The translations under genes and the position numbers were made by a program. From Microbulbifer halophilus (GTDB lineage: Bacteria; Pseudomonadota; Gammaproteobacteria; Pseudomonadales; Cellvibrionaceae), in the NCBI RefSeq assembly GCF_026183675.1, contig NZ_JAPIVK010000001.1, positions 1-64,000 on the forward strand: a stretch of DNA of 64,000 nt, written 5' to 3'. Below the pieces are notes generated by a model, which worked only from the letters and a program-made list of their open reading frames with translations, searched no databases and was not told the DNA's origin. Positions 1 through 64,000 of the stretch are shown here, in pieces. Each line of letters opens with the position of its first letter. Position 1 is the stretch's first letter.

Positions 1-33
1 CGCCAGTCACGGCGCTACGCGCCATGCCTGGCG
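1..33. repeat. Nested intergenic hairpin
   Basis: CGCCAG at 1-6 pairs with CTGGCG at 28-33, and inside it GGCGC-TAC-GCGCC forms a second stem. The element is cut by the window edge, so its full extent is unknown. It lies just beyond a minus-strand terminator and has no visible coding potential. Confidence 0.45.
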
Positions 34-38
34 CACAT

Positions 39-66
39 AAAAAAAAGGCCCCGCAATGCGGGGCCT
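39..66 (-). terminator. Rho-independent terminator, minus strand
   Basis: AGGCCCCGC (46-54) and GCGGGGCCT (58-66) form a perfect 9-bp stem around a three-base loop. Read on the minus strand the stem is followed by eight T (complement of A39-46). This is a textbook intrinsic terminator for a transcript arriving from the right, yet no convincing minus-strand gene lies in the 400 bp upstream. Confidence 0.8.
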
Positions 67-471
67 GAATCAGCGATGATGAGAGAAAACGGGAAGTCAC
101 GCAGTAATAACTGTTGCCATAACCCCGTGATGGATTCCCGGAATGTGGACCTTTCGACCCACACCCAGGTTACTGCAACCGCCATGCCAACTTTGCAGAT
201 GCAGTAAAATGGGGGCCTGCCGGCCTCGGGCGACTGCGGGAGCGAGACGTGTGAACCAACAGGGCTCGAGAAAGCCTGCTCCTGCACCAATATCAGGCAG
301 AAAGTCATGAATGAGAGGATGATCTGACAGTGACCAACTACAGGAAACCGGTCTCAATCTACACTCGGGGTGCGTGCCTTGCACCGGTGGATCGGTTAGC
401 ATCTATCGTTCAGTGGGTGCCAAAGACCAACCGGCCGCCCACCCGCTGTAGCGCACAAGAAAGGTTGTACT
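67..471. other. Long intergenic region, possible small RNA on minus strand
   Basis: About 400 bp separate the minus-strand terminator from the desaturase start. Open frames here lack family resemblance, and one runs through the terminator hairpin. The plus strand carries the desaturase leader, with a small stem GGTGC/GCACC at about 369-385 and AAAGG nine bases before the desaturase ATG. The minus strand has a terminator but no protein gene, so a non-coding RNA is possible. I compared it by eye with 6S, tmRNA and RNase P RNA and saw no match. Confidence 0.4.
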
Positions 472-1635
472 ATGAAATCAGTTAACGAAACCCGGGAGCC
501 GGCCACCGCGCCGCGCATCTGGGTTACCACCGTCCTCTTTGCCAGCACCGCGTTGGCGGCAGTGACCCTGGTGCCGCTGTACGGCGTACTGGTGGGCTTC
601 CACTGGTACCAGTGGCTGGCCTTCGCCGTCATCGGCGCCCTGTGCGGCTTCTCCATCACTGCCGGTTACCACCGTCTCTGGTCCCACCGCACCTACGAGG
701 CCCACTGGTCCCTGCGCCTGCTGTTCGCCCTCTTCGGCGCCGCCGCGCTGCAGAACAGCATCCTCGTCTGGTGTTCCGGACACCGCCGCCACCACCGACA
801 TGTGGACGACAACGACCAGGACCCCTACTCCGCCCGGCGCGGCTTCTGGTTTTCACATATCGGCTGGATGCTGCGCGACTACCCCAGCGGCAGGGAGGAC
901 TTCAGCAACGCCCGGGACCTGCAGCGCGACAGGATCGTCATGTGGCAGCACAACCACTATGTCCCCATCACCCTGGCCATGAACCTGGGCCTGCCGCTGC
1001 TGCTGGGCCTGCTCACCGGCGACGTGATCGGCATGCTGTTGCTGGCGGGCGTGCTGCGTATCGTGGTGAACCACCACACCACCTTCTTTATCAACTCCCT
1101 CGCCCATATCTGGGGCCGCCGCCCCTACACGGACGAAAACACGGCACGGGACAATGACCTGCTGGCATTTTTCACCTTCGGCGAGGGCTACCACAACTAC
1201 CACCACATCTTCCAGACCGATTACCGCAACGGTATCCGCTGGTACCAGTGGGACCCGACCAAGTGGCTGATCAGGACCGCCAGCTGGCTCGGCCTGGCGC
1301 GCAACCTGAAGACGGTACCCACGATGCGCATCCAGCGCGCCATGCTCACCATGCAATTCAAGCGCGCCGAGCAGAAGCTGCAGGAATCCAATCACAGGGA
1401 GAGCTGGCGCGAACTGCTGGAAAAGGAAGCCCAGGATTTTTCCGCGGCACTGAACGAGTGGAAGGAATTGCAGTCCCGCCGCTACGAGAACGCCCGCGAG
1501 CGCCTGCTGGCGAAGTGGGAGAGCGCCGCCATCCGTACGCGCGTCAAGGAGCTGGAATACAGCCTGAAGATGCAGCGCAAGCGCCTGCAGATCATGATGG
1601 AACAGTTCCACCTCTGCCCGGCCACTGCGACCTGA
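472..1635 (+). CDS. Membrane fatty acid (acyl-CoA) desaturase
   Basis: A 387-residue integral membrane di-iron desaturase that introduces a double bond, most likely at delta-9, into a saturated acyl chain. All three histidine clusters are present: HRLWSH at 67-72, HRRHH at 104-108 and HNYHH at 241-245, with the additional NHHTTF at 200-205 and NSLAH at 208-212. Hydrophobic segments lie at about 17-60, 82-100 and 164-198. The last ~100 residues are charged and predicted to be coiled coil, longer than the catalytic core needs. The ATG at 472 follows AAAGG. The gene stands alone and is followed by an intrinsic terminator. The family is certain; the exact regiospecificity and the carrier (CoA or phospholipid) cannot be read from the sequence. 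Confidence 0.92.
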   Translation: MKSVNETREPATAPRIWVTTVLFASTALAAVTLVPLYGVLVGFHWYQWLAFAVIGALCGFSITAGYHRLWSHRTYEAHWSLRLLFALFGAAALQNSILVWCSGHRRHHRHVDDNDQDPYSARRGFWFSHIGWMLRDYPSGREDFSNARDLQRDRIVMWQHNHYVPITLAMNLGLPLLLGLLTGDVIGMLLLAGVLRIVVNHHTTFFINSLAHIWGRRPYTDENTARDNDLLAFFTFGEGYHNYHHIFQTDYRNGIRWYQWDPTKWLIRTASWLGLARNLKTVPTMRIQRAMLTMQFKRAEQKLQESNHRESWRELLEKEAQDFSAALNEWKELQSRRYENARERLLAKWESAAIRTRVKELEYSLKMQRKRLQIMMEQFHLCPATAT

Positions 1636-1660
1636 TCCATTCGATTTGATTCGATCGTTG

Positions 1661-1687
1661 GGGCGAACCTTTGTGTTCGCCCTTTTT
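1661..1687 (+). terminator. Intrinsic terminator after desaturase
   Basis: GGGCGAAC (1661-1668) and GTTCGCCC (1675-1682) form a perfect stem with a six-base loop, followed by five T. The same stem with almost the same loop recurs at 52251-52271 without a T tract, so this terminator looks like a copy of a dispersed repeat placed where it can end transcription. Confidence 0.8.
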
Positions 1688-1729
1688 CGTTGGCCTTTCC
1701 CACTTTGTATCATTAGGTGATTCAGTGGC

Positions 1730-1840
1730 GGCGCTGGTACCGGTGGCTATTTGCCAGACACGCGGTGAATACGTCCATGTACGCTCTAATCGACATCCCT
1801 GTCTCATAAGGTCTGGCAAATAGCCGCCGGTACCAGCGCC
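1730..1840. repeat. Fold-back element with 30-bp inverted ends
   Basis: Bases 1730-1759 and 1811-1840 are inverted copies of each other with one mismatch in 30. The 51-bp interior holds two mini-hairpins, TAC-GTCCAT-GTA (near 1770-1781) and GAC-ATCCCT-GTC (1792-1803). Both have a loop of the form RTCCMT. The interior resembles that of the element at 13442-13636. There is no coding potential. It resembles a MITE, but no target duplication is obvious. Confidence 0.75.
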
Positions 1841-1999
1841 TTCGCATCAGCATTGGATTTCTATCTGGCTATTTGAACAGATCAAAAAGAAGCTTGAAGC
1901 CGACGCGAAGGTCCCGAAACCCTTCCCCGGCAGCAGGACCGGCTTTGAGTTGCCTTACTAGCACCGGCAAAGCAGGCCCCCAAGGGACGCCCCAACAAA

Positions 2000-4081
2000 T
2001 CACAGCGCCAGGCTGATATCCGCAAAGAAACTCCGCGGCTCGCCGATAAAATAGCGGTCCCCACCGCCCAGGCTCGAGTAATCCGCCCGCTCGGCATAAT
2101 CCACATCCGCCAGGTTGTGAACCCGCAAACCGACTTCCAGCTTTTCCGAAAGCCGCTGGCGCAGGCGCAGGTTCAGCAGGTCGTGGCCGTCGTAGCGGTG
2201 GTCGTTTTCGATATCCGTGTAATAGGCACCCATACGCCGCCACTGCAGCTCCGCCGTGGTGGCGTCTCCAGGGGACCACTGCAGGTTCAGCGTGTGCATA
2301 CGCCGCGGCGCCGTGTCGATATCGTTGCCGCGGGTTTCGATCAGCTCGGAAGAGCCCGGCGCGCTGACGTCGTTGGTATAGCGGTGGCGGGCCAGGGTGC
2401 CGGCCAGTGCCAGGCGCCAGCGGTCGGCCAGCTGCCAGCCGACATCGTATTCCAGCCCGTAGTGCCGGGTCTCGCCCTCGCTCAGGTTCAGGCGTTCCGA
2501 GGACTGGAAAATCACATCCGCCTTTTCCATATAGAAAGCGGTGAAACTGAACCGGAGCTGCTGCAATGTGCCGCGCAAGCCCAGCTCCAGGCTGTCGATG
2601 GACTCGGAATCCAGATCGGCTTCCATCTGGCCGTTCTGCAGCCGGTAGAGTTCCGTCACCTGGGGCGCGCGGAAACCGCGCGCCAGCCGGACAACACCGC
2701 TGAGGCGATCACTGAAATGGTGCAGCAGGCTCGCATCGGCGGACAGGTTGGCAAAATCGTCGCGGCGATCCGCCGGCCGCGTGTAGCGGCAGCCCTCGGC
2801 GCCGGTGTAGCTACTGATGCAGATGGAGCCATCCTCGGCGGTATCGCCGCTGATCATGCGGTTGTCGTAGTCGTAGCGGAGATATTCGTAGCGGGCGCCG
2901 GCAGACAGCTGCGTGGCCCCGGACAGCGCGAATTCCGCGCTGGAAAATGCGGCCGCCACTGCCGCAGTCACGTCGTAATCGTAGTGTCGCCCCGCGGGAA
3001 ACGACGAGAAGCCACCCTCCTGGCTCTGCTCCAGCCAGCCGTCGGTCAGTTCCAGGTCGACCCCGCTGGTGACGGACAGGTTTTCCGAGGCGGATGTAAA
3101 ATAGGCACTCTTGATACCCACACCGCGCTGGCCGTTTTCCTCCAGCGGCGTCCCCGGCAGGAAGTGCATCAGGAACTGCATCTCAGTGGCGCGTGCGTAA
3201 GGGGTCAGCAGCCAGCGGTTGCCGCTGTCGGTCTCGCCCTCGATACGGGTCTGGACACGCGCCGAGCGGCTGTCGCGGAAGGCTTCCGGATTGGGGTTCT
3301 CGCGCTTGCGCGACGTGTCTTTGTAGGCACCCTTACCGGACACATAGCCGGCGGTTTCCTGGTTCAGGTTGCTCAGGTTCAGCAGTGTGCGAGCGCTCAC
3401 CGCCCCGCCGTCAAAATCGTGGCGCAGGGTCAGTTTCTGCTGGTCGAACCCCGAATCGCGCTTGTAACCACCGTCGCTGGCGCCGTTGAAACCGATCCGG
3501 TAGCCGTGCCGGCCGGCGACCCGGCTGCCGCTGGCCTTGAAGCGCCGGTAATCGTTGGCGCCGGCCTCCAGCGACAGGCGACTGTCCCCCCCGGCCGGCG
3601 CCTCGCTGATCAGGTTGATCACGCCGTGCTGCGCATCCGATCCGTAGAGCACCGACGCGGGGCCGCGCAGCACCTCGATACGGCCCGCCTGCTCGCTGTT
3701 GAGATCGAACAACTGGTTGACGTTGCAGAAGCCGGTGCCCCGCACCGGCACGCCGTCTTCCGCAATCGCGAAGGACCCGCAACTGCCGGCGCCGGTAAGG
3801 ACCGGCGAGCGCAGCGCCGTCAGATGCTCCTGGCCGTTGCCGCGGCTGATCCAGACACCCGGCGCGCGCGCCAGCGCCTCGCTGATATGCACTGCGCTCA
3901 CCCGCCGCAACTCGTCGGAGGAGATGACGGCGAGGCTCTCCGCCAGCGAAGTCAGGGATCGCTGATCCCGCGAGGCGGTTACCGAAAGGGTTTCCAGGTC
4001 TGTGGCCGCATCTGCGACAGGCACGGCCGACACCAGGGCGAGCAGCAGCCCGGCGCCGGTTTTCTGGTGGAAGTGGTTCAT
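2000..4081 (-). CDS. TonB-dependent outer membrane receptor
   Basis: A 693-residue outer membrane transporter energised by TonB. It begins with a signal peptide (cleavage expected after VADA, residue 25). A TonB-box-like ETLSVTAS stretch follows at 30-37, then a plug domain at about 45-165 with the typical IEVLRGPASVLYGS motif near 135-148, then a beta-barrel to the C-terminus. Two cysteines in the plug (101 and 119) flank a glycine-rich loop, and another pair sits in a predicted extracellular loop; both could form disulfides. The gene is monocistronic, and a 150-bp gap separates it from the next operon. The substrate cannot be assigned: no iron, cobalamin or sugar gene is adjacent. The family call is firm. 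Confidence 0.9.
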   Translation of the reverse strand: MNHFHQKTGAGLLLALVSAVPVADAATDLETLSVTASRDQRSLTSLAESLAVISSDELRRVSAVHISEALARAPGVWISRGNGQEHLTALRSPVLTGAGSCGSFAIAEDGVPVRGTGFCNVNQLFDLNSEQAGRIEVLRGPASVLYGSDAQHGVINLISEAPAGGDSRLSLEAGANDYRRFKASGSRVAGRHGYRIGFNGASDGGYKRDSGFDQQKLTLRHDFDGGAVSARTLLNLSNLNQETAGYVSGKGAYKDTSRKRENPNPEAFRDSRSARVQTRIEGETDSGNRWLLTPYARATEMQFLMHFLPGTPLEENGQRGVGIKSAYFTSASENLSVTSGVDLELTDGWLEQSQEGGFSSFPAGRHYDYDVTAAVAAAFSSAEFALSGATQLSAGARYEYLRYDYDNRMISGDTAEDGSICISSYTGAEGCRYTRPADRRDDFANLSADASLLHHFSDRLSGVVRLARGFRAPQVTELYRLQNGQMEADLDSESIDSLELGLRGTLQQLRFSFTAFYMEKADVIFQSSERLNLSEGETRHYGLEYDVGWQLADRWRLALAGTLARHRYTNDVSAPGSSELIETRGNDIDTAPRRMHTLNLQWSPGDATTAELQWRRMGAYYTDIENDHRYDGHDLLNLRLRQRLSEKLEVGLRVHNLADVDYAERADYSSLGGGDRYFIGEPRSFFADISLAL

Positions 4082-4232
4082 GGGGCAACCCGAATTATCT
4101 GGCGTTATCGATAGAGGCGACTCCGGAAGCAGAGGGTATGCGTTTCGCCCGCGGGAGAAAACCGTCGGTCGGTTTTTGCCACCCGGGTTTCGGGGGCGCG
4201 ATTTACCGTCCGGGGTGTCCCGGCAACGGGAG

Positions 4233-5240
4233 TTATCGGAGAGTGCGCGAAGCCGCGAACTGGCGCATGGAGTAGCTCACCCGCTCTTCCACATTCTTTT
4301 CCAGCTGTTCCAGGTCGAACCGCTCGATATGCTGCAGCCGGCCGGCCAGGCCCACACCGTTGGCAACCTGGATCGCCAGTCCCGGCCGCGCGTTGGCCTC
4401 CAGCAGCAGCGGGCCGCGCCGGCGGTCGAGGACGATATCGCAGCCGAGATAGCCGAGACCGGTCATCTCGTAACAGCTCGCCGCCAGTCGCACCAGGTCG
4501 CGCCAGCCGGGCACCTGCAGTTTGCCGAAGGGCATCTCCGTATCCGGGTGCCGGTTGATGCGCAGGCCGCGCTGTACCGCGTGGCAGCTCCTACCGGTGG
4601 CGAGATCGATACCCACACCGACGGCGCCCTGGTGCAGGTTGGCCTTGCCGTCGGAATCGTGGGTGGAACAGCGCAACATGGCCATTACCGGGAAACCGCG
4701 GAAGACGATCACGCGGATATCCGGCACGCCCTCGAAGGAATAGTTGTCGAACACCGGATCGAAATCCACCAGCGCCTCGACCATCACCCGGTCCGGCTTG
4801 CCGCCCAGGCTGTAGAGACCGCTGGTGATATTGCTGACGTGGCGCAGGATATCCTGGGCCGTCACTTCCGCACCGGAGGGTTTGCGGTATTTGTCGCCAT
4901 CGCGGCCTACCACCACCAGAATGCCCTTGCCGCCGGAGCCCCGCGCCGGTTTGACCACGAACTGCCACAGCGGCTCGATCACTTTCAGTACCTGCGAGCG
5001 GCTGGGCTGGGTCTCGAAGGCGGCGATCAGTTCCGGGGTGGGGATGCCACTGCGTTTGGCGGCGCGCTTGGTACTGAGCTTGTCGTCGACGATCGGGTAT
5101 TTGTCGCGATCGTTGTAGCGCGCGATGTAGTTGATGTTGCGCGCGTTCATACCCAGCACGCCCATGCGGTGGAGTGCCATCGGCGATACCAGGCCACCGC
5201 GCAGCTTGGCCAGGAACTGGGGCAGGGAAAAAGCGCCCAT
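4233..5240 (-). CDS. ATP-grasp alpha-L-glutamate ligase-like protein
   Basis: A 335-residue cytoplasmic ATP-grasp protein related to RimK-type amino acid ligases. The glycine-rich nucleotide loop VKPARGSGGKGILVV lies at 97-111, and a C-terminal LLEANARPGLAIQ motif carries the metal-binding Glu and Asn. Its ATG follows the TAG of the upstream gene with no intervening base, so the two are probably translationally coupled. This gene type is regularly found with an inactive-transglutaminase membrane protein and a retropepsin, as here. The reaction is inferred to be ATP-driven addition of an amino acid or peptide to an acceptor; donor and acceptor are unknown. Confidence 0.85.
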   Translation of the reverse strand: MGAFSLPQFLAKLRGGLVSPMALHRMGVLGMNARNINYIARYNDRDKYPIVDDKLSTKRAAKRSGIPTPELIAAFETQPSRSQVLKVIEPLWQFVVKPARGSGGKGILVVVGRDGDKYRKPSGAEVTAQDILRHVSNITSGLYSLGGKPDRVMVEALVDFDPVFDNYSFEGVPDIRVIVFRGFPVMAMLRCSTHDSDGKANLHQGAVGVGIDLATGRSCHAVQRGLRINRHPDTEMPFGKLQVPGWRDLVRLAASCYEMTGLGYLGCDIVLDRRRGPLLLEANARPGLAIQVANGVGLAGRLQHIERFDLEQLEKNVEERVSYSMRQFAASRTLR

Positions 5241-6773
5241 CTATTTCACCAACTGCCGGAAACGCATCAGTTCGGCGAGGCGGTAACCGGTGTAGTTGCC
5301 GATCACCAGGATCAGCCCCAGCAGTACCAGCAGCAGCTCGGGGAAATTGAAGGTCCAGTGTTCGACATAGTGGTTGGTCATCACCCACCAGGCCAGCACC
5401 GCCACCAACAGGCTGCCGCCCGCCTGCACCACCACCTCGTAGGGACCGTCCTCCTCCCAGACGATGGACATGCGTTCGATGGTCCAGGCGAGAATGATCA
5501 TGGGGAAGAAAGTCACCGTCAGCGCCTGTTCGATTCCCAGCTTGTAGCTGACCACACTGATGGCGCCCATCAGTATCACCACCGTGACCACCACGGCGGC
5601 AATCCTCGACACCAGTAACAGGTTGAGACGACTGAGGTAGAAGCGCACCCAGAGGCCGAGAATCAGTATCAGCACGAAAATCGACAGGCCGGTAAACAGG
5701 CGGGTTTCGATAAAGGCGATCGCCAGCAGCACCGGCATGAAGGTGCCGGAAGTGCGCAGGCCGACGAAGACCCGCAGCAACACCACCACCAGCGCGCCCA
5801 CCGGCACCAGCAGGATCAGTTTGAAAATGCTCTGCTGCTCGATCGGCAGGCTGTAGATGGAAAAGTCCACCAGCGCTTCCTTTTCCCTGCTGGTACTGAG
5901 CATGGAAACTTCCCGCGCGGGCACGTCGTTGGAGATCACCGAGAAGGTTACGCGGGAATTGCGACCACCCTCCACGTCCAGCAGGCTCTTGCCCCCGCGC
6001 TGCCAGATAAAGAAATTTTCCGGTACACCGGGGGAGCCGCTGTGGGGTTCGAATACCACCCAGCGCTTGCCGTCGTAGACCTCCAGCAAGTCCTCCGGGT
6101 CCAGTCGGCGGCGGTCGTCCTCGAGATAGAGGCCGCGGATGCGGTGGGCGGGAATATCGGCAACCGCCAGTACCAACAGCGCCACATCCACCAGCGAGCG
6201 GTCTTTGTAGTAGCCGAAGATCAGGTTGCGGTCCTGGTTGCGCGGATCCCCCAGCGCGGTAAGCAACTGGGTTGTCAGTGTCTCCACATCCGCAGAGCGT
6301 TCGCGGGCCGTGTCCACCAGGGAGTAGATGGCCTGCCGCACCGCCTCCTGCTCGCGCGCACCCAGGAAGGGTTTCTCCACCCCGGTACTCAGGTCCAGCG
6401 GCTGCTCCAGCGGTGCGCCGGGAGTCTGGTGCACGTCGAGCTGGTAGAAGAGAGACTGGGGGCCAGTGGCGGAGCGCCGCGACCAGACAGCACGATGCTC
6501 GTCATCTTCGCTGATGACATTGAAACCGTAGCCGGAGGAGCTGAAACTCTCGTTCAGCACCTGCATGTTGCGCTGCTCCCGCGGCAGTGTCAGCGCCGCC
6601 TTGACCGGATCACCGTCGGCGGTAAAGCGCACCTTGGCCTCGATGGTCCAGACGGTGCGATACTCACCCGGCAAAAGCGGGAATCCAAGGTCGCGGTTTT
6701 TGTAGATGGTCAGCCCCGCGCCCATCAGAGCGAGCAGCGCAGCCAGAATATAGACCTGAGCGCGTGGCGACAT
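5241..6773 (-). CDS. Membrane protein with degenerate transglutaminase domain and 7-TM C-terminus
   Basis: A 510-residue protein in two parts. A single N-terminal anchor (about 6-24) precedes a periplasmic transglutaminase-fold domain (about 35-300). A C-terminal half follows with about seven hydrophobic helices (308-500). The core motif reads RSLVDVALLVLAVADIPAHR (192-211), where the catalytic Cys of active transglutaminases is replaced by Leu194; the WVVFEPHSG strand lacks the usual DPT. The domain is therefore expected to bind rather than cross-link. The gene sits 57 bp after the retropepsin gene and directly abuts the ATP-grasp gene. It probably anchors a ligase/protease partnership across the inner membrane, which is inference from gene context. 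Confidence 0.87.
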   Translation of the reverse strand: MSPRAQVYILAALLALMGAGLTIYKNRDLGFPLLPGEYRTVWTIEAKVRFTADGDPVKAALTLPREQRNMQVLNESFSSSGYGFNVISEDDEHRAVWSRRSATGPQSLFYQLDVHQTPGAPLEQPLDLSTGVEKPFLGAREQEAVRQAIYSLVDTARERSADVETLTTQLLTALGDPRNQDRNLIFGYYKDRSLVDVALLVLAVADIPAHRIRGLYLEDDRRRLDPEDLLEVYDGKRWVVFEPHSGSPGVPENFFIWQRGGKSLLDVEGGRNSRVTFSVISNDVPAREVSMLSTSREKEALVDFSIYSLPIEQQSIFKLILLVPVGALVVVLLRVFVGLRTSGTFMPVLLAIAFIETRLFTGLSIFVLILILGLWVRFYLSRLNLLLVSRIAAVVVTVVILMGAISVVSYKLGIEQALTVTFFPMIILAWTIERMSIVWEEDGPYEVVVQAGGSLLVAVLAWWVMTNHYVEHWTFNFPELLLVLLGLILVIGNYTGYRLAELMRFRQLVK

Positions 6774-6830
6774 TCGCCAATCCCCATCGTGAGCGGAGCG
6801 CCGGGATCACCGGCGCTCCTTCTTATTCGG

Positions 6831-7526
6831 TTATTTGCTTAAGGGCGGCCTGGGCTGGCCCTGGACATTGCGGCGGCTCACGTCCACCACCGCTGCGTCC
6901 TTGAGAAAGTTGCGCCCTACCAGCAGCGGATAGTCGAGGCTGCTGCGATCAGTCAGGTTCACCTCGACCATATGGGTGACTTGGCCCATAGTCAGGCTCA
7001 TATCCACCACCGGGCGGCGCTGGCTTTCGAAACCCGGGCGCGCCACGCGCACGTAGCGCTTCACCGGCAACTCGATGGTAACCGGTTCGCTATTGTCGTT
7101 GGGCGCGGCGAGCTTGAAACGTATCCACTCCTTGCCGTCGCGCTCGAAAGGCTGCAGCTCTTTCGCGCTGAGTGAGGAAGTGGGGGCGCCGGAATCGATC
7201 AGCGAATCGAGAATCAGGCCGCCGGGCTCAATGGAGACGGACTCCACCGAGCCGAGTACCAGCTTGTCTTTCGCCACCGGCACTTCGACCACCGTCTCGA
7301 ATCTCCGTTCGATCACCCGCTCGACGACTTTGACTTCGGGTTCCTGGCAGACGACTTCTTCGGGCTGCGGGCACTGCTGCCCCTCGCCAACGGCTTCCGG
7401 TTGCCCGCTCACCGGGGGCGATTCGACGGGCTCCGGCGCCCCGCTCCGGGAGCTCATGAACGGCAGCGACTCGCAACCGGCCAGCAGGCTAGCCAACAAC
7501 AACCATGAAATGGGAGAGATCCGCAT
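6831..7526 (-). CDS. Retropepsin-like lipoprotein (ATP-dependent zinc protease family)
   Basis: A 231-residue protein from the ATG at 7526. A longer reading frame exists upstream, but this start gives a clean lipoprotein signal, SLLAGC with lipidated Cys18. The retropepsin-fold domain of the family often annotated as ATP-dependent zinc protease/RimB-like occupies about 85-225. The catalytic motif reads LIDSGAPTSSLSA around Asp111, with DSG where the family usually has DTG; retropepsins with DSG can be active. Downstream YPLLVGRNFLKD is the second conserved strand. Residues 25-70 are a Pro/Glu-rich linker. It is the first gene of the three-gene operon. Membrane anchoring to the periplasmic side would place it beside the transglutaminase-like domain. 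Confidence 0.85.
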   Translation of the reverse strand: MRISPISWLLLASLLAGCESLPFMSSRSGAPEPVESPPVSGQPEAVGEGQQCPQPEEVVCQEPEVKVVERVIERRFETVVEVPVAKDKLVLGSVESVSIEPGGLILDSLIDSGAPTSSLSAKELQPFERDGKEWIRFKLAAPNDNSEPVTIELPVKRYVRVARPGFESQRRPVVDMSLTMGQVTHMVEVNLTDRSSLDYPLLVGRNFLKDAAVVDVSRRNVQGQPRPPLSK

Positions 7527-7859
7527 TTTCCTGTTTACTACCTTAAGGCCTTTCAGGCCATCCCTGTGCGACAAGGCTTTCCATGCTTGTTCTATGCCGG
7601 AGAGTCCCGCCTCCGTTTCGCGCAAAGGGCGGATAGTACCGCATCCGCCGGGCAGCTGAACAGCGACTGATCATCACTATAGGCAGCGCCGGACCGGGCG
7701 GACGGGGGGCAGCCGCGGCGCGGAGCGGAAGCTTCCCGAGCGCGGTAGACAGTGAACCCTCACTGACACACTCAAGTTTCGGAGTTGGAGACACCTGCCA
7801 ATGGCGCCCCGCACCGACTCCCGAAACTGGCGTGACAGAGGCGCCCTGCGCTGTGCCGT
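7527..7859. other. Intergenic region with an inverted repeat
   Basis: This stretch lies between the start of the retropepsin operon and the stop of the yqcC-like gene. It holds the minus-strand promoter region of the operon and, at 7771-7829, an imperfect inverted repeat: CTCAAGTTTCGGAGTTGG near its left end and CCGACTCCCGAAACTG at 7814-7829. The left half recurs at 27530-27549. No other gene is visible. Confidence 0.55.
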
Positions 7860-8183
7860 TCAGCCCTGCTGCAGGCGTGTATCGATGGCTTCCAGCAGCT
7901 CGATCAAGGCCCCGGCGCCCCCGGTCTCCTTGAAGAATTCCTCCGCGATCGGCGCAATACCACATTGCTGCGGCAGCGGCTGTTCCGTCCGCACCAGCTG
8001 TCCCATGCGGGGGATGAAAACGAACTGCAGCCATTCCGGCAGGGTCAGCGTATCCACACAGAAGGGTTCGGTGCTGGCCAGCGCCTCCGGCGACGGCGGC
8101 TCCGAGCGCCACAGGTCCATGCGGCGCAGCTCCGCTTCCAGCTGCAACAGTTGATCGGCGATATCGGAATAAATGGCTTTCAT
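7860..8183 (-). CDS. YqcC-family (DUF446) small protein
   Basis: A 107-residue cytoplasmic protein starting MKAIYSDIADQLLQLEAELR. It has the family's helical N-terminus, the RRMDLW segment and the conserved PFCVDTLTLPEWLQFVFIPR block (about 42-61), which defines the YqcC/DUF446 family. The function is unknown; in enterobacteria yqcC lies next to the pseudouridine synthase truC, but no such gene is adjacent here. The ATG at 8183 is chosen because the upstream extension of the frame is low-quality sequence crossing the dinG promoter side. Confidence 0.85.
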   Translation of the reverse strand: MKAIYSDIADQLLQLEAELRRMDLWRSEPPSPEALASTEPFCVDTLTLPEWLQFVFIPRMGQLVRTEQPLPQQCGIAPIAEEFFKETGGAGALIELLEAIDTRLQQG

Positions 8184-8200
8184 GTATTCGTTGGCGGTCC

Positions 8201-8228
8201 GTAATTGGTGATTGATGGTCGGTAAGTG
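8201..8228. repeat. Degenerate G/T-rich intergenic repeat
   Basis: The sequence is a run of ATTGGTGATTG-like units (GTAATTGGTGATTGATGGTC at its left end). Similar degenerate TGGT/GAGTG-rich strings occur at 10407-10491, 11768-11811 and 33375-33411, always between genes. Confidence 0.4.
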
Positions 8229-8260
8229 CCGTGGGATGCGCCACGCGCACCGAGTCCCCA

Positions 8261-10405
8261 CTACACAATATCCCGCACAAACGGCGGCAGCGAGTCGAGA
8301 ATGGCGCGGCCGTAGCGGCGCGTGACGACGCGGCGGTCCAGCAGTGTGATGGTGCCGGTGTCGCCCTCGGTGCGCAGCAGTCGGCCGCAGGCCTGGACCA
8401 GTTTCAGCGCCGCGTCCGGCACGGTGATCTGCATGAACGGATTGCCGCCCCGGGCCTCGATCCACTCCGCCAGCGCCGCCTCGATGGGGTCGTCCGGCAC
8501 CGCAAAGGGCAGCTTGGCGATCACCACATGGCGGCAGTATTCCCCGGGCAGGTCCAGGCCCTCGGCGAAGCTGGCGAGTCCGAAAAGCACACTCCTGCCG
8601 CCACCGTCGACCGTCTCGCGGTGATTCTCCAGCAACTGCTGGCGGGAGCGCTGGCCCTGCATCAGGATGCGGTTGCGGAAAACGCCCGGCAGCGCCTCGT
8701 AGACGGTTTCCATCTGCCGGCGAGAGGCGAACAGCACCAGTGCACCGCCCTTTTCGTCCAGCAGTTCCGGCAGCGTGTCTATCACCGCGTCGGTATGGGC
8801 GTCGGCATTGCCGGCATCCACGGCCGCGGCCGGCACCTGCAACTTCGCGCGGGAGAAATCGAACGGGCTGGGTACCACCTGGTAGCTGGCGTTGTCCGGC
8901 GTGCCGGCGCGCATTTTCAGGCGGTCGAACTTGCCCAGCGCGGTCAGCGTGGCGGAGGTCAGCACGGCGCCGTAGCAGCGCTGCCAGAGGCCGTATTCCA
9001 GCGTTTTGCCGGCCAGGATGGGGGAGCTGCAGACCTCGAAATCGGTCGAGCCGCCCCAGTCGACCAGCGTGACCCAGCGCGCCTGGGGCAGCGCGCCCTC
9101 GGCATCCGGCCTGGCGTAGTTGGCCCAGAGCTGCAGGTTGGCCTCGGCGCGGCCGTACCAGCTGCCCAGCTGCGGATACCAGCGTTCCAGATCCACTGCC
9201 GGCACCGGGCTGTGCGGGTCTTCCAGCAGTTTCTGCGCCGCCTGCAGCATCTTGTTCAGCAGCATCTCCAGTTCGTCGAAATCCTCGCGCAGTTTCTCCG
9301 CCAGCTGCATGACCGGCTCCGGCACCACGCCGCCTTCAAAACGGTGGCGGGCACTGCCGGGGCGGCCGCGCTCGTTCTCGAAGTCGCAGTGTTCCTCGAT
9401 CAGTGGCCACATCTGCTCCAGCGCCTGTTTGGCGGAGGTGAGCACCGCCGGCAGCTCTTCGCCGCAGCGATCGATCTCGGCGCCGTCGCCGATCTCGCCC
9501 AGCATCTGCCCCAGGTTCTTCTGCGCCTGGTCCAGCCAGCCGGTGGAGGCGCCCACGCGGCTGTGGTGGGAGAAGTGGTTCAGTGCCTTGTCCGGCAGGT
9601 GGTGGGCCTCGTCGAGCACATAGATGGTCTCCTCCGGCGGCGGCAGTATGGCGCCACCGCCCAGGGCCAGGTCCGCCAGCAACAGGTCGTGGTTGGCGAC
9701 GATGACTTCGGTCTTGCCCAGGTTTTCGCGGGCGCGGAAGAAACTGCAGTTGGTGACGTGGGGGCAGCGGCGGCCGCTGCACTGGCGGTGGTCGGTGGTG
9801 ACGCGGCTCCAGTCCTCCACCTCGATGGTCTCGGGCCAGTTGTCGCGGTCGCCGTCCCAGTCGCCGGTGGCCAGTTTGTCGGCCATGTCGCGGTAGAGCC
9901 TGGGGTCGACTTCGTCCACCTGCGGCGGCTCGTCGCCGTAGAGGCCCAGGGAGAAGCCGGCGCCGCTGTCGCTGAAGCTGGACAGCAACTGGTCCAGCTT
10001 GGACAGACACAGGTAGCGGCCGCGCCCCTTGGCCAGGCTGAAATCGAACTTCAGGCCGCTGTGGCGCGCCACTTCCGGCAGGTCCTTGTTGATGATCTGT
10101 TCCTGCAGCGCCACGGTGGCAGTGGACACCACCAGTTTCTTGTCCTGCGCCTGCGCCAGGGGAATCGCGGCCAGCAGGTAGGCCACCGTCTTGCCGGTGC
10201 CTGTGCCCGCCTCCACCACGCAGATATGCTCGCCGCTACCTTTGGCCGCGTCCCGCTCGCCACTGCCGTCCTGGACGATACCGCCCAGGCTGCGTGCGAT
10301 GGCCGCCACCATCAGCTTCTGTCCATAGCGGGCCTTGAGGTCACGGCCGGCGAGGAACTGGCTGTAGGCGGACTGGATGGTTTTTTTCTGTCGATCTTCT
10401 AGCAC
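8261..10405 (-). CDS. dinG: ATP-dependent DNA helicase DinG
   Basis: A 714-residue XPD-like 5'-3' DNA helicase that unwinds D-loops, R-loops and structured DNA. It has the Walker A motif EAGTGTGKT and the DEAH box VLDEAHHLP. The four cysteines of the 4Fe-4S domain are in the E. coli spacing: one in RYLCLSK, then CSGRRC and PHVTNC (C-x4-C-x5-C). Length matches E. coli DinG (716). The C-terminal RecA-like lobe contains motif VI around VQACGRLLRTEGD. It appears to be monocistronic or the second gene after the acyltransferase on the same strand, with an 80-bp gap filled by a degenerate repeat. No LexA box could be identified with confidence. Confidence 0.95.
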   Translation of the reverse strand: MLEDRQKKTIQSAYSQFLAGRDLKARYGQKLMVAAIARSLGGIVQDGSGERDAAKGSGEHICVVEAGTGTGKTVAYLLAAIPLAQAQDKKLVVSTATVALQEQIINKDLPEVARHSGLKFDFSLAKGRGRYLCLSKLDQLLSSFSDSGAGFSLGLYGDEPPQVDEVDPRLYRDMADKLATGDWDGDRDNWPETIEVEDWSRVTTDHRQCSGRRCPHVTNCSFFRARENLGKTEVIVANHDLLLADLALGGGAILPPPEETIYVLDEAHHLPDKALNHFSHHSRVGASTGWLDQAQKNLGQMLGEIGDGAEIDRCGEELPAVLTSAKQALEQMWPLIEEHCDFENERGRPGSARHRFEGGVVPEPVMQLAEKLREDFDELEMLLNKMLQAAQKLLEDPHSPVPAVDLERWYPQLGSWYGRAEANLQLWANYARPDAEGALPQARWVTLVDWGGSTDFEVCSSPILAGKTLEYGLWQRCYGAVLTSATLTALGKFDRLKMRAGTPDNASYQVVPSPFDFSRAKLQVPAAAVDAGNADAHTDAVIDTLPELLDEKGGALVLFASRRQMETVYEALPGVFRNRILMQGQRSRQQLLENHRETVDGGGRSVLFGLASFAEGLDLPGEYCRHVVIAKLPFAVPDDPIEAALAEWIEARGGNPFMQITVPDAALKLVQACGRLLRTEGDTGTITLLDRRVVTRRYGRAILDSLPPFVRDIV

Positions 10406-10406
10406 G

Positions 10407-10491
10407 GAGTGGTCAGCGATTGGTCATGAGTGGTTGGCGACTGGAGGCCGGCATTATCCACTAACCACCCGCCACTCACCACCACTCACTC
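10407..10491. repeat. Degenerate TGGT/GAGTG inverted repeat
   Basis: A G/T-rich arm (GGAGTGGTCAGCGATTGGTC and onward, to about 10445) is followed by a C/A-rich arm of approximately complementary composition (CCACTAACCACCCGCCACTC, from about 10459). Together they fill the gap between the acyltransferase stop and the dinG start, so the mRNA could fold between the two genes. Confidence 0.45.
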
Positions 10492-11655
10492 GTAGGCGAG
10501 CTTGGAGACCACCGGGTTGGCATAGGCCCGGATCGCCTTGTCGCGCCAGCGCTCGTCGATCTCGGCCATGCGCTGTTTGAACTGTCGCCGGGTCTCCGCG
10601 TGTTCGTCCGGGTGCCAGGGTCTGGCCGGGTAGCCGACCGACAGCGGCGGGGCCTCGCCGTAGAGCATCTGGTAGGCGACCAGGTTGGTGGGATGCAGCA
10701 CATAGTTGCCGATCACCTGGCGGTCGATCTCCTCGGCCAGGGTGCCGACATCGTTGAAATCCCCCTCGATGGGCATGCCGAAGGCGGTGTGGATATGGCC
10801 CTTGTAGCCGGTGATGCCCTTGGCGATGGAGCCCAGGTCCTCGTGCTCGCTCTTGCGGTACTCTTCCTTGTGCTCGGTGATGTACAGCTCCTTTGCCTTC
10901 TGCGCATCGCAGGGGTCCCACTCGTAGGAGATGGACAGGGGCACTATGTGCAGCTTGCGCCAGAACTCGGCGAAAGGGGTCTGCTTGTCCTTGGTCATGG
11001 CGAACATCGCCGCCAGTGCCGGGTTGGTGCGATCCAGGCCGTCCTTTGCGCGGCCGGAGCGCTGCGCTATCCACACGTGTTCGTTGTCGTTGACCACCGA
11101 GTGGTAGATGTAGTTGGACAGCTGGGTGGCCGCCGCCAGCTTCTCGCGGCGACTGCCGACCTGGCGCTTGACCACGAAGCTCTTGTTCAGCTTCATGATA
11201 TCGGTGGCAAACGGTTTGGTAAGCAGGTTGTCGCCGATGGCGATACGGGAAGTCTCGTGCCCCTCCCTGAACATGGCGAGAATCGCCAGCGCCGGGTCCA
11301 TGGCGATATCCCGGTGGTTGCCGACAAACAGGCAGGCGCGGTCCCGCGGCAACCTGTCCAGCCCGGAGATACTCAGGCCCGCACTGGTACGGTTGACCGC
11401 CATCTGCAGATATTTGGCAATCACTTCCTGCACGCCGCGAATATCCTTCGCCTTGCGGAACTCGAAGCGCACGAACTGGCGCACCAGCCAGGCGATGGGC
11501 CCCTCCAGCTTCGCCAGTTTGGGCACCAGCAGGTGCGCCGCCGCATGGGACATTTCCGGATCGGCAATCACACGGTCCAACACCGCCCGCGCCTCGTCGT
11601 CGCGATAGGGACGGATATCCTCGAACTGGGCCGGATCCAACTCACTCGCTCTCAT
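10486..11655 (-). CDS. PlsC-like glycerolipid acyltransferase
   Basis: A 389-residue protein of the lysophospholipid/glycerol acyltransferase family, expected to transfer an acyl chain to a glycerophosphate-type acceptor at the inner membrane. The motif-1 region reads FVGNHRDIAMDP. Between the His and the last Asp there are five residues rather than the usual four (HX4D), although HRD itself could supply the acid. A downstream FPEGTR-like motif is not obvious; RSGRAKDG occupies the matching region. The ATG at 11655 is preferred over a TTG 18 bases upstream because GGCAGGTAG lies just before it. It is followed by dinG on the same strand. The family call is good; substrate is unknown. Confidence 0.8.
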   Translation of the reverse strand: MRASELDPAQFEDIRPYRDDEARAVLDRVIADPEMSHAAAHLLVPKLAKLEGPIAWLVRQFVRFEFRKAKDIRGVQEVIAKYLQMAVNRTSAGLSISGLDRLPRDRACLFVGNHRDIAMDPALAILAMFREGHETSRIAIGDNLLTKPFATDIMKLNKSFVVKRQVGSRREKLAAATQLSNYIYHSVVNDNEHVWIAQRSGRAKDGLDRTNPALAAMFAMTKDKQTPFAEFWRKLHIVPLSISYEWDPCDAQKAKELYITEHKEEYRKSEHEDLGSIAKGITGYKGHIHTAFGMPIEGDFNDVGTLAEEIDRQVIGNYVLHPTNLVAYQMLYGEAPPLSVGYPARPWHPDEHAETRRQFKQRMAEIDERWRDKAIRAYANPVVSKLAYE

Positions 11656-11929
11656 GAAATCACTACCTGCCAACCGCGCAGCGTGCGGGGCTCTCTTCTT
11701 TTTCTGGACAAGTTACCGCCCGGCGCCGATGCCGGGCCGGCGCAGAACATACCGGAAGCGCCGACCGCTGGCCAGTGGTTGGTGGCGAGTGACCCGTGGG
11801 CCGCCAGTCACCCCTTCCCCCCGAATTGGACTTCCCCGGCCTCTGCCGGGAGAATACCCCGCCTGACGAGACAACAACGATAACGAGCCCGGCCCTGCCG
11901 CCGGGCATGCAGTAGATCCGGAGTGCACC
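11656..11929. other. Divergent promoter region with repeat
   Basis: This region separates the leftward acyltransferase from rightward nhaC. It contains a degenerate GTGGTTGGTGGCGAGTGAC-type repeat at about 11768-11811. No gene, terminator or clear promoter boxes could be assigned. Confidence 0.4.
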
Positions 11930-13399
11930 TTGAGCCAGAACAGTTCCCCCGCCAAACCCCATAAGCCGAGCCTCGCGGACGCCCTGGTGCCCCTGGGCAT
12001 CCTGATCGGCCTCCTGTCACTCTCCGTGTATTTCTACGGCGCCGATTCCTCCTACGGTCCCAACCAGATCGCCCTGCTGCTATGCGCCGGCGTGGCCGCA
12101 CTGATGGGCATGAAGAACGGCCACAGCTGGAACGATATGGAAGGCGGCATGTTGCACGGCATCGGGCTGGTATTCGGCGCCATCCTGATCCTGCTGGCAG
12201 TGGGCGCGCTGATCGGTAGCTGGATTCTGGCCGGCACCGTGCCGTCCATGATCTACTACGGCGTGCAGATACTGTCGCCGCAGTGGTTCTACGCCGCCAG
12301 CTGCATCATCTGTGCGATTGTCGGTCTCAGCATCGGTTCCAGCTGGACCACCGCCGGCACCCTGGGTGTGGCGCTGATGGGTATCGCCGGCGCCTTGGAC
12401 CTGTCCCCGGCCATCACCGCCGGTGCGGTGATCTCCGGTGCCTACTTCGGCGACAAGATGTCGCCGCTGTCCGACACCACCAACGTGGCCGCGGCGGTGA
12501 CCTCCAACGATCTCTTCCTGCATATCCGCCATATGCTGTGGACCACCGTCCCGGCGTTCGTCATCGCGCTGGTGGTCTTCTCGATCATCGGCCTCACGGC
12601 GGACACCGGCAACGCCTCGGCAGAGGATATCCAGCTACTGCTGGGCGCGCTGCAGGAGGAATTCAATATCTCCATCGTCAGCCTGCTGCCGCTGGCACTG
12701 CTGCTGTTCATGGCCTGGCGCAAGATTCCCGCCTACCCGACGCTGATCATCGGCGCGCTGGTGGGCTGCCTGATCGCCCTCGTCTTCGAGCCGGAAACCG
12801 CGCGCCGCCTGGGCGGCGGCGACGGCTTTCTGGCCGCCGTCAAAGGCGCCTGGTACAGCCTGTTCGACGGCTACGAATCCACCTCCAGCAACGAGAATGT
12901 GGCCGCGCTGCTGTCCAAGGGCGGCATGAGCAGCATGCTCAACACCATCTGGCTGATCATTTCCGCCATGGCCTTCGGCGGCGCCATGGAGCGCGCCGGC
13001 TTCCTGCAGGAAATCGTCGACTGGACCATATCCCGGGTGAAGACTGCCGGCGGCCTGATTACCTCCACCGTGTTCACCTGCTTCGGCATGAACGCCGCCG
13101 CCGGCGACCAGTACATGGCGATCATCATCCCCGGACGCATGCTCCGCGAGGCCTTCGCCGACAAGGGCCTGCACGGCCTCAACCTGTCGCGCACCCTCGA
13201 GGACTCCGGCACCATCACCTCGGTGCTGATTCCGTGGAATACCTGCGGCGCCTACATGAGCGCGACGCTGGGCATCGCCACCTTCAGCTACGCGCCCTTC
13301 GCCCTGTTCAACCTGATCTGCCCGCTGCTGGCAATCGCCTACGGCTGGTTCCATTTCAAGCAGATGCCGCTGGCTTCGGCTGCCGCCGCGGCGCGTTGA
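11930..13399 (+). CDS. nhaC: Na+/H+ antiporter NhaC
   Basis: A 489-residue inner membrane secondary transporter with about 11-12 hydrophobic helices, exchanging Na+ for H+ in pH and sodium homeostasis, fitting a marine cell. Family signatures include GLSIGSSWTTAGTLG (~140-155), GAYFGDKMSPLSDTTNVAAA (~170-190) and, near the C-terminus, the EDSGTITSVLIPWNTCGAYM block. The start is TTG at 11930, six bases after a GGAG Shine-Dalgarno sequence; no in-frame ATG close by is better placed. Length is typical for NhaC. The gene is isolated and followed by a structured repeat element. Confidence 0.93.
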   Translation: MSQNSSPAKPHKPSLADALVPLGILIGLLSLSVYFYGADSSYGPNQIALLLCAGVAALMGMKNGHSWNDMEGGMLHGIGLVFGAILILLAVGALIGSWILAGTVPSMIYYGVQILSPQWFYAASCIICAIVGLSIGSSWTTAGTLGVALMGIAGALDLSPAITAGAVISGAYFGDKMSPLSDTTNVAAAVTSNDLFLHIRHMLWTTVPAFVIALVVFSIIGLTADTGNASAEDIQLLLGALQEEFNISIVSLLPLALLLFMAWRKIPAYPTLIIGALVGCLIALVFEPETARRLGGGDGFLAAVKGAWYSLFDGYESTSSNENVAALLSKGGMSSMLNTIWLIISAMAFGGAMERAGFLQEIVDWTISRVKTAGGLITSTVFTCFGMNAAAGDQYMAIIIPGRMLREAFADKGLHGLNLSRTLEDSGTITSVLIPWNTCGAYMSATLGIATFSYAPFALFNLICPLLAIAYGWFHFKQMPLASAAAAAR

Positions 13400-13417
13400 G
13401 GAGAGCGTGGGTACAAA

Positions 13418-13463
13418 GGCACCCCACCTTGGGACAGCACAAGCCGGAGCGGGGTGCCCCTTT
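13418..13463 (+). terminator. Possible terminator after nhaC
   Basis: AAAGGCACCCC (13415-13425) can pair with GGGGTGCC (13451-13458), followed by CCTTT. The loop is 25 bases and the right arm is part of the repeat element starting at 13442, so a terminator role is uncertain. Confidence 0.35.
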
Positions 13464-13636
13464 CTGGGACACGGCTAGGCGCCCCCGCCGTGTATACGTC
13501 CCTGTAGACTTGTCTGCGAGATCCCTCTCGCAGACAAAACGGCAGGACCGCCGTTTTGGACGCCGAAGGCGCCCGAAGGGCGAGGACCAGGGATGGCCCG
13601 AGTCACAGTCCCGGAAAGGCGCATCCCGCTCCGGCT
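13442..13636. repeat. 195-bp MITE-like element with 29-bp inverted ends
   Basis: Bases 13442-13470 and 13608-13636 are inverted copies with three mismatches in 29. The interior is a string of hairpins: TGTATAC-GTCCCT-GTAGAC near 13491-13509, TGTCTGCGAG-ATCCCT-CTCGCAGACA at 13511-13536 (perfect 10-bp stem), and AAAACGGC-AGGACC-GCCGTTTT at 13536-13557. The first two loops match RTCCMT, as in the element at 1730-1840. It fills almost the whole gap between nhaC and the DUF3549 gene. No protein is encoded. Confidence 0.75.
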
Positions 13637-13659
13637 GTCTTTACGAAACCACATAAGCT

Positions 13660-14709
13660 ATGAGTGAAAACAACACCCTGAGCGCCCTGATTAAAGAGGC
13701 GCAATTCAAACTGCGCTGGTTCGACTTGGGCCGGCGCCTGCAGCCGGTCTCCCAAGCGACCGCGGAAGCCTTCGAGGCCGGGCAGATTCCCTGGCCCCAC
13801 CCCTACCTGCAACACGCCTGGACCGGTCTGCTGCTGTGGCCCGAAGAGGGCGGCGAACCGGTGGTCTGGTTCCTGCGTCTGCCGCTGGACGAGCGGGGCA
13901 AACTGCAACTGCCGGCGCGCGACGGCCTGCTGCGCCTGTTGTTGCAGAAGCTGGATAAATCTGGTCCGTCGGAATCCGCCTCGCAGTTGCACGCGGCACT
14001 GGAGGAGAGCGGCCTGCAGTTTTCACCGGCGCCGGAGCGTCGGGCCAGCTTCCACGCCCGCGCCGCGCTGCTGCTGAAACGCCCGCCCAGCGCCCACTAC
14101 GAGGCGACACTCGCCTATTGCCGCGAACCGCAATCGCACCGCTGGGAGCAGCTCGGCATCCAAGGCATCGCGGATCTGGCGGCGCGCTGGGAACCGGAGA
14201 AAAACCTGTTGCTGAGGCGGCTCGGGGAGCTGGCGCCACCGGTCTTCGCCGGTCTCTGCCAGTGCTTGGAAAACGAGGCCATCGACCACCAGTTGGTGGA
14301 AAAAATCATCCGTCGCGCCCGTGCCGCCCTCGCTGAAGATCCGGCAGACTACACGCTTGTCGCCGCTGCGGTACGGGGAATGTCAAACTCACCGGCGGCC
14401 GGATTGCGGCGGGACTTTCTGCTCGATCTGCTGAGCAGCACAGCGGCGGCCAGCGCCAACACGGAAGTGATTACAGCCATCGGCAGCCGCTGCCCGCAGG
14501 ACCTGGAACACGGCGAAATCGCCGCACCCTGGCTGGCGGCGCTGTCGGAACACCAGCGGCAGGAGACCTTCAATCTACTCCTGGCCGACCTGATGTACCT
14601 GCCGCCGGCGCGCGCCTCCCTGCTCGCGGCCCTGCGCGACCCCTCGCGCCCCGAGGCGCTGGCAAGGGCTTTCGGTATTTTCCTGCACGGCCCGGACCCC
14701 GCCCACTGA
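13660..14709 (+). CDS. DUF3549 family protein
   Basis: A 349-residue soluble protein with no signal peptide or membrane segment. The N-terminus (LIKEAQFKLRWFDLGRRLQP) and the HPYLQHAWTGLLLWP block at about 45-60 are characteristic of the gammaproteobacterial DUF3549 family. The rest is helical and Leu/Ala-rich and resembles a helical-repeat fold. The function is unknown and the neighbours give no hint. It starts 23 bp after the end of the 195-bp repeat, so its promoter or leader must lie in or beside that element. A hairpin at 14739-14765 follows the stop. Confidence 0.8.
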   Translation: MSENNTLSALIKEAQFKLRWFDLGRRLQPVSQATAEAFEAGQIPWPHPYLQHAWTGLLLWPEEGGEPVVWFLRLPLDERGKLQLPARDGLLRLLLQKLDKSGPSESASQLHAALEESGLQFSPAPERRASFHARAALLLKRPPSAHYEATLAYCREPQSHRWEQLGIQGIADLAARWEPEKNLLLRRLGELAPPVFAGLCQCLENEAIDHQLVEKIIRRARAALAEDPADYTLVAAAVRGMSNSPAAGLRRDFLLDLLSSTAAASANTEVITAIGSRCPQDLEHGEIAAPWLAALSEHQRQETFNLLLADLMYLPPARASLLAALRDPSRPEALARAFGIFLHGPDPAH

Positions 14710-15163
14710 CAGATTCCGCCGCCACCGGTTGAAGCGGCGAGCGCGCCCCGAAAAAGGGCGCGCTCCACATTTCCATACAGCCGGGAACAGCTACCCTTCC
14801 CAAAAATTTTTCCGCAAATAGCCCGGTGGCGAAGCGGATACCCGCTCGCAAAAAAATCTGACACGCAAAACCACAAAAGCCGGCACTGAAGAATATTCTT
14901 ATCTTTTCCCGGAAAAATCTCCCAGACGTCCTGCAATGGACTACCGGCGAATTTGGCGGAAAATTCTTTAAATATAGGTATTTTGGAGCGACAAACTGGC
15001 ACAAAAATTATCCAGAATTACCCCTTGGCGGCTATTTAAACCCTGTGCCTATTACACTCCATTGGGCGGTATCTTTGTAGAAAATCTTTTTACAAAGCAG
15101 ACCAAACAGGTGACGTTTTATTGGCTATGCTAATGGCTAACATCAACGGAAAGGAGTTAGGGG
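14710..15163. other. AT-richer intergenic region
   Basis: The region begins with a perfect 10-bp stem, GAGCGCGCCC (14739-14748) with GGGCGCGCTC (14756-14765), which lacks a T tract. The following 370 bp is clearly more AT-rich than its surroundings and includes a diverged inverted pair, ATTTTTCCGCAAAT at 14806-14819 and ATTTGGCGGAAAAT at 14951-14964. It presumably holds the promoter of the lipoprotein at 15164. Minus-strand open frames here look unlike proteins. Confidence 0.45.
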
Positions 15164-15358
15164 ATGAATTTCACTCCAGCCAAGTACTTACTCGGAATTA
15201 TCAGTGCACTGGTTCTGGCAGGTTGCTGTGCAGCGCCACCTCAGCCGGCTTCCTGCCCTCCGGGCTCTGAGCAGATTCCGCTCTCAATGGCCTGCCCCGC
15301 AGACGCGGATTGCTGGATGGCTTCCGACAATACGCGCTGCATGAAAGTGGTCAAGTAA
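15164..15358 (+). CDS. Small cysteine-rich lipoprotein
   Basis: A 64-residue protein with a lipoprotein signal ending LVLAGC at about 17-22. After the lipidated Cys22 come Cys23, Cys31, Cys44, Cys50 and Cys59 in a 40-residue mature chain that also has several prolines. AAGGAG lies eight bases before the ATG. A perfect-stem terminator follows the stop within 25 bp, so this is a self-contained transcription unit. I recognise no family. The cysteine density suggests disulfides or metal binding in the periplasm, which is inference. Confidence 0.75.
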   Translation: MNFTPAKYLLGIISALVLAGCCAAPPQPASCPPGSEQIPLSMACPADADCWMASDNTRCMKVVK

Positions 15359-15381
15359 CACCGCTGTCAGGCAAGGTTGGC

Positions 15382-15411
15382 AATGCCGCTTTTCGAAGCG
15401 GCATTTGCTTT
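15382..15411 (+). terminator. Intrinsic terminator after small lipoprotein
   Basis: AATGCCGCTT (15382-15391), TTCG tetraloop, AAGCGGCATT (15396-15405) form a perfect 10-bp stem, followed by the T-rich TGCTTT. Confidence 0.7.
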
Positions 15412-15603
15412 CCGCGCTCTGCGACCGTCCGCAACAGCTCTCCACGCCCCACCTACCCTCTCGATATCGCCCCGCAGCAGGTGCTGGTCTGCACCGAAAC
15501 CCTGGCCAGAAAAGACCTTTCCCGATAGCATTGGCGGCCCCGACCGCTGCACACACCGCCCTGCAGCGAAACCCGTTTCGCAATAGCAATAATTCACAAC
15601 GCC

Positions 15604-17229
15604 ATGACAACAGCCTCTCCGGCACTCAGCCGCTCCGCCGCCATCGCCCAACTGCAGTCCCATCGCGAACAGCACAAGTGGTCGCTGCGCGATCTCTTCG
15701 CCACCGCGCCGGACAGGGCACAAGTATTCAGCGCGGAGGCCGCGGGCATCTACCTGGACTACAGCAAGAACCACCTGCGCGAGGACACCCTGGCCCTGCT
15801 GCTGGAGCATGCGGAACAGATCGAACTGCCACAGCAGATCGCGGCCCTGTTCGCCGGTACCAATATCAACAACACCGAACACCGCCCCGCCCTGCACACG
15901 GCCCTGCGTTTCCAGGGCAAACCGGAAACGGAACACGAGCGTGCAGTAGCTGATTGCCGCGCGCAGATGCGTCGCTTTACCGACAAGGTGCACAGCGGCG
16001 AATGGCGCGGTTTCTCCGGCCAGCGGATAAAACATATCGTCAATATCGGTATTGGTGGCTCCGACCTGGGACCGCGCATGGTAGTCGAGGCTCTGCATCC
16101 CTGGCATGTGGAGGGATTGTCGGTGCACTTTGTGGCCAATATCGACGGTGCCGACCTGAGCGATACCCTGTCGCAACTGCCGGCGGAAAACACCCTGTTT
16201 ATCGTCGCCTCCAAATCCTTCTCGACCCTGGAGACCCGCCAGAATGCGCTGTCCGCGCGCCGGTGGATACTGGATGCCGGCTGCGCCGAGGGCGAACTGG
16301 AGAAACACTTCGTGGCCGTAAGCAGCAATATCGTCGCCGCACAGGATTTCGGTATTGCCGCGGAAAACATTTTCCCGATGTGGAACTGGGTCGGCGGGCG
16401 CTATTCTCTCTGGTCCGCCATCGGCCTGCCCATCGCCCTGGCCTGCGGCTTCGATACCTTCGAGGAACTGCTGGCCGGAGCCAACCGCATGGACCGTCAC
16501 TTCGCCGCCGCACCACTGGCGGAAAACCTGCCGGTGCTGCAGGCGCTGATCCAGTTCTGGTACCGCCAGTGCTGGGACGCCGGCAGCCAGGTAACCCTGC
16601 CCTACGCCCAGCGCCTGGCCAAGTTTCCCGCCTGGCTGCAGCAGCTCGATATGGAGAGCCTGGGCAAGGGCGTGGACCGCGAGGGCCAGTCCCTGCACTA
16701 CCCCAGCGGCGCCGTCATCTGGGGGACCGAGGGCAGCAACGGCCAGCACTCGTTTCACCAGTTGCTGCACCAGGGCACGGATACGATTCCGGCGGACTTT
16801 ATCGCCATCAGGGAGCCCACTTCGGAACTGGAAGAGCAGCACGAATGGCTATTGGCTTGCTGTATCAGCCAGAGCCAGGCGCTGCTGCGCGGCAAGAGCC
16901 TGCACGAGGCGCACGAGGAACTGGAACAGCAGGGCTACACCCACCGCGAGGCCCACGCGTTGGCGCCGCACAAGGCCGTGCCGGGCAACAGGCCCAGCAA
17001 TACGCTGATCCTGGAAAAACTGGACCCCGGCCACCTGGGTGCCCTGCTGGCGCTGTACGAACACAAGGTGTTCGTACACGGCTGCCTGCTGGGTATCAAC
17101 CCCTTCGACCAGTGGGGCGTGGAACTGGGCAAGCTGCTGGGGGCGCAGGTGCACGACACCATCGGTGACAAGATCCCCGAAGACTGGGATGGTTCGACCC
17201 GCGAACTGTGCCGGCGCCTGCTGCGGTAA
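15604..17229 (+). CDS. pgi: Glucose-6-phosphate isomerase
   Basis: A 541-residue cytoplasmic enzyme interconverting glucose-6-phosphate and fructose-6-phosphate. Recognisable blocks are GIGGSDLGPRMVVEAL (near 149), the phosphate-binding VASKSFSTLETRQNA, GGRYSLWSAIGLPIAL, and GTEGSNGQHSFHQLLHQGT with the catalytic His near its centre. The length is typical of bacterial Pgi. No strong Shine-Dalgarno sequence precedes the ATG. It stands between the lipoprotein unit and the convergent serine hydrolase gene. Fructose-6-phosphate is the usual glycolytic entry, but the GalNAc cluster in this window feeds in through tagatose phosphates instead. Confidence 0.97.
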   Translation: MTTASPALSRSAAIAQLQSHREQHKWSLRDLFATAPDRAQVFSAEAAGIYLDYSKNHLREDTLALLLEHAEQIELPQQIAALFAGTNINNTEHRPALHTALRFQGKPETEHERAVADCRAQMRRFTDKVHSGEWRGFSGQRIKHIVNIGIGGSDLGPRMVVEALHPWHVEGLSVHFVANIDGADLSDTLSQLPAENTLFIVASKSFSTLETRQNALSARRWILDAGCAEGELEKHFVAVSSNIVAAQDFGIAAENIFPMWNWVGGRYSLWSAIGLPIALACGFDTFEELLAGANRMDRHFAAAPLAENLPVLQALIQFWYRQCWDAGSQVTLPYAQRLAKFPAWLQQLDMESLGKGVDREGQSLHYPSGAVIWGTEGSNGQHSFHQLLHQGTDTIPADFIAIREPTSELEEQHEWLLACCISQSQALLRGKSLHEAHEELEQQGYTHREAHALAPHKAVPGNRPSNTLILEKLDPGHLGALLALYEHKVFVHGCLLGINPFDQWGVELGKLLGAQVHDTIGDKIPEDWDGSTRELCRRLLR

Positions 17230-17296
17230 AGGTACCAATGCCGCCACTGTCGCGGCTCCATTCAGAAAAAACGGAACCGCGCCGACTGTCCGTCGG

Positions 17297-18730
17297 TTAA
17301 CGGGCGGCGACCGCCTCTTCGCCGCCCTCGCCGGTTCCGCGGTGCGGGGCTTCCGGTCGTATTAACAGCGCAACAATCAGCACAGCGGACATGGATGCGG
17401 ATGCCCATAAGGCCTCAACAGGGATCGCCTCCCAAGCCCCGAAAAAAGCCAACAGCGCATAGAGCGGCACAACAGCGCCCAACCAGGCCAGGTATTCCCA
17501 GCGACCGGCCTCCCGCCTGCGCCAACGCCAACCTCCGGCCAAGAACAGCCGACACCAGAGCAACGCCTTTCTCCCCGGGCTGCGGAGATTCCACCAGTAC
17601 ACGCCGAGACTGAACGGAACCAGGAACACGAGGGAAATACTGCACAGTATCAGCAAGTATCTGGGTTCCGGTCGCGGCACGAGCTCCGTACTGTTCCCCA
17701 ACAGTTGTTCCGCCAGGTAACCGACGCGCACGGCTCTATTGGACAACACCACTACGCCCCGCTTCTGTTCGGGCACAAAACCGACAAAGCTGCGGAATCC
17801 CCCGGTGCCACCGTTATGCCAGACAAGTGTTTCTCCCTGCCAGTCATCCACCATCCACGCCAAAGGCACACTGTTTTTTTCATCACCGTCGATACAGAAC
17901 TTCCACAGCGGGCAGGACTCCGTCATCTGCAGCTCCAGCAACCTGGCGAGGCTCTCGACAGAGGCGGACAGATCGCCCGCCGGTGCATAGGCGCCCATTT
18001 CCCATAAGGAGGTGTCCAACCCGTTCCGCCGATGCCCATGGAGCAGGCGCTCCTCAACGGATTCATCGTCGAGATGGATATCCGTGAGGCCCCGCGGCAA
18101 CAGTACCCTTTCCTGCAGCAGGGGCCAGTAGTCCTCCCCGGCCCGCTCGGCGAGCAATTGGCCCAGCAACGCCACTCCCAGATTGGAGTAGGCAAAATCG
18201 CCGCGGCCACTGATCTTCACCGACTCCAGAGCTCCGTACAAATCCTCCCGATGCAGACCGGAATAGGGATTAGTCCTGTGGAGGATAATATGCAGTAACG
18301 ATGCAGGGTCGGAAGGCAGGCGCGGCAGGCCGGAAGTGTGCTGCGAGAGTTCCAGCAGGGTGATGGAGCTGACCGGTTCCGGCAATTGCCGCGTCGGCAC
18401 TATTTCTCCCACCGTCGTATCCAGGGTCACCTCCCCCCGTCCCACCATATCCGCCAGCAGCAGGGAGGTGAATATCTTGGTGACCGAGCCTATTTCAAAC
18501 AGGCTGTCACCCTCGGGCAGGGGCTCGCCCGTATCCGCGTAGCGGTACAATTGCCGCTGCGGTCCATCGGCCTCCAGATCTATCACCATCGTCACCATCG
18601 ATGTCCCCGGAGCAAGCTCTTGCACATGCTCGCGCAGCAGGGCCTCCGGATTCTCCCGAGGTTCGGCCGCACCGAACAGAGGGAGCAAAGCCAACAACAA
18701 TCCAAACAGAAATCCCGGTATTCGACGCAT
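17297..18730 (-). CDS. Membrane-anchored serine hydrolase (class C beta-lactamase-like)
   Basis: A 477-residue protein with an N-terminal signal peptide (1-22), a beta-lactamase/penicillin-binding domain (about 28-345) and a C-terminal membrane part (about 360-465) with several hydrophobic segments. The catalytic motifs are SVTK at 82-85, YSN at 181-183 and HNGGTG at 305-310 replacing the usual KTG, as in many D-alanyl-D-alanine carboxypeptidase-like and esterase relatives. The active site therefore faces the periplasm. It starts 33 bp after the stop of the winged-helix regulator on the same strand, so the two are probably cotranscribed. The substrate is unknown; it need not be a beta-lactam. 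Confidence 0.87.
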   Translation of the reverse strand: MRRIPGFLFGLLLALLPLFGAAEPRENPEALLREHVQELAPGTSMVTMVIDLEADGPQRQLYRYADTGEPLPEGDSLFEIGSVTKIFTSLLLADMVGRGEVTLDTTVGEIVPTRQLPEPVSSITLLELSQHTSGLPRLPSDPASLLHIILHRTNPYSGLHREDLYGALESVKISGRGDFAYSNLGVALLGQLLAERAGEDYWPLLQERVLLPRGLTDIHLDDESVEERLLHGHRRNGLDTSLWEMGAYAPAGDLSASVESLARLLELQMTESCPLWKFCIDGDEKNSVPLAWMVDDWQGETLVWHNGGTGGFRSFVGFVPEQKRGVVVLSNRAVRVGYLAEQLLGNSTELVPRPEPRYLLILCSISLVFLVPFSLGVYWWNLRSPGRKALLWCRLFLAGGWRWRRREAGRWEYLAWLGAVVPLYALLAFFGAWEAIPVEALWASASMSAVLIVALLIRPEAPHRGTGEGGEEAVAAR

Positions 18731-18763
18731 AGTATCCGTCCTCGCAACGAAATGAATTGAAAA

Positions 18764-19285
18764 TCAGCCCCCGGTGGCGGCAGCCAGAATGGTCAGCAGC
18801 GGCACCACGCGTTCGCCGGGCACACCGTAGACGCCGCGCCGCTGTGGCTGAATCCAGCCACCGCTCTCAAGCACCTTGAGGTGGTGGTACAACTGGCCGC
18901 GGGTGCCGAGTTGCGGCAGGGCAGCCAGGGAGGCGATATCCGAATGCCCCTCCAGCACACTGTGCAATATCGCCAGGCGCACCGGATGGCCCAGTGCTTC
19001 CAGTGGCGCCGCCGCTTCGCTCCAGTCCGCCGCCAGGCGCTGTTCGACAGCCTCCCCCCACTGCCACTCGTAGTGCCTGCCATCGGGCAGGTCCACGGTG
19101 CCGCCGAAGGCGACTGCACCCGGTGTCTCCACCCGTTTCCGCAGCGCTGCCAACAGCCAGAAGCGGGGATCGCCCCCGTCCGCTGACAGGCCATCCTCTC
19201 CTTCCGACCTGTTACCACCGGCCTCAAGCAACGCTACCCGGTGCTGCAAAGCCTGTAATTCCAACCAAATTGATTTTTCATCCAT
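18764..19285 (-). CDS. ArsR-like winged-helix regulator
   Basis: A 173-residue protein from the ATG at 19285. The C-terminal half holds a winged-helix DNA-binding domain with the ArsR-type signature LGHPVRLAILHSVLEG, followed by GTRGQLYHHLKVLESGGWIQ as recognition helix and wing. The N-terminal half starts with a short helix (LELQALQHRVALLEAG) and a PDGRHYEWQWG-type beta segment that may be a ligand or dimerisation part. No metal-binding Cys cluster is visible, so it is not a classical metal sensor. It precedes the serine hydrolase in a likely two-gene operon and probably regulates it. A palindrome just before the start is a candidate operator. Confidence 0.8.
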   Translation of the reverse strand: MDEKSIWLELQALQHRVALLEAGGNRSEGEDGLSADGGDPRFWLLAALRKRVETPGAVAFGGTVDLPDGRHYEWQWGEAVEQRLAADWSEAAAPLEALGHPVRLAILHSVLEGHSDIASLAALPQLGTRGQLYHHLKVLESGGWIQPQRRGVYGVPGERVVPLLTILAAATGG

Positions 19286-19291
19286 ACTTTG

Positions 19292-19305
19292 TACGTTATT
19301 TCGTA
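19292..19305. promoter_or_regulatory. Candidate operator palindrome upstream of ArsR-like gene
   Basis: TACG-TTATTT-CGTA is a 4-6-4 inverted repeat seven bases upstream of the regulator's ATG, in an AT-rich segment. Its position would allow autoregulation. The half-sites are short, so the call is tentative. Confidence 0.35.
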
Positions 19306-19374
19306 TTTTTATAGGTGTCAAGAGGCCTGCCGGCCATATGGCATCTATCGGGGAAATGAAGTGGGGAGAGGAAG

Positions 19375-19538
19375 CTAGTGGTTCATGCGGTAAATTCGGT
19401 GACTCTAGCTCACAGCCACAGGTTCCAGGGCAAGGCGAAAAAGCGCAGGACTAGCAGCGCTAATTCAAGCTTTTTCAACGCAGCACTGGGGCCTGTGGCG
19501 AAGAGATAGTGTTACTGAATTTACCGCATGGACCGCTA
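19375..19538. repeat. 164-bp fold-back element, copy 1
   Basis: The element begins and ends with CTAG. Its terminal 29 bases (19375-19403 and 19510-19538) are inverted copies with four mismatches, and the inner part also pairs: CCACAGG with CCTGTGG and AAGGCGAAAAAGC with GCTTTTTCAACGC. The whole can fold as one long stem. The reverse complement of the element at 34273-34436 aligns to it over the core (CACAGCC, GCAAGGCGA, TCAACGC) at the same total length. It encodes no protein. Confidence 0.8.
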
Positions 19539-19640
19539 GTGGGCTGTACGCAAAATCCGGCAACTGATCACTTCGCCACGGCCCTCAGGGCCGCGTTGAA
19601 AACGATCGTCAAAGCCGTTTTCAAGCCGCGTCAGGCAGGC
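19535..19640. repeat. Partial fold-back element sharing a CTAG end with copy 1
   Basis: Starting at the CTAG that closes the first element, CTAGTGGGCTGTACGCAAAA resembles the end of the element at 34273-34436 (CTGGTGGGCCGTGCGCAAAG). An inner CGCGTTGAAAACG/CGTTTTCAAGCCGCG stem matches the family core. No right inverted end was found at the expected distance, so it looks truncated. The rest, up to about 19753, is non-coding. Confidence 0.5.
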
Positions 19641-19753
19641 TGTCTTTCAACACAACAACCTGCCAGGCCAGAGAACAGACGGATCGGGCTGTGCCGGCAG
19701 TGGCCTGTTGGAGTGGCACAGGTCAGACACACCCCGGCACCGCCACTGAACCG

Positions 19754-20515
19754 TCAGGATTTACCTGACGCCATTTTTTCCATTATCGGCTGGATCAGGT
19801 CCATCGGCAGCGGGAAGACGATGGTGGAATTCTTCTCGCCGGCGATATCGATCAGTGTCTGCATATAGCGCAGGGTGATGGCGTTGGAATTCTGCGACAA
19901 CTCGTTGGCGGCCTCGGTGAGCTTCTTCGCCGCCTGGGCCTCGCCGTCGGCGTGGATCACCTTGGCGCGCCGGGAGCGCTCCGCCTCCGCCTGTTTGGCG
20001 ATGGCGCGGATCATGCTCTCGTCCAGGTCCACATGCTTGATCTCGACGTTAGTGACCTTTACGCCCCAGGCGTCGGTCTGTTCGTCGAGTATTTTCTGGA
20101 TATCGACATTGAGCTTGTCGCGCTCCGACAGCATTTCGTCCAGCTCGTGCTTGCCCAGCACCGAACGCAACGTGGTCTGGGAAAGCTGGCTGACTGCCTC
20201 GTGGTAGTTTTCCACATTGATGATCGCCGACTGCGGATCGATGACCCGGAAATAGACGACGGCATTGACCTTGACCGATACGTTATCCTGGCTGATCACA
20301 TCCTGGGTGGGCACATCCATCACCACGGTGCGCAGGTCCACCCGCTCCATGGTCTGGATCACCGGAATGATGATGATCAGACCCGGTCCCTTGACCGACT
20401 GGAAGCGACCGAGGAAAAACACCACTGCGCGCTCGTATTCGCGCAGGATGCGAATCGCGTACATGACCAGCAGCACCAGTGCCGCGAGCAGCAATCCCAT
20501 AAAGTAGCTGAACAT
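19754..20515 (-). CDS. Slipin/stomatin-like SPFH protein
   Basis: A 253-residue inner membrane protein. An N-terminal hydrophobic hairpin (about 3-25) is followed by the SPFH domain (about 30-200), with [20 protein letters not shown] at its start, and a charged helical C-terminal part (about 180-230, [20 protein letters not shown]). Such proteins oligomerise at the membrane and form microdomains or regulate a partner protease. The partner is evident: an NfeD-family serine protease gene lies 135 bp upstream on the same strand, the classic pairing in bacteria and archaea, where the protease can cleave the slipin C-terminus. Confidence 0.92.
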
Positions 20516-20650
20516 AAGGTTCTCCCTTTCTAGTTGTTCTCATCTTCCACAGGCGACTGTGGGAGCCCGGCTGCAGGCAAAATCGCGGGCAGAGCCCGCT
20601 CCGGCATCACCCACTGGTTGTTGGAGTTAACTCAGGCCAATCTACGCCTG
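20516..20650. other. Spacer with REP-like hairpin between nfeD and slipin
   Basis: The spacer contains CACAGGCGACTGTGGGAGC near 20551 and GCGGGCAGAGCCCGCTC near 20595. Both are small palindromes of the TGTGGGAGC type common in proteobacterial intergenic repeats. It would lie within the operon transcript. Confidence 0.4.
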
Positions 20651-22096
20651 CTACCCGGAGTCACTGGAAGGCTCAACCTTCAGGCGCAGGCCGTGCTGTT
20701 CCGTCACTGTTACCCGGTCGCCCGGCGCCACCGACACATCGCAGGTGGCGCGCCAGATTTCGCCGCCCACGTGCACCAGTACTACATCGCCCTGTATCTC
20801 GCTGACGGTCGCGCTGCGGCCCACCAGTGCCTGGTCAGCCGGTATCCGCGGCTGGCGCACGCTCTTGCCCACGGCCAGCAGAATACCCAGTACCGCCAGA
20901 CCGCTGACACCGGCGATGGCACCGATCAATCCGCGGGATACCTGCATACCGGGCACATCGGTGTCGATCAGCATCACCGAGCCGATCACCAGCGCGATGA
21001 CACCGCCGATCCCCAGGGCGCCGAAACTGGGCATAAACAGTTCCGCCACTATCAACAGGGCGCCCACTATGATCAGCGCCAGGCCGGCGTAGTTGATCGG
21101 CAGCACCTGCAGCGCGTAGAAAGCCAGCAACAGGCAGATGACACCGACAATGCCGGGCACCATGGCGCCGGGGTTGTACCCTTCGAAGATGAGCCCATAG
21201 ATACCGATCAGCAACAGGATATAGGCGATCTGCGGATTGGTGATCAGGGCGAGGATCTCGTTGCGCCAGTCCGGTTCGTAGGTCTGTACCGGCAGTTCGG
21301 CGATGCGCTCATCGACGGTCGCCTCGCCGGTATCCAGCACCACTTCGCGGCCGGCGACCTGCTCCAGCAGGTCCTCGCGGTTGTCGGCGACGATATCGAT
21401 CACATTCTGTTCCAGCGCCTCGCCGGCGGTCAGCGTGGCCGCCTCGCGCACCGCTTTTTCCGCCCAGTCGGCATTGCGGCCGTGGCGGTTGGCAAGGCCG
21501 CGGATAAAGGCCACGGCGTCGTTGGTGACCTTGCGTTCCATGGCGGTGCCCGGTTTCGACGCGTCGTCCTTCTCTTCCCCGCTTTCTTTCTCTTTCCCCT
21601 CTGCGGGCTTTTCCTCCGATTCACCGCCCCCCTGCTGCGGTTGCTCGCCGGGTGGCTGCTGCCCCGGCACGCCGCCCATCTGCACCGGCGTGGCGGCACC
21701 CAGGGTGGTAGACGGCGTCATGGCGGCGATCTGGCTGGCGTAGAGGATGTAGGTGCCGGCGCTGGCGGCGCGGGCACCGGCGGGGTTTACATAGGTGGTG
21801 ACGGGGATATCGGAAGCGAGGATATGCTTGATGATATCGCGGGTGGCGGCATCCAGGCCGCCGGGGGTGTCCATCCGGATCAGGAACAGCTCCGCACCAT
21901 CTCCCTGAGCCTCTTCCATGGCGCGCACCAAGTAGTCGGTGGTAGCGGGACCGATGGGCCCCTCGATGGAAAACTCGGCCACATGGGGCCGCTGGGCCGG
22001 CTGGGCAAACGCCAGGGAAAACAGCGCGGCCAACAGCAGGGCCGCCGCAAGTCGCCAGCGGCTCGGGCGTACCTCATCTGAAATCCGGTTCAGCAT
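20651..22096 (-). CDS. NfeD family membrane-bound serine protease
   Basis: A 481-residue protein with a signal peptide (about 14-31), a ClpP/crotonase-fold protease domain (about 38-270), four to five transmembrane helices (about 275-410) and a C-terminal OB-fold NfeD domain (about 420-475). The catalytic Ser is Ser112 in ARAASAGTY and the Lys is probably Lys189 in MERKVTND, giving the Ser-Lys dyad of this family. Between them lies a Gln/Gly/Glu/Lys-rich low-complexity insert (138-185), longer than in archaeal homologues. It is upstream of the slipin gene and probably cleaves it or works with it in membrane protein quality control. Confidence 0.9.
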   Translation of the reverse strand: MLNRISDEVRPSRWRLAAALLLAALFSLAFAQPAQRPHVAEFSIEGPIGPATTDYLVRAMEEAQGDGAELFLIRMDTPGGLDAATRDIIKHILASDIPVTTYVNPAGARAASAGTYILYASQIAAMTPSTTLGAATPVQMGGVPGQQPPGEQPQQGGGESEEKPAEGKEKESGEEKDDASKPGTAMERKVTNDAVAFIRGLANRHGRNADWAEKAVREAATLTAGEALEQNVIDIVADNREDLLEQVAGREVVLDTGEATVDERIAELPVQTYEPDWRNEILALITNPQIAYILLLIGIYGLIFEGYNPGAMVPGIVGVICLLLAFYALQVLPINYAGLALIIVGALLIVAELFMPSFGALGIGGVIALVIGSVMLIDTDVPGMQVSRGLIGAIAGVSGLAVLGILLAVGKSVRQPRIPADQALVGRSATVSEIQGDVVLVHVGGEIWRATCDVSVAPGDRVTVTEQHGLRLKVEPSSDSG

Positions 22097-22228
22097 GGCT
22101 CCAGTCCTGGAAGCGGAAATGGCAGTTACTGGAGACTAACAGAAAATACCGCAGGGGGCGCAAGAATGGGACCGGGCATGGTGATCGGCAGCGGGCCTGC
22201 AGCCCGCAAGCCGAGCTGGAGCTCCCGG

Positions 22229-23245
22229 CTACACCGGATTGCGGCGGCTGTACCAGCGCACCTCGTGGGAGTACTGATCCACCTTGCGCTCCACTCCCAG
22301 CAACAGCGCGAACAGGGCCATGCGCACCAGCAGGCCGTTATCGGTCTGGCGAAAGATGGCGAGACTGGGGTGTTCGTTCAGGTCGGTGTCCAGCTCGTTG
22401 GCCTCGGCGCGGGAGTCCCGCGGCAGCGGGTGCATGATCACCGTGTTGGGCTGGGCGTGGCGGGTGAAGATCTCGCGGTTCAGGCGGAAGCGACCGCGGT
22501 AGAGATTGGCCTCCTCCTGGGAGGCGAAGCGCTCCTCCTGGATGCGGGTGGAGTAGACGATATCCACATCCGAGATCGACTGCTCCAGCTTGTCGGAGAC
22601 ACTCACCCGGTGGCCCGCCTCGCGCAGCTGCTCTGTCACGGCCTCGGGCATCGCCAGCTCCGGCGGTGACACCAGCACTATCTGCACCCGTTCGAAGAGG
22701 CACAGGAGCTTGCACAGCGAGTGCACGGTGCGGCCGTATCTCAGGTCGCCGATCATGGCGATGCGGAAATCGTCCAGGGCGCGACCATGTGCCTCCAGCT
22801 CCCTGCGGATGGTGTAGAGGTCCAGCAACGCCTGGGTGGGGTGTTCGTTGGCACCGTCTCCGCCGTTGACCACCGGCACCCGGCTGGCGGCGGCGAATTC
22901 GGCCACGGAGCCGGCCTGCGGGTGGCGCATACAGATGACGTCGCTGTAGCCGGACAGGACCCGCGCCGTGTCGTACAGGGATTCTCCCTTGGCCATGGCG
23001 CTGGCGGTGATGCCCACTGTCTCGCGCACGGTGCCGCCCAGCAGGTCGAAGGCGGAACCGAAGCTCAGCCGCGTGCGGGTGCTGGGTTCGAGAAACATAT
23101 TGCCGAGGATGGCCCCCTCCAGCACGCGGGTGACTTTTTCCCGCCGCGCGTAGGGGGTCATGGTGTCCGCCACATCGAAGATACGCTCGATATCGCCGCG
23201 CTCGAACTGGCTGACGGAAAGGATATTGGCTCCGATAAAGTCCAT
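22229..23245 (-). CDS. pyrB: Aspartate carbamoyltransferase
   Basis: A 338-residue cytoplasmic enzyme forming N-carbamoyl-L-aspartate from carbamoyl phosphate and aspartate, the first committed step of pyrimidine synthesis. The carbamoyl-phosphate site STRTR is at 55-59 and HPTQ at 135-138; GDLRYGRTVHSL and the C-terminal HPLPRDSR block for aspartate binding follow. No regulatory chain gene (pyrI) is adjacent, nor a pseudo-dihydroorotase (pyrC'). The length is slightly above that of E. coli PyrB (311). The gene appears monocistronic. No attenuator was identified with confidence. Confidence 0.95.
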   Translation of the reverse strand: MDFIGANILSVSQFERGDIERIFDVADTMTPYARREKVTRVLEGAILGNMFLEPSTRTRLSFGSAFDLLGGTVRETVGITASAMAKGESLYDTARVLSGYSDVICMRHPQAGSVAEFAAASRVPVVNGGDGANEHPTQALLDLYTIRRELEAHGRALDDFRIAMIGDLRYGRTVHSLCKLLCLFERVQIVLVSPPELAMPEAVTEQLREAGHRVSVSDKLEQSISDVDIVYSTRIQEERFASQEEANLYRGRFRLNREIFTRHAQPNTVIMHPLPRDSRAEANELDTDLNEHPSLAIFRQTDNGLLVRMALFALLLGVERKVDQYSHEVRWYSRRNPV

Positions 23246-23340
23246 TGCTGCTCCGTTGAGTGCGCCTTGTGGGCGCGTGTCTTTACCGGGGGCGTATTCT
23301 ACTCGGGTGGTGACGGGGAGGACAGCGTGGTGGGGCCACC

Positions 23341-23453
23341 GCGCGCCCTCTCCCCCGGCCCCACTGATTCGCGCCGTCCATGGCGCTCACCCGCTGCGCG
23401 GACGCCTTCGGCGTCCAAATTTGCTCCCGGCAAATTTGTCCCGGTGGGAGAGG
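23341..23453. repeat. 113-bp dispersed structured repeat, copy 1
   Basis: It is about 89% identical (12 differences in 113) to 54662-54774. The outer ends are inverted (CCCTCTCCC and GGGAGAGG), and the inside contains hairpins GCGCC-GTCCAT-GGCGC, GGACGCC-TTC-GGCGTCC and AAATTTGC-TCCCG-GCAAATTT. In the third hairpin both stem sides differ from the other copy in a way that keeps pairing. Confidence 0.8.
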
Positions 23454-23519
23454 GGAGCTATGTAAGAAACGCAGGGGACAGATTAATCCATAGAGCTCGT
23501 ACGGAGCCCGGATCCAGTT

Positions 23520-23540
23520 CCCTCTCCCACCGGGAGAGGG
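23520..23540. repeat. Short palindrome related to the 113-bp repeat ends
   Basis: CCCTCTCCC-ACC-GGGAGAGGG is a perfect 9-bp stem made of the two outer ends of the 113-bp repeat joined without its interior. It sits 22 bp past the sbcB stop on the transcript side but has no T tract. Confidence 0.6.
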
Positions 23541-23561
23541 CTGCCCATCGAGGCCCCGACG

Positions 23562-24989
23562 TCAGGCCAACAGACTGTCGCCCCAGGCCTCCAACTGATC
23601 GAGCAGCGCCACCTTGTCCGGATATTCCTCGCGCAACTCGGCGATCTGTTCGAAATACGGCTCCAGGGTAATACTGGCACCGGCAGACGGATCGGTCAGG
23701 CGGCAATAGCGCCACTCCTGCCAGCGCTGCTGTTCGTCGGCGGACAGGGTCTCGGGGAAATTGCGGGCGCGCAGGCGGAACAGCAGTTCCGGCAGGCGTT
23801 TATCGGCAAAGGGCACCTCGCCGGCCAACGCCTTCGGGCCGCGCTCGGCCAGTGTCCGGTGCAGCCCGCGGCAGAGATCCCGGTCGGCGTCGTTGAGGAA
23901 GCCGTCGTAGAGGCTCGCCTCCACGTCCCGGGGCGGGAATGCGTTGTCCAGGTAAACCCGGTGCAGCTTGTCGGTCAGGTCCAGCGGCTGCAGCCGCTGC
24001 CAGTTGGCCTCGCAGGCGGCCTTGTCGATGCCCAGCTCGGCCGCGCGCTGGTCGTCGAGCATATTGGCCGGCACCAGCACCGGGCACTTGTTCAGGTGGA
24101 TCAGCTTCAGCCCCGCCGGCAGCTCGCCCTCCCCCAGTTGGTCGCGGGCGGTGTAGAGGCGCTCGCGCAGGGCATCGGCGTCCAGGTCGAGTACCGACTG
24201 CGGGTCCATCGCCAGGTTGATCGCGATCACCGCATTGCGGTTGAACGGGTGGCTGGCCAGGGGCATGACATAGGTCAGGTGGCCCTGTGACGCCGGCACC
24301 TTGCCGGAAATATGCAACAGCGGTTTGCGATTGCGGAGGTCGATCAGCTTGCCCGCCTCCCGCTTGCGCCTCAGGCGGTAGACGTAATCGTAGAGTTTCG
24401 GCTGCCGGCTGCGCACCAGCTTTGCCACATCGATGGTGGCGCGCACATCCGACAGGGCGTCGTGGGCGCCCTCGTGGGCGATACCGTTGGCGGCGGTCAG
24501 GTCCTCCAGGCGGAAAGAAGGCGCACCGCCCTCTTTCTCCGGCCAGTGGATACCCTGCGGGCGCAGCGCGTAGGTCAGGCGCACCATGTCGATGATATCC
24601 CAGCGGCTGTTGCCGGAGCGCCATTCCCGCTCGTAGGGATCCAGCAGGTTGCGGTAGAGGGTGTGGCGGGTCACCTCGTCGTCGAAGCGCAGGCTGTTGT
24701 AGCCGACCCCGCAGGTACCCGGCGCGCCCAGTTCGGCGAGAATCCGGCGGATAAACTCGATTTCCGGCACGCCTTCCGCCTGTGCTTTCTGCGGACTGAT
24801 ACCGGTGACCAGGCTGGCCATCGGCTGAGGCAGGCAGTCGGCCGGCGGTCGGCAGTAGAGCATCAGCGGCTCGCCGACGATATTCAGGTCCTCGTCGGTG
24901 CGGATGCCGGCGAACTGCGACGGTTTGTCGGCAGCGGGGTTGGTGCCCCAGGTTTCGTAGTCGTGCCAGTAGAGGGTATTTGCGCTCAA
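23562..24989 (-). CDS. sbcB: Exodeoxyribonuclease I
   Basis: A 475-residue 3'-5' single-strand DNA exonuclease (DEDDh family) used in recombination and mismatch repair. The first acidic motif reads DYETWG at 10-15 (DYETFG in E. coli), and the third motif HDALSD lies at 176-181. The middle SH3-like and C-terminal helical domains, where SSB binds, are present by length and by the RFDDEVTRHT and SRWDIIDMVR blocks. Length matches E. coli ExoI (475). The gene is monocistronic. Confidence 0.95.
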   Translation of the reverse strand: MSANTLYWHDYETWGTNPAADKPSQFAGIRTDEDLNIVGEPLMLYCRPPADCLPQPMASLVTGISPQKAQAEGVPEIEFIRRILAELGAPGTCGVGYNSLRFDDEVTRHTLYRNLLDPYEREWRSGNSRWDIIDMVRLTYALRPQGIHWPEKEGGAPSFRLEDLTAANGIAHEGAHDALSDVRATIDVAKLVRSRQPKLYDYVYRLRRKREAGKLIDLRNRKPLLHISGKVPASQGHLTYVMPLASHPFNRNAVIAINLAMDPQSVLDLDADALRERLYTARDQLGEGELPAGLKLIHLNKCPVLVPANMLDDQRAAELGIDKAACEANWQRLQPLDLTDKLHRVYLDNAFPPRDVEASLYDGFLNDADRDLCRGLHRTLAERGPKALAGEVPFADKRLPELLFRLRARNFPETLSADEQQRWQEWRYCRLTDPSAGASITLEPYFEQIAELREEYPDKVALLDQLEAWGDSLLA

Positions 24990-25051
24990 ACCTGTCTCCT
25001 TTGTCTGGGCCCATCATATCATCGGGGCCGAGGCGTCTCAGCCGGGATCAA

Positions 25052-25075
25052 CGGTGCGCACGGCGCAGCCTACCC
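25052..25075. repeat. GTGCGCAC-type dispersed repeat
   Basis: CGGTGCGCACGGCGCAGCC is one of four loci in the window with a GGTGCGC..GCGCACCCTA-like palindrome (also 27494-27518, 39932-40002 and 55938-55964). It lies just upstream of the VOC gene. Confidence 0.5.
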
Positions 25076-25138
25076 AACTGGACAAATCCACCGTCGCGGC
25101 GGACCATTGCCGAACACCCCCACAGAAGGAAAAACGAC

Positions 25139-25588
25139 ATGGCAGTCAACCCCGTTCCCGACGGCTACCACAGCGTCACCCCCTACCTGTGCATCAACGG
25201 CGCCGCGGGCGCGATCGAGTTTTATCAGCGCGCCTTTGGGGCCGAGGAGCTCTTCCGCTTCCCGATGCCGGACGGCAGTATCGGCCACGCGGAGATACAG
25301 ATCGGCGACACCCGCATCTCGCTGGCGGACGATCACCCCGAGGGCGGCCTGCTGAGCCCACAGGGCAGCTCATCCGTGGGCCTGCTGCTCTATGTGGAGG
25401 ACGTGGACTCGGTCTTCGCCCGGGCCGTGGAGGCCGGGGCCACCGTCAGGCGGCCGCTGAAAGACCAGTTCTACGGCGATCGCATGGGCACCCTGGAGGA
25501 TCCCTTCGGCCATGTCTGGTTCCTCGCCACCCATATCGAGGATGTCCCGGAAGACGAACTGCAAAAGCGCGCCGCCGAACTCTCCTGA
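25139..25588 (+). CDS. VOC family protein, PhnB-like glyoxalase fold
   Basis: A 149-residue soluble protein with two beta-alpha-beta-beta-beta repeats of the vicinal-oxygen-chelate superfamily. It starts near YHSVTPYLCINGAAGAIEFY and contains FRFPMPDGSIGHAEIQIGD and DPFGHVWFLATH, the typical PhnB-like signature; His in GHAEI and Glu in GTLEDPFGH are the likely metal ligands. AGAAGGA lies eight bases before the ATG at 25139, which decides this start over a longer upstream frame. Enzymatic role is unknown: members include dioxygenases, resistance proteins and glyoxalase-like enzymes. Confidence 0.85.
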   Translation: MAVNPVPDGYHSVTPYLCINGAAGAIEFYQRAFGAEELFRFPMPDGSIGHAEIQIGDTRISLADDHPEGGLLSPQGSSSVGLLLYVEDVDSVFARAVEAGATVRRPLKDQFYGDRMGTLEDPFGHVWFLATHIEDVPEDELQKRAAELS

Positions 25589-25705
25589 CTCCCCGACCAC
25601 GGACTGTTCATCGACAGCCGCCGAAAACCGGGCGGCCGGTTGCAAAGCCGGCCGCTCCCATTAAAATCCCGCGTTTCCCCACGGATCACAACAGCAGTCC
25701 CTCCT

Positions 25706-27466
25706 ATGAATATTCGCCAGCTCCTCTCCGACAAATTCCAGGCCGCGATGCTCGCCGCCGGTATTCCCGAAGACTGCGGCCCCATCGTGGCCCCGGCCAA
25801 GAAGGCCGGTTTCGGTGACTACCAGGCCAACGGCGCCATGGGCGCGGCCAAGCGCATGGGCACCAACCCGCGCGAGCTGGCAGCGAAGATCCTGGAGCAA
25901 CTGGACGGGGGCGAAATGATCGAGAAGGTCGAAGTCGCCGGCCCTGGCTTCATGAATATCCACCTGAACGGGTCCTGGCTGGCCGGGCAACTGGCTGCGG
26001 CAGAGAAAGACGAGCGACTGAACATCGCCCCGGTGGAGAAACCCCAGACCATCGTGATCGACTACTCGCACCCCAACCTGGCCAAGGAGATGCACGTCGG
26101 CCACCTGCGCTCCACCATCATCGGCGATGCCCTGGCGCGCCTGCTGGAGTTCCGGGGCCATAAGGTGATCCGCCAGAACCATATGGGCGACTGGGGCACC
26201 CAGTTCGGCATGCTGCTGGCGCACCTGTCGGACAAGCTGGAGAACAACGATGCGGGCGCCGCCAGCGACCAAAAAGCCAGAGTCGCTCTCGCCGACCTCG
26301 AAATCTTCTACCGCGAAGCCAAGGTGCGCTTCGATGAGGAACAGGGATTCGACGACCGCGCGCGCGAATACGTGGTGAAACTGCAGGGCGGCGACCCGGA
26401 GTGTCTGAAACTCTGGCAGCAGTTTATCGATATCTCCATCAGCCACAGCGAAGAGATCTACGACAAGCTCAACGTCACCCTGCAGCGCGGCGACGTCTAC
26501 GGCGAGAGCGAGTACAACGACGACCTGCCGGTGCTGGTGAAAGAGCTGCTGGACCGCGGCATTGCCGTGGAAGACCAGGGCGCCGTGGTGGTGTTCCTGG
26601 AGGAAATGGCGGACAAGGAGGGGAACCCCAGCCCGATGATCATCCGGAAGCGCGGCGGCGGCTACCTCTACTCCACCACCGACCTGGCCGCAATCCGCTA
26701 CCGCGCCAACCAGCTGAATGCCGACCGCATCCTCTACGTGGTGGACGCGCGACAGTCCCTGCACCTGCAGCAGGCCTTCACCGCCTCGCGCAAGGCCGGT
26801 TTCCTGTCGGAATCCGTGAGCCTCGAACACTGCGCCTTCGGCACCATGATGGGCGACGACGGCAAACCCTTCAAAACCCGCAGCGGCGGCACGGTAAAAC
26901 TGTCGGCGCTGCTGGACGAGGCCATCGAGCGCGCACAGAAACTGGTGGCGGACAAAAACCCGGAACTGAGCGCCGACGAGTGCGCCCAGATCGGCCGCGC
27001 GGTGGGTATCGGCGCGGTGAAATACGCCGACCTGAGCAAGACCCGCACCAACGACTATGTATTCAACTGGGATGCGATGCTCAGCTTCGAGGGCAACACC
27101 GCCCCCTACCTGCAGTATGCCTACACCCGCGTGCGCAGCATCTTCCGCCGCGCCGGCGCAGAGCCCGAGGAACTCACCGGCGAAATCCGGCTGGACACGG
27201 CCGAGGAGCGCGCCCTGGCGATCAGGCTCTGCCAGTTTGGCGAAATCCTGGAACAGGTGGAGAAAGACACCTTCCCGCACGCACTCTGCGGCTACCTTTA
27301 CGACCTGGCCAGCGGCTATATGGCCTTTTACGAGGCCTGCCCGGTGTTGAAGGAGGGCGTCAGCGAGGAGCTGCGCAGCAGTCGCTTGCAGCTGTGCGAT
27401 CTGGTAGCACGTACCATCGCCACCGGCCTGGGCCTGCTGGGTATCGAGGTACTGGAGAAGATGTAA
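25706..27466 (+). CDS. argS: Arginyl-tRNA synthetase
   Basis: A 586-residue class I synthetase charging tRNA-Arg. The N-terminal Add-1 domain (1-110) recognises the tRNA D-loop. The HIGH motif is HVGH at 130-133. The KMSKS region is replaced by a [13 protein letters not shown] stretch, and the all-helical anticodon-binding domain fills the C-terminus (about 455-586). The ATG at 25706 fits the family start ([14 protein letters not shown]); no clear Shine-Dalgarno sequence precedes it. It is downstream of the VOC gene by 117 bp. Confidence 0.96.
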
Positions 27467-27493
27467 CCCGGGAGCGCGGAGCTCCAGGCCTAT

Positions 27494-27549
27494 GGTGCGC
27501 ACAGCGCACCCTGCAACCCGGACTTGCAACTCAAGTTTCGGAGTTGGAG
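27494..27549. repeat. Two small palindromic repeats after argS
   Basis: GGTGCGCACAGCGCACCCTG at 27494-27513 belongs to the GTGCGC family. CAACTC-AAGTTTCG-GAGTTG at 27527-27546 is a hairpin whose loop and right arm recur at 7771-7790. Together they fill the gap between argS and the convergent DUF2007 gene and may act in transcription end formation, though there is no T tract. Confidence 0.5.
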
Positions 27550-27556
27550 GGGCGCC

Positions 27557-27862
27557 TCAGGCAATTTCCACCGGCGGTGAAAACGCAGGCGGGAGACTGG
27601 CCACCCACGACTCCAGCCCGGAAAGTTCGCGCCCGCGGGAGACGTCCCCGGCCAGGGCCCGGCCGAGCAGCTGCCGGGCGCTGGCGAGCTGTCCGTCCCG
27701 CATGATCCACAATTCCGAATACCAGGCCAGGGGGGTGCACTCTTCCTGTGGCGCGTCGACCACAGCCTTTTGTGTCAGGGCCGGGATGCCGGCCTTTTCC
27801 AGTAGGTTACAGAGATGACTCACTAACAGTTGGTCACTGGCGATAAAGATCCTTTGCGCCAT
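27557..27862 (-). CDS. DUF2007-type putative signal-transducing protein
   Basis: A 101-residue soluble protein with the MAQRIFIASDQLLVSHLCNL start typical of the DUF2007 family, a small ferredoxin-like fold with ASDQLLVSHLCNLLEKAGIP and SELWIMRDGQLASARQLL. The ATG at 27862 is chosen because the upstream extension of the frame is unrelated sequence. The family is described as putative signal transducers, without an established mechanism. It is convergent with argS and codirectional with the downstream cyclase, 150 bp away. Confidence 0.75.
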   Translation of the reverse strand: MAQRIFIASDQLLVSHLCNLLEKAGIPALTQKAVVDAPQEECTPLAWYSELWIMRDGQLASARQLLGRALAGDVSRGRELSGLESWVASLPPAFSPPVEIA

Positions 27863-28015
27863 GGTGAAAATTTTCCGCAATCCTTGCCAAACAGCATTTC
27901 GATTATCCTTGTTCTTCCGTCCCTCAGCGCCCGAAAACACTGCGGGTATTGGTAAAAATAGTCCAGCGGCGCCAATAGCGCGACGCCGACTCCCTGGTTG
28001 GGGTCTCGATTGGCG

Positions 28016-29734
28016 TCAGGCGCGCTGATCGGCGCCGGCGACCACTTCCAGTTTTTTCATTTCCCCGCTGCCCGGGCTCGCCTGCTCAATGCCCGGAAGC
28101 TCCACCGAGTACAACTGATAGTTGTTCTTGCCGCGGAACTTGGCGTGGTACATGGCGACATCGGCCTTCTGCAATACCGCTTCCAGGGTCTTGCCGTGCT
28201 CGGGAATGGCGACGATGCCGATACTCAGCGTCACCCGTACCAGCTCATCGCCGATACGCACCGGCTCGGCGACGATACTCAGCATTTTCTCCGCCAGTGC
28301 CCGGTAGGTGCCATCACCCGACAGCGAGCGCACAAACACACAGAACTCGTCGCCCCCCAGGCGCGCGACGATGTCGCCGAATCGCATCACGCTCACCAGC
28401 CGCTGGGCCACCACCCGGAGCAGGTCATCGCCGCCCTGGTGGCCGAGGGAATCATTGACCTGCTTGAAATCATCCAGGTCGACAAAGAACAGGTAGCCGA
28501 CACCGTTATCGCAATCGCCGCCGTGTAGATACTTTTTCAGTTCCTCGACGATATTGTGGCGGTTGGCCAGCCCGGTGAGCGTGTCGTACATGGCGATGCG
28601 TTCCAGCTCCGCGGTGTTCTGGGAAACGATTTCCTTCATCACTTCCAGCTGGTCACAGACCGCCAGGCCGGTGGAGTCGAGCACGTCGATCTCGTCGTAG
28701 TGGGAAAGGCGTTTGGACACGGGGTGGATCAGGCTTCGCGCGGCATCGAACTTGCCATCGCTGAGCAGCGGCAGGGCCTCGGCCAGGCGGCGCAGCCGGA
28801 AGATCGGCCGCCACAGCATACCGGTGATGGCACTGATAAAAATCAGGGCACCCAGTACCGAAAACAGCAGCAGCAGTTTGAGCGAATCGCCGATATGACC
28901 CACCTGATCGGACAGGTCTTCGACGATCACGAACCGGGCACCATCCCCATCCATACGGCTGACCGGAATCGACTTGATATCGAAATGCCTGTTTTCGAAC
29001 AGGTGACTTTCCGAATAACGTGAATCGGGAATCCGCGGCTGCTCTGCGGCGACCTGGCGCAGCAGCGGCATCAACATCTCCCGGGAAGTCAGGGCGATCA
29101 CTTCCCGCTGCCAGTTCTCCAGGTAATCGCTGTTGTGAAAGAAGGGGGTATCGCGGGAGGCGGAAAGGATGCCGATATCGGAACCGGTAATCTCTCGGAA
29201 ACTGGCCAGCTCATCTGCCAGCGAGCGATCCACCTGCAGTACATAGTCGGTGTTGTCATCGCCGATCACCGGCACTGCCAGGCTCTGCACACAGATACGG
29301 TTGCAACGTACCCTCTCCAGCGGCTGCCCGCTGATAACCACTTCGCGGACCTGCTCCGGTGTCAGGCGGCGGGTGGACTCCCCCCAGTGAATCGGCGGCT
29401 CGCGATCATCGATATACAGTTTGAGGGATTCCAGCCCCCAACTAATCTGCAGGTACTCCCACTGGCGATCGAACAGCTGCCGCAGGATCGAGGGATTGGC
29501 CGAGCTGCCGTTGTGCCACAGCACGATCAGGTCGGTGAGCTGGATCAGGTCCTCGCGGGACTGGTTCAGCAGGCCGGAAATCTGGTACTGATAGGTCTGG
29601 TAGCGATTGTTGCGGTTCTTCTCCAGCAGGGACTGCAGGCTACCGTTGCCCAGCAAGATAAAGAACAGGCAAATCGCCACTATCAACAGCAGCGAAAAGA
29701 TACTCGCTTTGACCCTCAAGCTGTGTAACTGCAT
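28016..29734 (-). CDS. CHASE4-GGDEF diguanylate cyclase
   Basis: A 572-residue inner membrane enzyme making c-di-GMP from two GTP. The ATG at 29734 begins MQLHSLRVKASIFSLLLI and is preceded by AAGGAG and AAAGGGA; the frame continues upstream but without a Shine-Dalgarno sequence. A first membrane helix (about 10-30) leads to a periplasmic CHASE4 sensor domain (about 35-255), a second membrane helix (about 275-300), a linker, and a C-terminal GGDEF domain. The active site GGDEF is intact near residue 457, and RFGD five residues before it is the inhibitory I-site, so product inhibition is expected. There is no EAL domain. The ligand of CHASE4 is unknown. Output on biofilm or motility is inferred from the family. 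Confidence 0.92.
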   Translation of the reverse strand: MQLHSLRVKASIFSLLLIVAICLFFILLGNGSLQSLLEKNRNNRYQTYQYQISGLLNQSREDLIQLTDLIVLWHNGSSANPSILRQLFDRQWEYLQISWGLESLKLYIDDREPPIHWGESTRRLTPEQVREVVISGQPLERVRCNRICVQSLAVPVIGDDNTDYVLQVDRSLADELASFREITGSDIGILSASRDTPFFHNSDYLENWQREVIALTSREMLMPLLRQVAAEQPRIPDSRYSESHLFENRHFDIKSIPVSRMDGDGARFVIVEDLSDQVGHIGDSLKLLLLFSVLGALIFISAITGMLWRPIFRLRRLAEALPLLSDGKFDAARSLIHPVSKRLSHYDEIDVLDSTGLAVCDQLEVMKEIVSQNTAELERIAMYDTLTGLANRHNIVEELKKYLHGGDCDNGVGYLFFVDLDDFKQVNDSLGHQGGDDLLRVVAQRLVSVMRFGDIVARLGGDEFCVFVRSLSGDGTYRALAEKMLSIVAEPVRIGDELVRVTLSIGIVAIPEHGKTLEAVLQKADVAMYHAKFRGKNNYQLYSVELPGIEQASPGSGEMKKLEVVAGADQRA

Positions 29735-30483
29735 TTCCCTTTGCAACTCCTTTTTCCCCGGCGCCCGGACGCTTTGGTCCGGGAAAATCCTTCTGCGCAG
29801 AGGCTGGTCCGTTCGCCCGATCTTTCTATTGGCTGACAGCAACTGGGTACAACCGCCTGTTCCGCGGGCGCTCGCTCAGGCAGCCGGTGACACCGGACGG
29901 TCGCTGGCCACGACAGACATCTGCAACTCGCCCCCCGGCTCGGCCGGAGCCAACGGCGAACAGCGACAATGTCAGTATCGGGGAGACTGGACAGGCGCTA
30001 CACAATCCCGCCCCCTTCCGGTGTTATCCCTTATTTCCTGGAGCGCGGACACCGCTCGCCCGCGGAGGCGCACTGGAACATTTCCCGCTGTCGCTAATCG
30101 TCCACCACAGCGGGCCCGCAGGCGATCGGCGCTACCAGTATGGTTGAAAGCCCCATATGGGCCAGCAGACGGGCCCAAATTGACTAGAATAAAATTGCGC
30201 CAGATATCACAAAACAGGATTTCCTTCACAATTCCTGACAGGAAATAGCACAATTCCCGCTAAAAACCGGTCAATTGCCGATAGAGCTTGCTGTTGCTAA
30301 GATGCGCGCCGGTCGGGGCCCATGGTCCCGCGCTCGCCAATGGCACCGCGAGCAACAGAGCCCGCCACCCCTCAGGCCGGGCGCCGGCGGCCGGTGTGAT
30401 ACCCGCATTCCTGGTACCACACGAGATCCGGCTATTTTTAACCGCGGATGCATTTCCTCCCTGCGATAACAGGAACGAAGTTT
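29735..30483. other. Long divergent intergenic region between cyclase and gcvP
   Basis: This 750-bp stretch holds the promoters of the leftward cyclase and rightward gcvP. An AT-richer segment at about 30175-30285 is the likeliest gcvP promoter area, and a GC-rich 30295-30400 stretch could fold in the leader. I looked for the tandem glycine-riboswitch aptamer expected for gcv genes and did not recognise it. No gene is visible. Confidence 0.4.
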
Positions 30484-33375
30484 ATGACCCAGCCATCTCT
30501 TCAGCAGTTGGAACAACACGACGCTTTCATTCATCGCCATATCGGTCCGGACAAGGCCCAGGTCGAGGCGATGCTGACCCGGCTCGGGGTATCCAGCGTC
30601 GACGAGCTGATCGAGAAGACCGTGCCCGCCGCCATCCGCAAGAACGATGCGCTGGATCTCGCCGATGCCGTCAACGAAGAAGAGGCGCTGGCAGAACTGA
30701 AATCCCTGGCTGCACAGAACACAATTTACCGCACATTCATCGGCATGGGCTACCACGATACGATTACACCCAATGTCATCCTGCGCAATGTGCTGGAAAA
30801 CCCGGGCTGGTACACCGCCTACACCCCCTACCAACCGGAAATCGCCCAGGGCCGACTGGAAGGCCTGCTGAACTTCCAGCAGATGATCATGGACCTGACC
30901 GGCATGGAACTGGCCAACGCCTCCATGCTGGACGAGGCCACTGCCGCTGCAGAAGCCATGGCCATGTGCAAACGCCAGGCGAAGCGCAACAAATCCGGCG
31001 TCTTCTTCGTGGATGCGGACAGCCACCCGCAGACCATCGCCGTGGTAAAGACCCGCGCCGAACACTTCGGTTTTGAAATCGTCGTCGGCGATCCGGAAAA
31101 AGACCTCCCCGCGGAACTCTTCGGCGCCCTGCTGCAGTATCCCGGCTCCACCGGCGCAGTGCGCGACCTCACCGACATCATCGACCGGGTACACGAGGCC
31201 AAGGGCCTGGTGACCGTGGCCGCGGACCTGATGAGCCTGGTGGCGCTGAAGGCGCCGGGCGAAATGGGGGCGGACGTGGTGATCGGCTGCAACCAGCGCT
31301 TCGGTATTCCCATGGGTTACGGCGGTCCCCACGCCGGCTTCTTCGCTTTCCGCGAGGCCTACAAGCGCTCCGCGCCGGGCCGCATTATCGGCGTCTCCGT
31401 GGACAGCAAGGGCAGGCGCGCACTGCGCATGGCGATGCAGACCCGCGAGCAGCATATCCGCCGCGAAAAGGCCAACTCCAACATCTGTACTTCGCAGGTA
31501 CTGCTGGCGGTAATGAGCGCCTTTTACGCCTGTTACCACGGCCCGGACGGACTCAGGACCATCGCCGCGCGCATCCAGCGCCTGGCGGACATCCTCGCCA
31601 CCGGCCTGCAGAAGAAGGGCCTTGCCCTGACCCACGACAACTGGTTCGACACCCTGACCGTCGCCACCGCCGGCAAGCGGGACGAAATCTACCAGCGCGC
31701 GCTGGATGCGGAGATCAACCTGCGCAAAGTGGGCGACGACGCCCTGGGTGTGAGCCTGCACGAAACCGCCTCCCTGCAGGATGTTTCCGACATCCTGGAT
31801 TCCTTCCTGGGCGCGGCGCACGGCCTCGACCTGGCGGCACTGGACAGCGAGATCGCCGCCAAGGGCCCCCAGGGCCTGCCCAAATCCCTGCTGCGCGAGA
31901 GCGAGTTCCTGACCCATCCGGTGTTCAACAGCTACCACTCCGAAACGGAAATGCTGCGCTATCTGAAGACGCTGGAGTCGAAGGATATCGCACTGAACCA
32001 CTCGATGATTCCGCTGGGCTCCTGCACCATGAAGCTGAACGCCACCGCGGAAATGATCCCGGTCACCTGGCCGGAATTCGGCAAGCTGCACCCGTTTGCC
32101 CCCGCCGACCAGGCCCGCGGCTACACGGAAATGTTCGAACAACTGCAGCGGATGCTGGCCGCCTGCACCGGCTACGACGCCGTGAGCCTGCAGCCGAATG
32201 CCGGCTCCCAGGGCGAATACGCCGGCCTGGTGGCGATCAAGAAGTACTTCGAAGCCAGGGGCGAGACCCAGCGCGATATCTGCCTGATCCCCGCCTCCGC
32301 CCACGGCACCAACCCCGCCTCGGCGATGATGGTGAGCATGAAAGTGGTGGTGGTCGCCTGTGACAAGAGCGGCAACGTCGACACCGACGACCTGAAAGCC
32401 AAGATCGAAGAGCACGGCGACCGCATCGCCGCGCTGATGGTCACCTACCCCTCCACCCACGGCGTATTCGAGGAAGGGATTCGCGAGATCTGCGACCTGG
32501 TGCATGACGCCGGCGGCCAGGTGTACATCGACGGCGCCAACATGAACGCCCTGATCGGTGTGGCCGCACCGGGCCAGTTCGGCGGCGACGTCTCGCACCT
32601 GAACCTGCACAAGACCTTCTGCATTCCCCACGGCGGCGGCGGCCCGGGCATGGGTCCCATCGCCGTGGGGGAACACCTGAAGCCCTATCTGGCCGGGCAC
32701 CCGGTAACCGGGGTACCGGAAACCGATACTGCCAACGGCACCATCTCCGCAGCGCCGTGGGGCTCCGCCAGCATCCTGCCAATCAGCTGGATGTATATCC
32801 GCATGATGGGCAGACAGGGCATGAAGAAGGCCACGGAAATGGCGATCCTGAACGCCAACTATGTGGCCAGGTGCCTGAGCGAGGACTATTCACTGCTGTA
32901 CACCGGCAGCGACGGTTTCATCGCCCACGAGTGCCTGGTGGACCTGCGCCCGCTGAAGGAGGCCAGCGGCATCACCGAGGAGGATATCGCCAAGCGCCTG
33001 ATGGACTTCGGCTTCCACGCCCCCACCATGTCCTTCCCGGTGGCCGGCACCCTGATGATCGAGCCCACCGAGAGTGAATCCAAGGAAGAACTGGACCGCT
33101 TTATCGAGGCCATGGCGATCATCCGCAAGGAGGTGGAAGACGTGGCGGGCGGCAGGTACAGCGTCGAGGACAACCCCCTGCACAATGCACCGCACACGCT
33201 GGAAGATGTGATGGCGGAGCAGTGGCCCCACAGCTACTCCCGCGACGTGGCCGCCCGGCCGGCGGCCTGGCTGAAAGAGCACAAGGTGTGGCCCGCATCC
33301 AACCGCGTCGACAATGTCTACGGCGACCGCAACCTGATCTGCTCCTGCCCGCCGATCGAGAGTTATATGGAGTGA
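30484..33375 (+). CDS. gcvP: Glycine dehydrogenase (decarboxylating), P-protein
   Basis: A 963-residue PLP enzyme of the glycine cleavage system, decarboxylating glycine and passing the aminomethyl group to the lipoyl H-protein. It is a single fused chain; the N-terminal half is the pseudo-repeat of the catalytic half. The PLP lysine is Lys710 in [18 protein letters not shown]. The ATG at 30484 follows AGGAACGAAG; an upstream in-frame ATG gives a non-homologous extension. gcvT and gcvH are not adjacent, unlike in E. coli, so the operon is split. purU, found 3 kb away, belongs to the same one-carbon folate network. A strong terminator follows. Confidence 0.97.
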
Positions 33376-33411
33376 TGTGTGGTTGGTGGTGAGTGGTCAG
33401 TGAGCTGGCGA
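33375..33411. repeat. Degenerate TGGT/GAGTG-rich repeat
   Basis: ATGTGTGGTTGGTGGTGAGT and the following GGTCAGTGAGCTGGCGA resemble the G/T-rich strings at 8201-8228, 10407-10445 and 11768-11811. It begins within the gcvP stop codon region. Confidence 0.4.
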
Positions 33412-33432
33412 CCATCGCACTCTGAAGATGGC

Positions 33433-33460
33433 AAAAGGCCGGGACAATTCCCGGCCTTTT
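33433..33460. terminator. Bidirectional terminator between gcvP and MHYT gene
   Basis: AAAAGGCCGGGA (33433-33444), loop CAAT, TCCCGGCCTTTT (33449-33460) form a perfect 12-bp stem with an A run on the left and a T run on the right. It can end gcvP transcription on the plus strand and the MHYT gene on the minus strand; the two genes converge here. Confidence 0.85.
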
Positions 33461-33495
33461 CGTTTAACAGGCAGAGATCCGGCTTCGCCAACCAC

Positions 33496-34233
33496 TCAAA
33501 TAGCCAGCGATGCCCGCCGCCGGCGGCGCGCCTGGGTGATCCAGAGGGCGAACATCAACAGTGCCACGCTGATCACAAATATCGACAATCCCAGGTATTC
33601 ACCGCTCATCGCGCCGGCAAAAGTGGCTTCCTGAATATTGCCCGTGTGCCGGTAGTTGGCTGCAGCCATACCGGTGTAGTGCATGCCGCAGACCGCCATC
33701 CCCATGATCAGTGCACTGCCAAACATCTGCCGCTGGCCGCGCATATGGAAGGCCAGCCACAGCGCCGCACAGGAAGCGAGCACACCGATGACCACCGAAA
33801 TCATCAGGATATTCAGGTCGTAATAGACTTCCGCCGGCATCAGCATGGCCGCCATACCGGTGTAGTGCATTCCCGCTACACCACATCCCATGAAAATCCC
33901 CGCCGGCAGTAACTTGTCGACACTGAAAACACCGGAGCCGGCAATGGCCAGGCCGATGGAGCAGGACGCAATGGCGATCAGCGCCGACACCAGGGTGATG
34001 AAGGTATCGTAGGCCACCGGCATCGGCATTTCGTAGGCGAGCATGGCGATAAAGTGCATCGCCCAGATCGCACCCCCGCCCATAGCCGTACCGGCCGCCA
34101 GAATGGCGTTGCGTTTTTCCCTGCCCGGCCGGGCCTGTGGAATCGCAATGGCCAGTTGCAGAGAGGTGAAAGACCCCAGTACCGATATCAGGTACGACAG
34201 AACCACCAGGATCATATTGTATTGAGCGGTCAT
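33496..34233 (-). CDS. MHYT-domain membrane sensor protein
   Basis: A 245-residue integral membrane protein with seven hydrophobic helices and the MHYT signature three times: MHF at 59-61, MHYT at 122-125 and MHYT at 184-187, each near the outer face. The His/Met residues are proposed in the family to bind copper or a diatomic gas. Unlike many MHYT proteins there is no GGDEF, EAL or kinase output; the chain ends after a short basic tail (QARRRRRASLAI). AGGAG lies seven bases before the ATG at 34233. A possible partner is unknown. Confidence 0.88.
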   Translation of the reverse strand: MTAQYNMILVVLSYLISVLGSFTSLQLAIAIPQARPGREKRNAILAAGTAMGGGAIWAMHFIAMLAYEMPMPVAYDTFITLVSALIAIASCSIGLAIAGSGVFSVDKLLPAGIFMGCGVAGMHYTGMAAMLMPAEVYYDLNILMISVVIGVLASCAALWLAFHMRGQRQMFGSALIMGMAVCGMHYTGMAAANYRHTGNIQEATFAGAMSGEYLGLSIFVISVALLMFALWITQARRRRRASLAI

Positions 34234-34272
34234 CGTCGTGCTCCTCTCGATTTGGCTTTCCTGCCATTTTTC

Positions 34273-34436
34273 CTGGTGGGCCGTGCGCAAAGTCTTATAA
34301 AAGCTCGCTGCGTCAAAGCGCCCAGCCCCGCGTTGAGAAAGGTCGAAATAGAACCACTATTCCAGTGCTTTCTCGCCTTGCTCCGGACGCTTTGGCTGTG
34401 CCCCTTTGTTACACAAATTCACGCACGGCCCACTAG
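34273..34436. repeat. 164-bp fold-back element, copy 2
   Basis: Inverted ends CTGGTGGGCCGTGCG (34273-34287) and CGCACGGCCCACTAG (34422-34436) enclose an interior that also folds (GCGTTGAGAAAGG with GCTTTCTCGCC). Its reverse complement aligns with the element at 19375-19538, which has the same length. The right-hand CTAG overlaps the stop codon of the next minus-strand gene. Confidence 0.8.
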
Positions 34437-35209
34437 TTGACTATCTCAAAAACGCAATCTTCAGCTCCCTCGCTGCGGCAATAGATCTCGCGCACGGTAA
34501 CCTGCCCCCCGACACCGGACTCATCCAATACTCCCCGCAGGAATCCACTGAAGAAATCGCCGGCACGACAGTGGCTGCCGGGCATACACAGAGGGTTGTT
34601 TTTTATGCGAAGGGAATTTTCTTTCAGGTCGGTGGACAACAGGTTGCGCAGGGCCGGCAGCGCAATCTGTTTCAACGCGCTGGGCAAATCCAGGCGCCCA
34701 CCCAGGGCGTAGTCCCTTTTGTAAACCCAGGAGCCCACCCGGCGTCCAGCAAACTCCATACTGGCGGCTTTCTGGCCATCGGGCAGCTTTTCGCGCAGGC
34801 CCAAAAGCCGGGGAAAAATCCGTGGGTATTCCCTCGCCAACCCCGGTAGCTCCGCTTCCACCTGCCCCACGGCCGGACCGCTGCTGCCACCTGCCGGCAG
34901 GTTGCTTGCCACCCGGGGAGGGCGCCTGGCCGAAGCGGGCCCGGCCACCGACCGGGACGGCTGTGTGGAGTGGGGTGAAACCTGGTGCTCGGACTCGAAA
35001 CTGAGCACCATCGGATGGGTCCCCAGTCGCTCCTCAAGCTCCAGTAGACGTTCCTCGCGTCCACTGACACGCAACCAGAGTTGAATACCGGTTTCCAGTG
35101 TCGACATCCGCTGGCGCAGCAATGTGAAGCCGCTCTGGATGATGACATTTCCCAATCCCCGCAGCAGTCCCTCGCGGCGGTCGGAAAGAACTGTGAATTC
35201 GACTTCCAT
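34433..35209 (-). CDS. Protein with ACT-like N-terminus and V4R-like C-terminal domain
   Basis: A 258-residue soluble protein of no recognised named family. Residues 1-75 (MEVEFTVLSDRREGLLRGLG) look like an ACT-type beta-alpha-beta fold. Residues 76-115 are a Ser/Pro/Arg-rich linker. Residues 115-258 resemble a V4R/heme-NO-binding-like small-molecule domain, ending with GDFFSGFLRGVLDESG, VREIYCRSEGAEDCVFEI. Four cysteines (208, 214, 244, 252) sit where V4R domains place metal ligands. The combination suggests a ligand-sensing protein, which is inference. The TAG stop is formed by the terminal CTAG of the fold-back element, so the original C-terminus may have been altered by its insertion. Confidence 0.65.
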   Translation of the reverse strand: MEVEFTVLSDRREGLLRGLGNVIIQSGFTLLRQRMSTLETGIQLWLRVSGREERLLELEERLGTHPMVLSFESEHQVSPHSTQPSRSVAGPASARRPPRVASNLPAGGSSGPAVGQVEAELPGLAREYPRIFPRLLGLREKLPDGQKAASMEFAGRRVGSWVYKRDYALGGRLDLPSALKQIALPALRNLLSTDLKENSLRIKNNPLCMPGSHCRAGDFFSGFLRGVLDESGVGGQVTVREIYCRSEGAEDCVFEIVN

Positions 35210-35682
35210 TGTTATCCTTCTGGCAAGTTGGTTTTGTAGTTATCGTTTTTAAACTCCCAGTAACCTCAGCGTATCCATACAGGAGACAAACAATAGTTTC
35301 CCGCTCCCTGAACACTGCCCGGCGGCACTTGTGCCTGCCTCCCCTCACTTCAATAGATAGCACCAATTTTTAGGCACACAAGATATTGGCGCCAATAACT
35401 TCATTATAAATTCTTTTTGCGAGTGCAATCACATACAAAGACTCATTTAAAAAGTCAGTTTGGACGCTATTGGGATATTCGACTTACAACCAGAAAGGGC
35501 ATGAGAGCCTGCTGTAAGTCTTCCAGGACCCGATACCTGTGCCGGGAAAGGCTCCGGATTCGCCCGGTTTCAGTTAAACAATCAGAAGGGGCTGGCGAAA
35601 AATAGCGGGTCGGTTCGGCGGGGAAAAACTGGGGGCGGGAAAAATGGCAGCGGCGCGAACACCAAATCGCGCCGCCCGAGGG
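35210..35682. other. AT-richer intergenic region
   Basis: About 470 bp with a clear AT-rich part at 35215-35460, likely holding the promoter of the leftward V4R-like gene. A short plus-strand frame at 35417-35605 has basic, low-quality composition and no Shine-Dalgarno sequence and is not called. Nothing else is recognisable. Confidence 0.4.
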
Positions 35683-36126
35683 TTACGACCCGCCGCTGCG
35701 GCTTGCCCCTTCGCGACACTCGCCGCGCACTTCACCACTCACCGGCGAGACGGTTCGCTCGATCTCGAAGTAGCCTTCCCGGCAGAAACCGGTCTCCATC
35801 AGTTTCTGTTTCATCGAGCGATCAAACTGCAGCCGACCGGCGTCCGCGGAAGGTCCCGGACGGCCACCGCCCCGTGCTGTGCCGCGCGATACCCGGCCGC
35901 GATTGCCCCCCGCATCGGTATAGGGCGCCGGTATATCCCGCCGCTGCATTTCCAGGGAATAGGTAAACCGCTTGGCGCCGTTGGCCGCAATCTCGGTGTG
36001 GAAGGATTCCTTCAGGCCGGGAATCGGCAGGGGCTGGTTGCCGCCGCACGATGCCAGTATAAACGGGAATACCGAAACCATCAGTCGGCCGCCCGGCCGG
36101 ATGACCGGCTTCATTGTTGCTGTCAA
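35683..36126 (-). CDS. Putative lipoprotein of unknown function
   Basis: A 147-residue frame with a hydrophobic stretch and lipobox-like FILASC (Cys at 27), followed by a mature part containing LEMQRRDIPAPYTDAGG, an Arg/Gly-rich segment and a C-terminal Cys pair (GFCREGYFEIERTVSPVSG, GECREG). The TTG at 36126 is favoured because GGAGG precedes it by seven bases; the ATG four codons later lacks such a signal. I recognise no family. It is separated by 54 bp from purU upstream on the same strand and could be cotranscribed. Confidence 0.6.
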   Translation of the reverse strand: MTATMKPVIRPGGRLMVSVFPFILASCGGNQPLPIPGLKESFHTEIAANGAKRFTYSLEMQRRDIPAPYTDAGGNRGRVSRGTARGGGRPGPSADAGRLQFDRSMKQKLMETGFCREGYFEIERTVSPVSGEVRGECREGASRSGGS

Positions 36127-36180
36127 AGCTGCACCTCCAGAATCAGATTACTGCGCCGGCCGACTGCCAGCGAAAAATAG

Positions 36181-37017
36181 TTACTTGAAAACCACCGTCT
36201 TGTTGCCGTGGATAAAAACCCGCTCCTGCAGGATCAATTGCAGCGCGCGGGTGAGCACCAGCTTTTCCACATCGCGCCCGGCATCCGCCATGGCATCGGC
36301 GGAATAGGCGTGGTCCACGTGAATCACGTCCTGCTCGATGATCGGTCCCTCGTCCAGGTCGTCGGTGACAAAATGCGCAGTGGCACCAATGATCTTGACC
36401 CCGCGGTCGTACGCCTGCCGGTACGGGCTGGCACCGATAAAGGCGGGCAGAAACGAGTGGTGGATATTGACAATATGCCCGCGGTAACGATCCACGAACG
36501 CCGGCGTCAGCACGCGCATATATTTGGCCAGCACCAGGTAGTCCGGCGCGTAGCTGTCCACCAGCTGCATCACCTGCTCCTCGTGCCGCTCCCGCTCCAG
36601 CCCCTCGGCGGGCAGGCAGTGAAAGGGAATGTGGAACTTCTCCACCAGCGCGCCCAGATCCGGATGGTTGCCGATCACCGCGGCGATCTCCACATCCAGC
36701 GCACCGGCATAGCACTTCATCAGGATATCGCCGAGGCAGTGGGGCTCTCGGGTGACCATCAGCACCAGCCGTTTGCGACCGCTGGTCATCAGCCGGCGCT
36801 CGGCGCCGTCGGGCAGCGCCATATCCAGGTCTTCCAGCAGGGTGGTCTCGTTGAAATTCCCCTCCAGCGCCGTGCGCATGAAGAAGCGGCCCCGCTCCCG
36901 GTCCACGAACTCGTCGTTCTTGGTGATATTGAGCTGGTGCTTGTAGCAGATGTTGGTAATCTTGGCGATCAAACCCTTGGCATCAGGGCAGTCGGTCAGC
37001 AGTATCTTCTTTTCCAT
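36181..37017 (-). CDS. purU: Formyltetrahydrofolate deformylase
   Basis: A 278-residue enzyme hydrolysing 10-formyl-THF to THF and formate, supplying formate to PurT and balancing one-carbon pools when glycine is abundant. An N-terminal ACT domain (about 4-80, ILLTDCPDAKGLIAKITNIC) is followed by a formyltransferase-fold catalytic domain with NIHHSFLPAFIGASPY and the catalytic Asp in DLDEGPIIEQD. It starts divergently from pepQ with 93 bp between them. Length agrees with E. coli PurU (280). With gcvP nearby, one-carbon metabolism is represented twice within 6 kb. Confidence 0.95.
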   Translation of the reverse strand: MEKKILLTDCPDAKGLIAKITNICYKHQLNITKNDEFVDRERGRFFMRTALEGNFNETTLLEDLDMALPDGAERRLMTSGRKRLVLMVTREPHCLGDILMKCYAGALDVEIAAVIGNHPDLGALVEKFHIPFHCLPAEGLERERHEEQVMQLVDSYAPDYLVLAKYMRVLTPAFVDRYRGHIVNIHHSFLPAFIGASPYRQAYDRGVKIIGATAHFVTDDLDEGPIIEQDVIHVDHAYSADAMADAGRDVEKLVLTRALQLILQERVFIHGNKTVVFK

Positions 37018-37110
37018 GGTCGAAAATCAGGCCAAATGTCCGGGGTTCAGACTATACACTATGGGGTTAATTCACTTCACACTCTGTCTAACCATCTGAT
37101 CAGGGGAACC

Positions 37111-38424
37111 ATGGACAAGAAACTCTTCGCCGAACATATCGCGCTGCTGCGCAGCCGCTACGACGCCATTCTGGACCAGTGCGGCTTCGACACACTGAAC
37201 GTCTACAGCGGCCGCCCCAAGGTCCAGTTCCTCGACGACAACAACTACCCCTTCAAGGTCAACCCCCAGTTCAAGGCGCTGGTGCCGGTCACCGACAACC
37301 CCCACAGCTGGGTCATCTATCGCCGCGGGCAGAAGCCCAAACTGCTGTTCTACCGCCCGGTGGACTTCTGGCACTATGTGCCGCCGGCACCGCAGACCTT
37401 CTGGAGCGACGAGTACGAGATAGAGCTGCTGAGCAAGCCGGACGAGGCGAAACCGTTTCTCCATGCCGACAATGCCGCCTTTATCGGCGAGACCGACGGC
37501 CTGGAAGACTGGCCCCTCGGCGAAACCAACCCGGAGCAACTGATCAGCCGCCTGCACTGGGCCCGCGCCTACAAGACCCCCTACGAGATGGCCTGCCTGC
37601 GCGACGCCAACCGCATCGCCGTGGGCGCCCACAGAGCTGCTGAGGACGCCTTCCGCAGCGGCGCCAGCGAATTCGAGATCAACCTGGCCTACCTGAAAGC
37701 CGCCGGCCAGGGGGAAAACCGCATGCCCTACGGCAATATCGTCGGCCTCAACGATCACGGCTCGATCCTCCACTACACCCACCTGTCGGACAAGCGCATC
37801 CCGGAAGCGCAACTGAGGAGCTTCCTGATCGACGCCGGTGCCGATAGCCACGGCTACTGCGCCGATATCACCCGCAGCTACGCCTATCGCGACGGCGAAT
37901 TCGCGGACCTGGTGGCAGCAATGGATATCATGCAGCAACAGTTGGTCGGGCAGATGAAAGTCGACCTGCCCTACCCGGACCTGCACCGCGACTGTCACCT
38001 GAAAGTGGCGGATATCCTGAAACGCTTCGACCTGATCAAATCCTCACCGGAGAGCGCGGTGGAATCCGGCCTCACCGGCACTTTCATGCCCCACGGCCTG
38101 GGCCACTTCCTGGGCCTGCAGGTACACGACGTGGGCGGCCACCAGAGCGGGCCCGAAGGCGGCACCAACCCGCCGCCGGCGGACTCCCCCTTCCTGCGCA
38201 CCACCCGCACCATCGAGGCGGAGCAGGTGTTCACCGTCGAGCCCGGGCTCTACTTCATCGATAGCCTGCTGGGGGACCTGAAGGATTCCGGGCTGGCGGG
38301 CGAGGTGCACTGGGACAAGGTGGAAGAGCTCCGCCCCTTCGGCGGTGTGCGTATCGAGGACAATGTGATCGTGCATGCAGATCGGGTGGAGAATATGACG
38401 CGGGATTGTTACGCGGAGTCGTAG
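37111..38424 (+). CDS. pepQ: Xaa-Pro dipeptidase
   Basis: A 437-residue cytoplasmic di-manganese metallopeptidase of the M24B family that splits X-Pro dipeptides. The five metal ligands are all present and spaced as in E. coli PepQ: Asp241 and Asp252 (IDAGADSHGYCAD), His332 (HGLGHFLG), Glu377 (VEPGL) and Glu416 (VRIED). The ATG at 37111 follows AGGGGAACC; the frame is open far upstream but that part is antisense to purU. The N-terminal creatinase-like domain occupies about 1-160. It is divergent from purU and convergent with the MFS gene. Confidence 0.94.
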   Translation: MDKKLFAEHIALLRSRYDAILDQCGFDTLNVYSGRPKVQFLDDNNYPFKVNPQFKALVPVTDNPHSWVIYRRGQKPKLLFYRPVDFWHYVPPAPQTFWSDEYEIELLSKPDEAKPFLHADNAAFIGETDGLEDWPLGETNPEQLISRLHWARAYKTPYEMACLRDANRIAVGAHRAAEDAFRSGASEFEINLAYLKAAGQGENRMPYGNIVGLNDHGSILHYTHLSDKRIPEAQLRSFLIDAGADSHGYCADITRSYAYRDGEFADLVAAMDIMQQQLVGQMKVDLPYPDLHRDCHLKVADILKRFDLIKSSPESAVESGLTGTFMPHGLGHFLGLQVHDVGGHQSGPEGGTNPPPADSPFLRTTRTIEAEQVFTVEPGLYFIDSLLGDLKDSGLAGEVHWDKVEELRPFGGVRIEDNVIVHADRVENMTRDCYAES

Positions 38425-38527
38425 CGGAACCCGCGACTCGCAATGAGCCGGCCGCCCCTGCAGACCGGGTTTTCCGGCCCGGGAACTCCGCAGGAGCGGT
38501 CCGGCCGGGAGTGGCCGGTGACCTCCA

Positions 38528-39853
38528 TCAATGCCAACGCCGCAGCCTGTGCCCCCAGGCGGCGTAAAACAGGATAAACAGGTAGCAGGGCAAGGCAATC
38601 CAATAGCCGGCTACTGTCTCTCCACTAACCTCGGCAATCTTGCCGAACAGCAACGGAATCAATGCCCCGCCGGCGATTCCCATAATCAGCAACGCGGAAC
38701 CCTGGGCGGTGAACCGGCCCAGCCCATGCAGGGCCAATGGCCAGATGGTCGGCCAAACCAGCGCGTGCGCCAACCCCATCAGGGCGACGAACGTCAGGCT
38801 ATCCGGTAGCGTCGGGACACCGGACCAACCCCACAGCACACTGGCGATGCCGTGGCTCTCCACTGAGGCAAAAAGCACACCGATAACACAGAGCCCACCG
38901 GCAACCGCCGATGCGAGCAGTGCTCGCGACTGGCTGACAAAGCGCGGAATGGCGACGATCCCCACCAGGTACCCCACCACCATGAAGGCCATGGTGTAGG
39001 CCGTCAGCGAGGCAAAATTGGCTACACCCAAGCGCTCGCCGTAGAGACCGATGGTATCGCCGGCAATCACCTCCACGCCCATATAGGCGAACAGCGCCAG
39101 CGCCCCCAGCACCACCTGCGGAAACTGCCAGATACCGGATCCGGGTTCGCTGCCCCCGGAATTGCCGTCCTCGATCTCCGGCAGCGGCGAGAGCTTCACC
39201 AGCAAAACCAGCAGCGCCAGGAGGATGGCCATGTAGAGGTAGGGCGCAATCAACCGGTCCGCCACCCCCTCGAGCCTGGCCACGCGCTCGACCTCCGACA
39301 GCTGGGCAATGACCTCCGAGTTGAGATCGGTCAGACCCGACAGCACCAGCGCGGAAAAAACGAGCGGCGCCAGTACGCCGGCACTCTTGTTGATAATGCC
39401 CATTATCGCGATACGGGTAGCCGCGCTCTCCGCCGGCCCGACCTTGACCACATAGGGATTGGAGGCGGTCTGCAGAATGGTCAGTCCCGTCCCAAGCCCG
39501 AACAATGCCAGCAGGAACACCGGGTAGCTGCCGATCTGTGCCGCGGGGATAAACACCAGTGCCGCCACTGCCATTATGCCGAGCCCGATCGCCATGCCAT
39601 CGCGATAACCGGTACGGCGCAGGATAAAGGACATGGGCAACGCCATCACCGTATAGGCGATATAAAAGACGAAGGTTACCAGCAGCGCCTGAAAGTCGTT
39701 CAGGTCGCAGAGAATTTTCAAGAATGGAATCAGCGAGCCGTTCAGCCAGGTGACAAAACCGAAGATAAAAAACAACACGCCGATAATGGCCATCGGCACC
39801 AGGCTGTTGCCCGATTCGCCGGGGATATTTTCACGAATAGTGGTAGTTCCCAT
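38528..39853 (-). CDS. MFS sugar permease (FucP/GlcNAc-permease type), likely GalNAc importer
   Basis: A 441-residue inner membrane symporter with twelve hydrophobic helices. It belongs to the fucose/glucose-galactose branch of the MFS, as shown by FGFVTWLNGSLIPFLK (about 30-45), FYIAYTVMALPMSFILRRTGYRDG and QTASNPYVVKVGP. In proteobacterial GlcNAc and GalNAc clusters such permeases (NagP/AgaP) replace phosphotransferase uptake. It lies downstream of the large TonB receptor on the same strand, beyond a terminator, as part of the GalNAc island. With a sugar kinase present in the cluster, import of free GalNAc is the simplest role. The specificity is inferred from context. Confidence 0.85.
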   Translation of the reverse strand: MGTTTIRENIPGESGNSLVPMAIIGVLFFIFGFVTWLNGSLIPFLKILCDLNDFQALLVTFVFYIAYTVMALPMSFILRRTGYRDGMAIGLGIMAVAALVFIPAAQIGSYPVFLLALFGLGTGLTILQTASNPYVVKVGPAESAATRIAIMGIINKSAGVLAPLVFSALVLSGLTDLNSEVIAQLSEVERVARLEGVADRLIAPYLYMAILLALLVLLVKLSPLPEIEDGNSGGSEPGSGIWQFPQVVLGALALFAYMGVEVIAGDTIGLYGERLGVANFASLTAYTMAFMVVGYLVGIVAIPRFVSQSRALLASAVAGGLCVIGVLFASVESHGIASVLWGWSGVPTLPDSLTFVALMGLAHALVWPTIWPLALHGLGRFTAQGSALLIMGIAGGALIPLLFGKIAEVSGETVAGYWIALPCYLFILFYAAWGHRLRRWH

Positions 39854-39882
39854 TGCGACACCCGCATAGAGTTATTTTGATT

Positions 39883-39907
39883 AAAAAAGGCCGCCGGGCT
39901 GGCGGCC
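39883..39907 (-). terminator. Terminator between TonB receptor and permease
   Basis: On the minus strand GGCCGCC (39901-39907) and GGCGGCC (39889-39895) form a 7-bp stem with a five-base loop, followed by six T (complement of A39883-39888). It would end or attenuate transcription of the TonB receptor before the permease gene, implying unequal expression or a separate permease promoter in the 39854-39882 gap or the repeat. Confidence 0.75.
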
Positions 39908-39931
39908 AAGGTGCGAGATGGACGAGTTTCG

Positions 39932-40002
39932 TAGGGTGCGCCGTGCGCACCGATGCCACTGGCTTCCGAGCCAACACCGACCGGTGCGCGCGGCGCACCC
40001 TA
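39932..40002. repeat. Inverted GTGCGC repeat pair
   Basis: TAGGGTGCGCCGTGCGCACC starting at 39932 is inverted at 39982-40002 with one mismatch in 21. The 29-base spacer has its own stem TGGCT-TCCG-AGCCA. It lies in the 3' region of the TonB receptor transcript, between its stop and the terminator. Confidence 0.7.
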
Positions 40003-40031
40003 GGTGTGAAGCCCTATCACTGAAAGTGCCT

Positions 40032-42839
40032 CTAGAAGTTCGCACTGACACCGAGGTTGAACAGTCGTCCATAGCGCGCCAGGTGGCTGACCTGGTCCGG
40101 GCGCTCGATATAGCCCCAATTGCGCTCGTTGGTAATATTGTTCACGCTCAGGCTCACATTGATGTTTTCGGTCCAGTCGTAATCGGCACTGAAATCGTAC
40201 TGGCCGTAGTCCGCATCCCAGCTGGGGCCACCCCAGGCCTCGGGATTGGTCATCACCTTGCCGCGCCAGTTGTAAGCCAGCCGCGCCTGGAAGGCATCGT
40301 CCTCGTAGTAGAGCACCGCGTTGTAGGAGTTCTTCGGCATGCCCTGGAATGGCAGCCCGGCCTCGCGGCGTTCGCGGTCCTCGTATTCGCTGCCCACATA
40401 GGTGTAGTTCAGCTGTACACCCAGACCGCCAAACGGCTCTGGCAATATACCGCCGAAAGACTGCTGGTAGGTCAGCTCGGCACCGCGGATCTCGGCGCCC
40501 TTGTCGCCGTTGATCGCGCTGTAGACGGCGAAGTTGCGACCGTCGATGGTGCGACTGCCGTTGCGGCCGGATTCGATAAAGGATTCGATATCCTTCAGGA
40601 ACAGGGTGCCGGTCAGGGCGCCGTAATCGGAGAAATACCACTCCAGTCCGGTATCCCACTGGTCGGCGCGCATTGGCTCCAGCCCCGGGTTGGAGGTATA
40701 GAGCTCGAATTCACGCAGGTTCATATAGCTGTAGGCCGTCAGCGAGTCGATACCCGGCCGGGTGATTACCTTGGCGGCGCTGAAACGATAGATGAGATCG
40801 TCGCGCAGACTCCACTTGAAGTTCAGGCTCGGCAACACGTCGGTATAGGAATCTTCGAAATCCATCCGGTACTGGTAGTCGGACTCGTCGCCGACATACT
40901 GCAGTTCCCCGGGTTCATCCGACGCCTCGAAACGCACGGCATCCGGATCCAGGGAGAAACCGGAGCTGTTGACCGTGGTCTCGATCGCGCGCAGCCCCAG
41001 GTTCAGAGTGAAGGGCCGCGCCCAGAGTTCGCTCTGCAGGTCGGCCTGCACATAGGCCGCCAGCGTAGTCTCGCCCACGGAAAAGGAATCGTTGGGGCGG
41101 AACTGCGCCTTGACCAGGTCCTCTGTCGCCTCCGGGCTGATCGACTGGTAGAAAGCGTACAGCTTGTCGTAGTCGAAACTGGCCCAGGGCGCCGGGTGCG
41201 AGCCGGCCTCGCCATCGAGGAAATTGTCGAAGCGCGGTGCCACCAGCACGTCGGCGGGCAGGCGGAACAGATCGAAGCCGGCGATATTTTCCGACGCGGA
41301 CATATCCGGGTCGTATTCCGGGTAGTTCTCGAACAGGGCGCCGGCATTGCTGAAGATGGACGGGTTCACGGAGGAGTAGGAATCCCGCTCCTTGGTCTGG
41401 TCGCCGTAATTGATACCGAATGCCACCGACGACACGATCGAATCCAGCGGCACCCAGTCGCCGTCGAACTTGAATTCGCTCACCTCGTCCCGGATTTCAT
41501 CACCGGAGTTGTAGCTGTAGTGGGCACCGAACGGCGATGTGTGGGAGAGCGCCGGCTTCATGGTGATATCCGGCAGTAGGTTACCGCCGGACTGGTCGAT
41601 GCTGATCTCGTCAACGAAACCGCGTGCGACGATATAGCGATTGTCGCCATTGTTGGTGTTTTCGGATGCCGAGTGGGAGACATCTACGGCCAGAGTCAGG
41701 TTGTCGCGGATATGCCAGGCCACATTGTTGCCGACCTGGAAGGTCTCGGTCTTGCGCGGGCGCGAGGTATTCAGTAGCTCGGCCATGGCCCCGTCGCCCA
41801 GGGTCAGCGCATTGACCAGCCCATCGCCGTCGAAGCCCAGGTCGGTGACATTGGGAATGCCCGGCGTCCAGCTTTCATCGTAGGTCACAAACGAAATTTC
41901 GTACTGCTCCCCGTTGGTGTCGTAGGCGGAGTAGAGGCTGTCGAAATTGACCTCGATATCATCCCGCGGCCGCCACTGCAGCGCCAGGCTGGCGCCGGCG
42001 CGCTCTCGGGTGTCCTGCCAGTTGGTGTAGCGCACATAACCGGGAATGATGGAGCCGTATTCGCTGTCTACTGCCGGATCGAATTCACCGTCGCCGTCGA
42101 CATCCTGGCGCACGGTGATCCAGTCCTCTTCGTCCAGGTTATAGAATCCCTCGCCCTGGTAGGCGTCGGTGCGCAAGGTGCGCTCGGAGTAGACCCCCGT
42201 CAGCAGTGCGCCGAAGGTGCCGTCGGCAAAGGTATTACTGACCAGGAAGGAGGCCTGCGGATTCATGTCCTCGGTGCGGTCCTCGTAGATCCCCTTCACG
42301 GAACCGGACACCTTCAGGCCGGAGAAATCCAGTGGCCGGCGGGTGCGGATATTGATCACCGAGCCGATACCGCCCTCCTGGGTTTTCGCCACCGGCGACT
42401 TGTAGACCTCGACTCCCTTCAACAGCTCGGCGGCGATCAGGTCGTAGTTGAAGTCGCGGCTACTGTGTTCCGAGGCCATGCGGCGACCGTTGATGGTGGT
42501 CACGTTGTAGTCGCCACCGAGGCCGCGCACCGTGATATTCTGCCCCTCGCCCGCATTGCGTGTAATGGTGACACCGCTCATGCGCTGCAGCGCCTCGGCG
42601 ATATTCTGGTCCGGGAACTTGCCGATATCCTCGGCCATTATCGCGTCCACTACATTGACCGAGTTTTTCTTGATATCCAGCGACGATTTGATACTGCTGC
42701 GGATACCCGTCACCTGGACTTCCTCGACGGTACCGGCGTCTGCCACCGCCTCGCCGGAATCCTCCTGTGCAAAACCCTGTGCGCTGTAAAGCAGCGAACA
42801 GACAGCCAGGCTCAGGTACTTTTTCTTATAGTATTGCAT
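40032..42839 (-). CDS. Large TonB-dependent receptor, probable GalNAc-oligosaccharide importer
   Basis: A 935-residue outer membrane receptor of the Xanthomonas/Caulobacter type used by polysaccharide degraders. From the ATG at 42839 (AAGGGGA upstream) it has a signal peptide ending GFAQ, a TonB-box-like VEEVQVTGIRSS, a plug domain with DQNIAEALQRMSGVTITRN and GGIGSVINIRTRRP, and a beta-barrel ending in GRLFNLGVSANF with the expected terminal Phe. It lies directly downstream of the Tat-exported GH109 gene and divergent from agaR, matching the Omp_Aga receptors described in proteobacterial GalNAc regulons. Uptake of GalNAc-containing glycans is inferred from this context. Confidence 0.9.
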   Translation of the reverse strand: MQYYKKKYLSLAVCSLLYSAQGFAQEDSGEAVADAGTVEEVQVTGIRSSIKSSLDIKKNSVNVVDAIMAEDIGKFPDQNIAEALQRMSGVTITRNAGEGQNITVRGLGGDYNVTTINGRRMASEHSSRDFNYDLIAAELLKGVEVYKSPVAKTQEGGIGSVINIRTRRPLDFSGLKVSGSVKGIYEDRTEDMNPQASFLVSNTFADGTFGALLTGVYSERTLRTDAYQGEGFYNLDEEDWITVRQDVDGDGEFDPAVDSEYGSIIPGYVRYTNWQDTRERAGASLALQWRPRDDIEVNFDSLYSAYDTNGEQYEISFVTYDESWTPGIPNVTDLGFDGDGLVNALTLGDGAMAELLNTSRPRKTETFQVGNNVAWHIRDNLTLAVDVSHSASENTNNGDNRYIVARGFVDEISIDQSGGNLLPDITMKPALSHTSPFGAHYSYNSGDEIRDEVSEFKFDGDWVPLDSIVSSVAFGINYGDQTKERDSYSSVNPSIFSNAGALFENYPEYDPDMSASENIAGFDLFRLPADVLVAPRFDNFLDGEAGSHPAPWASFDYDKLYAFYQSISPEATEDLVKAQFRPNDSFSVGETTLAAYVQADLQSELWARPFTLNLGLRAIETTVNSSGFSLDPDAVRFEASDEPGELQYVGDESDYQYRMDFEDSYTDVLPSLNFKWSLRDDLIYRFSAAKVITRPGIDSLTAYSYMNLREFELYTSNPGLEPMRADQWDTGLEWYFSDYGALTGTLFLKDIESFIESGRNGSRTIDGRNFAVYSAINGDKGAEIRGAELTYQQSFGGILPEPFGGLGVQLNYTYVGSEYEDRERREAGLPFQGMPKNSYNAVLYYEDDAFQARLAYNWRGKVMTNPEAWGGPSWDADYGQYDFSADYDWTENINVSLSVNNITNERNWGYIERPDQVSHLARYGRLFNLGVSANF

Positions 42840-42931
42840 CGGTTTCCCCTTCTGATTTTTTATCAGTTTTATCGATTCGGGTACCTCAGGTTTGTGCGAC
42901 CACCCTCTAGAGAGCTCCCTTGAGAGTCCGC

Positions 42932-42971
42932 TTGAGACCTGTACGGAAGTCGGCTTCTGTGCAGGTCTCAA
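42932..42971. promoter_or_regulatory. Stem-loop between GH109 gene and TonB receptor
   Basis: TTGAGACCTG (42932-42941) and CAGGTCTCAA (42962-42971) are perfect 10-bp inverted arms, with an inner GAAG/CTTC stem. It lies 8 bp after the GH109 stop in the transcript and 93 bp before the receptor ATG. There is no T tract, so it may stabilise an mRNA end, act as a processing site, or be an operator. Confidence 0.55.
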
Positions 42972-42978
42972 ACAGGTT

Positions 42979-44340
42979 CTAAGAAACGATCCCCAGCGGT
43001 TCGGCTGTCCGCCAGCGGCCGCGGGTGAAATCCGGAAAGTCCACGCTGTTGCCGCGGTCGCTGACCGACATCTCAGACAACGGCGTCACCACTGACCAGG
43101 CCGCCGCGTCGTAGACATCCTGATCCAGTGGCTCGCCATTGCGCAGGCAATACACCAGGCGCCAGAACATCAGGAAGTCCATGCCGCCGTGTCCGCCATT
43201 CGCCACGGCCTCGCGGCCCATGCGCTTCCACAGCGGGTGGTCGTACTTGCCATACCAGTGGTCCATGTCGCGATCCCACTCGTGGAAGCTCTTGCGGCCC
43301 CCCTCTTCCAGTGCGATGCGGCTGGGAAAGCCGGCGAAGACACCATTGGTGCCCTGAATCAGGTTGTGGCGGCTGTAGGGTCTGGGCGTGGTGGTGTCGT
43401 GCTGGACCATGATGGTCCGCCCCTTTTTGGTCTTGATCAGGCTGGTGTTGATATCGCCGGCGATATAGTTGAGTTCGTTGCGCTGGTGGTCAGCTGGGAA
43501 TTCCCGCCCGGCGTAGGCAGCTCGGCCCAGGGCCGGGCTGCTCATGGAATTCATGTAATCAAAGCGGTCGCCCCGGTTGATATTCAGATACTGGGCGACG
43601 GGGCCGAGGCCGTGGGTGGGGTAGAGGTTGGCGTTGCGCTTCGCGTGCCACTCGGTGCGCCAGGAGCCGGTCTTGTGCTCCATCTCCTTCATCTGCCAGC
43701 GTAGTTCGTGGATATAGGCCGCCTCGCCGTGCAGCAGCTCGCCGAACAGCCCCTGGCGCACCATATTGAGCACCATCAACTCGTCGCGGCCGTAGCAGAC
43801 GTTCTCCAGCATCATGCAGTTTTTCTGCGTGCGCTCGGCGGTATCCACCAGCTGCCAGCACTCCTCGACGGTGGTGGCCACGGGCACCTCCACCAGCGCA
43901 TGCTTGCCGCTCTGCATCGTCTCTACGGCCATGGGCGCATGCCAGCGCCAGGGGGTGGAGATGACCACTATGTCGATATCGTCGCGCTCGAGCATGTCGC
44001 GGTATGCGTAGTCGCCCTTACCGTAGGCGTCCGGCCGCGGCAGGCCCTTCTCCGCCACCAGGTTGACGGAGCGATCCAACACCTCTTTATGGGTATCGCA
44101 GATCGCCTTGATTTCGACGCCATCGATATGACAGAAGTGCTTGACCGAACCGCTGCCCCGCTGGCCCACGCCGATAAAGCCGACCCGGACCCTGTCCATG
44201 GCCGGCACCGCCAGGCCCATCACGGATTTGTTGCCGGAGGCGGGCGCCGCGTTGCCGCGCGGGGCACAGCCGTAGGCCGCGGTGGCCGCCGCTGCGGCGA
44301 GGCCGGCGCGCAGGAAGTTTCGACGATTGATCGATTTCAT
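42979..44340 (-). CDS. Tat-exported GH109 glycosidase (alpha-N-acetylgalactosaminidase family)
   Basis: A 453-residue protein of the Gfo/Idh/MocA oxidoreductase fold that matches GH109, whose characterised members hydrolyse alpha-GalNAc using tightly bound NAD+. A twin-arginine signal ([19 protein letters not shown]) opens the protein from the ATG at 44340, preceded by AAGGTGA. The dinucleotide motif [11 protein letters not shown] follows near residue 55, then [17 protein letters not shown] and [13 protein letters not shown]. Tat export fits a folded, cofactor-loaded enzyme. It diverges from agaR and precedes the TonB receptor, so it probably frees GalNAc in the periplasm. Other Gfo/Idh activities are possible. 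Confidence 0.87.
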
Positions 44341-44582
44341 TATTGTCACCTTGCTGTCCAGAAACCGGGGTATCCGTTGCCACCGGACAATAACCAAGGG
44401 CATCAGAACGATCAACAACAAAATGCTTCAAAAGCTTTCGATTTAAATCGCACCAGAACACAAACAAAACCAAATTAAATGTATAAATTATTGTTTTTAA
44501 TGTAAAAACAACAAACGAAAGACTTCGAAAAGAAATTCTCATTGAAAGATAACGAAACCTTCGTAGAATAGGTGGAAAAGAA
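44341..44582. promoter_or_regulatory. Divergent aga promoter region with AgaR-type CTTTC boxes
   Basis: This AT-rich 242-bp region separates agaR from the GH109 gene. It contains CTTTC at 44435-44439 and GAAAG at 44517-44521 and 44544-44548, the last two 27 bp apart. CTTTC in multiple copies is the published core of AgaR operators in proteobacteria. The placement allows one repressor to control both directions. Promoter hexamers could not be fixed; TATAAA at about 44482 is a candidate -10 region. Confidence 0.6.
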
Positions 44583-45371
44583 ATGCCACAGACGGACAAG
44601 ACGGCGATGAACACCATCGAAAGGCGGCACGACATAGTCCAGAACACCCTGAACGAGGGCCGGGTACTGGTCCCGGAGCTGGTGGAGAAGTACGGCGTCT
44701 CCGCGGTAACCATCCGCGGCGATCTGAACCAGCTGCACAAGAAAGGGCTGGTGGTGCGCACTCGCGGCGGCGCCGTCGCCAACAACCGCATCACCGAGGA
44801 GCTGTCGGTGCAGGAGAAGCACTCGGAGCACCTGGAGATCAAGCGCAAACTGGCCAACGCCGCCGTGGCGGAGATCCGCGAGCGGGAGTCGATCATTCTC
44901 GACTCCGGCACCACCACCGCGGAAATCGCCAGGCAACTGCACGGCTTCCGCCGCCTGGTAGTGATGACCAACGGCCTCAACGTGGCCCAGAACCTGGTGG
45001 GGGCGGAGGGCGTGGAGCTGCTCACCACCGGCGGCACCCTGCGCAAGAAATCCCTGTCGTTCTACGGCCGCCAGGCGGAGGACGCCCTGCAGCGCTACCA
45101 CTTCGAGAAGGTGATACTGGGCGTGGACGGCTTCGACTTTCACGCCGGCATCACCACCCACTTCGAATACGAGGCCATCCTCAATCGGCTGATGTGCAGC
45201 GTCGCGCGAGAGGTGATCGCGGTCACCGACTCTTCCAAGTTCAACCGCTCCGGCGTGCATCGGATCTGCGGCTTCGAGGGCCTCCACACACTGATCACCG
45301 ACGACGGTATCCCGGACAGCTTTGCCCGCGCGCTGGAAGAGGAAGGAGTGCGCCTAGTAATCGCCAACTGA
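44583..45371 (+). CDS. agaR: DeoR-family repressor AgaR
   Basis: A 262-residue transcriptional regulator. The N-terminal DeoR helix-turn-helix is at about 12-65 (RRHDIVQNTLNEGRVLVPEL, VSAVTIRGDLNQLHKKG). The C-terminal sugar-phosphate sensing domain carries ILDSGTTTAEIARQL, LTTGGTLRKKSLSFYG and GVDGFDFHAGITT. The sequence resembles enterobacterial AgaR closely. It leads the agaZ-agaS-agaK-agaA operon and diverges from the GH109/receptor operon. The inducer is expected to be a GalNAc pathway phosphate intermediate. AGGTGG precedes the ATG. Confidence 0.9.
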   Translation: MPQTDKTAMNTIERRHDIVQNTLNEGRVLVPELVEKYGVSAVTIRGDLNQLHKKGLVVRTRGGAVANNRITEELSVQEKHSEHLEIKRKLANAAVAEIRERESIILDSGTTTAEIARQLHGFRRLVVMTNGLNVAQNLVGAEGVELLTTGGTLRKKSLSFYGRQAEDALQRYHFEKVILGVDGFDFHAGITTHFEYEAILNRLMCSVAREVIAVTDSSKFNRSGVHRICGFEGLHTLITDDGIPDSFARALEEEGVRLVIAN

Positions 45372-45437
45372 CCGCAGTCATTTCTTTCACCGGGCGGCCG
45401 CGGCCGCCCGACATTCACTCGAACCAAGGGAATTACC

Positions 45438-46718
45438 GTGCTGACACTGCAACAGCTGATCGCCGCCAACCGGCGGGGGGAGCCCCGCGGCATCTACGCC
45501 ATCTGCTCCGCCCACACGCTGGTACTGGAGGCGGCGATGGAACAGGCCGCGGCGGACCGCACGCCGCTGCTGATCGAGGCCACCGCCAACCAGGTCAACC
45601 AGTTCGGCGGCTACACCGGCATGACGCCGGCCGACTTCCAGGACCATGTAATGACCCTGGCCGCGCGCAGCGGCCTGCCCGCCGAGCGGGTGCTGCTCGG
45701 CGGCGATCACCTGGGCCCGGTGTGCTGGCAAAAGGAAACGACGGAACAGGCGATGGCGAAAGCGCGCGAACTGATCGCGGCCTATGTCGCGGCGGGCTTC
45801 GGCAAGATCCACCTGGACTGCAGCATGCCCTGCGCCGACGACACACTGCCGCTGGCGGACGAACTGATCGCCGCCCGCGCCGCCGACCTCTGCCGGGTGG
45901 CGGAAGAGACTGCGCGTCGGGAATTCGGCCGCAGCGACATCGTCTATATCGTCGGCACCGAGGTGCCGCCGCCAGGCGGCGCCAGGGAGGCGATCGACGA
46001 ACTGGAAGTCACCGACCCTGCCCTGGCGCGGGCGACACTGGAAAAACACCGCGCCGCCTTCCTGGAGCAGGGGCTGGACGCGGCCTGGCAGCGGGTCATC
46101 GGCCTAGTGGTGCAGCCGGGTGTCGAGTTCGACCACACATCGATCGTCGACTACCACCCGGAAAAGGCCGAACAACTGAAAGCGCTGATTCCACAGGTGG
46201 ACAATATCGCCTTCGAGGCCCACTCCACCGACTACCAGAACCAGCACAGCTACAACCAGCTGGTGCGCGATCACTTCGCCATCCTCAAGGTCGGCCCGCA
46301 ACTGACCTTCGCCCTGCGCGAGGCGCTGTTCGCCCTCAGCTATATCGAGGAGCAACTGCCCGCTATGGAAACCCGCTCCGGGCTGCGCCAAGTGTGCGAA
46401 CAGCAGATGCTGGCGCGGCCGGAATACTGGCAGTCCTTCTACACCGTGGACGAGGAGCTGCAGCCTCTCTACCGCCGCTTCAGCTACAGCGACCGCATCC
46501 GCTACTACTGGCCGGATGAGAAGGTCCGGGAGGCCACGGAGCAACTGCTCACAAACCTGCAGACACACACGATTCCGCTGCCGCTGATCAGCCAGTTCTT
46601 CCCCGAGGAGTACCGCGAGATCCGCAACGGCGAACTCGCCAACAACGCCACCGCCCTGGTCAGGGCCAGAATCAGGAAAGTCACCGCGTCCTACGCCCAG
46701 GCCTGCTGGAAGCAGTAG
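45438..46718 (+). CDS. agaZ: AgaZ/KbaZ-type D-tagatose-1,6-bisphosphate aldolase subunit
   Basis: A 426-residue cytoplasmic protein of the AgaZ/GatZ/KbaZ family. The N-terminus GTG at 45438 follows AAGGGA. Signature stretches are GIYAICSAHTLVLEAAMEQA, VLLGGDHLGPVCWQ and IHLDCSMPCADDTLPLADE, then GTEVPPPGGARE. In E. coli this subunit supports the class II aldolase AgaY/KbaY that splits tagatose-1,6-bisphosphate into triose phosphates; a kinase role has also been considered for the family. No agaY is in this window. It is the first enzyme gene after agaR and is 11 bp from agaS. Confidence 0.92.
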   Translation: MLTLQQLIAANRRGEPRGIYAICSAHTLVLEAAMEQAAADRTPLLIEATANQVNQFGGYTGMTPADFQDHVMTLAARSGLPAERVLLGGDHLGPVCWQKETTEQAMAKARELIAAYVAAGFGKIHLDCSMPCADDTLPLADELIAARAADLCRVAEETARREFGRSDIVYIVGTEVPPPGGAREAIDELEVTDPALARATLEKHRAAFLEQGLDAAWQRVIGLVVQPGVEFDHTSIVDYHPEKAEQLKALIPQVDNIAFEAHSTDYQNQHSYNQLVRDHFAILKVGPQLTFALREALFALSYIEEQLPAMETRSGLRQVCEQQMLARPEYWQSFYTVDEELQPLYRRFSYSDRIRYYWPDEKVREATEQLLTNLQTHTIPLPLISQFFPEEYREIRNGELANNATALVRARIRKVTASYAQACWKQ

Positions 46719-46728
46719 AGGTTTATTC

Positions 46729-47856
46729 ATGTCATCCACCCTCGCTATCGATCCCGAACAACTGCGCGAGCGCAACGGCTACTGGACCGCGCGGGAGATC
46801 GCCCAACAGCCGCAGACCTGGCGGCGGGTCGCGGACCTGGTGGACAACCAACGCGCCGACCTGGAGGCCTGGCTGGCGCCGCTGCTGGCACAGCCGCGGC
46901 TGCGCATTGTGCTCACCGGCGCCGGCACCTCCGCCTATGTCGGCGAAACCCTGGCCCCCTACCTGAGCCGCAAACTGGCACGGCCGGTGGAGGCCATCAG
47001 TACCACCGACCTGATGGGCAACCCGGACCAGTACCTGCTGCCGGACTACCCCACGCTACTGGTGTCCTACGCCCGCTCCGGCAACAGTCCGGAGAGCGTC
47101 GGCGCCTACCAACTGGCGGACCAGCTGGTAGACAACTGTTACCACATGGTGGTCAGCTGCAATCCGGACGGTGAACTGGCGGAGCGCGCCGCGGGCCGCG
47201 ACAACAGCTATTCGCTGCTGATGCCAGAGGAAACACTGGACCGGAGCTTCGCCATGACCAGCAGTTTTACCGCGATGATGCTGGCCACGCTGACGCTGTT
47301 CAGCCCCGATACCCGGCAACTGGAAAAAACCATCGCCGCCGGCAGCGACCTGCTGGAGACACAACAGCAAACCCTGCGCGAGCGGGCACAACTGGACTTC
47401 CACCGCATCGCCTTTCTCGGCAGCGGCGGCCTCAAGGGCATCGCCACCGAGTCCGCGCTGAAAATGCTCGAGCTGACCGCCGGCCAGATCGACTGCCACG
47501 CGGAGAGCCCGCTGGGATTCCGCCACGGCCCCAAATCCATGGTGGACGAGCGCACCCTGGTAATGCTGTTCGCCAGCGGCGACGACTACACCGGCCGCTA
47601 CGACGACGATCTCTACCGGGAGCTGCAGCGGGACGGCACCAGCCCGTGGATCTTCTCCGCGACGGACCTGTTCGACACGGCAGGCCTCGACGACGCCTGG
47701 TTGTCTTTCCCCTATATCCTCTGCGCGCAGCTGCTGGCCTTCTACAAGTGCCTGGCCCTCGACATCACCCCGGACAATCCCTGCCCCAGCGGTGAGGTCA
47801 ACCGGGTGGTGCAGGGTGTGACCATTCACCCTTTCACGCCGGAGGCCGCGCAGTGA
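46729..47856 (+). CDS. agaS: Galactosamine-6-phosphate deaminase/isomerase AgaS
   Basis: A 375-residue protein with two SIS domains, converting galactosamine-6-phosphate to tagatose-6-phosphate and ammonia. SIS motifs are VLTGAGTSAYVGETLAPYLS (about 62-81), SYARSGNSPESVGAY and IAFLGSGGLKGIATESALKM; the CHAESPLGFRHGPKSMVDE block holds the probable catalytic Glu/His. The ATG follows AGAGG. Its stop overlaps the GTG of the kinase gene by four bases, implying translational coupling. Confidence 0.92.
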   Translation: MSSTLAIDPEQLRERNGYWTAREIAQQPQTWRRVADLVDNQRADLEAWLAPLLAQPRLRIVLTGAGTSAYVGETLAPYLSRKLARPVEAISTTDLMGNPDQYLLPDYPTLLVSYARSGNSPESVGAYQLADQLVDNCYHMVVSCNPDGELAERAAGRDNSYSLLMPEETLDRSFAMTSSFTAMMLATLTLFSPDTRQLEKTIAAGSDLLETQQQTLRERAQLDFHRIAFLGSGGLKGIATESALKMLELTAGQIDCHAESPLGFRHGPKSMVDERTLVMLFASGDDYTGRYDDDLYRELQRDGTSPWIFSATDLFDTAGLDDAWLSFPYILCAQLLAFYKCLALDITPDNPCPSGEVNRVVQGVTIHPFTPEAAQ

Positions 47857-48797
47857 TTTACGGCCTGGATATCGGCGGCACCAAGATCGAGTTTGCGCGC
47901 TTCAACCAAAAGCTGCGCAAACTCGACAGCCGGCGCGTCGACACCCCCACCGGCGATTTCCGGGCCTTTATCGACACGCTGGTGGAGCTGGTCGAGAGCG
48001 CCGATCGCCAACACGGCACTGCCGCGCCGCTGGGCGTGGGTATGCCGGGGCTGGTGGACCGTGACGGCCGCTCCCTGTCCGCCAATGTGCCCTGCGCCAG
48101 CGGCCGCAACGTGGCCCGCGCGCTGGGAGAACGGCTGCGGCGGCCGGTGGCGATTGAGAACGACTGCCGCCTGTTCGCGCTGTCCGAGGCCCGCGGCGGC
48201 GCCGGCAATGACCACCGCCATGTGTATGGCGCCGTGCTCGGCACCGGCGCCGCCGGCGGTTTGGTGGTGGACGGTGAGCTCTACCGCAGCCGCCAGGGCA
48301 TCGCCGGCGAGTACGGCCACCAGCAACTACCGGCGCGGCTGCAGCAGAAATACGAGCTGCCGCTGCTGCCCTGCGGCTGTGGCCTCAGCGGCTGTATGGA
48401 GAGCTATATCGCCGGCCCCGGACTGGTATCGCTGCACCGGCATTTTGCCGCGCAGTCGCTGACGGTGCCGCAACTGGTGCAGCGCTGGCGTGCCGGCGAG
48501 GCCGCAGCGGCACACACCATGGAAGTTTTCCTCGACCTGCTCGGCGCCGCCTTCGCCAACCTGGCGATGGCCTGCGATCCGGACATCATCGTGCTCGGCG
48601 GCGGCCTGTCCCATATCGAAGAACTCTATACGCGGCTGCCGGCCACGATAGAACAACACCTTTTTTCCGGCTTCCGCGCTCCCGCCCTGGCACCGCCGAA
48701 ATTCGGCGACGCCAGCGGCGCGCGCGGCGCCGCCCTGCTTGTACAGAGCCATGAATCAGAACAACTACTGCCTGAAAGCGAAACAGATCCTGGCTGA
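47853..48797 (+). CDS. agaK: ROK-family amino-sugar kinase, probable GalNAc kinase AgaK
   Basis: A 314-residue cytoplasmic ROK kinase. The ATP motif GLDIGGTKIEFARF is at the very N-terminus. The catalytic Asp lies in AIENDCRLFAL, and the sugar-binding GEYGH is followed by the zinc cluster CGCGLSGC. It starts with GTG overlapping the agaS stop (GTGA). It resembles NagK-type N-acetylglucosamine kinases; the surrounding aga genes point to GalNAc, giving GalNAc-6-phosphate. The C-terminus overlaps the start of agaA by 47 bp. Confidence 0.85.
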   Translation: MIYGLDIGGTKIEFARFNQKLRKLDSRRVDTPTGDFRAFIDTLVELVESADRQHGTAAPLGVGMPGLVDRDGRSLSANVPCASGRNVARALGERLRRPVAIENDCRLFALSEARGGAGNDHRHVYGAVLGTGAAGGLVVDGELYRSRQGIAGEYGHQQLPARLQQKYELPLLPCGCGLSGCMESYIAGPGLVSLHRHFAAQSLTVPQLVQRWRAGEAAAAHTMEVFLDLLGAAFANLAMACDPDIIVLGGGLSHIEELYTRLPATIEQHLFSGFRAPALAPPKFGDASGARGAALLVQSHESEQLLPESETDPG

Positions 48798-49923
48798 AGA
48801 ACGGGATTACAAATACCACTACCTGCAGATCCGCGACGGCAAGATCGCCGCGATAGCCGCGCAGCCCGATCCGGAACTGCCGCTGATCGATCTCGGCGAG
48901 GCAACGCTGATCCCCGGCCTGATCGACCTGCATATCCACGGCCGCGAGGGTTGCGATGTGATGGACGCGCGCATGGATTCCATGGCCACCATCTCCCGCT
49001 CCCTGGCCGCGCACGGCGTAACCGGATTTCTCGCCACCACGGTCACCAGTTCCTGGAAGGAAACCCTGGCCGCGATGGACACCCTCGGCCGCGCCGCGCA
49101 GATGCGAATGCCCGGCGCCCGGGTGCTGGGCGGTTACAGCGAGGGGCTGTTTTTTACCAACGAGCACAAGGGCGCCCACAACGAGCGCTATTTTCTCGCC
49201 CCCACCCGCGATCGCATCGACCAACTAATTGCAGCCTCCCACGGCCAGCTGAAGGTGCTGGCGCTGGCGCCAGAGATAGAAGGCGCACGGGAAATTATCG
49301 GCTACCTGCGGCAACAGGGCCTGCGGGTCATGCTCGGTCACACGGACGCCAACTACGACCAGACCAGCGCCGCCCTGCACGCCGGCGCCTGCGGCGGCGT
49401 GCACGTTTTCAACGGTATGCGCGGCATCCACCACCGGGAACCGGGCTGTACCGGCGCGGTGCTGATGGACGACGCCAATGTGGAAGTGATTGCCGACGGC
49501 GTACACCTGCACCCGGCGATACTGCAGATGATCTGCAAGCTGAAAGAGCGGGAGCAAATTACGCTGATCAGCGACTGTATCAACGCCGGCGGCCTCGCCA
49601 ACGGGCGCTACACGCTGGGGAAGATGGAAGTCGCACTGGAAAACGGTATCGCCAGGACCGACAGCGGTTCGCTGGCGGGCAGCACCCTGACGCTGGAAAG
49701 GGCCGCCGCCAACCTGCACAAACTGGCCGGCATCGACTTCCGCGACGCGGTGCATATGGCCAGCCTGTCGCCGGCGCAGTTTCTCGGCATCGACCACCAC
49801 ACCGGCTCCATCGCCACCGGCAAGGATGCGGATATTGCCGTGCTCGACGACGACGGGCAAGTGCGGGCGACGCTGCATCGCGGCGAATGGATTTACGACA
49901 ACCCGACCGAAACCAACATGTAG
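48751..49923 (+). CDS. agaA: N-acetylgalactosamine-6-phosphate deacetylase (AgaA/NagA family)
   Basis: A 390-residue amidohydrolase-superfamily enzyme removing acetate from GalNAc-6-phosphate. The start is the ATG at 48751, inside the kinase gene. Metal and substrate motifs include LIPGLIDLHIHGREGCDVMD (HIH), LAPEIEGA, VMLGHTDANYDQ, VHVFNGMRGIHHREPG, IADGVHLHP and the catalytic Asp in LISDCINAGGL. The family cannot by itself separate GlcNAc-6-P from GalNAc-6-P; the cluster argues for the latter (AgaAII type). It is cotranscribed with agaZ-agaS-agaK. Confidence 0.88.
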   Translation: MNQNNYCLKAKQILAEERDYKYHYLQIRDGKIAAIAAQPDPELPLIDLGEATLIPGLIDLHIHGREGCDVMDARMDSMATISRSLAAHGVTGFLATTVTSSWKETLAAMDTLGRAAQMRMPGARVLGGYSEGLFFTNEHKGAHNERYFLAPTRDRIDQLIAASHGQLKVLALAPEIEGAREIIGYLRQQGLRVMLGHTDANYDQTSAALHAGACGGVHVFNGMRGIHHREPGCTGAVLMDDANVEVIADGVHLHPAILQMICKLKEREQITLISDCINAGGLANGRYTLGKMEVALENGIARTDSGSLAGSTLTLERAAANLHKLAGIDFRDAVHMASLSPAQFLGIDHHTGSIATGKDADIAVLDDDGQVRATLHRGEWIYDNPTETNM

Positions 49924-50041
49924 GAGCGGCCCCTACGGATTCCACTGATCGCGCCACAGGCGCAACCAATCGCCTCCGTTTACCATTTTCCGGCAAAAGA
50001 CTGCATGCTTACCTTGCCATTCTAATAACAAGGGAAACACC

Positions 50042-52087
50042 ATGAAGCACAATATCTCCGCCGCCTTGGCCGCGGCCCTGCTCACACTCAGCGGCAGTCT
50101 CCACGCCGACACCCTCGAGTACGTCTTCTACGACAAGGAAGGCGTCGCCGGCGGCGAAATCGTCGAACGCAACGGAACGGAAGTCTCAGGCCAATTGAAA
50201 CTGGGCTGGAACAACCGCCGCCTGAAACTGGAGGAATCCTTCCACGTCGACGCGCAGCAAATGCCTCAGAAGCTGCAGATTTCCGGTATCAGTCCCTTCG
50301 GCGCACCGGTAGAGGAGCAATTTTCGATCGAGGGCAAAACCGCGTCCTGGTCCGGCAGCGACGAACAGGGCAGCGCCGAAATATCCAGCCCCCACTTCTA
50401 TGTACCCAAGAACCAGACCCTGGCGCTCAGCGCACAGCTAGTCAGGGCGCTGCTCGCCGACGACGACCAGCACGTAGATCTGCTACCCCAGGGCAGCGCC
50501 AGCCTGCACCAGTTGGACGAACTCACCCTGGAGCAGGGCGATAAAAAACAGACCGTCTACCTCTACGGCGTCAGCGGCCTGTCACTGACACCGGAACTGG
50601 CCTGGTACGACGCCGACGGCGACCTGTTCGCCTCCGACAGCGGTGGCTGGTTTGCGATACTGCGCAAAGGCTGGGACAAGTCCCACCTGGAAGAGCTCAA
50701 GCAGCGCCAAGTGCGCGCCGCCGATGCCTACCTGCAGAAGCTGGCCACCAAACACACCCACAAATCCGCCGCGCCGATACTGCTCGAGCATGTGGACCTG
50801 GTGGATGTAGAAGCGGGCCAACTGCTGCCGAACCGCCACCTGCTGATCCAGGGTGGCAAGATCCGCCGCATCAGCAAAACGCCGATCGAGGCCAAAAAAA
50901 ACGCTACGGTTATCGATGCAAAAGGCAAGACGCTGATCCCCGGCCTCTGGGATATGCACGGCCACCTGAGCCTGCAGGACGGCGCGCTGAATATGGCTGC
51001 CGGCGTGATCAATGTGCGCGATATCGGCAACACCCACGAAAATATCATGCGGGTCAGCGAGCAGTTCGCCTCCGACAAGGTAATCGGTGGCAAGGTCTAC
51101 CGCGCCGGCTTTATGGACCGGGAAAGCGAGAACGCCATGCGCCTGGGCAAGACCGCCACCAGCCTGGAACACGCCAGGGAGATCGTCGACTGGTACGCGG
51201 AGCGCGGCTACGGGCAGATCAAGACCTACAGCTCCATGGAACCGGAGTGGATAGCACCGCTGGCCGAGCATATCCACAGCAGGGGGATGCGCCTTTCAGG
51301 ACACATACCGGCATTCATGACCGCGGAACAGGCAGTGGATGCCGGCTTCGACGAGATCCAGCATATCAATATGCTGTTCCTGAACTTTATGGGGGCCATC
51401 GACACGCGCAAGAAGCTGCGCTTTACCGAAGTCGGCGAACACGCCCACGAACTGGACCTGGACAGCCCGGAAGTGGCGGCCTTTCTCGACAAGCTGGCCG
51501 CCAAGGGCACGGTCGTGGACGCCACCCTGACGATTTTCCGCTCCATGCTGCAGCGCCGCGCCGGCCAGTTAGACCCGGAATACACCGGTATCGCCGACCA
51601 CCTGCCGGTGAACCTGCGCCGCCGGTTTGTCGGCGCCGAGCTGGATATCCAGCCGCAACACCGGGACGACTACCACCATTCCACCGCGGCACTGCTGCAG
51701 ATGGTGCGCAAACTGCACGAACACAAGGTGCGCATGGTGGCCGGCACCGACGGCCTGGCCGGCTTCACCCTGCTGCGCGAACTGGAACTCTATTCCGAAT
51801 CGGGCATCCCCAACGCCGACGTGCTGCGCACCGCGACACTGGAACCGGCGCGGGTGGTGGGTGCCGCCAAGCGGACCGGCAGCATCGACCTGGGCAAGGA
51901 TGCGGACCTGGTACTGCTCGACGGCAATCCGCTGGAGGATATCCGCGCGCTGCGCAACACGGCGCTGGTGATCGAGGGGCAGAACCTCTACAAGCCGGAC
52001 GAACTCTACGAGGCGCTGGGCATAGAGCCGTTTTACGAGTCGCTGGCGTTTGACCTGGGTAAAGGGTCCGTGATCGCCACCAAGTAA
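50042..52087 (+). CDS. Exported amidohydrolase with extra N-terminal domain
   Basis: A 681-residue protein. Residues 1-22 are a signal peptide ending LHA. Residues 23-230 form a beta-rich domain (DTLEYVFYDKEGVAGGEIVE) not seen in ordinary amidohydrolases. Residues 240-665 are an amidohydrolase/imidazolonepropionase-like TIM barrel with LIPGLWDMHGHLSLQDG (HGH metal pair), a His in SGHIPAFMT and the metal Asp in VAGTDGLAGF, then PARVVGAAKRTGSIDLGKDA. It is periplasmic. It lies 118 bp after agaA on the same strand and may belong to the operon, perhaps acting on a peptide or N-acyl group of the imported glycan; this is inference, as no substrate can be read. Confidence 0.82.
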   Translation: MKHNISAALAAALLTLSGSLHADTLEYVFYDKEGVAGGEIVERNGTEVSGQLKLGWNNRRLKLEESFHVDAQQMPQKLQISGISPFGAPVEEQFSIEGKTASWSGSDEQGSAEISSPHFYVPKNQTLALSAQLVRALLADDDQHVDLLPQGSASLHQLDELTLEQGDKKQTVYLYGVSGLSLTPELAWYDADGDLFASDSGGWFAILRKGWDKSHLEELKQRQVRAADAYLQKLATKHTHKSAAPILLEHVDLVDVEAGQLLPNRHLLIQGGKIRRISKTPIEAKKNATVIDAKGKTLIPGLWDMHGHLSLQDGALNMAAGVINVRDIGNTHENIMRVSEQFASDKVIGGKVYRAGFMDRESENAMRLGKTATSLEHAREIVDWYAERGYGQIKTYSSMEPEWIAPLAEHIHSRGMRLSGHIPAFMTAEQAVDAGFDEIQHINMLFLNFMGAIDTRKKLRFTEVGEHAHELDLDSPEVAAFLDKLAAKGTVVDATLTIFRSMLQRRAGQLDPEYTGIADHLPVNLRRRFVGAELDIQPQHRDDYHHSTAALLQMVRKLHEHKVRMVAGTDGLAGFTLLRELELYSESGIPNADVLRTATLEPARVVGAAKRTGSIDLGKDADLVLLDGNPLEDIRALRNTALVIEGQNLYKPDELYEALGIEPFYESLAFDLGKGSVIATK

Positions 52088-52275
52088 GCGTATCGCGGCG
52101 CGACCGGCCCCGCCGATAGCCGCGATCCCATCGCGGCCATGGGCCGCTCCTACATATCACCGTTCCCGACCTTTCTTACAGGAGCGGCCGGACCGCTCCT
52201 ACAGACAACCTAAAGTCGGGTATCGCCGGAATAGCGGAAGGGACTTGTAGGGGCGAACCTTGTGTTCGCCCAAAC
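52084..52275. repeat. Cluster of REP-like palindromes between amidohydrolase and metE
   Basis: The cluster includes AGGAGCGG-CCGGA-CCGCTCCT (about 52180-52200), flanking CCGCTCCTAC units, a GCGGC..GCCGC fold near 52095-52130 and GGGCGAAC-CTTGT-GTTCGCCC at 52251-52271. The last is almost identical to the stem after the desaturase (1661-1682). The genes on both sides converge here, so the cluster may shape mRNA ends. Confidence 0.65.
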
Positions 52276-52299
52276 CGGGCTGCCAGCCGCCCCAAGCGA

Positions 52300-54531
52300 T
52301 CAGGCCAACTCCGCCCGCACCGCGCGCGCCGCCTCCACCATATTCAGCAGCGACGAGCCCACCTCGGCCCAGTTGCGGGTCTTGAGGCCGCAGTCCGGGT
52401 TGACCCAGAGCCGCTCCGCCGGCACCGCCTCGGCGATTTTCTGCAGCCGCGCCACCAGTTCCTCGCGCTCGGGGACATTGGGCGAGTGGATATCGTAGAT
52501 ACCCGGGCCGATCTCGTTCGGGTAGCCGCCCTGCCCGCCGGCAAAGGCCTGTAACAAACGCAGATCCGAGCGCGCGGACTCGATGGTGATCACATCCGCA
52601 TCCAGCGCCACGATCGCGTCCATGATCGCGTTGAAGTTGCTGTAGCACATGTGGGTGTGGATCTGCGTTTCCGGTTTCACCTTGCTGCAGGTGTAGCGGA
52701 AGCAGGCCACCGCCCAGTCGAAATAGCCCTTGTGCTCGGACTCGCGCAGCGGCACGCCCTCGCGCAGTGCCGGCTCGTCGATCTGGATGATGCCGATATC
52801 CGCGGCCTCCAGATCGAGGACTTCCTGTCGCAGCGCCTTGGCAATCTGCAGGCAGCTCTCGCTGCGCGGGATGTCCTCGCGCGGGAAGGACCAGTTGAGG
52901 ATGGTCACGGGCCCGGTGAGCATGCCCTTGACCGGCTTCTTCGTCAGGCCCTGGGCGTAGGAGCTCCATTCAACTGTCATCGGCTGCGGCCGCGAAATAT
53001 CGCCGAAAATGATCGGCGGTTTCACGCAGCGGGAACCGTAGCTCTGCACCCAGCCGTTGCCGGTGTGCACGAAGCCGTCCAACTGCTCGCCGAAATACTC
53101 CACCATATCGTTGCGTTCCGCCTCTCCGTGCACTAGCACATCCAGGCCGAGGATTTCCTGGCGGCGCACCGCCTCGGCGATTTCCGCGCGCAGGTGGTCC
53201 AGATAGTCCTGTTCGGAAATCTCGCCACTGCGAAACTGGCGTCGCGTCTTGCGCAGCAGGTCGGTCTGCGGGAAGGAGCCGATGGTGGTGGTGGGCAGCA
53301 GCGGCAACTGCAGTTTCTCGCGCTGCAATGCGGCCCGCTCGGCGTAGGGCTGCGCGCGCCAGGTATCGGCCAGTTCTTCGGCGACAGAGGCGGACACGTC
53401 GGCATCGGCCGCCGGCGCAATCTCTGCATCGCTCTCGCCGTTCAGCAGCGATTGCAGTTGCTGCAGTTCGTCCAGTTTCTGGCGCGCGTAGGCCAATTTT
53501 TGCAACTGTTCGGGGGGAAGTTTCGTTTCCGTCTCCAGATCCACCGGGCTGTGCAGCAGCGAGCAACTGGCGGACAGCCACAGGCGCTCGCCCAGTTTTT
53601 CCGCCAGCGGCTGCAATTGGCGCTGCCATTTGCCCAGGTCGCCGCGCCAGATATTGCGGCCATTCAGCACGCCCACGGACAGCACCTGCTCCGCGCCCAG
53701 GGCATCGGCGGCTTCCGGCAGTTCCTCGGGCGCGCGCGCACAGTCGATATGTACACCGGCCACCGGCAGGCCGAACGCCAGGGTCAGGTTTTCCCGCAGC
53801 GGGGAGAAGTAGGTGGCCAGCAGCAGCTTGACCGGCGCGGCCGCATCCAGCTTTTGAAAGGCGGGGGCGAAGGCGTCGCGCCACTGGGCCGGCAGGTCCA
53901 GGCCCAGGATCGGCTCGTCGATCTGTACCCAGTCGACGCCGGCCTCAGCCAGTTGCTGCAGTAACTGCTCGTAGCAGGGCAGCAGTTTTTCCAGCAGCGC
54001 CAGGGCATCTCCCTCCGCGCGCCCCAGCCACAGGTATGTCAGCGGGCCTATCACCACCGGCTTGACCCTGTGTCCCTGCTTCTGCGCCTCGCACACTTCG
54101 TCGAGCAGCCAGTCGCTGTTCAGTTCGAAAGCCTGGTCGGCGGCAAACTCCGGCACCAGGTAGTGATAGTTGGTATCGAACCACTTGGTCATGGCGTTGG
54201 CCGCCACCGGCTCGCCGGACGGCGCGCGGCCGCGGGCCAGGCGGAAATACTGGTCCAGGCTGTTGTCGGCGGCACCTTCGCGAAAGCGCGCCGGCACGGC
54301 GCCGAACATCAGCGTGTGGTTCAGCACCTGGTCGTACCAGGCGAAATCACCCGCGGTGACGAAGTCCAGGCCGGCATCGCGCTGCGCCTGCCAGTTGGTC
54401 CGGCGCACCTCAGCGCCGGCTTTCAGGAGCTCCCGCTGGGAGATTTCGCCGCGCCAGTAGGCCTCCTGGGCCTTTTTCAGTTCGCGCTGCGCGCCGATGC
54501 GCGGGTAGCCGAGGATATGTGTCTGTGTCAT
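52300..54531 (-). CDS. metE: Cobalamin-independent methionine synthase
   Basis: A 743-residue cytoplasmic enzyme transferring a methyl group from 5-methyl-THF-polyglutamate to homocysteine. It has the two-barrel structure; N-terminal LGYPRIGAQRELKKA is typical. The zinc ligands lie in IHTHMCYSNFN (His and Cys), an intermediate Glu/Asp block IIQIDEPALREGVPLRE, and VNPDCGLKTRNW (Cys). Length is close to E. coli MetE (753). GGGGAA precedes the ATG by about six bases. It diverges from metR, as in many gammaproteobacteria, and is expected to be activated by MetR with homocysteine. Confidence 0.96.
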   Translation of the reverse strand: MTQTHILGYPRIGAQRELKKAQEAYWRGEISQRELLKAGAEVRRTNWQAQRDAGLDFVTAGDFAWYDQVLNHTLMFGAVPARFREGAADNSLDQYFRLARGRAPSGEPVAANAMTKWFDTNYHYLVPEFAADQAFELNSDWLLDEVCEAQKQGHRVKPVVIGPLTYLWLGRAEGDALALLEKLLPCYEQLLQQLAEAGVDWVQIDEPILGLDLPAQWRDAFAPAFQKLDAAAPVKLLLATYFSPLRENLTLAFGLPVAGVHIDCARAPEELPEAADALGAEQVLSVGVLNGRNIWRGDLGKWQRQLQPLAEKLGERLWLSASCSLLHSPVDLETETKLPPEQLQKLAYARQKLDELQQLQSLLNGESDAEIAPAADADVSASVAEELADTWRAQPYAERAALQREKLQLPLLPTTTIGSFPQTDLLRKTRRQFRSGEISEQDYLDHLRAEIAEAVRRQEILGLDVLVHGEAERNDMVEYFGEQLDGFVHTGNGWVQSYGSRCVKPPIIFGDISRPQPMTVEWSSYAQGLTKKPVKGMLTGPVTILNWSFPREDIPRSESCLQIAKALRQEVLDLEAADIGIIQIDEPALREGVPLRESEHKGYFDWAVACFRYTCSKVKPETQIHTHMCYSNFNAIMDAIVALDADVITIESARSDLRLLQAFAGGQGGYPNEIGPGIYDIHSPNVPEREELVARLQKIAEAVPAERLWVNPDCGLKTRNWAEVGSSLLNMVEAARAVRAELA

Positions 54532-54566
54532 CCGTATTCCCCAAAGTCGTTGATTCTCTGCATTGG

Positions 54567-54637
54567 ATCGTCATACCGGCGCAGGCCGGTATCCAGATCG
54601 GCCCCCACTGGATTCCGGCCTTCGCCGGAATGACGAT
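54567..54637. repeat. Inverted pair of ATNCCGGC hairpins in metE leader
   Basis: Bases 54567-54596 and 54608-54637 are inverted copies with three mismatches in 30. Each arm itself forms a hairpin: ATACCGGC-GCAG-GCCGGTAT on the left and ATTCCGGC-CTTC-GCCGGAAT on the right. The A/T swap is matched on both sides of the stem, so pairing is kept. The GTCATTCC..GGAAT type is a common proteobacterial intergenic repeat. It would lie in the metE 5' leader. Confidence 0.75.
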
Positions 54638-54661
54638 GTCGTCCTGGCGCCGGCGTTGCCG

Positions 54662-54774
54662 GCGCGCCCTCTCCCCCGGCCCCTCTGACTCGCGCCATCC
54701 CTGGCGCTCGCCCGCTTCGCGGGCGCCTTCGGCACCCAAATTTGATCCCGTCAAATTTGTCCCGGCGGGAGAGG
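54662..54774. repeat. 113-bp dispersed structured repeat, copy 2
   Basis: About 89% identical to 23341-23453. Hairpins here are GCGCC-ATCCCT-GGCGC and AAATTTGA-TCCCG-TCAAATTT; in the latter the closing pair A-T replaces C-G of the other copy. It lies between the metE start and the metR box, so a metE mRNA started near the box would carry it. Confidence 0.8.
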
Positions 54775-54823
54775 AGTGCCAAGGGTTGGCAATTCGGGGT
54801 TGATTCTGCGCCCATGGTGATAT

Positions 54824-54836
54824 TCAATCAATTTCA
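54824..54836 (-). promoter_or_regulatory. Candidate MetR box
   Basis: Read on the minus strand it is TGAAATTGATTGA, which matches the MetR consensus TGAANNTNNTTCA at every fixed position but one. It lies 34 bp upstream of the metR ATG in an AT-rich stretch between the divergent genes. Confidence 0.5.
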
Positions 54837-54869
54837 TATTTTTTGCCCAAAACATGAATATTTCTAAAG

Positions 54870-55796
54870 ATGATTGAATTGCGCCATTTGCGTGCCCTGA
54901 GCGTGCTGCGGGAGACCGGCAGCATGGTGCGCGCCGCCGAGCGGCTGCACCTCACCCAGTCGGCCCTGTCCCACCTGTTTCGCGAGCTGGAGGAGCGGCA
55001 CGAGCAGGCGCTGTTCGTGCGCAAGTCGCGGCCGCTGCGCTTTACCAGCGCCGGGCTGCGGCTGCTGCAGCTGGCGGACGAGGTGCTGCCGCGGGTGGCG
55101 GTGGCGCAGCGGGATCTCTCCAGGCTGGCCTCCGGCCAGGCCGGGCGGCTGAACATCGCCATCGAGTGCCACAGCTGCTATCAATGGCTGATGCCCACCC
55201 TGGACGCCTACCGGGACGACTGGCCGGAGGTGGAGCTGGACCTGTCCAGCGGCTTCCACTTTGCGCCGCTGCCGGCACTGGTGCGCGGTGACCTGGATCT
55301 GGTGGTAACCAGCAACCCGGACGAGTCGCTCAAGGGGGTGCACTACGAGCCGCTGTTCCGTTTCGAGATGTGCCTGGCCGTGAGCCGCCGACATCCACTG
55401 GCGGGCAGGCGCTGGGTATCGCCGGAAGACCTGGCAGATGAAGTGCAGATCACCTACCCGGTGGAGCGGGAGCGGCTGGATATCTTCCAGCACTTTCTCG
55501 ATCCCGCCGATGTGGAACCGGCGCATGTGCGCACGGCGGAACTGACGGTGATGATGGTGCAGCTGGTGGTCAGCGGCCGCGGCGTCTGCGCACTGCCGAA
55601 CTGGGCGCTGCACGACCATCTGCAGAAGGGGCAGAAAGGCCTGATCGCACAGCTGCAACTGGGGGAAAAGGGCCTGTGGAGCCAGCTCTATGCCGCCGTG
55701 CGCGAGGAAATGCTGGAACAGGCTTTTCTACGGGACTTTTTCGAGACGGCGCGCGCCACCTGCTTTGCCAACCTGAACGGGATTCGCGGCGTATGA
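54870..55796 (+). CDS. metR: LysR-family regulator MetR
   Basis: A 308-residue transcriptional activator. The winged helix-turn-helix (about 1-60) reads MIELRHLRALSVLRETGSMV, then AAERLHLTQSALSHLFRELE. The effector domain has the MetR-typical IAIECHSCYQWLMPTLDAYR near 95, which forms part of the homocysteine-binding region. It is divergent from metE, its main target, and an imperfect MetR box lies between them. Length agrees with E. coli MetR (317). The start follows the weak UCUAAAG sequence. Confidence 0.93.
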   Translation: MIELRHLRALSVLRETGSMVRAAERLHLTQSALSHLFRELEERHEQALFVRKSRPLRFTSAGLRLLQLADEVLPRVAVAQRDLSRLASGQAGRLNIAIECHSCYQWLMPTLDAYRDDWPEVELDLSSGFHFAPLPALVRGDLDLVVTSNPDESLKGVHYEPLFRFEMCLAVSRRHPLAGRRWVSPEDLADEVQITYPVERERLDIFQHFLDPADVEPAHVRTAELTVMMVQLVVSGRGVCALPNWALHDHLQKGQKGLIAQLQLGEKGLWSQLYAAVREEMLEQAFLRDFFETARATCFANLNGIRGV

Positions 55797-55870
55797 AGTA
55801 TCCGGGTTTCAATGGCAATCTGCATTCAGCTGCTGGCGCTGCCTATTCAATCAACGAATTCGACTGTAGA

Positions 55871-55930
55871 AGTTTGCTTGCAAGCGAATGCTTAAAGGAC
55901 CCCGGTCCTTTTGCCTGCAAGCAAGGTTCC
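55871..55930. repeat. 60-bp direct repeat, copy 1
   Basis: It shares GCAAGCGAATG, TTAAAGG, CCCCGGTC and CTGCAAG blocks in the same order and spacing with 56041-56099. Within it TTGCTTGCAAGCGAA and GGACCCCGGTCC are palindromic. Confidence 0.65.
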
Positions 55931-55937
55931 TATAGGC

Positions 55938-55964
55938 GTAGGGCGCGCCGCGCGCACCCTACCG
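55938..55964. repeat. GTGCGC-type palindrome
   Basis: GTAGGGCGCGCCGCGCGCAC followed by CCTAC is a near-perfect palindrome and a member of the same family as 39932-40002. Confidence 0.55.
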
Positions 55965-56040
55965 AACGGCAGCATTTTTTGCCGTGGATAAAACAGAAAT
56001 AGGACCGGGCCCGTTCAATCCATGGACTCGACCGCAGGCG

Positions 56041-56099
56041 CTTGCCTGCAAGCGAATGGTTAAAGGGCCCCGGTCTTTTGCGCCTGCAAGGAGGCTTCC
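56041..56099. repeat. 60-bp direct repeat, copy 2
   Basis: CTTGCCTGCAAGCGAATGGT and the following blocks repeat copy 1 with substitutions and small indels. It ends 15 bp before the deaD stop, on the transcript side. Confidence 0.65.
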
Positions 56100-56113
56100 A
56101 CAGGGAGCCCGGG

Positions 56114-57817
56114 TTATTTTCCGACTTTGCGTTTTTTCGGCTTGCCGCCGCCCTCTTTCAGGCGCGAAATTCGCATCTCCTTGCCGGCCACCCGCACTTT
56201 TTTCAGGTGCTGGAAGATTTCCTTCGGCATGCCCTCCGGAAGGTCCACGGTGGTATAGCCGGGGTAAATTTCGATGCGGCCGATATAGGAGCTGTCCAGG
56301 TCCACTTCGTTGGCGATGGCACCGACGATATTGCCGGGCTTCACACCGGCCTCGCGACCCACTTCGATGCGGAAACGCTCCAGGCCCTCGTCCGGCGGCG
56401 GCATTTTTTTGTCTTTTTCGTGACTGCTCTTCTTGCGCCCCCCTTCCTGAAAGTCGTCGCGTTGACGTTTCTCGCGCGGCTTGCGCTCCATCTCCCGGAT
56501 CAGCAGCGGCTGGTCGCCCTGGGCCATGGCAGCCAGGGCCGCCGCGACATCCAGCGGATCCGCCTCGTTGTGCGCCAGGTATTCCTCCACCAGTTGGCGG
56601 TAGGGCGCCAGGTCGGTATCGCCCTCGCGGGTGGCGGTAATGCGTTCGCGGAACCGCTGCATGCGCGCGCTGTTTACCTGGTCGGCGCTGGGCAACTCCA
56701 GTTGCTCGATGGGTTTCTTGGTGGCCTTTTCGATCACCCGCAGCATGCGCCGCTCCCGCGGCGTTACAAACAGGATCGCATCCCCCTCGCGGCCGGCGCG
56801 GCCAGTGCGGCCGATGCGGTGGATATAGGATTCGCTGTCGTAGGGGATGTCGTAGTTGATCACGTGGCTGATACGTTTCACGTCCAGGCCGCGGGCCGCC
56901 ACGTCGGTGGCGACGACGATATCCAGCTTGCCTTTCTTCAGCTTATCGATCACGGCCTCACGCAGGTTCTGCGCCATATCGCCGTTCAGTGCCGAACTGG
57001 CAAAACCGCGCGCGGCCAGTTTGTCCGCCAGTTCCACGGTACTGTTCTTGGTGCGCACGAAGATGATGGTGGCATCCACCGGCTCCGCCTCGAGGATGCG
57101 AGTGAGCGCGTCCAGCTTGTGCAGTCCGCCCACCGGCCAGTAGCGCTGGCGGATGGTCTCGGCGGTTTCGGTCTTCACGCGGATCTTCACTTCCGCCGGC
57201 TCGTGCAGGTGTTCGCGGGCGATGCGGGCGATAACCCTGGGCATGGTGGCGGAGAAGAGCGCTATCTGTCGCTCGTCCGGAATCTGCTCCAGCACCCACT
57301 CCACGTCGTCGATGAAGCCCATGCGCAGCATTTCGTCGGCCTCGTCCAGAACCAGGGTTTTCAGGCCGGAAAGATCCAGGGAACCGCGGCGCATATGGTC
57401 CATCACCCGCCCGGGCGTGCCCACCACCAGCTGTACGCCGCGCTTGAGCTGTTTCATCTGGCTGCGGTAATCGGCACCGCCGTAGATGGGGGCGACGTGA
57501 AAGCCTTTCAGGTGCGCGGCGTAGGACTGGCAGGCCTCGGCCACCTGTATCGCCAGCTCGCGGGTCGGCGCCAGCACCAGGGCCTGGGGGCGCTTGTCTT
57601 TCAGGTCCAGTTGCGCCAGCAGCGGCAGCGCGAAGGCCGCGGTCTTGCCGGTGCCGGTCTGCGCCTGGCCCAGCAGGTCGCGGCCCTCCAGCAGTGTGGG
57701 AATGGTCTGCGCCTGGATCGGCGATGGGGTTTCGTAACCCAGCTTTTCAACGGCACTGAGAATGTCGGCGGGCAGGCCCAGTTGGTCAAAGCCAACGGGC
57801 TCGGGGGTATCGGTCAT
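56114..57817 (-). CDS. deaD: DEAD-box ATP-dependent RNA helicase DeaD/CsdA
   Basis: A 567-residue RNA helicase for ribosome assembly and mRNA unwinding, often cold-induced. The Q-motif FDQLGLPADIL and GYETPSPIQAQTIP, Walker A AQTGTGKT, DEAD in VLDEADEMLRMGF, SAT (FSATMP) and HRIGRTGRAGREG (motif VI) are all present. The C-terminal ~80 residues are a DbpA-type RNA-binding domain (RIEVGREAGVKPGNIVGAIA) with a Lys-rich tail. The ATG at 57817 gives MTDTPEPVGF; a GTG four codons upstream is the alternative. The linker (about 430-470) is Lys/Arg/Glu-rich. Confidence 0.94.
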   Translation of the reverse strand: MTDTPEPVGFDQLGLPADILSAVEKLGYETPSPIQAQTIPTLLEGRDLLGQAQTGTGKTAAFALPLLAQLDLKDKRPQALVLAPTRELAIQVAEACQSYAAHLKGFHVAPIYGGADYRSQMKQLKRGVQLVVGTPGRVMDHMRRGSLDLSGLKTLVLDEADEMLRMGFIDDVEWVLEQIPDERQIALFSATMPRVIARIAREHLHEPAEVKIRVKTETAETIRQRYWPVGGLHKLDALTRILEAEPVDATIIFVRTKNSTVELADKLAARGFASSALNGDMAQNLREAVIDKLKKGKLDIVVATDVAARGLDVKRISHVINYDIPYDSESYIHRIGRTGRAGREGDAILFVTPRERRMLRVIEKATKKPIEQLELPSADQVNSARMQRFRERITATREGDTDLAPYRQLVEEYLAHNEADPLDVAAALAAMAQGDQPLLIREMERKPREKRQRDDFQEGGRKKSSHEKDKKMPPPDEGLERFRIEVGREAGVKPGNIVGAIANEVDLDSSYIGRIEIYPGYTTVDLPEGMPKEIFQHLKKVRVAGKEMRISRLKEGGGKPKKRKVGK

Positions 57818-57979
57818 TTCGGAATTCACTTGATGCGAGGCCTGTCTCTACAGGATAGAGGGAACAGCCGCGGCGGGGGTCAAAAGGCCGCGCAGTCTAG
57901 CAGGTTTGGGGGCCAAAGGCAGTATACTTTTTAAGCATATCTACCTGTGGCGCCAGGGTGAATAGAGCCAAAAACATCT

Positions 57980-59713
57980 CTACGGATGGAAAGGGAACAC
58001 GATCGGCAGCAGAAACAGCACGGTAATACTGTAGGCAATAGAAAGCGGCAAGCCGGCGCGAGCAAAGTCCCTCAGGTGGTACCCCCCGAGGTTCTGCACC
58101 ATCAGATTGGTCTGGTAACCGAAGGGCGTCAGAAAGCTGGCGCTGGCCCCATAGGCCACGGCCATGATGAAAGGCATCCAGTTGACACCGAAGCTCTCGG
58201 CCAAGCTCCAGGCCAGGGGAAAGATCAATGCCGCGGCAGCATTGTTGGTCATCAACTCCGTAAACGCCAGGGTCAGCAGGAATATCCCGACCAGTGCCGC
58301 CATTGGCCCCCAGCCTTCTACCAGGTTGCGCAGGCCGCCGGCCAGGGTATTCGCGAGGCCGCTGCCGCTGAAGGCCTCTGCCAGTACCAGCGCGCTGGCG
58401 ATGATGACCCAGATCTGGAAGGGAAAACGCCGCTGCAACTCCGCGGTGGTGACGATACCCAGGCCCACCATGCCACCCAACAAAACCACCAGCCCCTTGA
58501 GCAGTGAGAAATACCCCAACGCCGCACCCGACACAACGGCGGCAAAGCCCAGGCCTAGCAGCCAGTTGTCCCGCAGCGAGAGCTGTCGCTGCACTTTGTT
58601 GCCGCTGATCACGTAGAAGTTTTTATCAATATTCAAGTGGTGGCGAAAGTCTGCACCCACCGCCAGTAGTAGTGAATCGCCGGCGTGCAGCTCCATATCC
58701 CCCAGCTTGCCGGACAGCTTCTCACCGCCCCGGCGAATAGCCACTACCGCGGCGTCGAAGCGGGTTCGGAAATTACAACTTTTCAGGGTCTGGCCAATGA
58801 TGCTGGAGCTGGGCGCTATCACCACTTCGGTGAGATTGAGATCCAGGGTTTCATCTTCCAGGGCGAAAAGGCGTAGGCCATCGATTTCCTGCAGGCGGCC
58901 GAGGTCGCGCACATCACCGCTGAATATCAGTTTGTCCCCCGAGCGCACCACTTCGGTGGGCGCCACCGGGCTGATCACCTGCCCCGCTCGCACGATTTCA
59001 ATCAGGTAGAGGGTTTCCAACTGGCGCAGGCCGTTCTGCTCCACCGACTTGCCGTGCAACGGGGAATTTTCCACCACTTCCGCTTCCAGAAGATACTCCG
59101 CCGCGGGTTCCTCCACCGCTTCCCCCTCGGGCAGCAGGCGGTTACACAGCAACATTACCACGAGCCCCACCAGCGCCGCGGCGAGGCCGATGGGAAAGAA
59201 GGCAAAAAAATCCAGTCCGGGCAGGCCCCGGTCCAGCACAAAGCTGTTGACGATGAGGTTGGTGGAAGTGCCGATTAGCGTGAGGGTACCGCCGAGGACG
59301 GCAGCGTAGGAGAGTGGCAGCAGCAGTTTCACCGCCGGGAGGTGCCGCTGGGCTTTGACACTGGAAGCCAGCGCCGCCACTACTGCGGTGTTGTTCAGGA
59401 AAGCGGAACAAAGCGCCGTGGCACCGGTGAGGCGCAACAGGCTTCCGCGCAGGGAACCATCGATCAGCCCGGTGGAGATGGCGCGCAGCCAACGCGCCTT
59501 CTCCAGCCCCACAGAGGCCAGCAGCAGTGCAACCAGCGTAACCAGCCCCGGGTTGGCGACCTTCTGCAACACGGATTCCGCGGGTACCAGGCCCAACAGG
59601 AAGCAGCTCCCGGCGGCAGCGAAAAAGACCATGGAGGCGCGGAAACGGGTAAAAATGAGCGCGACCACGACCAGAATAAAAATGCCGGCAACGAGGAGCT
59701 GGGGAAAAATCAT
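57980..59713 (-). CDS. SLC13/DASS family transporter with two TrkA-C domains
   Basis: A 577-residue inner membrane transporter with about ten hydrophobic helices split by a cytoplasmic insert (about 200-370) carrying two TrkA-C/RCK_C-like domains (NSPLHGKSVEQNGLRQLETL, and APSSSIIGQTLKSCNFRTRF). Family motifs are ALCSAFLNNTAVVAA (about 103-117), LIGTSTNLIVNSF, and in the second half LMTNNAAAALIFPLAWSLAE and TPFGYQTNLMV. Proteins of this type move sulfate, di- or tricarboxylates with sodium. No context gene indicates which. It is monocistronic. Confidence 0.88.
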   Translation of the reverse strand: MIFPQLLVAGIFILVVVALIFTRFRASMVFFAAAGSCFLLGLVPAESVLQKVANPGLVTLVALLLASVGLEKARWLRAISTGLIDGSLRGSLLRLTGATALCSAFLNNTAVVAALASSVKAQRHLPAVKLLLPLSYAAVLGGTLTLIGTSTNLIVNSFVLDRGLPGLDFFAFFPIGLAAALVGLVVMLLCNRLLPEGEAVEEPAAEYLLEAEVVENSPLHGKSVEQNGLRQLETLYLIEIVRAGQVISPVAPTEVVRSGDKLIFSGDVRDLGRLQEIDGLRLFALEDETLDLNLTEVVIAPSSSIIGQTLKSCNFRTRFDAAVVAIRRGGEKLSGKLGDMELHAGDSLLLAVGADFRHHLNIDKNFYVISGNKVQRQLSLRDNWLLGLGFAAVVSGAALGYFSLLKGLVVLLGGMVGLGIVTTAELQRRFPFQIWVIIASALVLAEAFSGSGLANTLAGGLRNLVEGWGPMAALVGIFLLTLAFTELMTNNAAAALIFPLAWSLAESFGVNWMPFIMAVAYGASASFLTPFGYQTNLMVQNLGGYHLRDFARAGLPLSIAYSITVLFLLPIVFPFHP

Positions 59714-59846
59714 GGAATCTGGGCGCCGCTTTGGTCATCGAAAGGCGGATTATGCCAAATCTCACTCCCGCGGACACACAAAAGCACCGGGAACGCTTTT
59801 GGTCAGCTTCAGCTGTCCCGGAGGGTGAAGCTCAGGGATGTGCTTC

Positions 59847-59880
59847 AAAAAAAGGCCGCACTCTTTCGAGTGCGGCCTTT
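59847..59880 (-). terminator. Terminator after tRNA-Ala
   Basis: AAAGGCCGCACTC (59851-59863), loop TTTC, GAGTGCGGCCTTT (59868-59880) form a perfect 13-bp stem. On the minus strand it begins 8 bp after the tRNA 3' end and is followed by seven T. Confidence 0.88.
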
Positions 59881-59887
59881 TCGTGTT

Positions 59888-59963
59888 TGGTGGAGCCTAG
59901 CGGGATCGAACCGCTGACCTCAACACTGCCAGTGTTGCGCTCTCCCAGCTGAGCTAAGGCCCC
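59888..59963 (-). tRNA. tRNA-Ala (anticodon GGC)
   Basis: A complete 76-nt cloverleaf on the minus strand. The acceptor stem GGGGCCT pairs with AGGCTCC (one G-T type pair), GCTC/GAGC forms the D arm, and the anticodon loop CTGGCAG sits on the CAACA/TGTTG stem, giving anticodon GGC for alanine GCC/GCU codons. The T arm is AGCGG-TTCGATC-CCGCT, and CCA is encoded. It lies downstream of gltX on the same strand, an arrangement also seen in pseudomonads. Confidence 0.97.
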
Positions 59964-60218
59964 GAATTGTCTGCTTTCCGTCGAAAGCGGGGCGCATTTT
60001 AACAGCGCGCCGGCCCCTGTCAACTAGAAAAACAACTTTTTAATCAATTAGTTAGAGACTGGAGTGTCAGCTATTGTTCACGGGCCCTGCGGTCCGGCGC
60101 CGCTGGAGCTACGCGGTCCCGGGTGCGCGGTGCTCCGGCCCCGCAAGCGGGCCGATGACCCGCCCGGGCGAACACTGGGTTCGTCCCCGACATGGCCGGG
60201 GGTTCGACCAACCCGCAA
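59964..60218. other. Spacer between gltX and tRNA-Ala
   Basis: No gene is visible. The right part is very GC-rich. GGCGAAC-ACTG-GGTTCG near 60168-60185 resembles the GGGCGAAC/GTTCGCCC repeat. The AT-rich 60000-60060 segment could hold the tRNA promoter. Confidence 0.4.
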
Positions 60219-61694
60219 TCAGGCGAGAGTGGCGTATTCCTTTTCCCAGCGCTTCAGGACCTTTTTGCCGGCGCCGCCCAGCACGTCGATGGCGTGGCGC
60301 AGGCGGGCGCGGCTGAGGTCGGGACCGAGCAGGACCATGGCGTCCATTACCGAGAAGGAGGCCGTGGTGCCGCTGATGGCCACGAACAGGGGCGCGTTGA
60401 AGTCCTTTAATTTGATGTCCATGGCATTGGCCAAGGCCTTCATCGCCTGGAAGATGTCGTCCCTCTCCCAGGTGCGTAGGGCTTCCAGGCGCCAGAGGGC
60501 GAACTGCAGCAGTTTCTTCTGCTCGTCGGTTTCCAGTTTGTTGCCGCTGAAGCTGTCCCCGGTCAGCGGCAACTGGCCGGCGGCCAGGAAGCTGACCAGT
60601 GGGGCGAAGTCGCCGAAGGTCTCCATGCGGCCCTTGGCGTGGGGCAGCACCTTGAGCAGGTTATCGCGGTTGTAGAGCCAGTCCTGCAGGCGGTCCGCCA
60701 GTTGTTCGTCTTCCAGCTCGCGAATCCAGAGGCCGTTCAACCAGGATAGCTTCTCCACGTCGAACACCGGCCCGCCAAGGGATACGCGGTGGATATCGAA
60801 GTGCTCGAGCATTTCCTGCAGGGAGAATTTCTCGCGCTCGTCCGGCATGGACCAGCCCATGCGGCCCAGGTAGTTGAGCACCGCTTCGGGCATGAAGCCG
60901 GCGCGTTGGTAATAGAGGATGGAGGTGGGGTTCTTGCGCTTGGACAGCTTGGTCTTGTCCGGGTTGCGCAGCAGCGGCAGATGGCAGAGCACCGGCATCT
61001 CCCAGCCGAAGTATTCGTACAGCAACTTGTGCTTGGGCGCCGAGTTGATCCACTCCTCGCCGCGCACTACGTGGCTGATTTCCATCAGGTGGTCGTCCAC
61101 CACGTTGGCCAGGTGGTAGGTGGGCATGCCGTCGGACTTCAGCAGGATCTGCGCGTCCACCTGGGCCCAGTCGATTTCGATGGGGCCGCGCAGCAGGTCG
61201 TCCACAACGCAGGTGCCGCTCTCGGGCACCTTCATGCGTACCACGTAGGGCTCTCCGGCGGCCTTGCGCTTCTCCACCTCGTCTTCCGGCAGGGCCAGGT
61301 CGCTGGGTTTCAGCGCGGTGCGGCCGGCCTCGCGCAGCTCGTCGCGCAGTTGCTCCAGCTCTTCGCCCGTGCGGTAGCAGCGGAAGGCGTGGCCCTTTTC
61401 CACCAGCTCGTCGCAGTGCTTCTTGTAGATATCGCCGCGCTCGCTCTGGCGATAGGGGCCGTGGGCACCCCCAACGTCCGGCCCTTCCTGCCAGTCCAGC
61501 CCCAGCCAGCGCAGGCTGTCCAGAATGGCCTTTTCCGACTCCGGGGTGCTGCGCTGCCGGTCGGTATCCTCGATACGCAGCACGAACTCGCCGCCCTGGG
61601 CGCGGGCGAAGCACTGGTTGAACAGGGCGATATAGGCGGTCCCCACATGAGGATCGCCTGTGGGGGAAGGGGCAATTCGGGTTCTTACGGTCAT
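60219..61694 (-). CDS. gltX: Glutamyl-tRNA synthetase
   Basis: A 491-residue class I synthetase. From the ATG at 61694 it begins [20 protein letters not shown], so the HIGH motif is HVGT; the KMSKS motif is KLSKRK in [16 protein letters not shown]. The C-terminal anticodon-binding domain is complete and includes [14 protein letters not shown] and [19 protein letters not shown] segments. The length and C-terminus suggest it is the principal rather than a truncated tRNA-Glu Q-type enzyme. AGGTTGA precedes the start. It diverges from the pilus operon. Confidence 0.95.
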
Positions 61695-61847
61695 GGTCAA
61701 CCTGGTTGGTGTCGAAACGGCGTGCAAATTCAGGCGCGGGATTATAGCGCCAGAATGCCTCGGGGCCCAGCCACCCTGCGGGACCTGTACAACCGAACAA
61801 ATTGCACAAAATAACATCGGGCAAAACGCGAGATGCCCCACAAAAAA

Positions 61848-61876
61848 CGTGACTTACGTCACGAAGTGCGTATTAT
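61848..61876 (+). promoter_or_regulatory. Candidate promoter with overlapping operator for pilus operon
   Basis: CGTGAC-TTAC-GTCACG (61848-61863) is a perfect 6-4-6 inverted repeat. It overlaps a possible -35 (GTGACT, 61849-61854) separated by 16 bp from a -10-like TATTAT (61871-61876). A protein bound to the repeat would compete with RNA polymerase or activate it. Confidence 0.45.
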
Positions 61877-61996
61877 TGCGCCCATAACGCTGGAGGCGAC
61901 TATTGACGCTAAATTCGACCTGTGTTTCCGGCGATTACCAATAGCGCCGCAACAAGGCGCAACGATCAATACAAAATGGACCCTTGGGTATTGGAT

Positions 61997-62554
61997 ATGA
62001 CAACACTTCGCACACTTGCCGCTGTCGCCGCCACGGCACTTTCCCTCAACGCCGCCGCTGCGACCAACCCCACTGCGGCAACCGCCAATGAGTCGCAAGG
62101 TGATTTTCTGATCACCCTGAACCTGACGCCTTTCATCATTGTGAACAGCTTCGAGGATATGACGCTGGAAGCCAACGCCAACGCGGATATTTCCGAATCC
62201 CAGGATATCTGTGTGGGCGGTTTCGGTTTCGACGACTACAGCATCACCTTCGAAAGCACCAACGGTTCGACCGGCGGTACCGGGACGGACGCCTTTGAAC
62301 TGCTCGGCACCGCCGCCGGCGATGTGGTGCCCTACGGCGTGGCCTTTGCCAACAACACCACCGATACCACCGGCACCGACAGTGTCGACGGCACCATGGG
62401 CAGCACCCGCTTTTCCCGCCAGGCGACCGCGTCCGACTGCGTCGGTGGCGCCGAAAATGCCCGTATCTTTGTCTCGGTGGACTCCGACGATTGGCAGGAC
62501 ACCGACGACGCCGTCTTCGAAGATACGCTGACCGTTACCGTAAGCGCTATCTAA
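61997..62554 (+). CDS. Putative fimbrial major subunit (CS1/alpha-fimbria-like)
   Basis: A 185-residue secreted protein. MTTLRTLAAVAATALSLNAA is a signal peptide, cleaved near residue 22. The mature chain is acidic, Thr/Asp/Ser-rich, with beta-strand alternation, two cysteines (ESQDICVGG and TASDCVGG) able to form one disulfide, and a C-terminal EDTLTVTVSAI strand like the donor-strand-exchanged end of pilins and spore-coat-U-type proteins. It is directly upstream of a TcfC-type usher, which supports a pilin role. The ATG at 61997 gives the best signal peptide; an ATG at 61976 is the alternative. Neither has a good Shine-Dalgarno sequence. Confidence 0.7.
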   Translation: MTTLRTLAAVAATALSLNAAAATNPTAATANESQGDFLITLNLTPFIIVNSFEDMTLEANANADISESQDICVGGFGFDDYSITFESTNGSTGGTGTDAFELLGTAAGDVVPYGVAFANNTTDTTGTDSVDGTMGSTRFSRQATASDCVGGAENARIFVSVDSDDWQDTDDAVFEDTLTVTVSAI

Positions 62555-62600
62555 ACCGGCAAAGTCCGTCGCTAGCCGGCGGGCGATTCCAACGTAATCT

Positions 62601-64000
62601 ATGAAACGCGCGATAGCGGGGACACTGCTTTCGCTGGCTTTCTGCGTCCCGACGAGCACGGCGATCGCGGCAGCCAGCGCGGCCTTCACACTGGACACCG
62701 CCGCACCGGACGGCTTCGCGGACCTGACAGAAGCGCAGGAGCTGGTCGTGGATATCTATTACGGCAGCCGCCAATTGGGCGCCGCCCGTGTGATAGTGGA
62801 CCTGCACACACTCCGTTTCAAAAATCCGGCGGCAGTGCTCGCACTGCTGCCGGAAACAGTGGATCCCGAGCTGTTGCTGCGCGAACTGTCCGCGCCCCTG
62901 CGTCGCAACTCCCGACGCGTCTGTCACACCACCAGACAGCGGGACTGCGGCTACCTTGCGCCCGAGACAGTCGGCCTGATCTACGACGAGCGGCGCTTCC
63001 GCGCCGATCTGTTTTTTGCCGCCGAACTGCTGCCGCAACAAAAGGCGATCGAGGATCCCTACCTACCGGAGTCCAGCAGCGACTTCTCGTTTATCCAGAA
63101 CCTCACCGGGACCTGGTCCGGTGTCGATACCAGCGGCGGCACCGACTCCCGCAGCGCCTCCCTGTACGGGCACTCCATCCTGAGCTTTGGCGAGAGCGGC
63201 TTGCACAGCCAGTGGGCGGCGAGCGACGAGGGAGACTCCCAGATCTACCAGATGCAGTGGACGCGCGATTTTCGCGGCCGCGCCTACTCGGCGGGACTGC
63301 TGCAACCGCAGGGCGGCCTCAGCAGTTTTGCCGCCTCCCCCTACCTGTACGGCCTGGAATACCGCAGTTCCAACAACAGCCGCGCCGACAACCGCTACAG
63401 CCAGGGCGCCCCGCTGGAAGTGAACATGCCGGTGCGCGGGCGGGTGGAGATCTACCGCGACAAACGGCTGATTCACAGCGAATTGCTGGAGGCCGGCAAC
63501 CAGTTACTGGATACCTCGGGCCTGCCCAGCGGCGCCTACGAACTGGACATCCGCACCTACGACGAGAGCGGTCGCCCGCTGCGCCAGTTCCGGCAACTTT
63601 TCGCCAAGGACTCGCTGCTGCCCGCGCCGGGAGAGTGGCGCTGGGCGGTCCAGGCGGGCCGGCCGGCCCGGGTCGACGAAACCCGACTACTGCCGGAGCA
63701 GCTGGACGACGAGTTCGCCCAGGCGGGCATCTCGCGGCGCCTGCTCGACAATGCCGGCGCTTTCGCGAATGTCGCTGCCACCGCCGATGAACGGCTGTAC
63801 GAACTGGGTGGGCGCTGGGTGGGCGAATACCTGGAGCTGTCCCCCAGCGCCATCTACACCCGCAGCGGCCGCAGTGGCCATCGCCTCTACGCACTGATGA
63901 AAACCCCGCTGTTCAACCTGAGCGCATCCGAGACCCGTCTCGACCGCGGGCGGGACACCCCCACCGGGGACTACACCCTGCTGGGGCGCGGCTACCACTA
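62601..64000 (+). CDS. Outer membrane usher of an alternative chaperone-usher pilus (partial)
   Basis: The first 466 codons of a long open frame cut by the window end. A signal peptide (MKRAIAGTLLSLAFCVPTST, cleavage near 23) leads to an N-terminal domain with a Cys pair (RRVCHTTRQRDCGY). Then comes a region typical of TcfC/CS1-type ushers, including VRGRVEIYRDKRLIHSELLE and LLDTSGLPSGAYELDIRTYD. It would form the outer membrane pore that exports and assembles the pilin encoded 47 bp upstream. Chaperone and tip adhesin genes are expected beyond the window, as none precede the pilin. The start lacks a clear Shine-Dalgarno sequence, so coupling to the pilin is possible. Confidence 0.8.
   Translation, partial: MKRAIAGTLLSLAFCVPTSTAIAAASAAFTLDTAAPDGFADLTEAQELVVDIYYGSRQLGAARVIVDLHTLRFKNPAAVLALLPETVDPELLLRELSAPLRRNSRRVCHTTRQRDCGYLAPETVGLIYDERRFRADLFFAAELLPQQKAIEDPYLPESSSDFSFIQNLTGTWSGVDTSGGTDSRSASLYGHSILSFGESGLHSQWAASDEGDSQIYQMQWTRDFRGRAYSAGLLQPQGGLSSFAASPYLYGLEYRSSNNSRADNRYSQGAPLEVNMPVRGRVEIYRDKRLIHSELLEAGNQLLDTSGLPSGAYELDIRTYDESGRPLRQFRQLFAKDSLLPAPGEWRWAVQAGRPARVDETRLLPEQLDDEFAQAGISRRLLDNAGAFANVAATADERLYELGGRWVGEYLELSPSAIYTRSGRSGHRLYALMKTPLFNLSASETRLDRGRDTPTGDYTLLGRGYH

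Follow-up and report, generated by a model that had tools for sequence, protein, structure and literature searches.

The window, i.e., the whole stretch of 64,000 nucleotides analysed here, belongs to the genome of Microbulbifer halophilus (labelled G000; 4.66 Mb in 109 contigs) and carries two MITEs of different families that share a conserved hairpin core. The features considered below are the following:

19375..19539, forward strand: complete MITE of family A, 165 bp including both CTAGs
19378..19536, forward strand: family A element proper, between the duplicated TA (19376-19377 and 19537-19538) within CTAG
19378..19400, forward strand: left terminal inverted repeat, inner limit approximate; it pairs with the right end and resembles the IS630 ends of the same genome
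19409..19503, forward strand: conserved hairpin core of the first element, 92.7 bits with covariance model R1 and 92.2 with R2, its own sequence being in both models
19431..19436, forward strand: 5' loop motif CAAGGC, nearly invariant
19476..19481, forward strand: 3' loop motif CAACGC, nearly invariant
19514..19536, reverse strand: right terminal inverted repeat, inner limit approximate
19536..19558, forward strand: possible relic (by eye) of the left end of another such element, abutting the first element
34273..34436, reverse strand: MITE of family B, 164 bp, one end decayed to CCAG
34308..34402, reverse strand: conserved hairpin core of the second element, 81.4 bits with R1 and 72.5 with R2, again included in both models

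Both elements lie where a sequence-only reading of this DNA had placed them. That reading had taken them to be of exactly the same length, with CTAG at their inverted ends; the first measures 165 bp with both CTAGs, one base more than had been stated, against 164 bp for the second, and CTAG is found at both ends of the first element but has become CCAG at the far end of the second. The shared interior it had listed (CACAGCC, GCAAGGCGA and TCAACGC) occurs in that order in both, and the paired change from A-T to G-C that it had noticed in the central stem is real. When folded, the first element has a z score of -10.37 and the second of -4.53, and in neither case was any of 200 shuffled sequences as stable. 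The possible relic next to the first element reads CTAGTGGGCTGTACGCAAAAT and is, by eye, like the family B ends; a model search of the 64-kb window gave no core match after it.

On the minus strand, an open reading frame (34433-35209) ends exactly at the second element (window 34433-34436). The CTAG target of IS630 can coincide with the TAG stop of a gene, in which case the insertion recreates CTAG and the stop survives. In about 10 of 49 placements, the nearest gene end is at most 3 bases away from the element end.

Copies and families in the genome

The further copies that were to be expected in the genome exist in number: family A has 21 full-length copies at 96-100% of the first element, itself included, family B has 13 further near-full-length copies at 83-89% of the second, a third MITE family is also present, and model R1 finds 66 core matches in all at E<=0.01.

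Several of these elements directly abut one another. Where neighbouring cores are separated by less than 250 bp, they are oriented head to tail in 5 of 5 cases in this genome (C33:124712/124872, C77:45319/45480, C36:42923/43084, C14:54801/54961 and C47:12631/12781) and in the 4 of 4 cases listed in G444, a genome of the Mariprofundus group, for which the fetched loci contain six further head-to-tail pairs (L240, L247, L249, L253, L299 and L300); locus L155 holds a pair of cores in opposite orientation. Since the close pairs of the M. halophilus genome join different families, the head-to-tail order is not a matter of simple duplication. Beyond 2 kb, the orientation of neighbouring cores is random in the two genomes taken together, with 41 same and 34 opposite.

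An IS630-family partner and its target site

A search of the same genome with the MITE ends led to sites that carry a transposase gene in place of the core. This transposase belongs to the IS630 family (NF033545, 203 bits against a cut-off of 100; also DDE_3), and the ends of the IS630 element, as found on contigs C72 and C17, read TAGTGGGCC(A/G)TGCGG.., the right end agreeing at 24 of 28 bases with the consensus derived from one of the MITE families. Furthermore, of the 103 elements, among 147, in which both ends could be trimmed, 86 have flanks of the form C|TA...TA|G; the remainder of the 147 include copies with other ends. IS630 elements prefer a CTAG target and duplicate its TA. The window elements are thus MITEs whose ends are of the IS630 type and which duplicate the TA of a CTAG site, and CTAG itself is best read as a TA duplication within a CTAG target. 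Of the explanations proposed from the sequence, that of a MITE is borne out by these ends and flanks, but the suggested IS5-family partner is not supported, because the element that the search with these ends found in this genome encodes an IS630 transposase and the flanks are of the C|TA...TA|G type.

In the M. halophilus genome a complete IS630 copy was not found, as one copy starts at a contig end and the others are in pieces, while another genome of the same genus holds an open IS630 copy of 295 codons. By eye, contig C72 (locus L147) is a patchwork of insertion sequences in which the IS630 fragment is accompanied by IS30-like and IS3-like frames. A clean empty site was not obtained from the five locus pairs of neighbouring species that were aligned, all of them too diverged, and the single neighbour that retains both flanks of the first window copy has an unrelated stretch between them. 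Carriage by phages or viruses found no support either, viral_contigs having given 0 exact matches, and the phage matches being weak and short, with a best E of 6.

A conserved hairpin core

The interior of these MITEs is a hairpin core of about 95 nt, in which an asymmetric CAAGGC/CAACGC loop is placed between two covarying helices. A pattern written for this interior matched at least 86 stretches in named genomes, including those of Microbulbifer species, Ruminococcus and other gut MAGs, one Alistipes MAG, MAGs of the Mariprofundus group and Methylovulum. The interior letters of these stretches are alike by design of the pattern; their ends differ. Covariance model R1 was built from 16 diverse copies, 15 of them from the pattern and one, from a Shewanella plasmid, found by blastn; one of its rows (Mlit), present in R1 only, is two letters off the nearest fetched copy, and the other 15 are exact.

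The excess of paired substitutions that had been predicted for a larger alignment was indeed recovered. The 16 copies show 78 double-change cells against 25.5 in shuffles, a signal that is destroyed when the partner is slid by 1-3 columns, and the 31 distinct rows found by the model show 183 against 46.2, with both helices contributing. One of the 32 model-found rows, L154 (= L070), had already been in R1; the 31 are the distinct rows otherwise. The constancy of the loop in the pattern set and in 15 of the 16 rows of the first model is a product of their construction, and the models favour such matches. In the 31 rows, which were not chosen by exact pattern, though R1 favours such letters, the mean share of the modal letter is 0.96 in the ten loop columns vs 0.67 in the stem columns; 25 of the 31 rows have CAAGGC unchanged, and 26 have AACGC unchanged.

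In Rfam 15 no match to the core was obtained: the window and 8 loci gave only tRNAs at gathering scores, and the segment 19300-19600 gave two microRNA models far below theirs.

Other hosts, other ends

In the phylum to which Microbulbifer belongs, R1 finds the core at E<=1e-3 in 74 of 398 genomes, the M. halophilus genome included. In the phylum to which a Ruminococcus MAG belongs, the broader model R2 finds it at E<=1e-4 in 18 of 398 genomes, that MAG included; the E-values of the core models are rough. All of the 17 genomes chosen for holding the pattern have copies, from 1 to at least 150 per genome. The core is common, as sequence and as fold, to short palindromic repeats in other classes and in at least one other phylum.

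The ends of these repeats, and the duplications that flank them, are different from host to host. Of 23 Ruminococcus-type copies, 14 have the same 3 bp on both sides (TTA/TTA or TAA/TAA); re-paired flanks give a mean of 6.8, and none of 5000 re-pairings reaches 14. In G444, from the Mariprofundus group, flank repeats of 8 bp, 7 or more letters being alike, accompany 16 of 29 outer ends (expected 0.63) and, by the same measure, 7 of 37 copies that have the inner end only (expected 0.28). As ends differ between hosts and come with target duplications of 2, 3 and 8 bp, the core has been carried by no fewer than three chemistries of transposition.

In many of the G444 elements (L237-L302) the left end is doubled, GTAACTACTCAGC preceding GTAACTGCTCAGA by about 31 bases, and in these it is often at the outer left end that the 8-bp duplication starts. 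IS66 was tried as the partner of the 8-bp type in the Mariprofundus group and discarded, five of six genomes having none and the sixth a partial match. Loci L332, L333, L335, L337 and L338, from the phylum of the Ruminococcus MAG, have, by eye, ends like AGTACTCTGTAAC or CTAGTACCTTGT, some of them again at CTAG, with the same core and a different inner stem. Another case is L164 (genome G366), where a single core is found near the apparent GGM-rich end of groEL with no MITE ends evident by eye; this is perhaps a fixed, non-mobile use of the core.

The folded strand and the level of selection

Mismatches in the core stems are strongly asymmetric. G.T wobbles exceed A.C mismatches by 104 to 15 and by 58 to 12, or by 21 to 10 and 18 to 6 when counted by column, the rows being related and these counts consequently not independent; the other mismatches lean in the same way (G.A against C.T, 85 vs 7 and 36 vs 3). 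Arms beyond the core were compared through the consensus sequences of 53 lineages, which have 82 wobbles vs 33 A.C mismatches there, at an extension score of at least 12 and with some extensions running into host DNA. As each wobble is an A.C mismatch on the opposite strand, this excess identifies the folded strand as the one that reads CAAGGC...CAACGC.

Private mutations do not follow this rule, though the counts are small in both sets available. Among 44 Microbulbifer copies, all from the M. halophilus genome and its three families, the private changes in stems lead 5 times to a wobble, 11 times to A.C and 9 times to other mismatches, and the density of private changes per 1000 copy-sites is similar throughout, at 15.9 in the ends, 13.1 in the core stems, 11.7 in the rest of the core and 8.7 in the loop. 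The Mariprofundus set, which consists of the 74 of 84 rows, from the best-scoring places, that are at least 85% like the consensus, has 2 private changes to wobble, 4 to A.C and 6 to others; changes present in 2-4 copies number 4, 3 and 3, respectively, and those in at least 5 copies 3, 0 and 2. Selection on the folded form, which had been proposed from the two copies, is in this way backed by covariation and by a strand-specific wobble bias, both of them strong between lineages but absent from the few private mutations of single copies. Most simply read, single copies are free to decay, and the fold is retained by the lineages that are still moving.

Could the pairing have arisen without any function of the fold? 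The arms of a plain MITE might be paired only through template switching or conversion, the shared core then being the trace of a recent, functionless spread. Palindromic copies, chimaeras that combine families (L022 and L082, by eye) and single copies that look unconstrained would all suit this account. Nevertheless, the copying of one arm from the other yields Watson-Crick pairs and not a one-strand wobble excess, and it would erase the asymmetric loop, which in the model-found rows is far more constant than the stems; moreover, identical core letters are found between unrelated ends in different phyla. We regard this explanation as improbable.

A preference for G.U is usually a signature of RNA, and the bias seen here is a strong one of that type. 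The core could accordingly be an RNA module, i.e., a hairpin transcribed in the sense orientation that RNase III, or some other protein that binds RNA, cuts or protects; this would soften or exploit the effect of an insertion on host genes, and the insertions that fold well would be the ones retained. The precedents are pertinent: passages of a study of Correia elements describe transcripts that bind RNase III and are either cut or protected (PMC2649163), and passages of another source report that ERIC affects mRNA decay (PMC2229807). Against this proposal stand the private mutations, with no bias to wobble, and the placement of the cores. In 59 placements, with gene orientation taken from a home-made gene finder, the core is sense to both neighbours in 13 and antisense to both in 16, lies between convergent genes in 14 and between divergent ones in 6, overlaps an open reading frame in 5 and has no neighbour in 5. 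There is no clear orientation bias toward host genes among these placements, and such near-random orientation argues against a role in host transcripts. We consider the RNA module rather unlikely in this form. The two initial alternatives, a MITE and a family of structured RNAs, are not exclusive, this being a mobile element with a conserved fold that is shared well outside the genus.

Relation to known repeats

The nearest known relatives of the core are the Correia elements of Neisseria (CREE, NEMIS), in which CAAGGCG...GCAG[hairpin]GGCAAG...CAACGC stands in register with it. The Correia core used as query has 100% matches in two Neisseria gonorrhoeae records, and blastn aligns it with a Cupriavidus record (85% over 53 bases, E 1e-6) and with an Eleftheria record (81%, E 7e-4). 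R2, built without Correia, Cupriavidus or Eleftheria, gives 43.3 bits to the Cupriavidus sequence and 32.3 to that of Eleftheria. The 19.6 bits (E 3e-5) that it gives to Correia exceed by only 1.7 bits the highest-scoring match in the rest of the 64-kb window (17.9 bits, in an equally unfiltered search); this margin alone is small, and the argument rests in part on the Cupriavidus bridge. With R3, a model that includes Cupriavidus, Correia obtains 26.3 bits.

The passages of the Correia study give size classes of 104-108 and 153-157 bp and a TA target, the latter as in the window MITEs (PMC2649163). Correia elements differ in their 26-bp ends, in a shorter outer stem and in a long form with an IHF site; by eye, the 26-bp repeat is not at the ends of the window copies. 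The same passages describe this end repeat as confined to Neisseria and give the mobilising mechanism as undetermined (PMC2649163). Judged from their sequences, the window elements are related to Correia by their core and are not CREEs.

RUP, an IS630-family MITE of Streptococcus pneumoniae, is similar to the window MITEs in its IS630-like ends, TA duplication and mostly intergenic location, and differs from them in that they have a core conserved across phyla, whereas the passages on RUP report no functional motif (PMC2229807). ERIC (IRU) of the enterobacteria is, like the core elements, a long imperfect hairpin, in which (L325) AAGGCG adjoins the outer stem on its inner side and AACGCAG faces it, and is distinguished by an extra inner stem. 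The chance of such a motif placement is about 6e-5 by letter shuffles of the interior, with windows chosen afterwards. R1 gives ERIC 10.1 bits, with E 0.014 when 344 bases are searched and 0.063 when 1570 are, R2 7.8 bits and R3 8.7 bits, none of which is significant; ERIC is only a candidate relative. A 2024 review, in the passages concerned, treats Correia and ERIC as separate elements (PMC10969869).

The REP sequences (REP/BIME) deserve separate consideration. They are short hairpins whose mismatched loop has letters similar to those of the core loop, and this resemblance raises the idea of a REP-like hairpin on which a tyrosine transposase of the Y1 type (RAYT) acts, moving or cutting it. 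Proteins of the RAYT type (E<=1e-10) are present in 58 of 74 genomes with the core and in 126 of 324 without it, not corrected for kinship, and, outside the Mariprofundus group, in 20 of 29 core genomes against 109 of at most 307; these figures assume that both draws of 398 genomes are the same set, and the second uses an upper bound. Conversely, 16 of the 74 core genomes have no such protein at that threshold, and none of 20 stretches around RAYT-type genes, some of them short at contig ends, holds the core. In addition, core elements differ from REP in having inverted-repeat ends with target duplications, and Y1 enzymes are not known to leave duplications of this kind. We hold a RAYT origin to be very improbable.

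A possible explanation

Returning to MITEs with IS630-type ends, the copies of Microbulbifer would be moved by an IS630-family transposase acting in trans. The core may pass from one transposon system to another when its ends are replaced, and recombination within the core, as in the chimaeric copies L022 and L082 (by eye), would offer a route for such an exchange. In the weakest step of this proposal, the folded sense strand would aid propagation itself, whichever transposase does the cutting. Its most likely form would be a hairpin of single-stranded DNA, arising at replication forks or following the uptake of DNA, which would hold the two ends close to each other and whose loop may be recognised by a common host factor.

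Single-stranded DNA is preferred to RNA here because the copies look unconstrained and their orientation looks random. Most of the data would also be compatible with an RNA hairpin that has a transcript of its own, and it is the wobble excess, together with the RNase III biology described in the passages on Correia (PMC2649163), that keeps RNA under consideration.

Taken jointly, these elements would be IS630-type MITEs with a shared core between exchangeable ends, whose one-strand fold is kept by the propagating lineages and aids their propagation, a reading to which we assign a probability of about 0.55. A broader version, which we advance tentatively and at less than even odds, is that of a selfish single-strand hairpin module, older than any one transposon and independent of it, which repeatedly gains new ends and rides unrelated DDE transposases in several phyla, its fold doing a propagation job that does not depend on the transposase; Correia, and perhaps ERIC, would be two of its guises.

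Significance

MITEs and Correia elements are already known, and what appears to be new is a core present across phyla between interchangeable ends. Among the open-access papers listed, nothing in titles, beginnings of abstracts or passages describes such a core or joins Correia to repeats outside Neisseria, and those listed as containing the core letters are, by title, on unrelated subjects.

MITEs are usually described by their ends, which ties each family to one insertion sequence and one group of hosts. Here the middle is conserved and the ends change, the reverse of that description, and the core joins the Correia elements of Neisseria to repeats of Microbulbifer, Mariprofundus, Ruminococcus and others. 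The question of why many small bacterial repeats fold into long hairpins thereby becomes testable, and the core model allows such elements to be listed in any genome, and to ask what their loop binds.
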